This document shows, piece after piece, positions 1-44,000 of a stretch of 44,000 nt of DNA. Source of the stretch: Bacteroidia bacterium. Its GTDB lineage: Bacteria > Bacteroidota > Bacteroidia > JADZBD01. Position numbers and translations under genes: made by a program. Below the pieces are notes generated by a model. It saw only the letters and a program-made list of their open reading frames with translations. It searched no databases and was not told the origin of the DNA. Numbering within the stretch: position 1 is the first letter of the stretch; the number at the start of each line of letters is the position of its first letter. The DNA lies in contig JADZBD010000019.1 in assembly GCA_020852255.1 (NCBI GenBank), positions 1-44,000 on the forward strand, given 5' to 3'.

Positions 1-211
1 CCATCAGCGAGTTGGCCGGTGTAAGTGCAAGTCGCTGAACAGCCGTCATACGAGGTATGAGAAGACCCTTGTTGGTCGACATCATTTCGAGTATGGCGGA
101 AGCATCAGGAGTTGTTGTTCCTATTCCGACGTTGTCCTGAGCCTTTACAGTAAAAGGAATCAGTGCGAGTATTCCGGCGGTGAGAATGGAAAAGAGTAGG
201 GATCTTTTCAT
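1..211 (-). CDS. Exported tail-fibre-like repeat protein, N-terminal part
   Basis: This is the first 70 codons of a minus-strand gene that leaves the window at position 1. Residues 1-24 form a signal peptide (basic MKR start, hydrophobic core, ending VKAQ). The mature start contains NVGIGTTTPDASAILEM followed by a KGLLIPRMT motif. That pairing is the usual N-terminal signature of a large Bacteroidota family of surface or phage-tail-fibre-like proteins, in which a short collagen-like or trimerising head follows the signal peptide. The C-terminal part, which would show a peptidase S74 chaperone or a T9SS domain, is outside the window. The ATG at 211 is supported by a very good promoter 27 bp upstream. 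The function is surface exposure or adhesion at most; nothing more specific can be read. Confidence 0.75.
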   Translation of the reverse strand, partial: MKRSLLFSILTAGILALIPFTVKAQDNVGIGTTTPDASAILEMMSTNKGLLIPRMTAVQRLALTPANSLM

Positions 212-237
212 GTTCGGGCTTTTGGGTTTTAGGAAAA

Positions 238-268
238 CAAATATATTGAAATCGTCGACTAATCCAAA
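238..268 (-). promoter_or_regulatory. Promoter of the tail-fibre-like gene
   Basis: On the minus strand TTTG (265-268) is followed after exactly 19 bp by TATATTTG (238-245). This matches the Bacteroidota primary sigma consensus TTTG-N19/20-TAnnTTTG at both boxes. It is the only promoter in the window with a near-perfect -33 box. Transcription should start close to 234, giving a leader of about 23 nt. Confidence 0.75.
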
Positions 269-340
269 GTATTTATCGTTAAATGTTTTTGTTAATAAAA
301 AGCATAAACAATTGATTTATAGTAATTTAAAACGGTTAAG

Positions 341-946
341 TCACTTGGCGAACACCTGTTTCCAGTCTTCCATTGCGGTACGGATCACCTCTAATGCCTC
401 TTTTTTTCCATAAATACCAGCCACTCGGCAGGAAGCAGTGTCGCCGGGTAAATTTTTATAAGTCAGGAAGTAATGAACCAGGCGGTCGAGCAACGAAGTT
501 GGAACATCTTTCAGGTCATTCCAGTGATACACTGCATCGCCTTTCAGAACAGCGATGATCTTATCATCGGCTTCACCCTTGTCTATGAGACGCAGACCAC
601 CGATAGGAGTTGCCTGGAGCAGCACATTTCCGTGCGCGATTTGTCGTTCACTGAACACGCATATATCGAGAGGGTCCTTATCTCCATCTTTTACACCGGG
701 AACGGTTTTGGCTGCCAGGGATGCGATACCGGTGTTGCAATAGGTACGGGGAATGAACCCGTAGGAACAAGGTACTACGTTGCTGAATTTTTGAGGGCGA
801 TCGACTTTCAGGTATCCGCTCATCTTATCGATCTCATACTTCATTGTATCGGAAGGAACGATTTCAATAAAAGCTGTGAGGCATTCAGGCGCATCCTTAC
901 CGGGAGAGATCCCATGCCAGGGGTGTGCTTTAAAGTTTGAATTCAT
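341..946 (-). CDS. ppa: Inorganic pyrophosphatase
   Basis: Family I soluble inorganic pyrophosphatase, 201 aa, hydrolysing PPi to two phosphates in the cytoplasm. This pulls reactions such as aminoacyl-tRNA and nucleic acid synthesis forward. The family signature D-x-D-P-x-D is present at residues 89-94 (DKDPLD), preceded by the metal-binding DGD. An SYGFIPRTYC segment at 61-70 matches the substrate-pocket region, and the length fits the family. It is the last gene of the minus-strand operon; its ATG overlaps the stop of the upstream NTR-like gene as ATGA (943-946). No hairpin-plus-T-run terminator is apparent in the A/T-rich 212-340 stretch downstream. PPi is a product of the aminoacylation catalysed by HisS in the same operon, so the linkage makes metabolic sense. 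Confidence 0.95.
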   Translation of the reverse strand: MNSNFKAHPWHGISPGKDAPECLTAFIEIVPSDTMKYEIDKMSGYLKVDRPQKFSNVVPCSYGFIPRTYCNTGIASLAAKTVPGVKDGDKDPLDICVFSERQIAHGNVLLQATPIGGLRLIDKGEADDKIIAVLKGDAVYHWNDLKDVPTSLLDRLVHYFLTYKNLPGDTASCRVAGIYGKKEALEVIRTAMEDWKQVFAK

Positions 947-1521
947 CTCAGATGTTTTTTAAGCAAGAACCAGGCTATGATAAGCACAGGCATGGCAGCT
1001 AAGATATACCAAATGGCTGTTCCGCGGCCTGGGTGCCGGAGTTCCCTTTGTTTGACAGGATCAACATTTTTTTTAATAACCGATGGTGGTCCGAGAAGGG
1101 CGAGTAGAATGGAATCTTCCTCCCGGAAGCTGCATTTTCGTATTGGGAAGTAGTGATCTTCTGCCACAGCGCTGCTTAAGTATTTCCTTGAGTGTCCGCA
1201 GAAGTGTACTGCATTTCTGTTATACGGATCCGTGCTGGCGTAAATAATCCATTCTTCCCCGGGGGAGAAACTCATCAGGCAGGAGGAGGTAGCATCGTAT
1301 TTAATCCTGATCCTTTCTTCCGGATGTCCTTTGTAAATAGCCAGCGGCTGAAAAACTGCTACTCCTTGTGTTCCGTTGCTCAGGGTGTCCGTTACTTTGC
1401 CCCGGAAGATCAGATCGTACTGATTCAAAGCATTCCGGAAGGGTATTTCAGTAGGACAATCGCAAGAGACGGCGGGAAGAGTAAGCAGGACAAATTTCAG
1501 GAAGAGCAATATCCTGATCAT
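943..1521 (-). CDS. Exported NTR/TIMP-like protein with C-terminal membrane anchor
   Basis: 192 aa. Residues 1-19 are a signal peptide ending AVS, directly followed by C-D-C-P. A CxC start of the mature chain followed by YDLIFRGKV, a later C, an F-x-x-G-x-x-W core and another C is the pattern of netrin-like (NTR/TIMP) domains, which begin with a Cys that forms disulfides. The same Cys could be a lipobox Cys (AVSC), though the -3 residue is not typical. Residues about 170-188 form a hydrophobic segment followed by KKHLR, so the protein is probably anchored with its domain facing the periplasm or the outside. The start overlaps the hutH stop as ATGA (1518-1521) and the end overlaps ppa. Function unknown; the NTR assignment is from pattern only. 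Confidence 0.6.
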   Translation of the reverse strand: MIRILLFLKFVLLTLPAVSCDCPTEIPFRNALNQYDLIFRGKVTDTLSNGTQGVAVFQPLAIYKGHPEERIRIKYDATSSCLMSFSPGEEWIIYASTDPYNRNAVHFCGHSRKYLSSAVAEDHYFPIRKCSFREEDSILLALLGPPSVIKKNVDPVKQRELRHPGRGTAIWYILAAMPVLIIAWFLLKKHLR

Positions 1522-3005
1522 GCCAGGCGTTTTTGCAGGTACTCTTCTGAGCGGCGCATCCAGTCACCAACAATAACATCTTCTTTGATAAAGGGTACAG
1601 TTTTCCGGAATTCCCTGAGTTGATTCTCCAAAAGAGTAGAGGTGCGCAGGGGCCGGCGGAACTCAATTGCCTGCGCGGCACTCAGCATTTCAATGGAAAG
1701 AACCCGCATTACATTTTTTACTACCTCATAGCATTTGGTGGCTGCATTTGCTCCCATACTAACATGATCTTCCTGCCCGTTGGACGAGGTAATACTATCC
1801 ACGGAAGCCGGGGTGCAAAGTTGTTTGTTTTTACTTACAATGGAGGCGGCTGTATATTGTGGGATCATAAGTCCAGAATTCAGTCCGGGATTATGCACCA
1901 GGAATGGAGGGAGGCCGCGTTGCCCGGAGATGAGCAAAAAAGTTCTTCTTTCAGAAATGCTACCCAGTTCAGCAACGGCAATTGCCAGGTGATCCAGCAT
2001 TAACGCCAGCGGTTGACCATGGAAATTGCCACCGGAAAGTATCTTATCTGCTTCCGGAAAAATAGTTGGATTGTCAGTGACGGAATTAATTTCGGTGCGA
2101 AGAATGTGTTCGGAATGCGTTAGAACATCTCTTGTTGCGCCGTGTACCTGGGGGATGCAGCGGAAGGAATACGGATCCTGGACGTGTTTTTTTTCTTTTC
2201 CGGTGATCTGGCTGCCTTTTAAAAGGCGGCGCATGTTTCCGGCAACGCTTATTTGTCCGGGGTGGGGCCTGATTTCCTGCAATAATTCTGAGAACGGTTC
2301 AGGACGGCCGTCGAATGCGTCGAGGGAAAGAGCACTGATCTCATCAGCAAGGCCAGCAATTCTTCCTGCTTCATATACACACATACAGGCGTATGCGCTC
2401 ATGAATTGTGTTCCGTTGAGCAGAGCCAGCGCTTCTTTAGGCTTGAATTTCAGTGGTGCGAGCCCCAGAGATTTGAGTGCGGCAGCCGCTTTGATTCTTT
2501 TTCCTTTCTGAACAACCTCCCCTTCTCCGATCAGTGCAAGCGACATATGGGCCAGGGGAGCCAGGTCGCCGGAAGCACCCAGTGATCCGAGTTGGTAAAC
2601 AACCGGCGTTACACCTGCATTGAAAAGTTCGATCAGTTGCCATACCGTTGACAGCTGCACACCGGAGTACCCTTTGGATAAGGCGTGGATCTTCAGGAGC
2701 ATCATCAGGCGCACAATCTCCGGGGGCACTTCGTTTCCTGTACCGCAGGCGTGGGAGCGTACCAGATTTTCCTGTAATTTTTCAAGATCCACCGGAGAAA
2801 TGGTTTTATTGTATAAGGCTCCGAATCCGGTATTGATTCCGTATACAGGGTCAGGATTGTTTTTCAGTTTTCGGTCGAGATAATCCCGGCATGTTTTAAT
2901 CCTTTTTTCAGAAACGGCCGAGAGGGAGAGCTGTGCCTCATCACGTACCAGTTCAACGGCAAGCTCAGGCGTAATATCGGAAGGTGTGATCTGGAATTTT
3001 CTCAT
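1518..3005 (-). CDS. hutH: Histidine ammonia-lyase
   Basis: 495 aa, the usual length of the family, catalysing L-histidine to trans-urocanate plus ammonia, the first step of histidine degradation. The Ala-Ser-Gly triad that cyclises into the MIO electrophile is at 144-146 within GSLGASGDLAPLAHM. The active-site Tyr/Gly segment VYGINTGFG is at 54-62. The substrate-selectivity pair is Ser-His (LVRSHACGTG, about 81-90), as in histidine-specific rather than tyrosine-specific enzymes. No other hut gene (hutU, hutI, hutG) is in the window. It lies 7 bp downstream of hisS and overlaps the next gene by 4 bp, so it is probably translated from the ettA-hisS transcript. It is cytoplasmic and expected to be homotetrameric. 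Confidence 0.95.
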   Translation of the reverse strand: MRKFQITPSDITPELAVELVRDEAQLSLSAVSEKRIKTCRDYLDRKLKNNPDPVYGINTGFGALYNKTISPVDLEKLQENLVRSHACGTGNEVPPEIVRLMMLLKIHALSKGYSGVQLSTVWQLIELFNAGVTPVVYQLGSLGASGDLAPLAHMSLALIGEGEVVQKGKRIKAAAALKSLGLAPLKFKPKEALALLNGTQFMSAYACMCVYEAGRIAGLADEISALSLDAFDGRPEPFSELLQEIRPHPGQISVAGNMRRLLKGSQITGKEKKHVQDPYSFRCIPQVHGATRDVLTHSEHILRTEINSVTDNPTIFPEADKILSGGNFHGQPLALMLDHLAIAVAELGSISERRTFLLISGQRGLPPFLVHNPGLNSGLMIPQYTAASIVSKNKQLCTPASVDSITSSNGQEDHVSMGANAATKCYEVVKNVMRVLSIEMLSAAQAIEFRRPLRTSTLLENQLREFRKTVPFIKEDVIVGDWMRRSEEYLQKRLA

Positions 3006-3012
3006 GCCGGAA

Positions 3013-4359
3013 TTATTTTAATCGGGTAATTATCTCCTCGAATGTCAGCTGTTCCTGCGTTCCGCTGTCCATGTTCTTGAATGCTAACTGTCCTGTTTTT
3101 CTCTCCTCTTCTCCGATGACCACCACGTAAGGGATATGTTTTTTATTTGCGTATTCAAATTGTTTTGTGATTTTTTTAGTGAGATCGGGATAAATTTCGG
3201 AGGGTATACCCAGATTCCTCAATTTGGATACGAGAGAAAATCCGTAGGAACGATCCGGTTCCCCAAAATGCGCCAGAAGAACGCGTGAACTGCATGCGTG
3301 GATCTTTCCTTCGAATAATCCCGCGTCGTTCATCACGTCATAGATCCGGTCAATGCCGAAGGAAATTCCTACCCCTGATACCCCGGGCAACCCGAAAACG
3401 CCGGTGAGGTTATCATATCTTCCGCCTCCGCAAATGCTGACTTTGAGATCTCCGGTATCCGATTTTACTTCGATAATAGTGCCTGTATAGTAATTCAGCC
3501 CGCGGGCTAAGGTGGCATCAAGTGTCAGTTTGGCATTTCTTAAGGAGGTAGGAATGTTGTCCAGGATGTATTTTAACTCCTCCGCTCCTGTTGTGCCATT
3601 CTCATTTTTTAAACACTCTTTTATCCGGAGAACGTAATTTTCGGCTTCTCCGCTGATGGAACAGACATTCATCAATGCCTCTACGCCTTCGGGTGTCATC
3701 CCGATAGATTTCAATTCATTCCGTACGGAATCCGCACCGATCTTTTCCAGTTTATCAAGAATAACAGTTATTTCAATGAATTTATCGCGGAGACCGGCGT
3801 ATTCCGCCAGTCCTGCAAGAATCTTCCGGTGATTGAGCTTAATGGTTACCGGAATCCGGAGTGCGGAAAACACATCATCTATTATTTGAAGCAATTCGAT
3901 TTCGTTTAAGAGCGAATCGCTCCCGATAACATCTGCATCGAACTGATAAAATTCACGGTAACGTCCTTTCTGCGGCCGATCGGCTCTCCATACCGGCTGC
4001 ACCTGAAATCTCCTGAATGGAAATGCGAGTTCATTCCGGTTCATTACCACATATCTTGCAAAGGGCACTGTCAAATCATAGCGCAATCCTTTCTCTGTGA
4101 TTTCCTTCCTCTGAAGTTCACCTTTTGAATCTTTGATCTTTTCGAGTACCGGTCCTGAGTTCAGTATCCGGAACAATAATTTATCCCCTTCTTCGCCATA
4201 TTTTCCCTCCAGTGTTGAGAGATTTTCCATTGCGGGAGTCTCAATCTGTTCGAATCCGTATTTCTCGTAAATAGCGCGAATGGTGCTGAGGATGAAATTC
4301 CTCTTCGCCATTTCTCTGGCTCCGAAGTCCCGCGTTCCCGATGGTATGCCTGGTTTCAT
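3013..4359 (-). CDS. hisS: Histidyl-tRNA synthetase
   Basis: Class II aminoacyl-tRNA synthetase charging tRNA-His with histidine in the cytoplasm. 448 aa from the ATG at 4359. Class II motif 2 is visible (FRRFQVQPVWRADRPQKGRY), as are the HisRS-specific histidine-binding motif ARGLNYYTGT, motif 3 (GVGISFGIDRIYDVM) and a C-terminal anticodon-binding domain (about 350-448). The reading frame stays open upstream to 4554, but the extra 65 residues lie in the out-of-frame end of ettA and are not family-like, whereas MKPGIPSGTRDFG is the standard N-terminus. The start sits 1 bp after the ettA stop codon (4361-4363), implying translational coupling. hutH follows after 7 bp. Confidence 0.96.
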   Translation of the reverse strand: MKPGIPSGTRDFGAREMAKRNFILSTIRAIYEKYGFEQIETPAMENLSTLEGKYGEEGDKLLFRILNSGPVLEKIKDSKGELQRKEITEKGLRYDLTVPFARYVVMNRNELAFPFRRFQVQPVWRADRPQKGRYREFYQFDADVIGSDSLLNEIELLQIIDDVFSALRIPVTIKLNHRKILAGLAEYAGLRDKFIEITVILDKLEKIGADSVRNELKSIGMTPEGVEALMNVCSISGEAENYVLRIKECLKNENGTTGAEELKYILDNIPTSLRNAKLTLDATLARGLNYYTGTIIEVKSDTGDLKVSICGGGRYDNLTGVFGLPGVSGVGISFGIDRIYDVMNDAGLFEGKIHACSSRVLLAHFGEPDRSYGFSLVSKLRNLGIPSEIYPDLTKKITKQFEYANKKHIPYVVVIGEEERKTGQLAFKNMDSGTQEQLTFEEIITRLK

Positions 4360-4360
4360 T

Positions 4361-6037
4361 TTATACTGCCAGTTTCTTATAACGGATCCGTTTTGGCTGC
4401 ACATCTCCCAGCCTTTTCTTTTTATTCTCTTCGTATTCAGAGTAAGATCCCTCATACCAGTATACAGCGGATTCTCCTTCAAAGGCAAGAATGTGTGTAC
4501 ATACCCTGTCGAGGAACCAGCGGTCGTGTGAGATGATGACTGCACAACCGGCAAAATTCTCCAGGGCTTCTTCCAGCGCCCGGAGTGTATTCACATCGAG
4601 ATCGTTCGTTGGTTCGTCCAGCAGCAGCACGTTGGCTTCTGTTTTAAGTGTGAGTGCCAGGTGCAGACGGTTTCTTTCCCCGCCGGAGAGTACACCGCAT
4701 TTCTTGCCCTGATCGTTACCTGAAAAATTAAACCGGGATATATAGGATCTTGAATTGATGGGTTTTCCACCCACCAGAATGGTCTCCGTTCCCCCGCTCA
4801 GAATTTCATAAACGGTTTTTTCCGGATCTATGTCTGTGTGCGCCTGATCAACGTATCCCACCTTAACGGTTGGGCCGATTTGGAAAGAGCCTCTGTCGGG
4901 TTTCTCTTGTCCCATGATCATACGGAAAATAGTGGTTTTTCCTGCTCCATTCGGTCCTATAATTCCAACGATTCCTGCAGGTGGGAGTTTAAAGCTAAGG
5001 TCTTCATAAAGTACTTTATCCCCGAATGATTTCGCCACGCCTTTCGCCTCTATCACTTCATTACCAAGTCGTGGCCCGTTTGGAATAAAGATCTCCAGTT
5101 TTTCTTCCTTGCTCCTGACATCTTCGCCGAGCATCTTTTCGTAGTTCTGTAAACGTGCTTTTTGTTTGGCCTGGCGGCCACGCGCACCCTGCCGTACCCA
5201 TTCCAGCTCCCGCTGAAGTGTTTTCTGACGCTTGCTCTCCGTTTTCTCTTCCTGCCGCAAACGTTCCTGCTTTTGTTCCAGCCAGGAGGAATAATTTCCC
5301 TTCCATGGAATACCTGCCCCGCGGTCCAGTTCCAGGATCCACCCGGCAACATTATCCAGGAAGTACCGGTCGTGTGTAATGGCGATCACCGTGCCTTTGT
5401 AATTCTTTAAATGCTGTTCCAGCCAGTCTACCGATTCTGCGTCGAGGTGGTTCGTGGGTTCATCCAGCAATAAGATGTCCGGTTCCTGAATCAGCAGCCT
5501 GCATAGTGCCAGCCGGCGTCGCTCTCCTCCGGAAAGATTCTTTACAGGTGTACCTGATTCCGGGCAGCGCAGTGCATCCATCGCAATCTCCAGCCGGTTG
5601 TCCAGGTTCCAGAGATCATGCTGTTCGATGAGTTCGGTAAGCCTGGCCTGGCGGTTGATTAATTTCTCCATCTCCTCATCGTTCATCGGTTCGGAGAATT
5701 TATTGTTCACTTCTTCATATTCTTTCAGAATGTTCACGTGTTCAGCCGCACCTTCCCGCACAATTTCGATCGCCGTCTTGTTGTCATCCAGTACAGGTTC
5801 CTGTTCCAGAAGTCCGATGGAATAGCCGGGAGAAAAGTGCACTTCACCCTGAAAATTTTTCTCTGTCCCGGCGATAATCCGCATGAGGGTCGACTTTCCT
5901 GAACCATTCAATCCCAGGATGCCGATTTTGGCTCCGTAATAAAACGAGAGATAGATGTCCTTGAGTATGGTCTTACCGGTGCTGAGTGTCTTGGACACAT
6001 TCACCATCGAAAAAATGATCTGCCTTCCTTCTGACAT
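4361..6037 (-). CDS. ettA: ABC-F translation factor EttA
   Basis: 558 aa soluble tandem ATPase of the ABC-F group, matching EttA (energy-dependent translational throttle) closely in length and in diagnostic segments. The first Walker A GLNGSGKST is at 42-50, with the first signature LSGGERRR and DEPTNHLD. GWILELDRGAGIPWKGNY lies in the linker, and ELEWVRQGARGRQAKQKAR gives the basic linker helix. The second Walker A is GPNGAGKTT, followed by LSGGERNR, DEPTNDLD and a C-terminal basic tail PKRIRYKK. In known EttA the protein binds the ribosomal E site and gates the first peptide bond according to ATP/ADP. It has no membrane domain, so it is not a transporter. It is the first gene of the operon and stands 1 bp upstream of hisS. 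Confidence 0.93.
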   Translation of the reverse strand: MSEGRQIIFSMVNVSKTLSTGKTILKDIYLSFYYGAKIGILGLNGSGKSTLMRIIAGTEKNFQGEVHFSPGYSIGLLEQEPVLDDNKTAIEIVREGAAEHVNILKEYEEVNNKFSEPMNDEEMEKLINRQARLTELIEQHDLWNLDNRLEIAMDALRCPESGTPVKNLSGGERRRLALCRLLIQEPDILLLDEPTNHLDAESVDWLEQHLKNYKGTVIAITHDRYFLDNVAGWILELDRGAGIPWKGNYSSWLEQKQERLRQEEKTESKRQKTLQRELEWVRQGARGRQAKQKARLQNYEKMLGEDVRSKEEKLEIFIPNGPRLGNEVIEAKGVAKSFGDKVLYEDLSFKLPPAGIVGIIGPNGAGKTTIFRMIMGQEKPDRGSFQIGPTVKVGYVDQAHTDIDPEKTVYEILSGGTETILVGGKPINSRSYISRFNFSGNDQGKKCGVLSGGERNRLHLALTLKTEANVLLLDEPTNDLDVNTLRALEEALENFAGCAVIISHDRWFLDRVCTHILAFEGESAVYWYEGSYSEYEENKKKRLGDVQPKRIRYKKLAV

Positions 6038-6092
6038 GTGTAGAGTAATTGATTATCAACTAATTCCGACTCAATTTAACGCATCGGGCCGA

Positions 6093-6100
6093 CGAAGATA
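6093..6100 (-). promoter_or_regulatory. ettA: Probable -7 element of the ettA operon
   Basis: Minus-strand TATCTTCG matches TAnnTTTG at 7 of 8 positions. It lies in the only gap (6038-6117) upstream of the five-gene operon. The leader would be about 50 nt. No -33 box is visible. Confidence 0.4.
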
Positions 6101-6117
6101 CGAAGAAAAAAAGGTGC

Positions 6118-6747
6118 TTACTGAGGGAAATAAAGCGGATACTTTTCGTTGTACTTTCTCAAGAAGAGAAAGGCAGATTTCTTTTTCGCGGATTTGGAAA
6201 GTGCCTGCCATTCCTTCAGCAGTGCATCATCTCTCTGGAGAACGAATTCGATCGCTATCGGAGTGAAGGGCATTGTTTTTCCCATTAGAATATCTATCAT
6301 GAACTGCTCCTGTGCATAACCTGGCTGGGTATTTACCCCAAGGTTATATGGGTCGTGCTGGTATGTGGTGTTATTGACATAGGCCGTAAAATGGCACAAG
6401 GAACCAATGACCACCAGGCGGTTAAATTCCCGCCCGTGGTTAACGAATACAATGCCTCCGCGGGAATAGCCCCATACAGCAGCGGTTTTTACTGTTATGG
6501 CAGAGTCTTTTTCATTGCGGTAGGTAAGCGTGGTCTTTTGAAGTACTTTTTGTAAAAATCCGGGATCTGTTTTTTCATAACCGCTAACGATGCGGTCGGT
6601 GTGAAGGGGGGTCTGTTTCCGGAATTGTTCAAAAGACAAATACACACCTTCCCTGAAAGTAAATTCCTTGCTGTATTTTACAGAGTCACCTTGAGCGGAG
6701 ACACACAGAGAAAACAGCAATAGCAGCAGGAGAGGGGTCGTTTTCAT
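6118..6747 (-). CDS. Exported protein of unknown function
   Basis: 209 aa. Residues 1-18 form a signal peptide (MKTTPLLLLLLFSLCVSA followed by QGDS), so the protein is exported. The body has a mixed alpha/beta composition with FREGVYLSFEQFRKQTP near the N-terminus. I recall similar openings in Bacteroidota exported proteins of unknown function, but this is not a firm family call. The last 40 residues are Lys-rich (SKSAKKKSAFLFLRKYNEKYP). There is no lipobox and no further membrane segment. Its ATG overlaps the stop of the TrmH-family gene as ATGA (6744-6747), so the two are co-transcribed, but the context gives no functional hint. No function is proposed. Confidence 0.7.
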   Translation of the reverse strand: MKTTPLLLLLLFSLCVSAQGDSVKYSKEFTFREGVYLSFEQFRKQTPLHTDRIVSGYEKTDPGFLQKVLQKTTLTYRNEKDSAITVKTAAVWGYSRGGIVFVNHGREFNRLVVIGSLCHFTAYVNNTTYQHDPYNLGVNTQPGYAQEQFMIDILMGKTMPFTPIAIEFVLQRDDALLKEWQALSKSAKKKSAFLFLRKYNEKYPLYFPQ

Positions 6748-7520
6748 TTTATTTTCAGTCGCTGGCGGATTGCTTCGTAGGTTATCACAGAAACGCTGGC
6801 GGCCACATTCAGCGAGTCATTCTTTCCCAGCATGGGAATCCGGATGGGAATGCCGATGGCATCCCAGGCTTCCGATAATCCCTCGTGTTCCGTTCCAAAT
6901 ATGAAGGCGGAAGCGGCCGTGAGATCCTGTTCAAAATAGTTCTTAGAAGCTTCGGGTGATGCGGTAAAGCAGTTCAGTTTATTTTCGGTGAGCCACTGTT
7001 GCGTTTCATGCAATCCGGCCACACCTATTTTGCGTGTAAAAACACACCCCACGCTGGACCGTATCACGTTGGGGTTATAAAGATCTGTCCGCGGGTCGCA
7101 GATCAACAGTGCATCTGCATTACAACCGTCAGCAATGCGTAAAACAGCACCGAGGTTCCCCGGCTTTTCAACGCGTTCCAGCACGATCACCAGGGCTGAT
7201 TTGCCCGGCTTCAGGTTGCTGAGCGAATGGTCAGGAGTGCGAAAGACAGCGATCACTCCGTCGGTGTTTTCCCGGTAGGCGATCTTCTCAAATGCGGTAG
7301 CACTGATCTCGAAGTAGCGGTCTTCCGTAACTGATGGAACCGGGCTTCCCAATTTTGTACAATGGTAGAATTCCAAAAGTTCATAACCTGATTCCAGCGC
7401 AAGATCAATCTCTTTTCTCCCTTCCGTCACAAAAGCACCTTGTTCCCGGCGTTCAGAGGAGCGTTCATAGAGACGCAGGAGGTTTTTGATCCGGTGATTC
7501 GTGGGAGAGGAAATATACAT
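6744..7520 (-). CDS. SpoU/TrmH-family RNA 2'-O-methyltransferase
   Basis: 258 aa from the ATG at 7520. SPOUT-class methyltransferase that uses SAM to methylate a ribose 2'-OH in tRNA or rRNA; the exact target cannot be read. Motif 1 is ERVEKPGNLGAVLRIADG, motif 2 is FIFGTEHEGLS, and motif 3 (SLNVAASVSVITYEAIRQ) forms the trefoil knot. The N-terminal 90 residues resemble the substrate-binding domain found in rRNA-type members (ITSPxNxxIK-like opening, EGRKEIDLAL). The frame is open further upstream to 7625, but those 35 residues are not family-like, and the -7 element lies 5 bp before the 7520 ATG. It overlaps the downstream exported-protein gene by 4 bp. Confidence 0.9.
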   Translation of the reverse strand: MYISSPTNHRIKNLLRLYERSSERREQGAFVTEGRKEIDLALESGYELLEFYHCTKLGSPVPSVTEDRYFEISATAFEKIAYRENTDGVIAVFRTPDHSLSNLKPGKSALVIVLERVEKPGNLGAVLRIADGCNADALLICDPRTDLYNPNVIRSSVGCVFTRKIGVAGLHETQQWLTENKLNCFTASPEASKNYFEQDLTAASAFIFGTEHEGLSEAWDAIGIPIRIPMLGKNDSLNVAASVSVITYEAIRQRLKIK

Positions 7521-7525
7521 CCGGG

Positions 7526-7533
7526 CAAAAGTA
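7526..7533 (-). promoter_or_regulatory. -7 element immediately before the trmH-family gene
   Basis: Minus-strand TACTTTTG is a perfect TAnnTTTG. Only 5 nt (CCCGG) separate it from the ATG at 7520, so the predicted transcript is leaderless or nearly so. No clear -33 box. Confidence 0.6.
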
Positions 7534-7556
7534 CAAGAAAGGACGCAGATTCTATT

Positions 7557-7564
7557 CGTAACTT
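7557..7564 (+). promoter_or_regulatory. Probable -7 element of the ubiA-like gene
   Basis: TAACTTCG matches TAnnTTTG at 7 of 8 positions. It is 16 bp before the ATG at 7581, in a 60-bp divergent intergenic region shared with the trmH-family promoter. Confidence 0.4.
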
Positions 7565-7580
7565 CGCACCAGATCATCCA

Positions 7581-8438
7581 ATGACAGCGATTCATAGATA
7601 CCTCTCTCTGGTCAGGTTCTCCCATACCCTATTTGCAATGCCGTTTGCACTCATCGGTTTTTTTCTGGCCAGGGAGTCCGTAGAAGGCGAAGTAAGTTAC
7701 TGGCTTATCTTAAAGGTGATCGGATGTATGATTCTGGCAAGAAATGCAGCGATGGGATTTAACCGGTATGCCGATCGGGCGATTGACGCGCAGAATGTGC
7801 GAACGATGGTCCGCGAAATTCCTTCAGGCGCAATTTCTGCCCGGGGTGCATTATGGTTCGTGCTCTTGAATGCCACGGGTTTTGTTGCCCTGACGTGGTT
7901 TATTAATCCGATTTGCTTTTACCTCTCGCCGGTGGCATTGGTAGTGGTACTGGGATACAGCTATACCAAGCGTTTTACTTCACTTTGTCATTTTGTACTT
8001 GGCCTGGGTCTGGCATTGGCCCCTATAGGAGCCTGGCTGGCAGTAACCGGATATTTTGATCTTCTTCCACTGCTGTTCTCCTTCACTGTACTGTTCTGGG
8101 TGAGTGGTTTTGATATGATTTATGCTCTGCAGGACGAGGAATTTGACAAGGGAAAGGGATTGCATTCTATCCCCGCGGCTCTGGGGAAAAAAGGTGCGCT
8201 TCGCTTGTCCGTATGGATGCATGTGATCTCCGTGATCTCGCTGCTCATCGCCGGGGTTATTGCTTCCATGGATATGTGGTATTGGATGGGAACAGCCGTG
8301 TTCACCGGGCTTCTGGCTTACCAGCATACCCTGGTGAAGCCCGATGACCTGAGCAAAGTGAACATCGCCTTTTTTACAACTAACGGAGTGGCCTCTATCC
8401 TCTTTTGCGTTTTTGTTATGTTGGAGCTGTACGCATGA
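7581..8438 (+). CDS. UbiA-family prenyltransferase (4-hydroxybenzoate/menaquinone type)
   Basis: 285 aa from the ATG at 7581. Integral membrane prenyltransferase that attaches a polyprenyl chain to an aromatic acid during quinone synthesis. The two Mg-diphosphate motifs are present: N-R-Y-A-D-R-A-I-D at 61-69 and Y-A-L-Q-D-E-E-F-D at 181-189 followed by GLHSIPA, which is typical of the UbiA/MqnP subgroup rather than MenA. Multiple hydrophobic helices cover the whole chain. Bacteroidota usually make menaquinone, so a role in the futalosine route (MqnP-like) is plausible, but no mqn or men gene is nearby to prove it. The upstream in-frame extension to 7440 runs through the divergent gene and lacks family features. 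Confidence 0.88.
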   Translation: MTAIHRYLSLVRFSHTLFAMPFALIGFFLARESVEGEVSYWLILKVIGCMILARNAAMGFNRYADRAIDAQNVRTMVREIPSGAISARGALWFVLLNATGFVALTWFINPICFYLSPVALVVVLGYSYTKRFTSLCHFVLGLGLALAPIGAWLAVTGYFDLLPLLFSFTVLFWVSGFDMIYALQDEEFDKGKGLHSIPAALGKKGALRLSVWMHVISVISLLIAGVIASMDMWYWMGTAVFTGLLAYQHTLVKPDDLSKVNIAFFTTNGVASILFCVFVMLELYA

Positions 8439-8643
8439 CATACATCTTTCGAAAATATGAAGGAGGATTTTGTTAATGGCTGCAAGCGGCTTAGGACTGC
8501 ATTCCTGTTTTGTGTATTTTAGTTTCAGGCAGGTCGAATACAGGGCGGAGAGAAAGGTTTTTTCCGACACGAACCGGGTACCGATTAACCTCTCTGGAGG
8601 TGTATGTCGAGGTTATGAAGCTAAACTTCCGGGAAAAAGAGGA
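8439..8643. other. Intergenic spacer, 205 bp, between convergent genes
   Basis: The ubiA-like gene and the terC-like gene converge on this stretch. It contains a weak 5-bp GC hairpin (ACCTC-CAGA-GAGGT on the minus strand) without a T-tract. Short open frames are present but have no family-like sequence. I see no convincing terminator, RNA or gene. Confidence 0.5.
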
Positions 8644-9381
8644 TCACTCTGATTTCTTAACCTTTTTTCTTCGCACCCGCATATTCAGCAGTTCCACCAG
8701 GAAAGCAAAGGCCATGGAGGAGTAAACGTACGGCTTCGGTACATGTACATCAAAGGACTCCAGTACCAGCAGGAAGCCGATCATGAGAAGGAAAGCAAGC
8801 GCAAGCATCTTCACCGTGGGATGCCTGTTGATGAAATCAGAAACCGACTCGGCAAAAATCATCATGATCACCATGGAAATGATCACAGCCCCTATCATAA
8901 TGTAAACATTATCAACAATTCCCACTGCCGTGAGAATGGAATCAAAGGAGAAAACCATGTCAATCAGGACGATTTGAAGAATAATAGACAGGAGGGAAGG
9001 AATGTTGATTTTTTTCTCCTCCTCCGTGTCATCCGATGATTCAATCTTTTCGTGAATCTCACTCACCGTTTTTGCCAGCAGGAAAATACCGCCGCAGAAG
9101 AGAATAATATCTCTCCCTGAAAAACCGATATCAAACAGGGTGAAAAGATCATCCTTCATCGAAATAATCCAGGTAATCCCAAAGAGCAGTCCAACCCTCA
9201 TCAACAGGGCGAGGATCAGGCCGGTGAAGCGTGCCTTTTTCTGTTCCCGCTTACCCGGTAGCCTCCCGGCGATAATGGAAATGAAAATGATATTATCAAT
9301 TCCCAGAACGATCTCCAGCAATGCCAGAGTGAGGAGGGAGATCATTCCGTCGATAGTAAAAATTTGCGCTATTTGGTCCAT
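8644..9381 (-). CDS. TerC-family integral membrane protein
   Basis: 245 aa with about seven membrane segments. The two acidic intramembrane motifs of the TerC superfamily are present: E23-x5-D29-N30 in EIVLGIDN and D141-x5-D147-S148 in DMVFSFDS. A charged cytoplasmic loop (EKIESSDDTEEEKK, about 111-124) separates the halves. Characterised relatives export Mn2+ (a subset regulated by the yybP-ykoY riboswitch) or confer tellurite resistance. The short, CBS-less form seen here resembles YgdQ-like members. A metal export role, for example metalating exported enzymes, is an inference. No riboswitch-like leader exists, since the leader is only about 15 nt. Monocistronic. Confidence 0.88.
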   Translation of the reverse strand: MDQIAQIFTIDGMISLLTLALLEIVLGIDNIIFISIIAGRLPGKREQKKARFTGLILALLMRVGLLFGITWIISMKDDLFTLFDIGFSGRDIILFCGGIFLLAKTVSEIHEKIESSDDTEEEKKINIPSLLSIILQIVLIDMVFSFDSILTAVGIVDNVYIMIGAVIISMVIMMIFAESVSDFINRHPTVKMLALAFLLMIGFLLVLESFDVHVPKPYVYSSMAFAFLVELLNMRVRRKKVKKSE

Positions 9382-9398
9382 ATAGTTTATCAGGATTA

Positions 9399-9406
9399 CA
9401 AAATTA
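9399..9406 (-). promoter_or_regulatory. -7 element of the terC-like gene
   Basis: Minus-strand TAATTTTG is a perfect TAnnTTTG, 17 nt before the ATG at 9381. The divergent padR control region begins about 30 bp away. Confidence 0.55.
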
Positions 9407-9437
9407 CACTTTACTCCGGTAGCCCGGATTATTTTTT

Positions 9438-9462
9438 TCTAACTGATTATCAATCAGATAGA
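9438..9462. promoter_or_regulatory. 25-bp inverted repeat upstream of padR
   Basis: The sequence reads TCTAaCTGATT-atc-AATCAGaTAGA: two 11-bp arms with one mismatch around a 3-bp centre. It lies 45 bp upstream of the padR -7 element and 31 bp from the terC -7 element. The position fits a dimeric regulator site acting on either gene. No T-run follows it, so it is not a terminator. Confidence 0.5.
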
Positions 9463-9480
9463 AATTATTTTAGTACTATG

Positions 9481-9502
9481 TATTGCATGGTAACATACAA
9501 TA
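9481..9502. promoter_or_regulatory. Candidate PadR operator
   Basis: 22-bp palindrome TATTGcATGgT/AaCATaCAATA with 9 of 11 positions paired. It covers the -33 TTG (9483-9485) and ends 4 bp before the -7 element of padR. PadR-family operators are typically ATGT/ACAT-type dyads overlapping the promoter of their own operon, so autorepression is likely. Confidence 0.6.
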
Positions 9503-9514
9503 GCTATATCTTTG
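9483..9514 (+). promoter_or_regulatory. Promoter of the padR-pspC operon
   Basis: TTG at 9483-9485 and a perfect TATCTTTG at 9507-9514, spaced 21 bp apart. Predicted leader about 40 nt before the ATG at 9558. The -33 box is inside the palindrome at 9481-9502. Confidence 0.65.
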
Positions 9515-9557
9515 CATTGTATTCGACAGTGTTTAACATAGAACTAAAACGAGATTC

Positions 9558-9941
9558 ATGAATATAGAGAACACAAAGGCGCAGATGCGGAAGGGGGTGT
9601 TGGAGTTCTGCATTCTTTCGATACTCTCAGACGGCGATGCGTATCCGACAGAGATCATTGAAAGAATGAAGGTAGCACGGCTGGTGGTAGTGGAAGGAAC
9701 CTTGTATCCCCTGCTCACTCGGCTTAAAAACATGGGACTGCTCAGTTACCGGTGGGAGGAATCTTCATCGGGACCGCCCAGAAAGTATTATCGGCTGACT
9801 GAACTGGGCGGGCAGTTTCTCAAAGAACTGGAGCAGACCTGGGACGAGTTAGTAAACTCCGTACACACCGCCACCAGGAGAGATAATCGTAAAGATGCGA
9901 CCGGAACAGCAACTGACCAAAACAGTAATCCTCAACCCTAA
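9558..9941 (+). CDS. PadR-family transcriptional regulator
   Basis: 127 aa winged-helix regulator. Residues about 10-85 carry the PadR core: KGVLEFCILSILSDGDAYPTE opens helix 1-2, VVEGTLYPLLTRLKNMGLL is the recognition helix, and the wing GPPRKYYRLTELG follows. The C-terminal helix (FLKELEQTWDELV) serves dimerisation. It is a short (subfamily 2) PadR lacking a long C-terminal domain. The pspC-type gene follows after 12 bp. This padR-pspC pairing recurs in Bacteroidota and other phyla, where the regulator senses an envelope-related or drug signal and controls the membrane protein. A palindrome at 9481-9502 overlapping its promoter suggests autoregulation. The inducer is unknown. Confidence 0.92.
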   Translation: MNIENTKAQMRKGVLEFCILSILSDGDAYPTEIIERMKVARLVVVEGTLYPLLTRLKNMGLLSYRWEESSSGPPRKYYRLTELGGQFLKELEQTWDELVNSVHTATRRDNRKDATGTATDQNSNPQP

Positions 9942-9953
9942 ATCAACGGAACC

Positions 9954-11801
9954 ATGAATAAAACTGTAACAATAAACGTAAGCGGCATTGTTTTCCACAT
10001 AGAGGAAGATGCCTATGACAAGCTCAGCAAATACCTTGGCACAATCAAAAGTTATTTCAAGGATTCGGAGGGGCGTGATGAAATAATGGCCGACATAGAG
10101 GCACGCATTGCTGAGCTGCTGAAGGAAAAGATCGGTGCCGGCCGTCAGGTTGTTTTAACCGCGGACGTGGATCATGTTATCTCTGTGATGGGAAAACCGG
10201 AAGATTACGCTTCCGGCGGGGAAAAGGAGGATACCGAGGGGGAAAAGCCGGAGGAAGTAATTGACTTCAGCAAACGGAGAAGGAGAGTATTCCGCGATCC
10301 GGACAGTCGTGTGTTGGGGGGTGTGTGCGGAGGTATCGCCAACTATTTCGATATGGATCCGCTCTGGCTGCGTTTGTCGCTTGTAGTATTCACCATTTTC
10401 GGAGGTGCAGGTGTATTGGTTTATATTATCCTCTGGATTGCAATCCCCGAGGCGAAAACCACAGCGGAGAAGCTTGAAATGAAAGGAGAAAAGGTGAATA
10501 TTAATAATATCAAAAAAACAGTAGAGGAAGAATTAGGACATCTGAAGAAGAAAGGGAAGGAAATGGAGGAGGACCTGAAAAATTTTTCGGGTCCCGAAAA
10601 CAGGCAAAAGGTGAAGAACGGGGTGGATAAGTTCCTGGAATTTTTGGCCAGTGTAGGAACATCATTCCTGACCGTATTCGGAAAGGTATTCGCAATCGCC
10701 CTGATTATTATCGGCGTGCTTTTTACCGTCGGTTTATTCACTTCTGTTTTCGGGATCTCCAATTTCGGATTGTCCAATGCCCCGGGCTGGATCGAGTCTG
10801 TGTTTACCTCTGCAGGTGATTATGAGCTGGCAGTAGTAGCCGCACTGCTCACATTGGGTATTCCTTTCATGATGCTCATCTACGGTGGGTTTCGTTTACT
10901 GCTGGGCATCCGGGAGAAAAACCGTCTCCTGAGTGTGGTTGCGCTGATCCTTTGGGTGGTGGGTATAGGAATCGGAATCTATTCCGGAGTAAGTCTGGGA
11001 ACCGATTTCAGGGAGAACGGGCGGGTGAAGGAGGTATATACACTGAATACATCCTCGGATACTCTTTTTCTCAGAGGGATACTCCCCACAGAAGATGAGA
11101 TGGAAGGCATAGACGGTGAGATCAGGGATGTACGTCACAAGGGGAATAATAAAGACTGGGATTTTATGAACATGAACGGGGAAAAAATCCGGTTTGGTTT
11201 TCCCGATCTGACCGTTGAAAAAGCGGATGGCGATTCATTCCAGATTGAAATCATACGAACGGCACGGGGCATAGATAAGAAGGATGCGCTGAACCGGGCA
11301 AGAAACATTCTCTACAAAGCGCCTGGCATTACCGATTCAGTTGTGGAGTTTTATTCTGTATCGGAGTTTGACCGTTCCAATAAGCTGCGTGCACAGGATG
11401 TGAAGATCATCGTTCGGGTACCGGTAGGAAAATCCGTCTTCCTGTCCAAAACTCTTTCCCATCTTCTCTATGATGTGCCGAATGTACATGACCTCTGGGA
11501 CGAGGACATGTTGAATCATACGTGGAACATGACAACAGAGGGACTGGATTGCAGGAATTGCGAAGGCCTGGATATACACGGAGAGAGGGTTCGGGTAGGC
11601 AAGGGGGAGGTTCATCTAAAAAAGGGCAATGAGGAGATCCATATTAAGGATGGTGAGATCAGGATCAAGAAGCTGGATTCTACAGATGAAAAGCACAAAG
11701 AGAAAAAGGAAACGGAAAAGACCACATCCGTAGGTTTTCCGGATTTAAACGGACAATTCAGGATAGGTATTCCCTTTGTGGGTTTGGGTTGGGGTATTTA
11801 A
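9954..11801 (+). CDS. PspC-domain multi-pass membrane protein
   Basis: 615 aa. Residues 1-60 form a conserved N-terminal region (VTINVSGIVFHIEEDAY... IEARIAELL) that often precedes PspC. The PspC domain at about 105-163 reads RRVFRDPDSRVLGGVCGGIANYF followed by a membrane helix ending ILWIAIPEA. A charged linker (about 170-220) follows, then three further membrane segments (about 230-370), then a soluble beta-rich C-terminal region of about 240 residues, probably outside the cytoplasm. The tail is Lys/Glu-rich (600 region) and ends GIPFVGLGWGI. PspC proteins take part in envelope stress signalling in Proteobacteria; here the role is only inferred. Co-transcribed with padR; terminated by the hairpin at 11822-11856. 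Confidence 0.88.
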   Translation: MNKTVTINVSGIVFHIEEDAYDKLSKYLGTIKSYFKDSEGRDEIMADIEARIAELLKEKIGAGRQVVLTADVDHVISVMGKPEDYASGGEKEDTEGEKPEEVIDFSKRRRRVFRDPDSRVLGGVCGGIANYFDMDPLWLRLSLVVFTIFGGAGVLVYIILWIAIPEAKTTAEKLEMKGEKVNINNIKKTVEEELGHLKKKGKEMEEDLKNFSGPENRQKVKNGVDKFLEFLASVGTSFLTVFGKVFAIALIIIGVLFTVGLFTSVFGISNFGLSNAPGWIESVFTSAGDYELAVVAALLTLGIPFMMLIYGGFRLLLGIREKNRLLSVVALILWVVGIGIGIYSGVSLGTDFRENGRVKEVYTLNTSSDTLFLRGILPTEDEMEGIDGEIRDVRHKGNNKDWDFMNMNGEKIRFGFPDLTVEKADGDSFQIEIIRTARGIDKKDALNRARNILYKAPGITDSVVEFYSVSEFDRSNKLRAQDVKIIVRVPVGKSVFLSKTLSHLLYDVPNVHDLWDEDMLNHTWNMTTEGLDCRNCEGLDIHGERVRVGKGEVHLKKGNEEIHIKDGEIRIKKLDSTDEKHKEKKETEKTTSVGFPDLNGQFRIGIPFVGLGWGI

Positions 11802-11821
11802 ATATTGGCCTGTCCGGTTCA

Positions 11822-11856
11822 CCCTGCTGCTAAGGCGGCAGGGTTTATTTTTTTTC
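11822..11856 (+). terminator. Intrinsic terminator of the padR-pspC operon
   Basis: A 9-bp stem CCCTGCTGC / GCGGCAGGG (one T-G wobble) with a TAAG loop is followed by TTTATTTTTTTT. It starts 21 bp after the pspC stop. The T-tract overlaps the last codons and the stop of the convergent mtgA gene (11845-11847). On the minus strand the hairpin has no T-tract, so it works in one direction. Confidence 0.85.
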
Positions 11857-12564
11857 CTCTTTTTCATCCGGGTGATAGTCCAGTTGACCACCCCACAGCC
11901 GCATTTGGTTCAGGCACCAGGCTTGTCTTGTGCGCAGGTACCCGCCCGGTTTTCCGGCATTATACCGGCGGGGGTTGGGAAGCACAACAGCCAGAAGAGC
12001 GGCTTGTTCCCTGGAGAGTGCGAGGTTGCTTTTTTTAAAAAAGATCCCTGCCGCCGCTTCAGCGCCGTAAATGCCGTTCCCGAACTCTATCGAGTTGAGA
12101 TATACTTCCATGATTCGCTCTTTGCTCCAGAACACCTCTATCAAAAAGGTGAAATACACTTCAAACCCTTTCCTGATCCACCCTCTGCCCGGCCAGAGAA
12201 ATACATTCTTGGCGGTTTGCTGGGAAATAGTGCTGGCGCCCCGCTTTTTCTTATGTGTTTTATTATGTTTGATGGCTTTTTCGATCGCCACACGGTCGAA
12301 CCCAAAATGCAATATAAAATTCTGATCCTCGGCACATACTACTGCCAGTTGGAGATGAGGGGAGATCTGATCAAGCGAAACCCAGTTGTGTTCCAGGCGA
12401 ATTTGTTTTCCCTCCTGCTTTTGCTCGATACACCGGATGAGCATCAGGGGAGTCAGGGGTACAGGCACCCACCTGAACAGGATCACAGACAGTATGCTGA
12501 GAGCGAAAAAACCTACTGCCGTTTTCCAGGCAAAACGCCAGATTTTACCGGGCAGCCTTCTCAT
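11845..12564 (-). CDS. mtgA: Monofunctional biosynthetic peptidoglycan transglycosylase
   Basis: 239 aa from the ATG at 12564. Glycosyltransferase family 51 enzyme that polymerises lipid II into glycan strands at the outer face of the inner membrane. A basic N-terminus and one membrane anchor (about 14-34) precede the GT51 domain. The catalytic Glu motif AEDQNFxxHxGFD, the RGASTISQQTAKN motif, WxxKxxE-like SKERIMEVYLN and GIYGAEAAAGIFF are all present. No transpeptidase domain follows, as in MtgA. An ATG at 12597 is in frame, but it lies inside the -7 element, so 12564 is the better start. The C-terminus is Lys/Glu-rich (DEKEEKK) because it is encoded by the terminator T-tract of the facing operon. 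Confidence 0.93.
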   Translation of the reverse strand: MRRLPGKIWRFAWKTAVGFFALSILSVILFRWVPVPLTPLMLIRCIEQKQEGKQIRLEHNWVSLDQISPHLQLAVVCAEDQNFILHFGFDRVAIEKAIKHNKTHKKKRGASTISQQTAKNVFLWPGRGWIRKGFEVYFTFLIEVFWSKERIMEVYLNSIEFGNGIYGAEAAAGIFFKKSNLALSREQAALLAVVLPNPRRYNAGKPGGYLRTRQAWCLNQMRLWGGQLDYHPDEKEEKK

Positions 12565-12582
12565 GTCTGATGTGAAAAAGGT

Positions 12583-12590
12583 TAACTTTA
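12583..12590 (+). promoter_or_regulatory. Probable -7 element of the histidine kinase pair
   Basis: TAACTTTA matches TAnnTTTG at 7 of 8 positions, 25 nt before the ATG at 12616. It lies 4 bp from the oppositely oriented mtgA -7 element. Confidence 0.45.
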
Positions 12591-12594
12591 ACAC

Positions 12595-12602
12595 CAAAGA
12601 TA
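12595..12602 (-). promoter_or_regulatory. mtgA: -7 element of mtgA
   Basis: Minus-strand TATCTTTG is a perfect consensus match. It predicts a start near 12591 and a leader of about 26 nt to the ATG at 12564. Confidence 0.6.
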
Positions 12603-12615
12603 GAAATAGAAGGAT

Positions 12616-13830
12616 ATGTTGCTGGCTCTTTTCCGGAGAATTACCTTATCTGGGGTAAGAAAATATCAGGATGCAGACACCATGCGCCGTGTGCTGCTTA
12701 TCAATCAGTTTACCTGGCTGGGTGCAGGCTTTCATCTTGTCGGTATCGTGTTCAGCCTGATCCTGGGTCAATTTGCAATGGCGTATATCCTGGGAGGAAC
12801 TGTCATCCTATACGTCGTTTCTATTTTCTCCGTAAAGGCCGGGCGGTCCATCCTCGCTGTTTCTCTGCAGATCGTTGCGTGTTCTGTGGAAGTTCTTTGC
12901 GGTAACCTGATGTATGATGTTGGCGGAATGATATTCCTGTATTATTTCCCGCTGGTGATGAGCGTGGTTTTTCTTTTAAATCATGATGGTGAAAGCAGGT
13001 ATATGTATTTTAATTTTGGATTCCTGGCAACGTCTGCCGTGTCTTCCATTCTTTTGCTGAATTTAAATATTCATATCGGGATTGAATTGTCCGCACGGAT
13101 GATCCGGGATGCCGCCATATTAAACACGGCACTCAGTTCCTTGCTTACTATTTCTATTTTGTTGCTGTACCTCGATTTTAACAGAAAAGCTCAGAAACGA
13201 CTGGAGAAAATCATACGCGAAAGGGAACTTCTGCTGGCTGAAGTACACCACCGTGTCAAAAACAATCTGGCTATTATTTCCGGATTGCTGAATCTGCAAA
13301 AGAATATGCTTTCAGATAAAGGAATGCAGCAGGTTTTGGAGGATTCGCGTTCACGCGTCGCCTCCATGGCACTGATCCATGACAGATTATATAAGAACCG
13401 CTCTTTCAGTTCGATTGATTTTGATTCTTATGTAAAGAATTTGCTTGATGAGATCGAAAGAGGGTATGGGTTGCGCAAGAAAGTAAAGCGGGATTTACGC
13501 ATTATAAATGTAAACCTGGATCTCAATTCATCCATTCCCTGCGGACTGATTCTAAACGAGCTTGTTACAAACTCCTACAAACATGCATTCCGCAAGTCTG
13601 AAGGGGCAGTTTTTCTTGAAATACTTCAGACAGGGAACCATGTGAGCTTTCATTATGCAGATAATGGCCCCGGAGCACCCAATGTTGAAGGAATAACGGA
13701 GTCAGAATCCCTCGGAACAACCATTATTACTTCTCTTGTGGAACAACTGGAAGGAACCTTTCGCTTCTATAACGACGATGGCTTGCATTTCGTAATGGAA
13801 TTCGAGTTTAAAAGCAGAAAAGCCGCATGA
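12616..13830 (+). CDS. Membrane sensor histidine kinase, HisKA_2 type (first of pair)
   Basis: 404 aa. Six hydrophobic segments between about 29 and 187 form the membrane part, with no large extracytoplasmic domain. A short coiled coil (188-205) leads to the HisKA_2-type phosphoacceptor region EVHHRVKNNLAIISGLLNLQKN (split here as E209-L218 and A219-N230) with His at 211/212. The HATPase domain shows the N-box NELVTNSYKHAF (314-325) and a G-box DNGPG (349-353). Such kinases autophosphorylate on His and pass phosphate to a response regulator, but no receiver-domain gene is in the window. The start has an AAGGA just upstream, one of the few SD-like sequences here. Its stop overlaps the next kinase as ATGA. 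Confidence 0.9.
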   Translation: MLLALFRRITLSGVRKYQDADTMRRVLLINQFTWLGAGFHLVGIVFSLILGQFAMAYILGGTVILYVVSIFSVKAGRSILAVSLQIVACSVEVLCGNLMYDVGGMIFLYYFPLVMSVVFLLNHDGESRYMYFNFGFLATSAVSSILLLNLNIHIGIELSARMIRDAAILNTALSSLLTISILLLYLDFNRKAQKRLEKIIRERELLLAEVHHRVKNNLAIISGLLNLQKNMLSDKGMQQVLEDSRSRVASMALIHDRLYKNRSFSSIDFDSYVKNLLDEIERGYGLRKKVKRDLRIINVNLDLNSSIPCGLILNELVTNSYKHAFRKSEGAVFLEILQTGNHVSFHYADNGPGAPNVEGITESESLGTTIITSLVEQLEGTFRFYNDDGLHFVMEFEFKSRKAA

Positions 13831-15047
13831 AGGAAAGACTGAACAGCGTGCTAAGCAAAGGGGTGACTTTTTATTCAACCTCCGAGGAGCGAAGAAGCGT
13901 GTACGTGCTGAATCAGTTTCTGATGCTTGCATTTATTTGTATTGCCGCCTCCATGATCACGAATGCCATCATTGATACATCTTTTATTAGTTTGTACTAC
14001 GGTATTCCCTCCTTGATCGTACTGGCGGCAGTAGCAGCCCTGAATATCAGCGGCTATCTGTATGCTGCGATGGTGTTGCTCTTTGTCAGTTTGAATGTAT
14101 TAGTCGGGGTTTTTACCGTTGGCCTGGGAATTAGAGGGCTGGCGTACCTTTATTTTTTTCCTATGATGCTCGTCCAGATGTTCATGTTCTCCAATGAAAG
14201 GGTGGCGTCAATATTTTATTTTCTCTTTGGAATGACTGTCTTCTCGGGCATTGCCACTGTTTGGTACGCACTTACACATCCTCCGTTCACGCATGCGCTG
14301 TTTCTGGAGATTGCTCACACCTCGCCATACCTTAATCTGTCACTTTGTTTCATAATGACCGGATACATGGTAATGGCTTTTATGCGTATGCAACGCCAGA
14401 GAGAAAAGCATCTGCAGGTGATGGTTAGCGACAAGCAGACGCTGCTGAGCGAAGTTCACCATAGAGTTAAAAACAACCTTGCAATCATCTCTTCTCTGCT
14501 TAATCTCCAAAAGAATTCCGTAGAGGATGCGGCGGTGCAGCGCGCACTGGACGACAGCCGTAACCGTATTTATACCATGGCACTGATCCATGAAAAGCTC
14601 TACAAAAACCAAACTTTTTCCTCTATTGGCTTCTTTGATTATGCCGACAGCTTGCTCCGGGAGTACATTCGATCGTCCCTCAAAACCCGAATCAGCCCTC
14701 AGATCCGGATTGACGGGATCAGCCTGGTGCTGGGTCAGGCTATTCCCTGCGGACTGATTCTGAACGAACTTATCACAAATTCCATCAAACATGGGTTCCG
14801 TGAGAGGAAAGAGGGGGAGATCAGCATTGGAATGTTTCGGGAAAGCGGACGAATTGTTTTTGAGTACAGTGATAATGGTAACGGGGTTTCAGACATACAA
14901 AAGCTGAAGGAGCAGGAAACCCTGGGAATGACTATTGTTTATTCACTGGCTGAGCAGCTGGGCGGCACTCCCGAGTTTCACGGAGAAACGGGGTTCCGGT
15001 TCAAACTCTCCTTTCCAGAGGAATTTGAGAAGAACCTGCCTGCTTAA
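13827..15047 (+). CDS. Membrane sensor histidine kinase, HisKA_2 type (second of pair)
   Basis: 406 aa, clearly paralogous to the preceding gene. It shows the same architecture, nearly the same length and the phosphoacceptor motif at exactly the same residue numbers (EVHHRVKNNL, His 211/212). Six membrane segments span about 30-187. The kinase core includes SLLNLQKN, the N-box NELITNSIKHGF and the G-box DNGNG; the C-terminus TIVYSLAEQLGG matches the sister copy. The membrane halves are far more divergent than the kinase halves, so the two may sense different signals through a shared output or act as a heterodimer. Its start overlaps the upstream stop (13827-13830), so it is translationally coupled. 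Confidence 0.9.
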   Translation: MKERLNSVLSKGVTFYSTSEERRSVYVLNQFLMLAFICIAASMITNAIIDTSFISLYYGIPSLIVLAAVAALNISGYLYAAMVLLFVSLNVLVGVFTVGLGIRGLAYLYFFPMMLVQMFMFSNERVASIFYFLFGMTVFSGIATVWYALTHPPFTHALFLEIAHTSPYLNLSLCFIMTGYMVMAFMRMQRQREKHLQVMVSDKQTLLSEVHHRVKNNLAIISSLLNLQKNSVEDAAVQRALDDSRNRIYTMALIHEKLYKNQTFSSIGFFDYADSLLREYIRSSLKTRISPQIRIDGISLVLGQAIPCGLILNELITNSIKHGFRERKEGEISIGMFRESGRIVFEYSDNGNGVSDIQKLKEQETLGMTIVYSLAEQLGGTPEFHGETGFRFKLSFPEEFEKNLPA

Positions 15048-15100
15048 CATTTATTAAGACCGCTCATCCGATGGGTTTCCGGCTTACCCGCAGGATAACC

Positions 15101-15108
15101 TATCTTTG
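15101..15108 (+). promoter_or_regulatory. -7 element directly before the outer-membrane receptor gene
   Basis: TATCTTTG, a perfect match, is separated by 5 nt from the ATG at 15114. Predicted leaderless or near-leaderless transcript. Confidence 0.6.
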
Positions 15109-15113
15109 TGGCC

Positions 15114-17768
15114 ATGAAAAAATCCGGTGCCATTTTACTTCTCTGCCTGTTGGGTGTTTTCTCAAAAGCGCAAATACCAAATATGGGAGGTATGGGCGGG
15201 AAAAACATGAACGTGGGAAGGTTTTACGGCAGGGTAGTGGATTCGCTTTCCGGAAAACCGGTGGAATTTGCGGTTGTTCAGTTGCACGGAATGAAATATG
15301 ATTCCGCATCCAAATCCATGAAGCCGGCGATCCTCGGGGGGCAACTTTCGGAAGGTAATGGTGATTTTTCCATCGAAGGGCTGCCTCCGTTCGGACAATT
15401 TACGCTCAAAATCATCGCCTTGGGTTATAAGACGTATGAGCAGAAAGTATCCTTCAACTTAAACATGCAGCAGATGGGAAAGGATGCTCAATCGGGAAAC
15501 TGGCAAAACGCCCTGAACAATGTGGATAAGGATCTCGGAAATATCAAGATCAGTCCGGATGTTAAGCAGTTTAAGGAGGTGGTGGTAGACGGCTCTGATC
15601 CTGAAGTGGAGCTGAAGTTAGACCGTAAAGTTTATAATGTGGAAAAGAACCTCAGCGCGGCAGGTGGTACTGCAGAGGATGTGATGAAGAATGTACCGAG
15701 CGTGAATGTGGATATGGATGGGAATGTCACTATGCGCAATTCTACTCCGGAAATACTCATAGACGGCAAACCGACCACACTCACCCTTGACCAGATTCCA
15801 GCTGATGCCATTGCCAGTATTGAGGTAATCACAAACCCTTCTGCCAAATTTGATGCTTCAGGCGGCGGAGGCGGTATCTTGAATATCATTCTAAAAAAGA
15901 ACCGGAAACCGGGGTATAACGGCAGTGTGCGGTCTAACGTAGATTCCCGCTTAGCGTTCGGGGGCGGACTGGATATGAATATTCGTGAAGGGAAATGGAA
16001 TTTCTTCGTTAATACTCATGGAAATAAGCGCAATTCATTGAGCACAGGCAGCACCGACCGTTTCAATCTTATCGGTTCTCCACTTACGAACGTGTACCAG
16101 GAAAGTGAGAGTGAAAACAAGGGCTTTTTTGGTATGGGCCGGATGGGCATAGACTGGTTCATCAACAACCGGAATACATTAACCCTTTCAGGCAATATAG
16201 TCAGCGGTTCCTTTCTGCCAGAGGATGTACTTTCCTATCGGACCGATACCCTCTTGTCGTCAGGTATTGTGTCCTCTTCCTATGACCGCCACTCCGATAC
16301 GCGAAGAGCATTTATGAATTACGGGGGATCTTTGCAGTACAAGCATCTTTATGCCAAGGCAGGGAAGGAGCTGACAGCGGATCTGCATTATAACAGGAGT
16401 ACTTCTTCGTCCGGCGGCGATTATTACACTACGTATTTCGATCAGTTTGCAACGGAATTATACCGTCTCCAGCAAAAATCAGACGGTGGAGGGGAAAATG
16501 AGTTTATTACAGTGCAAACGGATTTTGTGAACCCCATTTCTGATAAGCGGAAGCTGGAGGCAGGAGTGAAGACCTCTTTTAAGGAAATGTGGAACTATAG
16601 CCGGAATTATAACGTGGATGTTGCCACCGGAGCTGAAACCTTTCTTGGAACCCAAAGCATGAATTACCGGTTCTTTGATCAGATTTATGGCGCATATGTC
16701 ACTTATGGCAGTCAGCTCAAAAAAGTCGGTTATCAGCTGGGATTGAGGGCGGAGGCCTCTTATTACAAAGGGGAGTTGGTAGACTCAACGCTGCCGCCTT
16801 TTTATATCGAGTATCCAATTTCGGTTTTTCCTACCGCCTTTCTGACCTATCAGATCAACTCCAAACAAGACCTTCAGTTCAGCTACACACGGAAGATCTC
16901 GCGCCCGGGATTTTTCCAACTCATACCGTTCACAGATTATTCGGATTCCCTGAACCTCAGCCGGGGCAATCCGGGTCTGCTGCCAGAATTTACCCAAAGC
17001 GTGGAATTGAATTATATGAACCAGTTCAGTAAAGGAAACAGCCTGATGGCCTCTGTTTATTTTAAACATACGAACGACCTTATGACGCGGTATCAGACCT
17101 ATGAATACGACTCCGTTCTTATGCAGTCCGCAATCATTAATACATATCGCAATGCCGACTGGAGTTATTCATACGGACTTGAAATGAATTTCAAGAAAAC
17201 CATTAAATCCTGGATGGATTTCAGTATCAATGGAAATATTTACAATTCATTTGTTAAAGGGGATAATATTGATTCCTTGCTTACAGGTGATTTGATTTCC
17301 TGGTTCGTGAAAGTGAATACGAATTATAAATTGCCAAAGAACTTCAGTATGCAGTTATCGGGTCGTTATTTCTCAAGAACAAAACTATCCACGGGAAGCA
17401 GTGGAAGAGGGGGCGGTGGCTCATATGGTCAGGGCGGAGGAATGAGCGGGATCATGTGGGGTAGCAATCCGGCAACGGCTCAAGGATATACCGAACCAAG
17501 CTGGGAGGTTGAAGCATCCGTCCGGTATGAATTTATGAAAGAGAAGCGGGCCAGCCTGACCCTTTCCGTCAGTGATATTTTCCGCAGCCGGGTGAATGCC
17601 ACCTGGTCCGAATCAGCCTACTTCAAACAGTCAACGGAGAAGCTCCGCGATGCGCAGGTGTTCAAGCTGGCTTTCAGCTACCGTTTTGGGAAATTTGATG
17701 CTTCCATTTTCAAACGCAAGAATATGAAGATCAATACGGATGGGATGGATGGCGGGGGCGGTATGTAA
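15114..17768 (+). CDS. Outer-membrane beta-barrel receptor with CarboxypepD_reg and plug domains
   Basis: 884 aa from the ATG at 15114; the in-frame GTG at 15108 lies in the promoter. A signal peptide (about 1-19, ending FSKAQ) is followed by a short Gly/Met-rich stretch. A carboxypeptidase-regulatory-like beta domain covers about 32-125 (FYGRVVDSLSGKPVEFA...). A TonB-receptor-type plug covers about 150-260 (GGTAEDVMKNVPSVNVDMDG, ASIEVITNPSAKFDASGGGG). A long barrel of the OMP_b-brl_3 kind follows to the C-terminus. A Gly-rich insert (about 760-785) and a Gly-rich end (DGGGGM) are unusual. No SusD partner is adjacent, so it is not a glycan-uptake SusCD pair; the substrate is unknown. Monocistronic by position. 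Confidence 0.88.
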   Translation: MKKSGAILLLCLLGVFSKAQIPNMGGMGGKNMNVGRFYGRVVDSLSGKPVEFAVVQLHGMKYDSASKSMKPAILGGQLSEGNGDFSIEGLPPFGQFTLKIIALGYKTYEQKVSFNLNMQQMGKDAQSGNWQNALNNVDKDLGNIKISPDVKQFKEVVVDGSDPEVELKLDRKVYNVEKNLSAAGGTAEDVMKNVPSVNVDMDGNVTMRNSTPEILIDGKPTTLTLDQIPADAIASIEVITNPSAKFDASGGGGGILNIILKKNRKPGYNGSVRSNVDSRLAFGGGLDMNIREGKWNFFVNTHGNKRNSLSTGSTDRFNLIGSPLTNVYQESESENKGFFGMGRMGIDWFINNRNTLTLSGNIVSGSFLPEDVLSYRTDTLLSSGIVSSSYDRHSDTRRAFMNYGGSLQYKHLYAKAGKELTADLHYNRSTSSSGGDYYTTYFDQFATELYRLQQKSDGGGENEFITVQTDFVNPISDKRKLEAGVKTSFKEMWNYSRNYNVDVATGAETFLGTQSMNYRFFDQIYGAYVTYGSQLKKVGYQLGLRAEASYYKGELVDSTLPPFYIEYPISVFPTAFLTYQINSKQDLQFSYTRKISRPGFFQLIPFTDYSDSLNLSRGNPGLLPEFTQSVELNYMNQFSKGNSLMASVYFKHTNDLMTRYQTYEYDSVLMQSAIINTYRNADWSYSYGLEMNFKKTIKSWMDFSINGNIYNSFVKGDNIDSLLTGDLISWFVKVNTNYKLPKNFSMQLSGRYFSRTKLSTGSSGRGGGGSYGQGGGMSGIMWGSNPATAQGYTEPSWEVEASVRYEFMKEKRASLTLSVSDIFRSRVNATWSESAYFKQSTEKLRDAQVFKLAFSYRFGKFDASIFKRKNMKINTDGMDGGGGM

Positions 17769-17780
17769 CTTCGGATTGAG

Positions 17781-18005
17781 CTACCCTTCGATACGGATAC
17801 ACCGGGATGGACAATGCCGGACCACGGTTTTCTGTTTTGCTCTCTCTGCTTCTTCCAGCTTTTTGTAAAGGATGTCTTTTTTACCGGTTGCTCCAACCAA
17901 TGTAGCTTTCCCGTCCTTACGCGACATTTTCCAGTTCGCAGGATCCAGCTCAGCACAGGCATTGCAGCCTATGCATTTGTTTCGCTGATGAAAAACTCTG
18001 ATCAT
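17781..18005 (-). CDS. Small 4Fe-4S ferredoxin
   Basis: 74 aa. Cysteines at 11, 14 and 17 (CIGCNAC) and 65 followed by Pro (HCPSRC) give a classic single [4Fe-4S] cluster pattern, C-x2-C-x2-C...C-P. A fifth Cys is at 69. It is a cytoplasmic electron carrier. Its ATG overlaps the stop of the U32-family gene as ATGA (18002-18005), so the two proteins are made together. U32-family RNA hydroxylases depend on iron-sulfur chemistry, so the ferredoxin may be the electron donor or cluster partner of that enzyme; this is inference. It ends 12 bp from the convergent receptor gene. Confidence 0.88.
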   Translation of the reverse strand: MIRVFHQRNKCIGCNACAELDPANWKMSRKDGKATLVGATGKKDILYKKLEEAERAKQKTVVRHCPSRCIRIEG

Positions 18006-19294
18006 GAAGGATCCTGAACCAGCTTGTATAATTTGTCGGACGGACGAATGCGGGCCGGAACTTTAAAGGTGATGAGGCCGCCTTTGCCGGCTTCTGTTGC
18101 TATTGCCCCATCGAGGCGCAGACCGTTCACGGTAGTTTCAATATAGCCCGTGGTGGGTCCGGTAATCATTACCGGATCATTTTCGCGCAGTGTATGGGTT
18201 TCTATTACAAACTCGCCTACGCCAATGCCGGGGTAATATTTCCTTCCTTTGCCGATATAAACTTTACGCTGCGTAGCAAGCGACCCATCGCTTTTACTCC
18301 ATTCGCCAATCTCCTTACCCATGAAATATCCTTCCCAGAAACCGCGGTTGAAAACAGAAGCGAGCTGTTTCATCCACTCTTCTTTTTTATCCTGAGTAAA
18401 GCATCCCTGCCGGATGGCGTCGATCGCCTCGCGGTAACATAATGTAGTTTTATATACATAATCCGCCGAACGGCCGCGACCTTCAATTTTAAAAACGGAC
18501 GCACCGCTGCGCATGAGCTGATCAAGGAAGGGAAGAGTGCATAGATCCTTCGCCGACATAATGTATTCTCCGTCTACCTCCAGTTCCATTCCCGTTTCTT
18601 TGTCTGTTACTATATACTCTCTCCGGCAGTTTTGAACACAGGCGCCGCGGTTGGCAGAAGCATTGTGCGAGTGCAAGCTCAGGTGACATTTTCCGGAAAC
18701 AGCCATACAAAGAGCTCCATGTGCAAAAATCTCGATACGAACTGGTTTTCCCGACGGTGCAAGAATATTTTTTTCATGTATCCCCTTTACAATCGCTTCC
18801 ACTTGCTGCAAGGTAAGCTCCCTGGATAATACCATTACTTCAGCGAATTTCGCGTAGAAGGCAACGGTCTCAAGATTCGTGATATTGCATTGGGTGGAAA
18901 TATGTACCGGCAGACCTTTTTGATGCGCATAGGAAATGGCTGCAATATCAGAGCAGATTACGGCGTCAATGCCGGCACTTTTGGCGGCATCTACGATCGT
19001 ACGCATGTATCGGAGATCGTGCTCATACATGATGGTGTTGAGTGTAAGACAGGCGGAAACATTTTTTTTATGGCATTGATCTGCAATAGGTGGAAGATCG
19101 CTGATCTCAAAACCATCAACGGCACCGGCACGCATATTGAGTTGATCCACTCCGAAATAGACAGCGTCGGCTCCGGCCTGCAGTGCGGCAGTCAGGCATT
19201 CAAAGTTTCCGGCAGGAGAAAGTAATAACGGCGAAGCCGGGGTGTCGGCATGTCCTGCAGGTATGCCGGATTTTATAGCGTCTGAAGTGTGCAA
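18002..19294 (-). CDS. Peptidase-U32-family protein, likely tRNA/rRNA hydroxylation enzyme
   Basis: About 430 aa. It opens LLLSPAGNFECLTAALQAGADAVYFG (split: LLLSPAGNFE, then AGADAVYFG), the standard U32 barrel start. The U32 signature E-x-F-x2-G-A-L-C-x4-G-x-C-x-L-S is present as EIFAHGALCMAVSGKCHLS, followed by more cysteines (ACVQNC) and a C-terminal beta domain. Characterised members TrhP (tRNA U34 hydroxylation) and RlhA (23S rRNA C2501 hydroxylation) are RNA-modifying rather than proteolytic; which target applies here is unknown. There is no in-frame ATG before the conserved core. TTG codons at 19315 and 19294 are the options; the former lies within the -7 element, so 19294 is preferred. 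It overlaps the ferredoxin gene by 4 bp. Confidence 0.85.
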   Translation of the reverse strand: MHTSDAIKSGIPAGHADTPASPLLLSPAGNFECLTAALQAGADAVYFGVDQLNMRAGAVDGFEISDLPPIADQCHKKNVSACLTLNTIMYEHDLRYMRTIVDAAKSAGIDAVICSDIAAISYAHQKGLPVHISTQCNITNLETVAFYAKFAEVMVLSRELTLQQVEAIVKGIHEKNILAPSGKPVRIEIFAHGALCMAVSGKCHLSLHSHNASANRGACVQNCRREYIVTDKETGMELEVDGEYIMSAKDLCTLPFLDQLMRSGASVFKIEGRGRSADYVYKTTLCYREAIDAIRQGCFTQDKKEEWMKQLASVFNRGFWEGYFMGKEIGEWSKSDGSLATQRKVYIGKGRKYYPGIGVGEFVIETHTLRENDPVMITGPTTGYIETTVNGLRLDGAIATEAGKGGLITFKVPARIRPSDKLYKLVQDPS

Positions 19295-19312
19295 GGGGGT
19301 CCGTTTGCATTG

Positions 19313-19320
19313 CAAATTTA
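19313..19320 (-). promoter_or_regulatory. -7 element of the U32-ferredoxin operon
   Basis: Minus-strand TAAATTTG is a perfect match. Transcription would start near 19309, giving a leader of about 15 nt to the TTG at 19294. The nearby ATG at 19310 is out of frame. Confidence 0.55.
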
Positions 19321-19382
19321 CGGATTTCAGCGGAACATCAGACGGATGCCGCCCCTGTGTTCCGGATATTCCTTTAATTGCC

Positions 19383-19390
19383 TAAATTTG
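19383..19390 (+). promoter_or_regulatory. -7 element directly before the CotH-family gene
   Basis: TAAATTTG, a perfect match, lies 4 nt before the ATG at 19395. Predicted leaderless transcript. Confidence 0.6.
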
Positions 19391-19394
19391 AAGA

Positions 19395-20921
19395 ATGAAA
19401 ACGATCTCCCTGTTCTTTGGCCTGTTGATAACGGGAATTCTTTTTTCCCAGCCCTATAATAACGACGGCGACACATTGTTCGCATCTTCCTTTATTCATG
19501 AGATTCGCTTTAATTTTTATCATCCTGCTTATTATGATTCTCTTATGCTATCCCATACCACCGACACCTATTATGTGTGCGACATGGTATTCGACGGGGT
19601 GACTTTCCCGACTGTAGGAGTAAAATTCAAAGGAAATTCCTCCTTTAATATCCTCAGTCAGAAAAAGTCTATGAAGGTGGATCTGGATTACATTATCCCT
19701 TCCCAGGACCTTGACGACTTGAACAAATTCAACCTGAATAATCTATATCATGACCCTACCTGCCTGCGGGAAAAACTAATGGCAGATTTTCTCAACCGGA
19801 ATCAGCTCCCCGGACCCAGGGTAACCTATGCCAAGGTGTATTATAATAATGTTTACTGGGGATTGTACACACTGGTGGAGGAAGTCAATAAGGATTTTCT
19901 CGACGGCTGGTTCAACGACAAGAGAGGAAATCTGTTTAAGGGAGATCCCAGCGGCGATCTCAAATGGATCAACAGCAGTCCTTCTTCTTACTACAACAAG
20001 TACGAACTGCACACCAATGAAACGCAAAACGACTGGTCAGATTTGGTAGAATATCTTGACAAGATCAATAATTATTCGCTCAGCGGTATCCGGGATACAC
20101 TGGACCGGTACATGGATGTTCCCGGATTTTTGAAGTACGAAGCTCTTTGTGATATTTTCGTTAGCTTGGATTCATATATCGGTAGCCGCCATAATTATTT
20201 TGTCTATCATGATTCAATTACGGATCGTTTTCGATGGGTGTTCTGGGATATTAACTCCTGTTTCGGGGTGTTCAACCAAAGCATGAGTGTGGCACAAATG
20301 GAAGGATTGAGCATGACCTATCTGGGCACTCCGCCGCAGGATCGTCCCCTGGCCTGGCGTTTGATGCAGGATCCCCTAACATTGCAGGAGCTGAGCTACT
20401 GGTTCTGTGTATTTCTTCAGGAGGACCAGTTTAGCAACACTGCGCTGGATCCGCGGATAGATAGTCTTTCGGATCGGATCCGTAATGATGTATATTCCGA
20501 TCCGAATTACACATACACCAATCAGCAGTTTGAAGATAACCGTACGATAGTGGTGGCTGCTGATAATAAAAATTACCCCGGGCTGAAGCCTTTTATTGGG
20601 GCCAGGAGAGATACACTGACCTCACAACTGGCTGCTTACGGTTGCTATCTTGGTACTTCTTCAGAAGGGAACCCTGCCTTACTTAAGTTGTACCCCAACC
20701 CGGCTCACGATGGGGTAACGATTATTTACCCGGACGGACTTAATGAGGAAATGATTCCGCAACTGTTTGATCTGACAGGGCAATGTGTAAGGGAGTTTGC
20801 CAAAGTTCAAGCCGGTGAACAGAAAATACAAATTCCGGTTTCAGGCATTCGTCCGGGCGTTTATCTGCTGCGGATGGGTGGTGCGCGGGGTACAGTTCCG
20901 CTCAGATTAGTAATCTTCTGA
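19395..20921 (+). CDS. Secreted CotH-kinase-family protein with T9SS type A sorting domain
   Basis: 508 aa. Signal peptide 1-19 (ends LFSQ). The CotH kinase domain spans about 55-400. Visible family segments are VGVKFKGNSSFN, KKSMKVDLDY, DPTCLREKLMADFLNR, YYNNVYWGLYTLVEEVNKDF, GNLFKGDPSGDLKW and WVFWDINSCFG, the last carrying the Asp expected for metal binding. CotH of Bacillus phosphorylates a spore-coat protein; Bacteroidota members are secreted and their targets are unknown. The last 80 residues form a T9SS type A C-terminal domain: LKLYPNPAHDGVTI, LFDLTGQCVREF and GIRPGVYLLRM. The protein should be exported by Sec, moved across the outer membrane by T9SS and trimmed. It converges with the TPR gene pair, leaving a 4-bp gap. 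Confidence 0.9.
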   Translation: MKTISLFFGLLITGILFSQPYNNDGDTLFASSFIHEIRFNFYHPAYYDSLMLSHTTDTYYVCDMVFDGVTFPTVGVKFKGNSSFNILSQKKSMKVDLDYIIPSQDLDDLNKFNLNNLYHDPTCLREKLMADFLNRNQLPGPRVTYAKVYYNNVYWGLYTLVEEVNKDFLDGWFNDKRGNLFKGDPSGDLKWINSSPSSYYNKYELHTNETQNDWSDLVEYLDKINNYSLSGIRDTLDRYMDVPGFLKYEALCDIFVSLDSYIGSRHNYFVYHDSITDRFRWVFWDINSCFGVFNQSMSVAQMEGLSMTYLGTPPQDRPLAWRLMQDPLTLQELSYWFCVFLQEDQFSNTALDPRIDSLSDRIRNDVYSDPNYTYTNQQFEDNRTIVVAADNKNYPGLKPFIGARRDTLTSQLAAYGCYLGTSSEGNPALLKLYPNPAHDGVTIIYPDGLNEEMIPQLFDLTGQCVREFAKVQAGEQKIQIPVSGIRPGVYLLRMGGARGTVPLRLVIF

Positions 20922-20925
20922 TCTT

Positions 20926-22377
20926 TTATTTTTTCATTCGTGACTGAATGTATTTTTCACTCGGAAGTAAGCTGCGCTGTATACGCCGCGCATAGTGAAT
21001 GGAATCCAGGATCTCTTTTTGTTTTTCTTCTACCAGTTCCTTCTGTTTGGCAATAATTCGGTTATCGCGTTGCTTTTGTCGGTAAGCCCGGAAGGAAATA
21101 GCGGCCACCGAAAGCATCAGAAGAAAGCCTGTAATGCCTCCGTAAATGTACCAACGTTGCTGCTTTAGCTCCTGCTGATGCGACATTTCGCGTTTGGCTA
21201 CCTCGGCGGCCTGACGTATACTATCAGCTTGCTGTTCTTTTTCAAAATCATAACGCATCTCCTGCTGTACCTGCTTTCTTGTGTTTTCTTCATTATTCAT
21301 GCTGTCACGAAAAGCAATAAAAAGCATATAATTCCGAAGTGCAGAGCGGTAATTACCCTGCAGACTATCCAGAAACGCCAGACCTGAGTAAGACTCCCTG
21401 ATCACCATTTTGGAGGAGATGTTCAGACCAATTTCAAGTCCTTTTTCAATATGTGACCTGGCATCTGCATACTTACCCATTTTAATCAGCAGGTTGCCGA
21501 TGTTGTAATGGGAAGAAGCAATTCCGTTTTGGTCACCCGTTCCCTCGCGGATACGCAGAGATGATTTCAGATGCATTTCGGCCAGCGTGTAGTGCATTTT
21601 CTTTTGGATGCTGTCTTTCCCGGCCCACCCCATGTATAATGTTCCGATATTATTCATGGTGTTTCCCTGTTCTTTTCTGTTTCCTGTCTCCTCTACCAGT
21701 TTCAGTGAGAGTTTATACATGCGAAGAGCATCTTCATATTTTTCCAGCATTTTGTAAATGACGCCCAGATTGTTGTATACATTTGCCAATCCGTTCAGGT
21801 CATTCGTCTTCCGGAATAGGTTTTCAGCTTTTTCCAGCTCTGCGATCGCATTGGAGTATTCTTTCTGTGCCTGATAAATCAGGCTGATATTATTATGAGA
21901 AAAAGCCATTCCTGCTGTATCTGCGCATTTTTCACGATAGCGTAAACCAATTAAATGATTCTCAAGTGCATCAGGATAATTGCCCATGTCTTGCATAACC
22001 ATAGCAATATTGTTATAAACGGCTCCGCAATTTTTTAGATCTCTGAGTTTTTTCCGGATGATGAGCGAAGCTTTTAGTTCATTCAGTGCCTTAGGATATT
22101 CTCCTTTATACCAGTAAACAACGCCCCGGTTATTCAGAGCACCGGCAAGCCCCCGCATATACTTCAGACTTCTCGACAGGTTCGCGGCAAGGGTTCCGTA
22201 ATAAAGCGCAGAATCAAATTTACCCTTGATGGCCAGATGACGGGCGTACTGCGTGCATGCAATAACCGTTCCGGTGTCTTTTTTACCTGCCCTGATGATG
22301 CGGAGAAGGGAGTCTGCAGGACCACTGGTCAGGGAACAGTAAGAAGTGAGCATGAGAAGAAGCAAGCCTATTTTCAT
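20926..22377 (-). CDS. TPR sensor-like membrane protein with SpoIIE-linker-like tail (copy A)
   Basis: 483 aa. A signal peptide (about 1-19) is followed by about eight TPR units from about 25 to 350 (motifs such as ALNNRGVVYWYKGEYPKAL, AVYNNIAMVMQDMGNYPDAL, ANVYNNLGVIYKMLEKYEDAL). These lie in the periplasm, followed by a long charged helix, one membrane segment (about 409-430) and a cytoplasmic coiled coil. The last residues read VEEKQKEILDSIHYARRIQ, then RSLLPSEKYI and six more residues to the stop. In longer relatives this motif is the linker immediately before a SpoIIE phosphatase domain, which is missing here. Its ATG overlaps the stop of copy B (22374-22377). It shares a 48-bp identical block with copy B. 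Confidence 0.85.
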   Translation of the reverse strand: MKIGLLLLMLTSYCSLTSGPADSLLRIIRAGKKDTGTVIACTQYARHLAIKGKFDSALYYGTLAANLSRSLKYMRGLAGALNNRGVVYWYKGEYPKALNELKASLIIRKKLRDLKNCGAVYNNIAMVMQDMGNYPDALENHLIGLRYREKCADTAGMAFSHNNISLIYQAQKEYSNAIAELEKAENLFRKTNDLNGLANVYNNLGVIYKMLEKYEDALRMYKLSLKLVEETGNRKEQGNTMNNIGTLYMGWAGKDSIQKKMHYTLAEMHLKSSLRIREGTGDQNGIASSHYNIGNLLIKMGKYADARSHIEKGLEIGLNISSKMVIRESYSGLAFLDSLQGNYRSALRNYMLFIAFRDSMNNEENTRKQVQQEMRYDFEKEQQADSIRQAAEVAKREMSHQQELKQQRWYIYGGITGFLLMLSVAAISFRAYRQKQRDNRIIAKQKELVEEKQKEILDSIHYARRIQRSLLPSEKYIQSRMKK

Positions 22378-23672
22378 TTTTTTGATGGGATTTTCGAATG
22401 GATGTACTTCTCCGTTGGCATCAGACTATTCTGGATGCGTTTGGCATAGTGAATGGAATCCAGGATCTCTTTTTGTTTTTCTTCTACCAGTATTTTTTGA
22501 TTTTCAATTTCTGATTTTTGCCTTCGTGTGACACGGAAGCGGTTAAATACAATGAGTAAAAACACACTCAGCAGCACCAGGCCGGCTACAGAAACGGTGA
22601 GAATGATCCTTCCACGGCTTTCCTCCGCATATTTTTCGGTTTCCAGGGCTTTGATTTGCAATTCTTTCCTTTCTGATTCAAATTCAGCGTGCAGCTGATT
22701 CATCTGCCTTCGGTTTTCCTCATTGTACACACTGTCTTTAAAAAGAAGGAGTTGTTTTAATATTCCTGCTTCCTGCGCATGGTCATTTTCTTTTCCTGCA
22801 ATCTCAGCCTGATATTTGAGGATCTCGATCCGGTAAAGGTTCGAATTAATCCTGTTGGTCCAGTGCATGCTTCGCGCCAGGTAATCTTTTGCTTTCCTGT
22901 AATCTCCGAGTTTCAGATATGTTGCACCCAGATTGAGGGTTGAAAGGGCACACATTTCTTCATCGCCAATGTTTTCTTTTATTTCCAGGCACTTCTTAAA
23001 GTAGAAGACTGCACTGTCCGGAAGATCCAACTGCAGGTAGGTTTCCCCAAGATCGTTGTATGAATCGGCCAGTTCATTGGGGACATTTCTTTTCAGGCGA
23101 ATGGTGATGGCTTTTTTCCGCCATTTGAGCGACTCATCGTAATTCCCGAGCTTAAGATAACAATTGGCCAGATTGTTATATGCGGATCCAAGAGAACGGC
23201 CATCCGAATTTTTCTCCGCCCTTCCGATCAGTTCATAAAAAAGCGGAATGGCGTCCTTGAATTTGTCAGCCTGAAGGTAAAGCAGGCCCAGGCTGTTGAT
23301 AGATCGGTATTCCCATTCGTCATTTTTTACCAGCCGGGCAACGGCGAGTGCTTTTTTCTCCTCCGTCATTCCCTTGGCAAATTCACCGGTAATGAAGCAG
23401 GCATTTGCCAACAGATGATGCCCGTGGTACAAACCATGCGAATAACTAAGCTTTTTAGAAAGATCCAGTGCGCGGTTTGCATAAAAGATACTGCTGTCGG
23501 AAGAATTCCATCCGTAACGATAGGCCATGCTTACATATAGCCGAACCCTTGATGTGTCGTGATGTGCATTCCGGAGTTCCCTGCGCAGGGAGTCAAGGAG
23601 GGTATCTGCCTTTGCATGGAAAGAGGGGAACAAGGCCAGTAGCGGGACGAGTGGAAGCAGGTAAGGTTTCAC
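22374..23672 (-). CDS. TPR sensor-like membrane protein with SpoIIE-linker-like tail (copy B)
   Basis: 432 aa from the GTG at 23672; a TTG one codon upstream is also open. Signal peptide (PLLALFPSFHAKA), about six to seven TPR units (for example GSAYNNLANCYLKLGNYDESL, LADSYNDLGETYLQLDLPDSA), a charged helix, a membrane segment (about 350-372) and a cytoplasmic helix. The tail is VEEKQKEILDSIHYAKRIQ followed by NSLMPTEKYI and eight residues. There is no catalytic domain. It is the first gene of a two-gene operon with copy A. A perfect -7 element lies 4 nt before the GTG, so the transcript is probably leaderless. By analogy to longer TPR proteins it senses a periplasmic or surface signal; the ligand is unknown. 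Confidence 0.84.
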   Translation of the reverse strand: MKPYLLPLVPLLALFPSFHAKADTLLDSLRRELRNAHHDTSRVRLYVSMAYRYGWNSSDSSIFYANRALDLSKKLSYSHGLYHGHHLLANACFITGEFAKGMTEEKKALAVARLVKNDEWEYRSINSLGLLYLQADKFKDAIPLFYELIGRAEKNSDGRSLGSAYNNLANCYLKLGNYDESLKWRKKAITIRLKRNVPNELADSYNDLGETYLQLDLPDSAVFYFKKCLEIKENIGDEEMCALSTLNLGATYLKLGDYRKAKDYLARSMHWTNRINSNLYRIEILKYQAEIAGKENDHAQEAGILKQLLLFKDSVYNEENRRQMNQLHAEFESERKELQIKALETEKYAEESRGRIILTVSVAGLVLLSVFLLIVFNRFRVTRRQKSEIENQKILVEEKQKEILDSIHYAKRIQNSLMPTEKYIHSKIPSKK

Positions 23673-23676
23673 CAAT

Positions 23677-23684
23677 CAAACTTA
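23677..23684 (-). promoter_or_regulatory. -7 element directly before TPR copy B
   Basis: Minus-strand TAAGTTTG, a perfect match, is 4 nt before the GTG at 23672. It favours the GTG over the adjacent TTG as start. Confidence 0.55.
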
Positions 23685-23797
23685 CTGATTTGTCCCGACT
23701 TTCGGTCATGTAATCCCAGGCTGCGCTGCGCTTTTGCTTATGGCAGTATTCATCCGGATTTAGTATTATTGCCATAGTCTGCGATAAAAAGGAAGCA

Positions 23798-23893
23798 ATG
23801 TTCAACAGTATTCAATACGCGCGCGGAATCCAGCATACATTGTTGCCCACACGGCAGTACATCAAGCGGGCAATGGAGCGATTAAAATCATAA
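23798..23893 (+). pseudogene. Orphan C-terminal tail of a TPR sensor-like protein (fragment E)
   Basis: A 31-codon frame ATG...TAA encodes MFNSIQYARGIQHTLLP followed by TRQYIKRAMERLKS. It matches the tail of the four TPR proteins in this window (SIxYAxRIQxxLLPxxxYI), most closely copy C (SIQYARRIQQAQLP...YIERSFKRL). The stop is at the same distance from YI as in the full-length copies. The frame stays open upstream to 23714, but those 28 codons show no TPR, membrane segment or coiled coil. It may be the remnant of a deleted fifth copy or a free-standing small peptide; there is no good promoter. It lies outside all longer open frames. Confidence 0.65.
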
Positions 23894-23998
23894 GTAAAAC
23901 ACCATTCGTTGCGGTGTGTCGGAGCTATTGCTGAACGTTTAGCAGCATTTGACTGACGGAAGGCTCAATGGGAGTGTTTTAAATAATGCTGCTGTGCA

Positions 23999-25111
23999 TC
24001 AATAGATATTCTTCCTCCAGGCTAATTGCACTACGAACTGCCGGGTAAGCCCATCGGTACGGGTCTTTCGGTTAACCACAGGACCAGCAACAAGAAATGT
24101 CAGATCGCTGGTTTTGTTCAATTTGAACACCGCGCTGGCATTTAAATTCAATGTCAGACCGGAAGAACCTGTGGCGGAAATTCGTATCCCGGAAGTGTCT
24201 ATGTACGTGTCTTCCTGCAGGTGATAAATGCCAAGGGCTCCGGCGTTAAGCGTCGCTTTCTTTATTCTGAAGGAACGACTGATTCGAAAAATGGCGTCAT
24301 CTGCCCGCTTCATCTGGTTCGACTCGAAGAAATTGTTATACACCTCTGCATCTTTCGCAAAGGGCTGGTGGAGGTACATGTTATTTGTTTCTGTAAAGGC
24401 GTGCTGATAACCCGCCGTGATCTCCCAACTCTTGTATGCGAACTTGATTCCTGTCAGAAGGTCGTAACTGCCGAGGCTGGTCTGGTAAGGCATGGGCAGA
24501 GGTCTGTTGTTCACCAACAGGTTAGCATCGTTGGTCGGAAACTTGCCTCCAAGGGTTAACACCAGATTTTTCTTGCGCTTTTCTATCAGGTAATAACTCA
24601 GGCTGAGTGTCAGATCGCCGGGCGCCTGCAGGCTTCCCAAATTACCATTCACAAAGGAATAGGGAATTTTGAGCTGAGCGAACATTTTCTGCTTATATAA
24701 ACGTACGGTTCCTTCCAGTTGAAAAGTAAGAATGGAGGTGTTTCTTTCACCCGATCCATAGTGCACACCAAATACCAGCTGGTACCGGGGAAACCGGCTC
24801 ACCACACGGTAAACAATTTTCGTCGTATCGGCGGAAGGACCATTCTCATAACCCGTTCCGGTCTGAATCTTTGTCAGCACATGCATTGAGGAATCCGGCT
24901 TCCCATCGGGGCCAATGCCAACATAGGCGTCTTCGAGTTCCAGTTTATTCAATGTGGTTTTATCGCTGGGGATCTCCTGATAATCAAATCCAAGGATACT
25001 CAGGCTGCCAACGGAGCATACGCCCCCATCGCTGCAACCTTGAGCGTTCGCACGCAAGGCCAGACAATAAAGACATATTCCAATAAGTAAACCAATGGCA
25101 GGGGTCCGCAC
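23999..25111 (-). CDS. Exported outer-membrane beta-barrel-like protein
   Basis: 370 aa from a GTG at 25111. Signal peptide 1-23 (ends RANA), then QGCSDGGVCSVGSL, a Cys-pair opening that I recall from Bacteroidota exported proteins. The rest is a series of alternating hydrophobic/polar strands with aromatic ends (LVFGVHYGSGERNTSILTFQ, LTLSLSYYLIEKRKKNLVLT, KSWEITAGYQHAFTETNN) and ends FVVQLAWRKNIY, with a C-terminal aromatic-rich strand as in barrels. It looks like a transporter/porin-type barrel; the substrate is unknown. A TAGATTTA element lies 4 nt before the GTG. It is 58 bp downstream of the PorP/SprF gene and may be separately transcribed. Confidence 0.72.
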   Translation of the reverse strand: MRTPAIGLLIGICLYCLALRANAQGCSDGGVCSVGSLSILGFDYQEIPSDKTTLNKLELEDAYVGIGPDGKPDSSMHVLTKIQTGTGYENGPSADTTKIVYRVVSRFPRYQLVFGVHYGSGERNTSILTFQLEGTVRLYKQKMFAQLKIPYSFVNGNLGSLQAPGDLTLSLSYYLIEKRKKNLVLTLGGKFPTNDANLLVNNRPLPMPYQTSLGSYDLLTGIKFAYKSWEITAGYQHAFTETNNMYLHQPFAKDAEVYNNFFESNQMKRADDAIFRISRSFRIKKATLNAGALGIYHLQEDTYIDTSGIRISATGSSGLTLNLNASAVFKLNKTSDLTFLVAGPVVNRKTRTDGLTRQFVVQLAWRKNIY

Positions 25112-25115
25112 CTCG

Positions 25116-25123
25116 TAAATCTA
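25116..25123 (-). promoter_or_regulatory. -7 element directly before the barrel-protein gene
   Basis: Minus-strand TAGATTTA (7 of 8 to TAnnTTTG) is 4 nt before the GTG at 25111. Confidence 0.45.
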
Positions 25124-25169
25124 AGAAAAAGTTAGATAATCTGTGCGTGGAGCACCCTAAAAACGCCTT

Positions 25170-26117
25170 TTAATTTCCCATAAAACTCGGCACCCCCAAC
25201 TTGTCGGCTGCCTCTCCGAACAGCCAGGCCAGGCGCACCTCATGGGTTCCGTTGGTATATCCCGACAAACCGGAGAGGGGGAGGTCGAACGAATATCCCA
25301 ATCTCAGTTTTTTCATGATATTCATTTGCGTAATGAAAATCAGACCATCGCCGGTCCTGTAACTCACCCCAAGGTCGGCCAGATCTCTGTATGACCCGGC
25401 TATATGCACCTCACACTGAGCAGGTGCGCCATCTACATAACGGAAGACAAGCGCAGGTTTTACAAAAAATTTCTCCCCTGCTTTAATCTTTCCTGTGCTG
25501 TGGAGATAATAGTGTCGCTGGTATTGGGGAATATTGCTCAATGCAATGGATATGGGTGTTCCGCTTTTGTGCGAGAGCAGGTTTGGAACCGAAAACCCTG
25601 CCGTAAAATTGTCCAAATAAAAGTAAACCCCGGTGCCGGCGTTCGGAATGATTTTTCCCCGTACATCAGCACCGAAGTTGGCATCACCGGCATCCCAGAC
25701 GGTCAATTCGGTCAGGCGACTGCTGTAATGACTGATCCCGCCGCGTAATCCCATACTGAGATACCCTTTCCCAATGAGCAGATGATAGGAGTAGAATGCA
25801 TCCACATCGGTACGCCTGGATACCCCAATCACATCATTGATCACCGATCCGCCTAACCCAATTTTCTTTCCCTTCCAGGGTCCTTCTACGCTGAGGAATT
25901 GGGTCGAAGGGGTCCCGTCGAAATTAAGCCATTGCTTACGGTAAGTAGCGGATGCGGTCCAATAGGGCTGACTTCCCGCTGCCGCGGGATTCAGTAAAGC
26001 ACCATTATACATGAATTGACTAAGTAGTCCTTCTTGCTGTCCGTACAAACACCCGTATACCGAGGCCAGTACGATTATTAACAATCTTCTCATTCCTTGT
26101 TTTTTTGCACAGTTCAT
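25170..26117 (-). CDS. PorP/SprF-family type IX secretion membrane protein
   Basis: 315 aa. A signal peptide (MRRLLIIVLASVYGCLYG, starting at residue 9) is followed by QQEGLLSQFMYNGALLNPAAAGS, the hallmark PorP/SprF opening (QF..N...NPA.AG). A series of barrel strands then runs to the C-terminus (KKLRLGYSFDLPLSGL, THEVRLAWLFG). PorP/SprF proteins are outer-membrane partners of T9SS; SprF is specifically needed to secrete SprB, a type B substrate. It sits 6 bp downstream of a giant type B substrate gene, so it is probably its dedicated partner. Two starts are possible: 26117 or the in-frame ATG at 26093, which gives a better signal peptide. Confidence 0.92.
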   Translation of the reverse strand: MNCAKKQGMRRLLIIVLASVYGCLYGQQEGLLSQFMYNGALLNPAAAGSQPYWTASATYRKQWLNFDGTPSTQFLSVEGPWKGKKIGLGGSVINDVIGVSRRTDVDAFYSYHLLIGKGYLSMGLRGGISHYSSRLTELTVWDAGDANFGADVRGKIIPNAGTGVYFYLDNFTAGFSVPNLLSHKSGTPISIALSNIPQYQRHYYLHSTGKIKAGEKFFVKPALVFRYVDGAPAQCEVHIAGSYRDLADLGVSYRTGDGLIFITQMNIMKKLRLGYSFDLPLSGLSGYTNGTHEVRLAWLFGEAADKLGVPSFMGN

Positions 26118-26123
26118 CTCAAA

Positions 26124-29100
26124 TCATTTTACATACCTGACCTCCACGTACCCCTTCCGCACTATATCCGCGTCGGGAATGGTGAGGATAACGAAGTAAG
26201 TTCCTTCAGGTACGTTTTCACCATTCATGTTCTCTCCCATCCAATTATTCTTATAGTTGTCGGTCTTGTAGATCAGGTTTCCCCAGCGATTAAATATCTC
26301 CAGGTGATTCACAGGATATTTTCCAAGTCCATGGATCACGAACGCATCATTAAGGTTATCCCCGTTCGGTGAAATGCCTTCTGGCATCTCAAGGGGAGGA
26401 AAGTCACTGATTTCCACTGTTAGTTGAATACTGTCCAAGCAACCCCATTGATTCGCAACAACCAGCCAAACAAGATAGGTGCCGGGAGCCCCATATGTAT
26501 GGGACGGATTCATCATAGTCTCTGTATAATTGTCTCCAAAATTCCAGAGATATAATTCGGCTCCTGAGGATGTGTTGGTGAACTGGATTGTAGGATTGTT
26601 CATGTTCGTTGGCTGCGGTGAAGCAGTAAAGGACGCTACCGGCAATGGATAAATCGTAATGAGGTTCACAAGTGTGTCAGAGTTTGTACATCCGTTCGCG
26701 TCGGTAACCTGGTGAATGACGGTGTATGAACCGGCCTGATTGTAACACATCACCGGGTTCTGCATACTGGAAGTTGTGGATCCGAAATCCCAGAAATAAG
26801 TCACGCCGACGGTGGTGGAGGTAAAACTTACGCAGTGAGGCTCACAGCCATCCGGGTCGCTGACCGAAAAAGTGACTAATGGTAGTGGATTAACGCTTAT
26901 GATCACACTATCAGAGCGTGTACAACCGTTGGCATCCGTAACCATAACCACATATTGGGTTGTAACTGTAGGATTAACGCTGATACTCATTCCAGGCCCA
27001 CCTGGACTCCACTGATAGCTGTAGGTACCAACTCCACCTGTTGCTGAAGCGGTGAGCAAGATGCTGTTGCCGGTACAAATAGCCGAGTCGTTACCGGCTC
27101 CCGCCAAAAGCACATCGGGCAGATTAATAGCGTAATTGACCGAGATGCATCCCAGTGAGTCGCGTACAACAATTGTATGGGTTGTTCCCACAGTTAAACT
27201 ATCCGAGTAGTCTCCAAAGGAATTATAGGTATTCCCACCATCGAAGGAAACCTGATAACTTCCACCTGCTCCCCCGGCTGGAATAACAGTCACCGGCGTA
27301 AAACTGGTGTTTAATGGATAACAAAGCGCATAATTCACGGAGGCGGTCACCTCGGGGTTAATATAGGCTGATAAACTCAGCGGAGTAATGCAGCCCAAAG
27401 GATCCATCGCAAACAAATAATATGTGCTGTCTACGGGTAGTGGGATGGTATCCACACCGGCCATCAGGTAGGTGCTTCCACTATCAGTTGATATAGTATA
27501 AGGACTTCCGTTTCCTCCGGACACCCAAACAATGAGGTTGGCGATACCAGATCCTGGAACAGGACATTCAACAAAGAAGCTGTCTACGGTTACTCGCAGA
27601 GGCTCATCTATAAGCACACTTAACTGCTGAAGGTTGTTGCAGCCGTTAGCGTCCGTTACAGTAAGAATGTATTGCCCGGCACTGATCCCGGTCAGGTTCT
27701 GTGTTGTTGCCCCGTTGTTCCAAAGAAAAGTATAGGGCGCAAGTCCTCCGCTTATGGTAGTGGTGATGGTTCCGTTGGTCCCGCCATTACAGGTGACGTC
27801 GGTTTTAACGGCGAGCACTTCAAGTGTATCTGGCCGGTCAATGTTTACAGAGGCCGAACCCGTACATCCGTTATTATCTGTCACAATCACAGAGTAAGTT
27901 CCATCACCAAGATTATATTGGTCTTCCACAAAGATGTTGTTCGACCAGGCATAGGCAAACGGAAACGTTCCACCGGATACGGTGAGTTCAATGCTTCCGT
28001 TGTTCAGATCGGAGCAACTGATATCGGTTGGGGTTAGTGCCAAGCTGAGAGGAGAAGGCTGTGTAATGGTCACATTTTGCATTTGCGTACAATTGATGGC
28101 GTCAGTGACAACCACTGTATAGGTTCCGGCGGAAAGTCCGGTTATTGTAAGCGTTGTGGCACCGGTATTCCATAAGAACGAATAGGGCGCGTTACCAAAC
28201 ACAGCAAAGGCGGTAGCAGTACCATTTCCTGATCCGTTACATGTGAGCGGGGTATTCACTGTGCCAAGAATCAGGTTGTTGCATGGCGGCTCGGCGATGA
28301 AGAGGGTGTTCACCACCGTACAACCATTGGCATCGGTTACAGTAATTGTATACGTTCCGGTACTTAGACCAGTGATACTTTGAGTGGTGGCGCCTGTGCT
28401 CCACAGGTAAGTGTAGCCGGGAGTTCCACCCGTAGGATTGGCCGTTGCACTGCCTTCAGTGCCACCAATCGTTGTGGCGTTGGAGGAGGTAACGTTGTTG
28501 ACCACCTGAGGAGGCTCAGTGATCGTTACAGGGGTTAAATCAATGCATCCGCCTGCGTCGGTGACGGCAACCACATAGACTCCGGCGGATAAGCCGGTAG
28601 CCGTGGCGGTAGTTTGTCCGCCGGGAGTCCACAAATAGGTATAGGGGGCTGTTCCACCGCTCGCAATAACGATGGACGTACCATTGGCATCGCCAAAGCA
28701 TGAAAGGCTGGACGAAGTAGCACTTGCAGTGAACGAAAGACAGCGTGGCTCATTCACCACCACGGATGAAACAATTGTACACCCGTTGGCATCCGTAATG
28801 GTAACTGTATAAACGCCGTAAACTAATCCTGTGGCAGTTTGCGTTGTTTGTGCATTTGACCAAACGTAGGTATAAGGAGAAGTTCCGCCGGATGGAGTAG
28901 CAGTAGCGGTTCCATCGTTACCGCCGTTGGTTGTAACATCTGTAGTACTCATGGTTAAATTCAGAGGGGAAGGAACCCCCACCGTTGCGCATACAGTGGT
29001 GGTACACCCGATGTTATCGGTAATGGTTACGCAATAGGATCCCTGTCCTGTTGTAATAGAATTTGAAGTAGCTCCTGTACTCCACTGATACTGATAGGGA

Positions 29101-30407
29101 GTGATACCACCATTTACGCCGGGGGTGAGTGTTACTTGTGATGCATTACAGGGAAGATTAACATTGCCCAGGTTAGCCGTTAGCAAGGTGGGATAATAAA
29201 TACGAATTGTATCGGTGCTGTTCGTGCATCCGCCACCGGCGCCTGTGGATGTGAGGATTAATGTGGCATAGCCCGCGGTTAACTCACCTGCTGTGGGCGT
29301 GTAAGAAATAATGAGACTGGTATTTGAAGGATTATAGGTTCCTCCTCCTCCGGACCAGATACCACCCGTTGCATTTACCACGCTTCCTGAGATGATGGCA
29401 GTCGGCGCTGAGCGACAAACCACCTGATCATTTCCGGCACTGACCACGGGTGGAAGAGTAACGGTGACAGGTACTGAAAGTAAAAGGGCGGGACAGGTCA
29501 CCGCGTCATACAAGCCATCCCTGATCTCCACGGTAAAAATCTGTGCGGTACTGGCCTGGTAGGCAGAAACTGTAGATACTATATTTCCATTCTGGTCTCT
29601 CCAAATGAAAGAGTAATTCCCATCGCCACCGCTGGCATTAGCTGTGAGAAGCACGCCGGGACCGTTCGCACAGAAGGTGGCATTGAGTGGCGTGACTGAT
29701 CCGCCTAAGGCGGGTACATTGCAAATACGGATGGTGTCGCACATGGCTATGTACCCGCACTCGTCAGCGGTTGGAAACCCACAAACCCTGTAATCAATAT
29801 AAGGAGGTGGATTGGATGAAGGAGTATAAACAGGATTAGTACATGCGCTTGTACAACTTAGATAGGAATTATAATCACCCGGGTTGCCCGGATAGATGGA
29901 GTTCCACGTTACAGAACCTGTGTCAAATCCCAGTACTGTGATATTCTGAGTACATCCCACACGCACATATTGATCGGGTGGAAAAGTAGGCTTTGGAATT
30001 GACGTGATCTGATACGTGTTCTGATTATTTCCGGGCTTGCAGAAGGTAATATGGTGTGGGCCGGGTCCGGTAACGCAAATAGGCTGGCCAACAGGAATGA
30101 GAGGCCCGCAACTAATCTGGTAGAACATACTCCCCGTAGGAATAGCGCCGGAAGCAATGGTCAGGTTAATCATGGCCGCTCCGGTATCCAATATAACCTC
30201 GAAAGAGGTACACCTGTCCGGTGCTATAGTACCACAGCAATTGCCGTCGCGGGAATGTCCGGGAGATTCCCATATTCCCGCAGGATTCCCCGTGAGATTT
30301 ACCTGATAGAACGGGACATTGGTTCCGCAGGTGGGAACCTGAGCATGAGTTACCCCAACCAGACACGACACCAGTACGAGTAACACCAATTTCTTTTCAA
30401 GGAACAT
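26124..30407 (-). CDS. Giant SprB-repeat/PKD surface protein with T9SS type B sorting domain
   Basis: 1427 aa from the ATG at 30407. Signal peptide about 1-23. A Cys-rich N-terminal region covers about 24-235. Ig-like segments follow to about 405, and then about seven SprB-type repeats of 70-80 residues (about 410-935), each with SGGTxPYTYxWSxGxTTQ, GLSxGTYTVTVTDANGC and a closing EP. Further Ig-like modules and two PKD domains (YFWDFGS, LYLWNFGDNYTE) follow. A CHU_C/type B domain occupies the last 90 residues: GISPNGDNLNDAFVI, LEIFNRWGNLIYKT and VPEGTYFVILTI. It resembles adhesins such as SprB that move along the cell surface in gliding bacteria, but gliding is not shown here. An earlier TTG at 30428 lies inside the -7 element. 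Confidence 0.92.
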   Translation of the reverse strand: MFLEKKLVLLVLVSCLVGVTHAQVPTCGTNVPFYQVNLTGNPAGIWESPGHSRDGNCCGTIAPDRCTSFEVILDTGAAMINLTIASGAIPTGSMFYQISCGPLIPVGQPICVTGPGPHHITFCKPGNNQNTYQITSIPKPTFPPDQYVRVGCTQNITVLGFDTGSVTWNSIYPGNPGDYNSYLSCTSACTNPVYTPSSNPPPYIDYRVCGFPTADECGYIAMCDTIRICNVPALGGSVTPLNATFCANGPGVLLTANASGGDGNYSFIWRDQNGNIVSTVSAYQASTAQIFTVEIRDGLYDAVTCPALLLSVPVTVTLPPVVSAGNDQVVCRSAPTAIISGSVVNATGGIWSGGGGTYNPSNTSLIISYTPTAGELTAGYATLILTSTGAGGGCTNSTDTIRIYYPTLLTANLGNVNLPCNASQVTLTPGVNGGITPYQYQWSTGATSNSITTGQGSYCVTITDNIGCTTTVCATVGVPSPLNLTMSTTDVTTNGGNDGTATATPSGGTSPYTYVWSNAQTTQTATGLVYGVYTVTITDANGCTIVSSVVVNEPRCLSFTASATSSSLSCFGDANGTSIVIASGGTAPYTYLWTPGGQTTATATGLSAGVYVVAVTDAGGCIDLTPVTITEPPQVVNNVTSSNATTIGGTEGSATANPTGGTPGYTYLWSTGATTQSITGLSTGTYTITVTDANGCTVVNTLFIAEPPCNNLILGTVNTPLTCNGSGNGTATAFAVFGNAPYSFLWNTGATTLTITGLSAGTYTVVVTDAINCTQMQNVTITQPSPLSLALTPTDISCSDLNNGSIELTVSGGTFPFAYAWSNNIFVEDQYNLGDGTYSVIVTDNNGCTGSASVNIDRPDTLEVLAVKTDVTCNGGTNGTITTTISGGLAPYTFLWNNGATTQNLTGISAGQYILTVTDANGCNNLQQLSVLIDEPLRVTVDSFFVECPVPGSGIANLIVWVSGGNGSPYTISTDSGSTYLMAGVDTIPLPVDSTYYLFAMDPLGCITPLSLSAYINPEVTASVNYALCYPLNTSFTPVTVIPAGGAGGSYQVSFDGGNTYNSFGDYSDSLTVGTTHTIVVRDSLGCISVNYAINLPDVLLAGAGNDSAICTGNSILLTASATGGVGTYSYQWSPGGPGMSISVNPTVTTQYVVMVTDANGCTRSDSVIISVNPLPLVTFSVSDPDGCEPHCVSFTSTTVGVTYFWDFGSTTSSMQNPVMCYNQAGSYTVIHQVTDANGCTNSDTLVNLITIYPLPVASFTASPQPTNMNNPTIQFTNTSSGAELYLWNFGDNYTETMMNPSHTYGAPGTYLVWLVVANQWGCLDSIQLTVEISDFPPLEMPEGISPNGDNLNDAFVIHGLGKYPVNHLEIFNRWGNLIYKTDNYKNNWMGENMNGENVPEGTYFVILTIPDADIVRKGYVEVRYVK

Positions 30408-30408
30408 A

Positions 30409-30433
30409 GCACATTTTCTTTGTGCCAAAATTA
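30409..30433 (-). promoter_or_regulatory. Promoter element and leader hairpin of the SprB-like gene
   Basis: Minus-strand TAATTTTG (30426-30433) is a perfect -7 element. Directly after it GCACA-AAGAAAA-TGTGC forms a 5-bp stem whose last base is 1 nt before the ATG at 30407, so it may shield the ribosome site or include the transcript start. Confidence 0.5.
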
Positions 30434-30487
30434 GATCCCTGTGAATGCACGTCTGCTGACTGAAGTCAATTCAGCAACTGATAGATT

Positions 30488-33400
30488 TCAGTCTGAAAAT
30501 ACGCTTAGCTTCAAACCCTCTACCTTTTTTCTGTAGGCATGCCAGTCGGTTTTCAGCCACAGATCCACTTTCGCGGTAATCTCGGTGGTTTTAATTCCCG
30601 CATTCTCGATAGCAATCATTGCGTTGGGGCCCGGAATTCCCCAGGAGGCATCCAGGTAATACCCGGCGGTTCCGAGAATGGCATTCAGTTCTTTTGGATT
30701 GCGTTGTATGCCCTTGATGTCTTCTTTAGGGAGGAAAAGGGCCTCCAGGCTGTCCAGCTGTTTTGTCAGCACGTTGTGCATTTTCTCCACTTCCTTGCCT
30801 AACGTGTCTTTCCGCTGTGAAAGGAGTTTTTCTACAAGCGCAATGCTTTCCCTCGCTTTCCGGAGTTTTGAAAAACTTTCTGCCGCGGTCCTAATATAGG
30901 ACATCTGTTTTTTAAAAAGCTCCTGCGTTTTCATTCGCTCTTCGGTGGATACAGTGGTGAATGGATCCTCTTTTACCTCAACCGTTACGGAATCTCTCCA
31001 TTTATCTTTCACAAATACCATTTTGTATTTTCCAGGAAGAACCGAAAATACACCCCGCGGATCTTCATCTGGCTTTGATTCCTGGCGCGAAGGGAACCGC
31101 TCACTATTTATGTCGCAACTCCAGGAGATCTGATTTATTCCGTCCTTTAGTTCCCTGGAAAAGTTACGAACCAGCTTTCCCTGCAGGTCGTAAATGTTGA
31201 CCTTCAATTTTTTATCCGCATTCTTGTCATCCTTTAATTGTTCCGGGCTTTTTTTGTCCCGCATATTCTTCGGATCAGTCTTCTTTTTCCAGACGAATGC
31301 ATGCACCTGGTTGAGTCGGTGGTTCTCTCCAGAAAAATTGTTGTTCGCAGTAAATCTGATCCCGAAGGAAAAATCATTATAGTTTACGAGATGCGCATCC
31401 GAATATCCCATCACAAGAATATCCTTTTGCAGAATCTGTTCACCTTCTCCTGCAATTTTTCGCAGCGGACCAAGGTCGTCGAGTATCCAAAGCGCACGGC
31501 CAAAAGTGGCAATCACCAGATCGCCCTCTCTCGCATGGATCTTCATGTCGTTCACCTGCACCTGTGGAAATCCCTTGTTCCAGTGCTTCCATGTAGCACC
31601 CTTGTTAAATGAGACATATAATCCGCAGTCGGTTCCCAGAAAGAGAAGGTTCGGCTCAACGGGATCCTGCACAATACTTAGAACGAAACTGCCTATATCT
31701 TTCGGGTCAGCAATGCGTTTCCATGTCTTTCCCTGATCGGTCGTATGGTAACAGTAGGCAGAGAAGTCGTTTTTTCTGTAGTTGTTCAATACCACAAATG
31801 CTTCATTCGGGTTTTTTGCTGAGACTTCGATCTGAGGGATCCATGCACCGGGAGGGGCTCCCGGAAGAATCTTCGCAAGATTTTTCCAGGTCTTTCCTCT
31901 GTCGGTCGTGAGCTGCAGGTTTCCGTCGTCGGTTCCCACCCAGATCACGTTCCTGTCGGCAGGACTTGGCGCGATGCATAATATAGTGCAGTAGTTTTCT
32001 GCGTTGGTGGCATCCAGCGTTAATCCACCGCTCTTATGTGCGTTTTGTTTAGAAGTGTCATTGGTTGTAAGATCCGGAGAAAGGATGGTCCATCCCAACC
32101 CCTTGTTGTCAGAATAATGCAGGAACTGGGACCCGAAATAAATCCCTTCACTGTTGAACGGATCAGCTGCAATTCCGGCGTTCCAGTTGAAGCGAAGGGG
32201 GGTGTTATCGGGAGGAACTGCAGGTTTGAGTGCGATAAACCGTCCTGTTTTACGGTCGTAATACGCCAGATTGCCTCCCTGTGACATGGCATAACCGTAC
32301 CGGTTGTCCTTGGAATAGGGTACCACATCAAATCCGTCACCGAAGAAGACTTCTGAGAAATCATGATTACTGATGCCTCCCTCACGTAAAACAGAGGAGG
32401 GGCCAACCCAGGAGCCGTTATCCTGTAACCCTCCGTAGACATGATAGGGAAAATCATAATCTACGTTCACATGGTAAAACTGCCCAACAGGAATATTTCC
32501 GGCAAAACTCCAGGTCAAGCCCCGGTCACGGGAGATATTCAGACCGCCGTCGTTTCCGTTAATGATATACTGAGGGTCATTGGGGTGGATCCAGAGGGCA
32601 TGATGGTCGGGATGAATAGTGTTGTTGTCGGGAATAATCCGGAAAGATCTGCCCCCGTCTTCACTAAGTGATAAATAAGTGTACACATTATAAAGACGAT
32701 TCTCATTGGATGGATCAACATATAGTTCCGCATAATAAAAAGGGCGGTTTCCAATGTTTTTGGTTGAAACAAGTGTCCATTTTTTACCACCATCAGTACT
32801 CTTATATAAGCCATTCTCTTTGGCCTCTACCAGTGCATAAATTATGTTCGGACTTGAGGGCGCTACGGCAAGCCCTATCCGGCCCAGGTCTCCTTTTGGA
32901 AGCCCGTCTTCCTCACTCACTCGTGACCATGATTCGCCGGAATCATACGAAATATGAATACCTGAGCCTTTGCCTCCGCTTCGGAAGAACCAGGGTTCAC
33001 GTTTATGTTCCCACATTGCTACAATGAGCTTATTCGGATTCTGAGGGTCGCTGATCATGTCGGCGGCACCGGTAAGGTTATTAACATACAGGATTTTCCT
33101 CCATGTTTTTCCCCCGTCAGTGGTCTTGAAAACTCCTCTTTCTTCCTGCGGGCCCCATGGTGATCCTGTTACAGCGGCGAAGATGGTGTTCGGTTCATCA
33201 CGGTGAATGATAATGCGATGAATGGTCTTTGTTTTTTCAAGTCCCATGCATTTCCAGGTTTTCCCCCCGTCTTTGCTGCAGTAAATGCCGTTTCCCATAT
33301 TCATGGAATTGCGGGGATTTCCTTCTCCTGTTCCCACCCAGATCTCGGAAGGATTGTTGGGGTGAATCCTGATGGAGCCGATGGCCTGGGTACTTTGTTC

Positions 33401-33634
33401 ATCAAAGACGGGAGTCCAGGTGGCGCCTCCGTTTTCGGTATACCAAACACCGCCTGAAGCAGATCCCACAAATATCCGCGACGGATTGTTCAGGTCTGCG
33501 TCAATGGCTGTGATCCGGCCACTCATCCCGGCCGGGCCAATGTTGCGGAATTTCAGATTCTCAAAGTCTTTACTGTCAAATTGAGCATGTAAAAAAGGAG
33601 GTATCAGCAGCAATAGAAAAACAAAGTGTCTCAT
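30488..33634 (-). CDS. Exported Asp-box (BNR/VPS10-like) beta-propeller protein
   Basis: 1048 aa. Signal peptide 1-18 (ends FLHAQ). About eleven Asp-box motifs S/T-x-D/N-x-G-x-T-W are spread over residues 60-720, for example TENGGATW (66-73), SKDGGKTW, TTDGGKTW, SYDSGESW, STDGGKKW, SRDRGLTW, TTDRGKTW and TTDQGKTW. They predict two or more beta-propellers like those of sortilin/VPS10 and sialidase-like glycosidases. The last 300 residues contain a FlgD-like segment (LKVNIYDLQGKLVRNFSRE...GINQISWSCD) and a charged helical region. There is no T9SS domain at the C-terminus (ends KLSVFSD), so it may stay in the periplasm. Catalytic activity cannot be asserted. It is divergent from TPR copy C with a 49-bp gap. 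Confidence 0.88.
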   Translation of the reverse strand: MRHFVFLLLLIPPFLHAQFDSKDFENLKFRNIGPAGMSGRITAIDADLNNPSRIFVGSASGGVWYTENGGATWTPVFDEQSTQAIGSIRIHPNNPSEIWVGTGEGNPRNSMNMGNGIYCSKDGGKTWKCMGLEKTKTIHRIIIHRDEPNTIFAAVTGSPWGPQEERGVFKTTDGGKTWRKILYVNNLTGAADMISDPQNPNKLIVAMWEHKREPWFFRSGGKGSGIHISYDSGESWSRVSEEDGLPKGDLGRIGLAVAPSSPNIIYALVEAKENGLYKSTDGGKKWTLVSTKNIGNRPFYYAELYVDPSNENRLYNVYTYLSLSEDGGRSFRIIPDNNTIHPDHHALWIHPNDPQYIINGNDGGLNISRDRGLTWSFAGNIPVGQFYHVNVDYDFPYHVYGGLQDNGSWVGPSSVLREGGISNHDFSEVFFGDGFDVVPYSKDNRYGYAMSQGGNLAYYDRKTGRFIALKPAVPPDNTPLRFNWNAGIAADPFNSEGIYFGSQFLHYSDNKGLGWTILSPDLTTNDTSKQNAHKSGGLTLDATNAENYCTILCIAPSPADRNVIWVGTDDGNLQLTTDRGKTWKNLAKILPGAPPGAWIPQIEVSAKNPNEAFVVLNNYRKNDFSAYCYHTTDQGKTWKRIADPKDIGSFVLSIVQDPVEPNLLFLGTDCGLYVSFNKGATWKHWNKGFPQVQVNDMKIHAREGDLVIATFGRALWILDDLGPLRKIAGEGEQILQKDILVMGYSDAHLVNYNDFSFGIRFTANNNFSGENHRLNQVHAFVWKKKTDPKNMRDKKSPEQLKDDKNADKKLKVNIYDLQGKLVRNFSRELKDGINQISWSCDINSERFPSRQESKPDEDPRGVFSVLPGKYKMVFVKDKWRDSVTVEVKEDPFTTVSTEERMKTQELFKKQMSYIRTAAESFSKLRKARESIALVEKLLSQRKDTLGKEVEKMHNVLTKQLDSLEALFLPKEDIKGIQRNPKELNAILGTAGYYLDASWGIPGPNAMIAIENAGIKTTEITAKVDLWLKTDWHAYRKKVEGLKLSVFSD

Positions 33635-33670
33635 AGGGTGATGTTAAAGGAAGCTAAAGTAAGGATTCTG

Positions 33671-33678
33671 TATCTTTA
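33671..33678 (+). promoter_or_regulatory. -7 element directly before TPR copy C
   Basis: TATCTTTA (7 of 8) is 5 nt before the ATG at 33684. Predicted near-leaderless transcript for the second TPR operon. Confidence 0.5.
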
Positions 33679-33683
33679 GAGCA

Positions 33684-35009
33684 ATGTTCCGTGCCTTTGC
33701 CCTGCTGATATTTTTCCTCACCTTCTACTTCCCCTTGTTTGCCGGTTCCGGTAGTCAAAATAGCAACGATTCCCTGATGGCAGTTATTCATGGTCCGGCG
33801 AACGATACAAACAAAGTCATAGCCTGCTATACGATTTCCAGGCGATTGCGTGCCAAGGGAGACTACGATACAGCCATGTATTATGCCGGAGCAGGACTGG
33901 ATTTGTCCAGGAGGCTGAAATATGTCTCAGGAGAGGGCCATTCACTCTATACTGTTGGGCTCGTGCATCAGGGGAAAGGCAATAATCCTGAGGCGCAGAA
34001 TTGTTATCTGCTTTCCCTTCGTATTGCCGAAAAGTTGGGTGATCGACTGCTGTTAGGCGCCACCACCAATGCACTCGGGATCATTTATTGGTATATGGGA
34101 GACCATGAAACCGCATTGGATTACCTGCACCGGTCGCTAATGGTGAAAAAGCTGATGAAAGATGAACGGGGGATTGCCAATACCTACAACAATATCGCAA
34201 ATGTACTGCATGATCAAGGTAAATTGAGGGAGGCGATTGGTAATCTCAATGTTTCCATACGGATCAAGCAAAAGCTGAAGGATAAGCTCGGACTGTCCAA
34301 CTCTTTTACCAACAGGGGATCCTGCTACCAGAACCTGGGTATCATGGACAGCGCATTGATGGATTTTACCGCGGCTCTGGAATTAAGGAACGAGTATGGT
34401 GACAAAGCCGGGATTGTGGGATCTATGAATAATCTAATTCAACTTTATTCAATGACCGGACGCGTTCGGGATGCTCTCGGGCTATCCGGGAAGTCGCTGG
34501 CTTTAGGAAAAGAACTAAACAGCCGGAGAATATTTATGGAATGTTACAAGGCTGCATCTGTAGCTTACGACAGTGCCGGCCTGTACAGCGAAGCGTACGG
34601 GTATTTTAAACAATATCTGGTGTATAAGGACAGTATCCTGAATGAGGAGAACATGGAAAAGTCCATACAGCAGCAGATGCAATATGATTTTGAAATGAAG
34701 GCTGCCGCACTCCGTGCGAAACAGGAAAGAAAGGAAGTATTGGCGCAGCAAGAACACCGCACGCGGGAAACTATCATTTTATTTATTGCTTCCAGTATTG
34801 GATTAACGCTGGTGCTTTCCATATTGCTACTCGTTTATCTGGCACGAAACAGAAGGAAAAACCGGTTGATCGAAAATCAGAAAATCTCCCTGGAGGAGAA
34901 ACAGGCGGATATAGTAAGCAGTATTCAGTACGCCAGGAGGATACAGCAGGCACAATTACCCGCAATGCAATACATCGAGCGCTCATTTAAAAGACTTAAT
35001 AAGGGGTGA
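33684..35009 (+). CDS. TPR sensor-like membrane protein with SpoIIE-linker-like tail (copy C)
   Basis: 441 aa. Signal peptide 1-20 (FLTFYFPLFAG). About six to seven TPR units span about 40-310 (ATTNALGIIYWYMGDHETAL, ANTYNNIANVLHDQGKLREAI, SNSFTNRGSCYQNLGIMDSAL). A charged helix follows, then a membrane segment (about 358-385) and a cytoplasmic helix ending LEEKQADIVSSIQYARRIQ, then QAQLPAMQYI and ten residues. No phosphatase or kinase domain follows. It is the first gene of a two-gene operon with copy D; its stop overlaps the copy D GTG (35006-35009). It has the same layout as the A/B pair on the other strand 10 kb away, so two tandem pairs exist in this window. Confidence 0.85.
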   Translation: MFRAFALLIFFLTFYFPLFAGSGSQNSNDSLMAVIHGPANDTNKVIACYTISRRLRAKGDYDTAMYYAGAGLDLSRRLKYVSGEGHSLYTVGLVHQGKGNNPEAQNCYLLSLRIAEKLGDRLLLGATTNALGIIYWYMGDHETALDYLHRSLMVKKLMKDERGIANTYNNIANVLHDQGKLREAIGNLNVSIRIKQKLKDKLGLSNSFTNRGSCYQNLGIMDSALMDFTAALELRNEYGDKAGIVGSMNNLIQLYSMTGRVRDALGLSGKSLALGKELNSRRIFMECYKAASVAYDSAGLYSEAYGYFKQYLVYKDSILNEENMEKSIQQQMQYDFEMKAAALRAKQERKEVLAQQEHRTRETIILFIASSIGLTLVLSILLLVYLARNRRKNRLIENQKISLEEKQADIVSSIQYARRIQQAQLPAMQYIERSFKRLNKG

Positions 35010-36310
35010 GAAAGCTTATGGTCATATCTCTCGCAGCGATGCTTGCCGTTATGCAGGCTTTTGCCGGTGATTTAGACTCACTTGAGTTCTGGCTGAGAGC
35101 GAAAAGCGATACGCTGAAGGTTCATAAGCTGGTAAGGATTTCTACGCAGTTGAGGAAATCGGGTGAGTTAAAACGCTCATTCGATGTGGCGCTGGAGGCC
35201 TTGAAAACAGCGGAAATGATAGGGTGGAAAAGAGGGCTTGGGTTGGGCTATGGGGCGGTAGGTACAGCGGATTTCCAAATGGGGAATTATTCTTCTTCGC
35301 TCGAATGGCAGCTGAAAGCACTCGCAGTCAGAGAGGAACTGGGTGACTTGCAGGGTAAAAGTGCAGCCTACACCAATATAGGGCTGGCCTATCACGGGAT
35401 GATGAAATATAGAGAAGCACTTCGGTACCTGGACTCCAGTTATGCAATAAAAAACCAGATTCAGGATAAAAAGGGACTGGTTGCTGTACACAATAACCGG
35501 GGCATGGTTCTGGCCGATATGGGAATGTATGAGCCTGCCCTGGAGGAGTACGGGAAATCTTTGGTGCTGGGAAAAGAACTGAAGGATGATTTTGGGATGG
35601 CCTATGCCCTGAATAATCTGGGAAGTGTTTATTCAATGTTGGGATGGAACAAAGAGGCGCTGTTGTCGTACAAAGCTTCGCTCGAGATCAAGAGAAAGTT
35701 GGGAGAGAAGAACATGATAGCAGCCTGCTATGGAAATATCGCTACGGTTTATCTTTTGGAAAGACGGATAGAGCTGGCTCAGACGTTTGCTGACAGCGCT
35801 TTGAAGGTCAGCACCGCGGCAGGCAATAAGGAAATCGTTTTCCAGCAGTACCGGTTGCTGGCACGAATCGACAGTGCCCGGGGAGATTTTCGCTTGGCCA
35901 TGCGGCATATGCATTTATATGCCATTGCGCGCGACAGTGTTCTGAATGAACAAAATACGCGGAGGCTGATTGAGGCACAGCTGCAGTATGATTTTGATAA
36001 GAAGGCAACGATGGAGAGGCAGGAGCGTGAAAAGAGTGATTTTCTGGCGGAGCTTGACAAAGAGAAGCAGCAAAAGATATTGATCATCACTTCGGCAGGT
36101 CTGTTAGTCACCCTGGTGCTCGTGGTACTGATATTCCGAAGTATACGTGCATCGCAAAGAAAGAGCAGGGTAATCGAAGTTCAGAAGAGGGAACTCGAGG
36201 AAAAGCAAAAGGAGATACTGGAAAGTATCCGCTATGCACGCAGAATACAGGTGTCGCTTTTACCCTCGGAAAACAGAATCCGAAACACTCTTTTGAGGCT
36301 ACTCTCCTGA
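35006..36310 (+). CDS. TPR sensor-like membrane protein with SpoIIE-linker-like tail (copy D)
   Basis: 434 aa from a GTG that overlaps the upstream stop as GTGA. Signal peptide about 1-21 (MVISLAAMLAVMQAFA). About six TPR units follow (SAAYTNIGLAYHGMMKYREAL, VAVHNNRGMVLADMGMYEPAL, AYALNNLGSVYSMLGWNKEAL), then a charged helix, a membrane segment (about 352-372) and a cytoplasmic helix ending LEEKQKEILESIRYARRIQ, then VSLLPSENRI and nine residues. As in copies A-C, the tail is that of a SpoIIE linker but the protein stops there. The use of GTG in the overlap means its yield depends on translation of copy C. Confidence 0.85.
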   Translation: MRKLMVISLAAMLAVMQAFAGDLDSLEFWLRAKSDTLKVHKLVRISTQLRKSGELKRSFDVALEALKTAEMIGWKRGLGLGYGAVGTADFQMGNYSSSLEWQLKALAVREELGDLQGKSAAYTNIGLAYHGMMKYREALRYLDSSYAIKNQIQDKKGLVAVHNNRGMVLADMGMYEPALEEYGKSLVLGKELKDDFGMAYALNNLGSVYSMLGWNKEALLSYKASLEIKRKLGEKNMIAACYGNIATVYLLERRIELAQTFADSALKVSTAAGNKEIVFQQYRLLARIDSARGDFRLAMRHMHLYAIARDSVLNEQNTRRLIEAQLQYDFDKKATMERQEREKSDFLAELDKEKQQKILIITSAGLLVTLVLVVLIFRSIRASQRKSRVIEVQKRELEEKQKEILESIRYARRIQVSLLPSENRIRNTLLRLLS

Positions 36311-36326
36311 TAAGGCATGCTTTTTG

Positions 36327-36334
36327 TATCTTTG
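36327..36334 (+). promoter_or_regulatory. -7 element of the 36352 gene
   Basis: TATCTTTG, a perfect match, lies in the 41-bp gap after TPR copy D and predicts a leader of about 14 nt. It indicates that the next gene is not simply part of the TPR operon. Confidence 0.6.
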
Positions 36335-36351
36335 CATACCAAAAGCACGTT

Positions 36352-37737
36352 ATGAACAGGACACTTGTTGCAGTTTTACTGCTGTTACCGTTGTTAATTT
36401 TTTCACAGGACAAAACCGAAACGATCGAGCGTACTAAAAAGGCCGGTGTGCTGGATTATCAGTGCATCGGAAATGGAGGCATCGTATTGGTTCATGCGTA
36501 CGTGGGAAAGACAAAACAGGGACTGTCATACACCGTGAAAAATGTAGCCGCCGATTTTTCTACCCGCTGGATACAGGATATTAAATCCAACAAAGCGAAT
36601 TCTCAGCCTAAGGTGGTAGCCTCTTCAAGCGGAAAAATGGTCTTTGTAATGGATGGAACAGAATGGGATGCCATCAAGGGATTTTCTTCTTTCAACCTCA
36701 TTCGTTTCAACGAACAGGGTGATTTTATCATGAAAGAATTCGGTTCCTCCCAGCTCTATAACGAAGAGTTGGTAGCCGCATTTTGCGATGACGAGCGATT
36801 TTATATTCTCACGGCAACCAATCCTATCCAGGGTCAGCAATATGCGAATATGGTCATTGTTTCCGCTTCTGATCTTTCTTATCAGAAAATGCGACTGGAA
36901 CTTCCTCAGAAGAAGGCGAATGAGTCTAAATGGCTCTTTGCCGGATGTGAGAATGGTCGCGTGTTTTTATATTCAACTAAGGTAGATGAAAAACTGGGAA
37001 CTGCTTCTCATGAAGTGGCAGAGGTAGGCCCTGACGGAAAAGTTACCCGGACTTTTATTCTGGAGGGTTCACCGGAGAGTAAGAAGTTTATTCAGGCAGG
37101 AAAAGTGCTCCGACACCGTAAGGGATCAGTTGGTGAAGTGCAGGAATTTCAGGAAAAGGTAGATGCTAATACCCAGGCGGTCAGCTATACAGAAACAGTT
37201 TCCTCATTCGGAGATGTTTGCTATTCAAATGGCAAATTTCTGGTTTCAGGCTTCTGGTCCTCTAAGCCCAGCAAGGGAGTGAAGGATACCTGGGAGGGTC
37301 TTTTCGTGCGCACCTATGATGATATGGGAAGGAAGGAGTGGAACTATCAGATGGCTTTTACTGGCAAACTGAAAGAGAGCAAGGAATTTAAAGCTGATCT
37401 GCCTTCGGCACTGCATTCCTATGATCTGGTGGATAACGGAGACGGAACAAACACTTTGCAGGTTCCGTACGGGACAGATATTTTCTGCTGGACGCTGGAA
37501 GACAAGGGTAAGCTGAAAACATCAGATATAAAAAAATACGAGGAAATGCAAGCAGCTTATTGTGTGTTCGCCAATCCCGGCGCACCGGCCGGCTTGAACG
37601 GATTTGCCGAAAATCTGGATCCCAAAAAACTCAAAAATTATTCCCTTCTGGAGATCTCCAGCGCCGCTTCCGGGTGTATTCTTTTAGTAGAGGATTCAAA
37701 CGAAAACAAGATCTACCTGCACTGGTTCAATCGTTAA
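36352..37737 (+). CDS. Exported protein of unknown function
   Basis: 461 aa. Signal peptide 1-19 (LLLPLLIFSQ), then a body rich in beta-strand-like segments with repeated aromatic/hydrophobic alternation (GNGGIVLVHAYVGKTKQGL, SSSGKMVFVMDGTEW, DDERFYILTATNPIQG, GNGTNTLQVPYGTDIFCW-like). This may be a beta-propeller without a recognisable family motif. There is no lipobox, no membrane segment and no T9SS sorting domain at the C-terminus (ends KIYLHWFNR). It has its own promoter and converges with the PKD/T9SS gene, leaving 24 bp. I do not recognise a family and propose no function; periplasmic or outer-membrane-associated is the likely location. Confidence 0.7.
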   Translation: MNRTLVAVLLLLPLLIFSQDKTETIERTKKAGVLDYQCIGNGGIVLVHAYVGKTKQGLSYTVKNVAADFSTRWIQDIKSNKANSQPKVVASSSGKMVFVMDGTEWDAIKGFSSFNLIRFNEQGDFIMKEFGSSQLYNEELVAAFCDDERFYILTATNPIQGQQYANMVIVSASDLSYQKMRLELPQKKANESKWLFAGCENGRVFLYSTKVDEKLGTASHEVAEVGPDGKVTRTFILEGSPESKKFIQAGKVLRHRKGSVGEVQEFQEKVDANTQAVSYTETVSSFGDVCYSNGKFLVSGFWSSKPSKGVKDTWEGLFVRTYDDMGRKEWNYQMAFTGKLKESKEFKADLPSALHSYDLVDNGDGTNTLQVPYGTDIFCWTLEDKGKLKTSDIKKYEEMQAAYCVFANPGAPAGLNGFAENLDPKKLKNYSLLEISSAASGCILLVEDSNENKIYLHWFNR

Positions 37738-37761
37738 GTTTAAGCCCCGATTTTTTCGGCC

Positions 37762-40611
37762 CTATTGAATAAGCAGCTTTCCATTAGTGCACTTTCCGGA
37801 CGGTTCGGTGTAATAGAAATAATAAACGCCGGAAGGCAGATTTCCTCTTTCCATATGCATTTCGAGGCTGCCGTCTATTACCGGAAGACTCCGAATCGTT
37901 CTCCCTATTGCATCGCGGATCACAATCACACCTTTCTCCGGCACAAAGCCGTTAAAGAGAAATGTTGTCTGATCTGAAAAGGGATTAGGTGCCACTACCA
38001 GTGTCCCCTGATTTAATTCATCCATTCCCACGCAGGTATTCACGGTAATCACTTGTGTGGCAGTGGAGCACCCGATAGAGTTGCATGCAGTAAGCGTAGT
38101 GGTATAGGTGCCCGGGCTGTTATAACAAATGTTGGAAGGATTCTGCTGGGAAGAAGACAACGGACTTCCTCCGTTGAAGGTCCATGTCCATGTGGTTGGT
38201 GTTCCGGTGCTGAGGTCTGTATAATTAATGCAGCCATTTACGCATAACGTGCTTTGGCTTTGGGTAAATTGGGTTACAGGAGGCGTTCCCACCGTTCCCG
38301 TGATGTTAATATTATCGATGTAAAGATTATTACCATTCCGGTTATGGTTTCTGAACGCAATGATTACGCGTGCGTTTCCAATATAAGAATTCAACCCCAC
38401 CGTTTCAGTTCTCCACTGGGAGGAGCCGGGAGTAAAAGCAGAGTTGGAGTTCGGAGCGGTAGCAAGGGTGGTTCCTCCTTTCAGGTAAACTTGTGTAAAT
38501 GTTTGTCCACAATCAGTGGAAATCCAAACGGATAATGTATCGCTGAAGCTGCTGTTGTTTTTTCTGCAATAGGCTACATCAAAGGTCATCTGTGCTGCGG
38601 TGAGTGAGGAGAAATCCAACGATTTCAAACGAAATTCATCGCGTGTGCCGGGAGCGTTGATACCATGATTATTGTACCAGATGCACTGTGCGCTGGTTGA
38701 AAATCCTCCCACGGAAGTATTCAGTTGCCAAATATTACCGTCCGAACCTGCGTCGATCATTGCCCAGTCTGCCGGCAGGAAGGGTGGTGTTTCAAATCCC
38801 TCCACCAGAGGTAGTGGATTTAAACCGGGAACGGTGATCACGGCGGTTCCCGTGGATACACAGCCGTTGACATCGGTACCTGATACAGTATAGGTTACGC
38901 TGGAGAGAGGGGTTGAAACTACCGTAGATCCGGTGGTAGCATTCAGATATGTTGCCGGCGACCAGCTGTAGGTATTCGCACCGGAAGCGGTAAGATTCTG
39001 TGAGCCGGAACAGAGGGTGCTGCTGGGCGGACTGATGGTTACAGTAGGTCCTGGAGTGATGTTAACAGTAAGCGTATTGGTTCCGGTACATCCGTTGGTA
39101 GTTCCGGTAACCGTATACGTTGTGGAAACGGTAGGCGTACAGGTTACCGAAGACCCGGTGGTGGCATTTAGAAACGTAGAGGGCGACCAGGTGTAGGCAT
39201 TTGCACCTGAAGCAGAGAGAATTGTATTCCCGCCCTGGCAAACCGGGTTCGGATTTGCATTGAGATTTACCGTAGGTACAGAAGTTGAAGATACGGTGAC
39301 CGTTTGCGTAGAAGTATTACACCCACTGGGGTTGCAGGCGGTAAGAGTAACCGTATATACTCCCGGTGTGCTGTAACAAACCTGGGGAGGAGTTTGAGAC
39401 GTGGAGGAAGATGGAGAGCCTCCGGAAAAGGTCCATGTCCAACTGGTTGGTGTGTTCGAACTCTGATCCGTGAATGAAATGCATTGTCCAAGGCATATTG
39501 CAGAAGCGCTCATCGTAAACATAGATACCGGTGGTACATTGGGAGTTTCGTACCAGCTGGCAATGCAACTGCGGGGCAAACCATCTGCCGTAGTGAACGG
39601 CCCACCTGCATAAAATGTTCCGTTCCACACTTCCATGGCTTTTACATAATCGTTCATCCCTGAACCCATGGCAGACCAGGTGCCCGTGTTATAATTCCAT
39701 TTGGCAATTTTACTTGCCGGGTTTCCACCTGCATTCAGGAAATTTCCACCAATGATCATATTCCCGTTGTAAAACATTATTCCCCGAACGTAATCGTCAA
39801 CTCCTGTTCCAAGGGGTGCCCATGCGTTTCCGTCATACACGGCCACACGGGAACAATTGAAGTCGCCGCCAACTTCTAAAAAATGCCCCCCCATGTATAG
39901 TTTATTCTGCGATTGATTCACATAAAGTACACGTACCGTGCTGTCGAGCCCGCCCGGTATATCTACTCCGGAGTTTCCTCCCACCCAGGCCAGGCCATCC
40001 CACTTCACAACGCGGTCGCAGGGGCTGCAGCCGTCTACATTTGAAAAATCACCTCCTACCCACAATTCTCCATTATAAACCGTCATGGCGCGAACATCAT
40101 TATTAAAGGCAGTATCTCTGCCTCCGATAGCTGACCAGTTGCTTCCATTCCACATGGCCACCCGATAACATGTGTTTCCGTCGGCAGTGGTGAAATCACC
40201 ACCGGCAATCAGATTACCATTCCAAACGGTAAGGCATAAAACATCATTATTAAATCCGCTACCCAGGGGCTGCCAGGCGTTTCCATCCCAACGCGCAACA
40301 CCATTACAGCCCACGCAGGGTTGCTGAACATTCCAGAAGTCGCCGACAACTATCAGGTCACCATTATATACCACCGCGTCTCTCGCTACAAGCCCAACCC
40401 CCGTACTAAAGCAGCTCCAGGTGGTGCCGTTCCAGGCTGCGATTCTTCCGCAGGGCGAACCAAAACTTCCACCGTCAACAAGCATTCCATTCCAGGTGGT
40501 CATGCAATGGCTTGAGTTGTTCAGGCCGCCTCCCACATCCTGCCATTGCTGGGCTTGAACCAGATAGCTTAAATTCATCAGGAAAAGGCCGGTGAGGTAG
40601 AATTGTTTCAT
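37762..40611 (-). CDS. Secreted multi-domain PKD protein with T9SS type A sorting domain
   Basis: 949 aa from the ATG at 40611; 16 upstream in-frame residues are not signal-like. Signal peptide 1-20 (ends LVQAQ). Residues about 25-370 hold about eight repeats of the type VWNGNLIAGGDFTTADG...VAMWNGSNWSAIG, a Kelch-like propeller. PKD1 (WTWTFSGGSPSSSTSQ) comes next, then two Ig-like modules with near-identical YxWSPxTxLNATTGS motifs and an adhesin-like jelly-roll (about 620-780; GFETPPFLPADWAM). PKD2 (WTWTFNGGSPLSSSQQ) follows, and finally a type A sorting domain (VVAPNPFSDQTTFLFNG, NLPSGVYYFYY). It is a surface or released protein with probable binding function; no catalytic motif is seen. Confidence 0.9.
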   Translation of the reverse strand: MKQFYLTGLFLMNLSYLVQAQQWQDVGGGLNNSSHCMTTWNGMLVDGGSFGSPCGRIAAWNGTTWSCFSTGVGLVARDAVVYNGDLIVVGDFWNVQQPCVGCNGVARWDGNAWQPLGSGFNNDVLCLTVWNGNLIAGGDFTTADGNTCYRVAMWNGSNWSAIGGRDTAFNNDVRAMTVYNGELWVGGDFSNVDGCSPCDRVVKWDGLAWVGGNSGVDIPGGLDSTVRVLYVNQSQNKLYMGGHFLEVGGDFNCSRVAVYDGNAWAPLGTGVDDYVRGIMFYNGNMIIGGNFLNAGGNPASKIAKWNYNTGTWSAMGSGMNDYVKAMEVWNGTFYAGGPFTTADGLPRSCIASWYETPNVPPVSMFTMSASAICLGQCISFTDQSSNTPTSWTWTFSGGSPSSSTSQTPPQVCYSTPGVYTVTLTACNPSGCNTSTQTVTVSSTSVPTVNLNANPNPVCQGGNTILSASGANAYTWSPSTFLNATTGSSVTCTPTVSTTYTVTGTTNGCTGTNTLTVNITPGPTVTISPPSSTLCSGSQNLTASGANTYSWSPATYLNATTGSTVVSTPLSSVTYTVSGTDVNGCVSTGTAVITVPGLNPLPLVEGFETPPFLPADWAMIDAGSDGNIWQLNTSVGGFSTSAQCIWYNNHGINAPGTRDEFRLKSLDFSSLTAAQMTFDVAYCRKNNSSFSDTLSVWISTDCGQTFTQVYLKGGTTLATAPNSNSAFTPGSSQWRTETVGLNSYIGNARVIIAFRNHNRNGNNLYIDNINITGTVGTPPVTQFTQSQSTLCVNGCINYTDLSTGTPTTWTWTFNGGSPLSSSQQNPSNICYNSPGTYTTTLTACNSIGCSTATQVITVNTCVGMDELNQGTLVVAPNPFSDQTTFLFNGFVPEKGVIVIRDAIGRTIRSLPVIDGSLEMHMERGNLPSGVYYFYYTEPSGKCTNGKLLIQ

Positions 40612-40635
40612 GGAGGAACGATTTAGCAGAATACC

Positions 40636-40643
40636 TAAAAGTA
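40636..40643 (-). promoter_or_regulatory. Probable -7 element of the PKD/T9SS gene
   Basis: Minus-strand TACTTTTA (7 of 8) gives a leader of about 20 nt to the ATG at 40611 and supports that start over the upstream in-frame ATG. Confidence 0.45.
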
Positions 40644-40749
40644 CTAAAGCCGGAGGCATTTTACAAGGCCGCTTGCCAGTCGGACTTTTTTAAGGCTTGG
40701 TGTTTAAAAACTCTCCACTCGTCGAAACCCGTATAAGCAATGATTTTTA

Positions 40750-40757
40750 TACCTTTA
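40750..40757 (+). promoter_or_regulatory. Probable -7 element of the 40779-43823 operon
   Basis: TACCTTTA (7 of 8) is 21 nt before the ATG at 40779, in the divergent gap to the PKD/T9SS gene. Confidence 0.45.
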
Positions 40758-40778
40758 GTTGGATAAAAACCTGATGAC

Positions 40779-41534
40779 ATGAAACGAATCTTATTTATAC
40801 TGACCGTTCTGCTTGCTCCGGCAACGGTTTTTTCCCAAACGCTTTTTCTGGAAGCTAAAGGGGGTTACAAATCCACCTGGCTTCTGAATAAGAATGTGTC
40901 CGACGACGGCAACGAACAGGATTATGCCGCAGGATGGGGAAATCACTACGGTTTGGGCGCTTCCATGTATTTTAACAAAACGGTCGGGCTGGGAATAGAT
41001 TTTCTTATGAATACCCACACCGGTGCTTATTCGGGGGAATTTGATTCGGTTGACTATACATCCAATGTACGCCTGAAAACCATTGATATTCCGTTAATGC
41101 TGAAGCTTAAAACGGAACAGGGAGGATTTCTGGAGTTTGGTGTGCAATATTCCAGTATCAGTTCCGCAAAGTACAGCTATGATTTTAATATGACCCTGCC
41201 GAACAGTACGATCCTGCAGAGCGATTCTTCAATGGCTGTGGACACCAGTTATTCATCCTCCAACTTGTCGCTGGTGTTCGGGCTGGGCATCCAGATCAAA
41301 TTCACCGACCGGATCGGACTCCGGACCGGCTTCCGTTTTGAATATGGCTTATCGGATCTGGTAGGTGTAGATGGTTTTGGAAGGGATCTTTCCAAAGATC
41401 ATTTTCCTTACGGAAACAATCCGCTCTTCTTCAACAATTATGATTCCTACCAGAAAACCAATACGGCATCAGGATCTTTTATGCTGGGGGTTTATTTTAT
41501 ACTGGGAAGTGAAAAAGATTCAACTGTCCCGTAG
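40779..41534 (+). CDS. Outer-membrane beta-barrel protein (OMP_b-brl_2-like)
   Basis: 251 aa. Signal peptide 1-19 (LLAPATVFSQ). The mature chain is a small barrel: strands LFLEAKGGYKSTWLLN, YGLGASMYFNKTVGLGIDF, LKTIDIPLMLKLKTEQGGFLEFG, LSLVFGLGIQIKFTDRIGLRTGFRFEYGL and the C-terminal SGSFMLGVYFILG. The IPLMLK motif is typical of the PorT-like/outer membrane beta-barrel family of Bacteroidota. There is no partner to suggest a substrate; a structural or porin role is possible. It is the first gene of an operon whose next gene starts 3 bp after its stop. Confidence 0.82.
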   Translation: MKRILFILTVLLAPATVFSQTLFLEAKGGYKSTWLLNKNVSDDGNEQDYAAGWGNHYGLGASMYFNKTVGLGIDFLMNTHTGAYSGEFDSVDYTSNVRLKTIDIPLMLKLKTEQGGFLEFGVQYSSISSAKYSYDFNMTLPNSTILQSDSSMAVDTSYSSSNLSLVFGLGIQIKFTDRIGLRTGFRFEYGLSDLVGVDGFGRDLSKDHFPYGNNPLFFNNYDSYQKTNTASGSFMLGVYFILGSEKDSTVP

Positions 41535-41537
41535 CGA

Positions 41538-42917
41538 GTGATCGAAGAACTAGAGAAGATCCTCGGGAAAGAGCATGTGTTTACTGCCAGAGCAGTACTT
41601 GAAAATTACGCACATGACGAAACCGAGGATCTTTCTTTTATGCCGGTTGTAGTGGTGAAACCTCGCACCCGGGAGGAAGTTTCCCGGATAATCAAATTGG
41701 CGAACAATCATAGAATTCCTGTAACCCCTCGCGGAGCGGGCACAGGATTAAGCGGGGGGGCTCTGCCGGTGAACGGAGGCATTCTGCTTTCAATGGAGCG
41801 GTTCAATTCCATCCTGGAAATAGATGAGCGCAATCTGCAGGCCACTGTGGAGCCGGGTGTTATCACGCAGGTTTTCCAGGATACGGTGGCGGCAAAAGGC
41901 CTGTTCTATCCGCCCGATCCGGCCAGCAGAGGAAGTTGTTTTATAGGGGGAAATATTGCAGAAAACTCCGGCGGACCGAGGGCGGTCAAATACGGGGTTA
42001 CGAAGGATTATGTACTCAATCTCGAAGTAGTGCTTCCTACCGGGGAAATCATCTGGACCGGGGCCAATACATTAAAGAATTCCACCGGCTACAACCTTAC
42101 TCAGCTGATGGTGGGAAGCGAGGGAACACTGGGGGTTGTTACTAAAATTGTATTCCGTCTTATTCCTTTGCCCAAGAAAAATGTGGTAATGCTCGTGCCC
42201 TTTACTTCACCGGAAAGGGCGTGTGAGGCTGTTGCGGCCGTTTTCCGGGAGGGGATAACCCCGAGTTGCATGGAATTCATGGAGCGGGATGCGATTGACT
42301 GGACAATGAAATTCATTGACGGCGTACAGGTGCCTGTTGAGAAGAATGTAATGGCTCATCTGCTGATAGAGCTGGATGGGAATGCGGATGATGTGCTGAT
42401 GAAAGAAGCGGAAAGGATTGCAATGGTTGTGCAGCGTTTTGATTGCGGGGAGATTTTGTTCGCAGATTCGGAGGAGCAGAAAAACAACCTCTGGAAACTC
42501 CGGCGAAGGGTAGGGGAGGCGGTGAAATCTCACAGCGTTTTTAAGGAAGAGGATACCGTGGTGCCCCGTGCCGAACTTCCGGCGCTTCTTACCGGCGTGA
42601 AGGAGATAGGAAGGAAATATGGGTTCCGTTCGGTGTGCTTCGGCCATGCAGGTGACGGAAATATGCATGTGAATATCTTGAAAGAGGATATGAGCGATGA
42701 ACGATGGAATACAGAGGTTCCGAAAGGTATCCGCGAAATATTTGAACTGTGCGTTCGACTAAAAGGCACTATTTCCGGTGAACATGGCATAGGGCTTGTG
42801 CAGAAGAATTATATGGATATCGCCTTTTCAGAGAAGGCATTGGAATTGCAGAAGCAGTTAAAGAAAGTGTTTGATCCAAATCATATTTTAAACCCGGGTA
42901 AAATGTTTCCCGATTAG
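41538..42917 (+). CDS. FAD-linked 2-hydroxyacid oxidase/dehydrogenase, GlcD-like
   Basis: 459 aa from a GTG at 41538. VAO-type flavoprotein. The FAD-binding loop TPRGAGTGLSGGALP is at about 63-77, followed by GNIAENSGGPRAVKYG and SEGTLGVVTKI. The C-terminal cap carries the substrate/metal motif FGHAGDGNMHVNIL and SGEHGIG. This matches glycolate oxidase subunit GlcD and D-lactate dehydrogenase: oxidation of a D-2-hydroxyacid to a 2-oxoacid with electrons passed to a carrier. The substrate cannot be fixed; no glcE/glcF or lldEF/lutABC gene is in the window. It is cytoplasmic or peripheral to the inner membrane. The TonB-C gene starts 1 bp after its stop. Confidence 0.9.
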   Translation: MIEELEKILGKEHVFTARAVLENYAHDETEDLSFMPVVVVKPRTREEVSRIIKLANNHRIPVTPRGAGTGLSGGALPVNGGILLSMERFNSILEIDERNLQATVEPGVITQVFQDTVAAKGLFYPPDPASRGSCFIGGNIAENSGGPRAVKYGVTKDYVLNLEVVLPTGEIIWTGANTLKNSTGYNLTQLMVGSEGTLGVVTKIVFRLIPLPKKNVVMLVPFTSPERACEAVAAVFREGITPSCMEFMERDAIDWTMKFIDGVQVPVEKNVMAHLLIELDGNADDVLMKEAERIAMVVQRFDCGEILFADSEEQKNNLWKLRRRVGEAVKSHSVFKEEDTVVPRAELPALLTGVKEIGRKYGFRSVCFGHAGDGNMHVNILKEDMSDERWNTEVPKGIREIFELCVRLKGTISGEHGIGLVQKNYMDIAFSEKALELQKQLKKVFDPNHILNPGKMFPD

Positions 42918-42918
42918 C

Positions 42919-43443
42919 ATGAAAATAGCAACTCTTATAGGACTGATCTTTTTCTGTGTAGATTTTTTTGCTCAGGATGTGGTGCAGCCCGACAGTATCC
43001 AATCGGATTCCCAGAAAGTGATAGTTGTAAAGAAGCCAGTGAAAGATCCTTGTATAGTAACAGCCGGCTCAGATACCGCCTACCTTATGGAATGTACGGA
43101 TCAGGATCCGGAATTTGAAGGGGGCACTACAGCTATGTATCAGTACATTGGGAAAAAGCTAAAATACCCTAATGAAGCCCGCGCACTCGGGATTCAGGGG
43201 CGTGTATATATAAGTTTTTTTGTCAACCCGGATGGAACCATTGGTAATGTTTCTTTGCTTAAAGGGATAAATGCAACTGCCAAGGATTCAACCAAACAAA
43301 AAGAGTACACTGTGGCAGTGGAAGAAATGCACAGCCGGGCGATCACGGTCATCAAGGAAATGCCCAACTGGAAGCCGGGCTTCAAAGGAGGAGTTGCAGT
43401 ACGGACCCGTTATGTCATTCCCATTATGTACAGGATACAATAA
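42919..43443 (+). CDS. Exported TonB C-terminal-domain protein
   Basis: 174 aa. Residues 1-19 look like a cleavable signal peptide (GLIFFCVDFFAQ). A 40-residue spacer follows, then a TonB_C domain (about 65-172) with FEGGTTAMYQYIGKKLKYPNEA, QGRVYISFFVNPDGTIGNVSLLKG and MPNWKPGFKGG, the normal family motifs including the YP...A and GxV strand. A usual TonB has an uncleaved N-terminal anchor and a Pro-rich spanner; both are missing here. It is therefore probably a free periplasmic domain, perhaps binding receptors or peptidoglycan rather than transducing energy. It is cotranslated with neighbours: 1 bp after glcD-like and 1 bp overlap with the next gene. Confidence 0.88.
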   Translation: MKIATLIGLIFFCVDFFAQDVVQPDSIQSDSQKVIVVKKPVKDPCIVTAGSDTAYLMECTDQDPEFEGGTTAMYQYIGKKLKYPNEARALGIQGRVYISFFVNPDGTIGNVSLLKGINATAKDSTKQKEYTVAVEEMHSRAITVIKEMPNWKPGFKGGVAVRTRYVIPIMYRIQ

Positions 43444-43823
43444 TGATAGAATCGGTTCTTTTTATTGTTATCACACATTTTGTGGCGGACTTTCTCTGCC
43501 AGACAGATAAGATGGCGCTGAACAAGAGCCATTCCCTGAAATGGCTTTCCCTGCATGTATTAACGTATACGGCTGTTTTGGGAGTATCTTCCACCATATT
43601 CATGCAGGCAGCGGGGTGGGGGAATATTTTACTGTTTATTGGAATGAACGGCGGGCTTCATTTCATCACCGATTTCTTCACCAGCAAGGCCACATCCAGA
43701 TTGTATAAGTTAGAATCGAAACACTGGTTCTTTGTGATGATCGGCCTGGATCAGATGATTCACTATTTGTGTTTATTTCTGACGCTGGAGTACATTGAAA
43801 ATTCTCTGCCACCGCCGGTTTAA
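43443..43823 (+). CDS. DUF3307-family small membrane protein
   Basis: 126 aa with about four hydrophobic segments. The N-terminal motif THFVADFLCQTDKMA (10-24) with conserved His, Asp and Gln, and a second GLHFITDFFTSK (about 75-86), match DUF3307, a family of small integral membrane proteins often found near mobile or phage-like genes or alone. Function unknown; the paired H-x3-D motifs could bind a metal (inference). Its ATG overlaps the previous stop as TAATG (43441-43445). The stop codon at 43821 is the first base triplet of the 92-bp repeat array. Confidence 0.85.
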   Translation: MIESVLFIVITHFVADFLCQTDKMALNKSHSLKWLSLHVLTYTAVLGVSSTIFMQAAGWGNILLFIGMNGGLHFITDFFTSKATSRLYKLESKHWFFVMIGLDQMIHYLCLFLTLEYIENSLPPPV

Positions 43824-44000
43824 TCAATGGTTTCACGCAGAGGACGCAAAGGTTTCGCAGAGGGGACGGAGAATCATGTTTCTTTCTTTGCGTAATGTTA
43901 TCTCCACGGGTCTAATCAGTGGTTCCAGGCAGAGGACGCAAAGGTTTCGCAGAGGGGACGGAGAATTGTGTTTCTTTCTTTGCGTAATGTTATCTCCGCG
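43821..44000. repeat. 92-bp tandem repeat, about two units, running off the window
   Basis: Unit 1 is 43821-43912 and unit 2 is 43913-44000 (88 bp visible). They differ at 6 of 88 positions. Each unit carries CGCAGAGGACGCAAAGG, CGCAGAGGGGACGG and TTTCTTTCTTTGCG. ACGCAAAG (43844-43851; 43936-43943) can pair with CTTTGCGT (43886-43893; 43978-43985), and GGAGA (43868-43872; 43960-43964) with TCTCC (43901-43905; 43993-43997). All these arms are unchanged between units. Motifs of this CGCAGAGGACGCAAAGG kind recur in intergenic DNA of several phyla, to my recollection. The array may contain more units downstream. Confidence 0.85.

Follow-up and report, generated by a model that had tools for sequence, protein, structure and literature searches.

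A 31-codon orphan tail in a Bacteroidia genome, a probable relic of a fifth sensor gene, and a candidate split SpoIIE/PP2C phosphatase

The window analyzed here, a 44,000-nucleotide stretch of DNA from a Bacteroidia bacterium, carries two overlapping TPR-TM gene pairs, T1/T2 on the minus strand and T3/T4 on the plus strand, with the same type of C-terminal tail in all four products. We refer to such genes as stump genes. Their intact products are membrane proteins, mostly of signal peptide-TPR-TM layout, which end in the linker of a SpoIIE/PP2C phosphatase without the phosphatase domain. A membrane histidine kinase of the HisKA_2 type is also encoded near the TPR genes (13827–15047, plus strand). 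Beside T2 lies a short orphan frame that encodes only a tail. The features are listed here by position.

20926–22377, minus strand: T1, TPR-TM-linker stump protein, 483 aa (tail 20923–21036)
22374–23675, minus strand: T2, TPR-TM-linker stump protein, 433 aa, 4-base overlap with T1 (tail 22377–22490)
23774–23797, plus strand: residual linker similarity over the 7–8 codons 5' of the orphan ATG (VCDKKEA versus VEEKQKE); homology stops approximately here
23798–23893, plus strand: orphan tail frame, by translation and homology a likely relic of a lost stump-type sensor gene (its 3' end)
23899–23917, minus strand: terminator-like hairpin from a pattern scan only, probably of the 23999–25111 gene; its T tract enters the 3' end of the orphan
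33684–35009, plus strand: T3, TPR-TM-linker stump protein, 441 aa (tail 34890–35003), the orphan's best match in the genome
35006–36310, plus strand: T4, TPR-TM-linker stump protein, 434 aa, 4-base overlap with T3 (tail 36194–36304)

The orphan begins with an ATG at 23798–23800, runs for 31 codons on the plus strand and ends at a TAA (23891–23893), inside a 323-base gap between T2 and the next gene (23999–25111, minus strand). Its translation (23798–23893, plus strand) is MFNSIQYARGIQHTLLPTRQYIKRAMERLKS, followed by the stop. The stop-to-stop open frame around it spans 59 codons, and an A-rich leader precedes the ATG. An earlier reading made without database searches (the sequence-only reading) had reported a 31-codon frame in this gap, ending where the full-length tails end. 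Translation confirmed the frame, and its end lies 28 residues after a conserved Ser, in keeping with about 25–35 for the other tails. Scans for the Bacteroidota promoter motif and for sigma-70 promoters gave nothing above chance at the orphan, and a search of the gap against Rfam gave no match. The pattern scan for terminator-like hairpins found one, versus 0.4 expected.

Several comparisons connect the orphan to the sensor tails. Its best match in its own genome is the tail of T3 (BLAST E = 5.8e-5, genome-wide), at 57% over 28 aa and 71% at the DNA level over 63 bases. Tails of relatives searched against the gap alone gave tblastn E values of 1e-11 to 1e-8, and an HMM built from 57 tails, with the orphan left out, scored it at 44.6 bits. 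By these measures the orphan is homologous to the C-terminal tails of T1–T4, well beyond chance. The stump-tail linker EEKQKEILDSIxYAxRIQxxLLPxxxYI, ending no more than about 35 residues after the Ser without a PP2C domain, is recognizable in the orphan, with a Gly as deviation. The catalytic PP2C domain (PF07228) is absent from the orphan and from T1–T4. Searches of the gap in all frames with 57 proteins as queries found no TPR or TM remnants above noise. Because the orphan has no N-terminal sensor and no TM segment, it is a fragment rather than a member of the stump family.

Many proteins of the same genome carry the motif DSIxYAxRIQxxLLP and, after it, FxLYKPKDIVSGDFYW and a SpoIIE/PP2C domain. 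A tail profile search of this genome (G000) hit 49 places, comprising about a dozen stumps and about 35 other sites. The stumps end ∼30 residues after the Ser and score above every phosphatase-fused copy, and the other sites are PP2C-fused in every case in which the full frame was read. In the PDB, the sole match of the tail profile was 6K4E, the PP2C construct of SiaA, at residues 51–72 (E = 0.0075). A profile of stand-alone PP2C proteins (described below) matched the same chain at residues 80–298 (E = 3.4e-29), giving the order linker then PP2C. Because the tail precedes SpoIIE/PP2C domains in the same genome and matches SiaA just before its PP2C domain, it is the helical linker N-terminal to the phosphatase domain. 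In 47 of 51 fused phosphatases, FxLYKP lies 26 residues from the Ser, so the end of a stump and the start of a stand-alone PP2C meet at the domain boundary; T1–T4 stop right at the point where a phosphatase domain would start.

The same stump tail is found on non-TPR, multi-TM proteins of 242 aa (L032 2134–2862, minus strand, G000:C8) and 263 aa (L050 1495–2286, minus strand, G001:C55), and thus constitutes a portable module. The orphan had been described as a TPR-family tail. Its homology to the tails of TPR genes stands, but the tail is no TPR feature; it is the SpoIIE/PP2C linker helix, which can end other membrane proteins as well. A 130-aa gene in another genome (L069 1228–1620, G001:C62) encodes a signal peptide, one TM segment, a coiled coil and the stump tail, with no TPR. 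We found no ortholog with this layout in our comparison set of 119 genomes of the class, which includes one other genome from the same order.

In other genomes, stump genes adjoin a gene for a stand-alone PP2C protein of ∼236 aa, which starts METxxETKNFFILYKPKDIVSGDFY and has no linker. The source genome has one such gene, outside the window on another contig.

G000:C16:224040–224750 (L096 2541–3251), plus strand: single stand-alone, linker-less SpoIIE/PP2C protein, 236 aa

This protein shares 64–77% identity with the corresponding proteins of six other genomes. Across the class, the stand-alone PP2C profile gave one match of 426–478 bits per genome in 10 of 119 genomes, and none between 360 and 426 bits. 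Stump tails, as called by the tail profile, occur in the same 10 genomes. We read 20 borderline tails, nearly all from outside those 10 genomes, and all continue into a PP2C domain. Three families (f31, f34 and f38) are mixed: in each, some genomes have both parts and others lack the stand-alone PP2C. Stump genes and the stand-alone PP2C gene are adjacent in G034, G038, G008, G071, L107 and L108, but not in G000. Contig 41 of G034 (L095, G034:C41:17000–29000) offers the plainest operon for the proposed split system: seven TPR-stump genes surround one stand-alone PP2C gene on the same strand, with intergenic gaps of a few to ∼45 bases. In a maximum-likelihood tree, a single branch (support 74/97) has all 18 stand-alone PP2Cs on the same side, adjacent to TPR-fused ones, consistent with one fission.

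From this co-occurrence and these operons, we infer a split phosphatase, in which many stump sensors share one catalytic PP2C. The stump sensors would supply the linker in trans to the shared subunit, and their linkers may switch it through coiled-coil dimerization, as RsbU/SiaA-type linkers do in cis. The stand-alone PP2C of G000 is the likely shared catalytic subunit. It is also a concrete candidate for the tail partner at which the sequence-only reading had guessed.

Elements of this scheme resemble known phosphatases. In RsbU-type general stress response phosphatases, which have exchangeable sensors, the state of the sensor is passed on by a helical linker that precedes the PPM/PP2C domain (PMC12143880). 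The RsbU linker becomes a coiled coil, which dimerizes and activates the phosphatase domains (PMC12143880), and the PP2C domain of SiaA is a homodimer formed via helices alpha1–alpha3 (PMC7647112). SiaA of Pseudomonas aeruginosa, a membrane sensor with a C-terminal PP2C domain (PDB 6K4E), has the same linker-then-PP2C order as the tail and stand-alone PP2C profiles, yet its linker and phosphatase are in one protein, whereas here separate genes encode them. In RsbU, activation comes from a partner protein, which orders RsbU's own linker, whereas for the stumps we propose a linker acting in trans. To our knowledge, no RsbU-type member gets its linker from another protein. Bacteroidota TPR-TM-linker-SpoIIE phosphatases (e.g. 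L109, L110 and L113) share the stump architecture up to the linker, and the stand-alone PP2Cs branch within them; unlike the stumps, they are single chains that include the phosphatase. The literature searched, which covered only a minority of subscription journals, yielded no account of Bacteroidota with a SpoIIE phosphatase split in this way.

As for the orphan itself, we favor, with a probability of roughly 0.68, the reading that a fifth stump-family sensor gene has been lost and that the orphan is its decaying 3' end. Its leave-one-out score against the 57 other tails was 22.7, compared to a minimum of 68.9 and a median of 107 for intact tails, and for the tail part alone it scored 36.8 versus an intact minimum of 41.5. 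It is the most deviant of the 58 tails. A Gly occupies a position where 57 of 57 other tails have Arg or Lys, and residues unseen in any other tail number six in the ORF columns plus three upstream (maxima for intact tails, five and two). The low leave-one-out score, the Gly and the unseen residues point to relaxed constraint and thereby favor a relic. So does the loss of everything else that a gene would have: no TPR or TM segment is found, and 5' of the ATG similarity fades within 7–8 codons, with no homology past about 8–10. Openness of the frame is no evidence of selection, since an open frame of this length survived in 51% of simulations with 12 random substitutions. A deletion would have taken the 5' part of the fifth gene and left its last ∼36–40 codons. 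An Ile-to-Met position probably gave rise to the in-frame ATG at this edge by chance, and the orphan would no longer be functional.

Searches for the locus elsewhere returned little. A DNA search in 40 relatives matched only the source genome itself, and no relative was seen to have an intact fifth gene at the site, which counts against a relic. The flanking 370-aa gene, used as a synteny anchor, has homologs at 30–44% in distant families and no relative in the named genome collection. Tail-only fragments do occur in the intergenic DNA of three other genomes.

G001:C31:4904–5008: tail-only fragment with an in-frame stop within the tail
G038:C135:20470–20574: tail-only fragment lacking a start codon and frameshifted within a run of A
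G008:C53:63317–63406: tail-only fragment between two tandem stump genes

These consist of the same tail segment as the orphan, but they differ from it in having a stop codon, a frameshift or a tandem-array setting, and they are not syntenic with the window. By their sequence and setting they look like independent events, rather than one conserved small gene. The G008 fragment lies between tandem copies, as expected after deletion of a middle copy. Beside it (L179 ∼2320–2560, G008:C53) is a CCCCCTTTTGGGGGGATAAAGGGGGG element, which may mark a deletion point. Other short-frame tails did not qualify as tail-only fragments: three belong to frameshifted TPR genes (G016:C12, G008:C2 and G001:C61), two lie near contig ends (G071:C27 and C74) and one is a longer decayed tail with a stop (G031:C43). 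Some TPR-stump genes are split by frameshifts (L087 2986–4529, L090 1643–3300 and L064 1492–2980), for which decay into pseudogenes, phase variation and assembly errors are possible explanations.

The HMM match of the orphan begins at 23774, i.e. 5' of the ATG, but amino acid identity there is 0.16, as compared to 0.64 among intact paralogs, and none is detected farther upstream. The codons just 5' of the ATG, which intact genes conserve most strongly, have gone in the orphan. Within the ORF, nucleotide identity of the orphan to the intact tails of the genome is 0.529, while those tails are 0.527 identical among themselves. The codon-position pattern is also similar to that of intact paralogs, and the divergence may mostly predate any deletion. 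Selection acting on the ORF only could leave similarity confined to the ORF, and so could a breakpoint close to the ATG together with a loss that is fairly recent. Closeness to the paralogs within the ORF and the drop near the ATG count against a relic, as a maintained mini-gene would look alike.

Such a mini-gene would yield a free tail peptide with a function of its own: a cytoplasmic linker helix of 31 residues that would dock on the shared PP2C or on sensor linkers, in competition with the membrane sensors. Besides the similarity pattern, the orphan keeps the core SIxYAxxIQxxLLP and the length of the tail, its ATG has the A-rich leader, a plausible partner exists in the stand-alone PP2C, and the 130-aa protein of G001, with only a signal peptide, a TM segment and the tail, shows that versions without TPR exist. 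Yet the orphan has lost an invariant basic residue and is the most deviant of the 58 tails, it has no consensus promoter beyond chance and no ortholog was found, and the tail-only fragments elsewhere are degenerate and at different loci. We consider a functional peptide unlikely, and its specific form, in which the free helix would bind the single stand-alone PP2C of the genome, rival a dozen membrane sensors with the same helix and so act as a soluble inhibitor or titrator, slightly more doubtful. Of the two options in the sequence-only reading, a scar left when a fifth copy was deleted and a free peptide that competes with the sensors, the deviant tail and the degenerate fragments elsewhere favor the former and make the latter less likely.

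An ectopic copy, whereby a tail segment recombined into the gap from a paralog and no full gene ever stood here, would account for the lack of upstream homology. Tails are natural recombination sites, since no other part of the family is nearly as well conserved (about 50–60% alike, versus about 30% for the proteins). But all known tails lie at about the same distance from the orphan (the highest values being 57% aa and 71% DNA, for T3), so no donor is left, and its flanks show no repeat in the genome; we regard this origin, too, as improbable. The frame is short and the assembly is a draft of 28 contigs, which leaves chance similarity or an assembly artefact to consider. The E values and HMM score already refute chance, and at only about 53% DNA identity paralog tails have too little in common for assembly collapse. 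Either explanation is very improbable.

Taken by itself, as a gene relic, the orphan would be ordinary and of modest interest, and its value is as a lead to the split-phosphatase arrangement. The latter is the more interesting, a candidate arrangement in which a sensor-phosphatase family is broken at the linker. If confirmed, it would be a one-to-many phosphatase, like a receptor array with one common enzyme. It would make the linker-switch model of RsbU and SiaA directly testable in trans, and it would suggest a likely function for about a dozen proteins per genome that have so far been recognizable only as TPR proteins.

Follow-up and report, generated by a model that had tools for sequence, protein, structure and literature searches.

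What is the short tandem repeat that closes a contig of a Bacteroidia assembly, starting at the end of a DUF3307 gene? The window analysed here is that whole stretch of DNA (44,000 bases), and the original prediction saw in each 92-bp repeat unit two inverted pairs whose interleaved order would allow an H-type pseudoknot in RNA. Three options were named: a structured RNA, a mobile palindromic repeat or a chromosome-organising site. Only the mobile palindromic repeat gained support in our analysis, whereas the evidence went against the other two. We consider it likely that the 92-bp array is one end, tandemly amplified, degenerate and without a gene, of a mobile element that has iteron ends and a single gene, and the array probably belongs to a little-described kind of mobile DNA rather than to folded RNA.

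The repeat itself is real and beyond chance as a repeat: Tandem Repeats Finder returned a single tandem array in the window, at 43817-43997, with a period of 92, 2.0 copies and 93% matches. Unit 1 starts at the end of the DUF3307 gene, whose stop codon it contains, and its four arms lie where they had been placed (ACGCAAAG at 43844-43851, GGAGA at 43868-43872, CTTTGCGT at 43886-43893 and TCTCC at 43901-43905); all four are likewise present in unit 2. Counted from the predicted start at 43821 the units differ at six positions as described, and at seven when 43817-43908 is compared with 43909-44000 (43820, 43827, 43833, 43836, 43875, 43876 and 43906), all seven being outside the arms. The array had been said to run off the window; it does reach base 44000, which is more exactly the end of the 44,000-base contig, here called C19.

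A search of the genome for further copies, as the original prediction had proposed, found one other site, the last 362 bases of contig C16 (344791-345152, ca. 3.9 copies), oriented as it would be if C19 and C16 met at a single gap. Because both ends point outward in the right orientation, the simplest reading is that a single array of at least six units broke the assembly, and that it lies beside the only GxxExxY gene of this genome. We infer this join; the overlap common to the two ends is only 10 bp. Inward from its end, C16 carries three full units and one diverged unit, then an arm rich in iterons and the GxxExxY gene, beyond which further iterons with a duplication of ca. 80 bp lead to the gene for L-glutamate gamma-semialdehyde dehydrogenase (pruA). 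On this reading the array lies between the DUF3307 and pruA genes, with GxxExxY adjoining (Table 1). The duplication (L009:4123-4330, upstream of GxxExxY on C16) is direct, has iterons in each copy and lies between pruA and GxxExxY. In another genome of the order (G001), no element was found directly after the pruA homologue; the DUF3307 gene is also absent there, so that the comparison does not amount to an empty site.

Table 1. Features of the repeat array and the adjoining genes (window coordinates unless a contig is given).
Feature	Coordinates	Strand	Basis and remarks
DUF3307 gene (PF11750)	43443..43823	+	ORF; Pfam E 9e-11; stop codon in unit 1; outside the element
Repeat unit 1, gene-less inverted-iteron unit	43817..43908	+	
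Repeat unit 2	43909..44000	+	At the C19 end; continuation at the C16 end inferred
GxxExxY gene	C16:344328-344708		Array on C16 leads to the gene
Iteron CGCAGAG, unit 1	43836..43842	+	Sequence; pattern match 43836-43851
Iteron CGCAAAG, unit 1	43845..43851	+	Sequence and pattern match; inside first arm of helix 1
Iteron CGCAGAG, unit 1	43856..43862	+	Sequence
Inverted iteron CTTTGCG, unit 1	43886..43892	-	Sequence; inside second arm of helix 1
Inverted iteron CTCCACG, unit 1 (unit 2: CTCCGCG)	43902..43908	-	Sequence; overlaps TCTCC arm of helix 2
Iteron CGCAAAG, unit 2	43937..43943	+	Sequence
Inverted iteron CTTTGCG, unit 2	43978..43984	-	Sequence

In the sequence, what had been read as two "crossing helices" proves to be a 7-bp iteron, CRCRRAG, present in inverted copies. 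In each unit, iterons in direct orientation (CGCAAAG, together with CGCAGAG or a variant) precede inverted ones (CTTTGCG and CTCCRCG); helix 1 is an iteron with its inverted copy, and in helix 2 the TCTCC arm coincides in part with another inverted iteron. The helices had been described as conserved between units, and both are indeed kept in the five full units, two on C19 and three on C16. Helix 2 is not kept in the diverged sixth unit, which retains ACGCAAAG/CTTTGCGT and has neither GGAGA nor TCTCC; uncompensated loss of this kind is what the original prediction had named as counting against a structured RNA or pseudoknot, and we drop that reading. Folding was also tried and rejected as an explanation: the 92-nt unit as RNA gave a minimum free energy z-score of -0.60, with 52 of 200 shuffles as good, and as DNA it folded no better than shuffles (z -0.37). 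An Rfam search of 42000-44000 at a lenient E-value yielded nothing at gathering score and two weak matches, both outside the array.

By profile, the adjoining gene on C16 belongs to the GxxExxY family, scoring 152 bits against a cut-off of 35 for TIGR04256 and 147.8 against 22 for PF13366 (PDDEXK_3), and its genome has no other. The spaced iteron pair CGCNRAGNNCGCNRAG matches five times in the 3.28 Mb of that genome, three times around the C16 GxxExxY gene, once in the window and once elsewhere; the reversed pattern, used as a control, matches twice. With the contig ends joined as above, four of the five matches fall at the array locus, which makes a chromosome-organising site unlikely. Across this genome and 59 relatives, GxxExxY is present in 41 of 60, with up to 20 matches in one genome, and CACARAG iteron pairs occur in 27 of the 41 genomes with the gene versus 4 of the 19 without it (Fisher p 0.002).

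To look for such arms around GxxExxY genes elsewhere, we aligned the 200 bases upstream to the reverse complement of the 200 bases downstream, with a cut score of 13. Eighty named loci were fetched, five of which were too near a contig end, leaving 75 to be scored. About half of the 80 are from Bacteroidota in the narrow sense; the others come from Pseudomonadota, Chloroflexota, Planctomycetota, Cyanobacteria, Acidobacteriota, Verrucomicrobia and further groups, and three loci are from archaeal assemblies. Most are metagenome assemblies, so that the taxonomic assignment of single loci may be wrong. Inverted arms reached the cut in 52 of the 75 loci, compared with 1.7% of 8,743 sliding controls from the same loci, and the remaining 23 had none by this test. 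Matches in direct orientation were also raised (17/75), and some of these probably reflect one-sided hairpins. Two of the three archaeal loci passed (21.5 and 16.5) and one did not (8.5). In the window's genome and its relatives, arms were found at 20 of 30 loci versus 13 of 485 controls, the other ten (the window's own among them) having none, and a control family of small accessory genes (ParE_toxin) had arms at 0 of 28 loci. Three multi-copy genomes provided 36 stretches, in one of which no gene was found; 32 of the 35 with a GxxExxY gene scored at least 12 with 220-bp flanks, a set without a control of its own. The layout of a nuclease gene between matched arms of short repeats extends to many distantly related bacteria and to some assemblies of archaea. 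Some stretches of the three multi-copy genomes have other iterons; in a diverged GxxExxY branch, for example, TACGAA-type iterons replace CRCRRAG (L239, L240, L241, L243, L244, L252, L253, L254 and L256).

The window's own GxxExxY locus fell below the cut, scoring 9.0 with 200-bp and 10.5 with 300-bp flanks, although iterons of the same type lie on both sides of the gene; what places it among these elements is therefore the type of its iterons, where they lie and how rare they are in the genome. The low score is one of two observations that would suit an ordinary minisatellite, formed by slippage and unrelated to the adjoining gene. The other comes from a Flavobacterium genome (G067), in which two contig ends (L192 and L193) lie in an inverted-iteron unit array much like that of the window, with a unit of ca. 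144 bp and no GxxExxY gene within 2.5 kb at either contig end. We nevertheless regard a minisatellite as quite unlikely, given that the iteron-pair pattern is nearly confined to the array locus, that the C16 array grades into an iteron arm beside the sole GxxExxY gene, and that elsewhere GxxExxY genes are flanked by iterons of this type. This last point is also what supports the option of a mobile palindromic repeat, for in other genomes that type of iteron flanks a single-gene element with defined ends. The two cases suggest that inverted-iteron arrays may break assemblies.

The arms are runs of C-R-C-R-R-A-G iterons, spaced by 8-12 bases in 185 of 203 neighbouring pairs, and a strict pattern finds two or more iterons in 108 of 144 arms. 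At 39 of 72 loci, a loose pattern places a TTAAC- or TTCAC-like sequence ahead of the first iteron of one arm or both, and at 15 of these it does so in both. Matches between arms are more frequent within a locus than between loci (52/75 versus 221/1481). Of the 75 loci that have three iterons or more, 63 are uniform to 80% or above at the second iteron base (mean of 21.0 and maximum of 32 among 2,000 shuffles) and 60 at the fifth (shuffled mean 16.1). One pair of elements (L229 and L231), 84.8% alike over 513 bp, has CAC in all eight arm iterons of one and CGC in all ten of the other; CGC-type iterons also occur ca. 100 bases past the L229 arm, outside the element. Such concerted change at both ends of an element calls for a mechanism. 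Iteron type loosely follows the protein tree (12 changes versus 18.1 when shuffled, 68 proteins), and no residue was linked to iteron type after allowing for the tree. A residue-iteron code was considered and is not claimed: mutual information was highest at columns 85 and 5, with only four independent pairs on supported branches, which is too few for significance.

Uniform iterons within most loci would also be in keeping with operator sites, through which GxxExxY or another protein autoregulates expression, the downstream inverted copy being incidental; moreover, only a few tens of bases at most often separate the upstream arm from the point where the GxxExxY match starts. However, most loci have a matched inverted copy past the 3' end of the gene, for which a regulator has no need, nor does it need units copied arm to arm at two sites of one genome. 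We therefore hold regulation to be a very unlikely explanation of the arms.

Those copied units, L230 and L234, agree at 89.6% across the 483 bp that reach from one arm to the other, and their flanks are unrelated. Most of the shared 483 bp is the GxxExxY match itself (351 and 348 bp), and it holds no transposase gene of the kind that defines a classical insertion sequence. Inspection by eye showed no consistent target-site duplication at L230, L234 or L228. At a Flavobacterium site between the same two genes, the element is present in three genomes (G067, G068 and G069); a fourth (G066) has one geneless, arm-like remnant, with 32 bases between the aligned stretches, and a fifth (G065) has neither gene nor iterons, with 56 bases between them. 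At another site, a congener (G060) has kept both arms and the first codons and lost the core of the gene, and thus provides a single case of a gene-less derivative with both ends, as in a MITE. Gene-less hairpins are not the rule and were rejected as such: a facing arm (score at least 13) was found in only 8 of 30 gene-less iteron-pair loci, compared with 4 of 150 controls, and in 6 of 30 by a strict pattern. Two further gene-less arrangements were seen. In a genome without a GxxExxY match, iteron pairs recur with a period of ca. 150 bp (L050 and G029:C32:21592-22817), and at L067:1501-2056 (G046) facing iteron arms enclose ca. 550 bp that lack a GxxExxY gene.

As a tendency, the gene that precedes an element is read in its direction. 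The upstream neighbour is co-directional at 58 of 73 loci, compared with 466 of 690 adjacent gene pairs (p 0.046), and 35 of these 58 neighbours end 53-110 bases before the GxxExxY match. Where a co-directional upstream gene lies within 200 bases, the first iteron starts within 20 bases of its stop codon at 29 of 52 loci. This placement may reflect the chance of survival and not a choice of target, because compact operons leave little room. The strand bias would also fit arms that act in RNA, where they would be co-transcribed and pair, and RNase III would excise the element, with mobility secondary. Intervening sequences (IVSs) of 23S rRNA, which have terminal inverted repeats and are reported to be cut by RNase III (PMC4990558), would be the precedent. 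An RNA stem under selection, however, should have mismatches that lean toward sense-strand G-U, and no such lean was observed: arm mismatches at 72 loci comprised 92 of the sense type and 101 of the antisense type (p 0.56), and the relatives' set alone ran in the opposite direction (12 versus 23, p 0.09). The strand bias of the downstream neighbour is not significant (50/67, p 0.27), and the 92-nt unit, as noted, folds no better than shuffles. We judge action in RNA to be unlikely.

For the mobile-element reading, the sequences of other genomes show flanking arms that agree with each other at a given locus, uniform iterons within an element and arm-to-arm copies, as well as presence and absence between the same neighbours, a gene-less remnant and a tandem unit array. 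Where best defined, the element measures ca. 480 bp and consists of a small gene for a predicted GxxExxY PD-(D/E)XK nuclease between two inverted arms, each with a few CRCRRAG iterons in direct orientation, mostly at intervals of 8-12 bp. The GxxExxY protein may bind its own iterons and cut or nick the ends of the element, which would thereby spread into short intergenic gaps, often directly after a stop codon; the inverted iterons could then drive slippage or recombination and so give rise to tandem arrays. The copy in the window's genome looks old and degenerate, its end unit being present at least six times. We saw no sign that phages are common carriers: with one tblastn query each, phage records gave no match and plasmids 8 of 72,556 records, and IMG/VR contributed two loci.

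By profile (PF13366), the family is predicted to be a PD-(D/E)XK nuclease. In 24 aligned sequences D62, K74, E22 and Y25 are invariant and E72 is at least 90% conserved, and the C16 protein has all three residues of the D ... E-x-K nuclease motif (D62, E72 and K74). An AlphaFold model of the GxxExxY protein (pLDDT 96) was compared with known structures. The best Foldseek matches were Cas4 and lambda-exonuclease-like chains, none at E 0.001, and VIA-align placed Cas4 SSO0001 first (Z 9.7), followed by a restriction-like protein (8.3), with the archaeal resolvase Hjc (7.7) among others. In the open-licence PMC literature, GxxExxY and PF13366 receive passing mentions only, and neither the twelve iteron strings tried nor joint terms appear. 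For GxxExxY, a common family, tying the nuclease fold to iteron arms and arm-to-arm copying offers a function that can be tested and would account for a set of short intergenic repeats.

A second gene family shows this layout too. In the relatives, 25 of 30 loci of the four-helix-bundle family TIGR02436 (S23p; L198-L227) have matched inverted arms, versus 0 of 495 controls. Their iterons keep a strict 7-base period, with identities of 0.67, 0.67 and 0.63 at lags of 7, 14 and 21, and arms matched across the two families in 6 of 1050 comparisons. One of the two four-helix-bundle genes in the window's genome (L294, G000:C5:51078-51392) has no matched arms (score 7). A broader scheme is possible, though we hold it doubtful: GxxExxY elements may be a bacterial and archaeal class of transposon that moves by a PD-(D/E)XK nuclease alone and recognises terminal iteron arrays that are renewed in concert at both ends, and, with the four-helix-bundle elements and their 7-bp iterons, they may form a larger single-gene "iteron-arm" group in which rRNA intervening sequences are one branch.

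Several known systems share parts of this design. The modelled protein has a nuclease-like fold in common with XisH, the fdxN element excision controlling factor, and with Hjc, but the matches (Z 7.7 for Hjc 1gef and 6.3 for the XisH-type protein 2okf) are under 8 and may mean a common fold only, and a sequence search of solved structures in the PDB gave no match to the GxxExxY protein at E 0.1. REP/BIME sequences are intergenic palindromes tied to one small DNA-acting protein (RAYT, TnpA_REP), and in both respects they resemble the GxxExxY elements. RAYT, however, is a Y1 transposase whereas GxxExxY is a PD-(D/E)XK protein by profile, and the GxxExxY arms enclose the gene and vary in iteron sequence by locus. 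The BrickBuilt MITE of Porphyromonas gingivalis is likewise intergenic and short, with inverted ends and internal tandem repeats; its ends resemble those of the IS5 family and, in the part of the description available to us, no transposase remnant lies inside (PMC4596501), whereas a full GxxExxY element has its own gene. TAACTGA heptamers of Beggiatoaceae, Cyanobacteria and Bacteroidetes are, like the GxxExxY iterons, short tandem direct repeats between genes with a patchy spread, for which no mechanism is evident in the portion of the report at hand. They differ in being a fixed heptamer, found mainly upstream of start codons, and that same portion describes no enclosing arms or linked gene (PMC4679880).

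A further parallel in layout is the IVS of 23S rRNA, in which one small gene also lies between inverted arms. The Coxiella IVS is reported to carry S23p, with tandem heptamers ahead of the gene and a terminal stem of 28 bp, and the function and origin of IVSs are there termed unclear (PMC4990558). The GxxExxY element differs in encoding a protein with a predicted nuclease fold, in spacing its CRCRRAG iterons at 8-12 bp and not strictly at 7 bp, and, in the window, in lying between protein genes, whereas an IVS is defined by an rRNA gene and S23p. A layout common to GxxExxY and four-helix-bundle genes would place the rRNA intervening sequences in a wider group.
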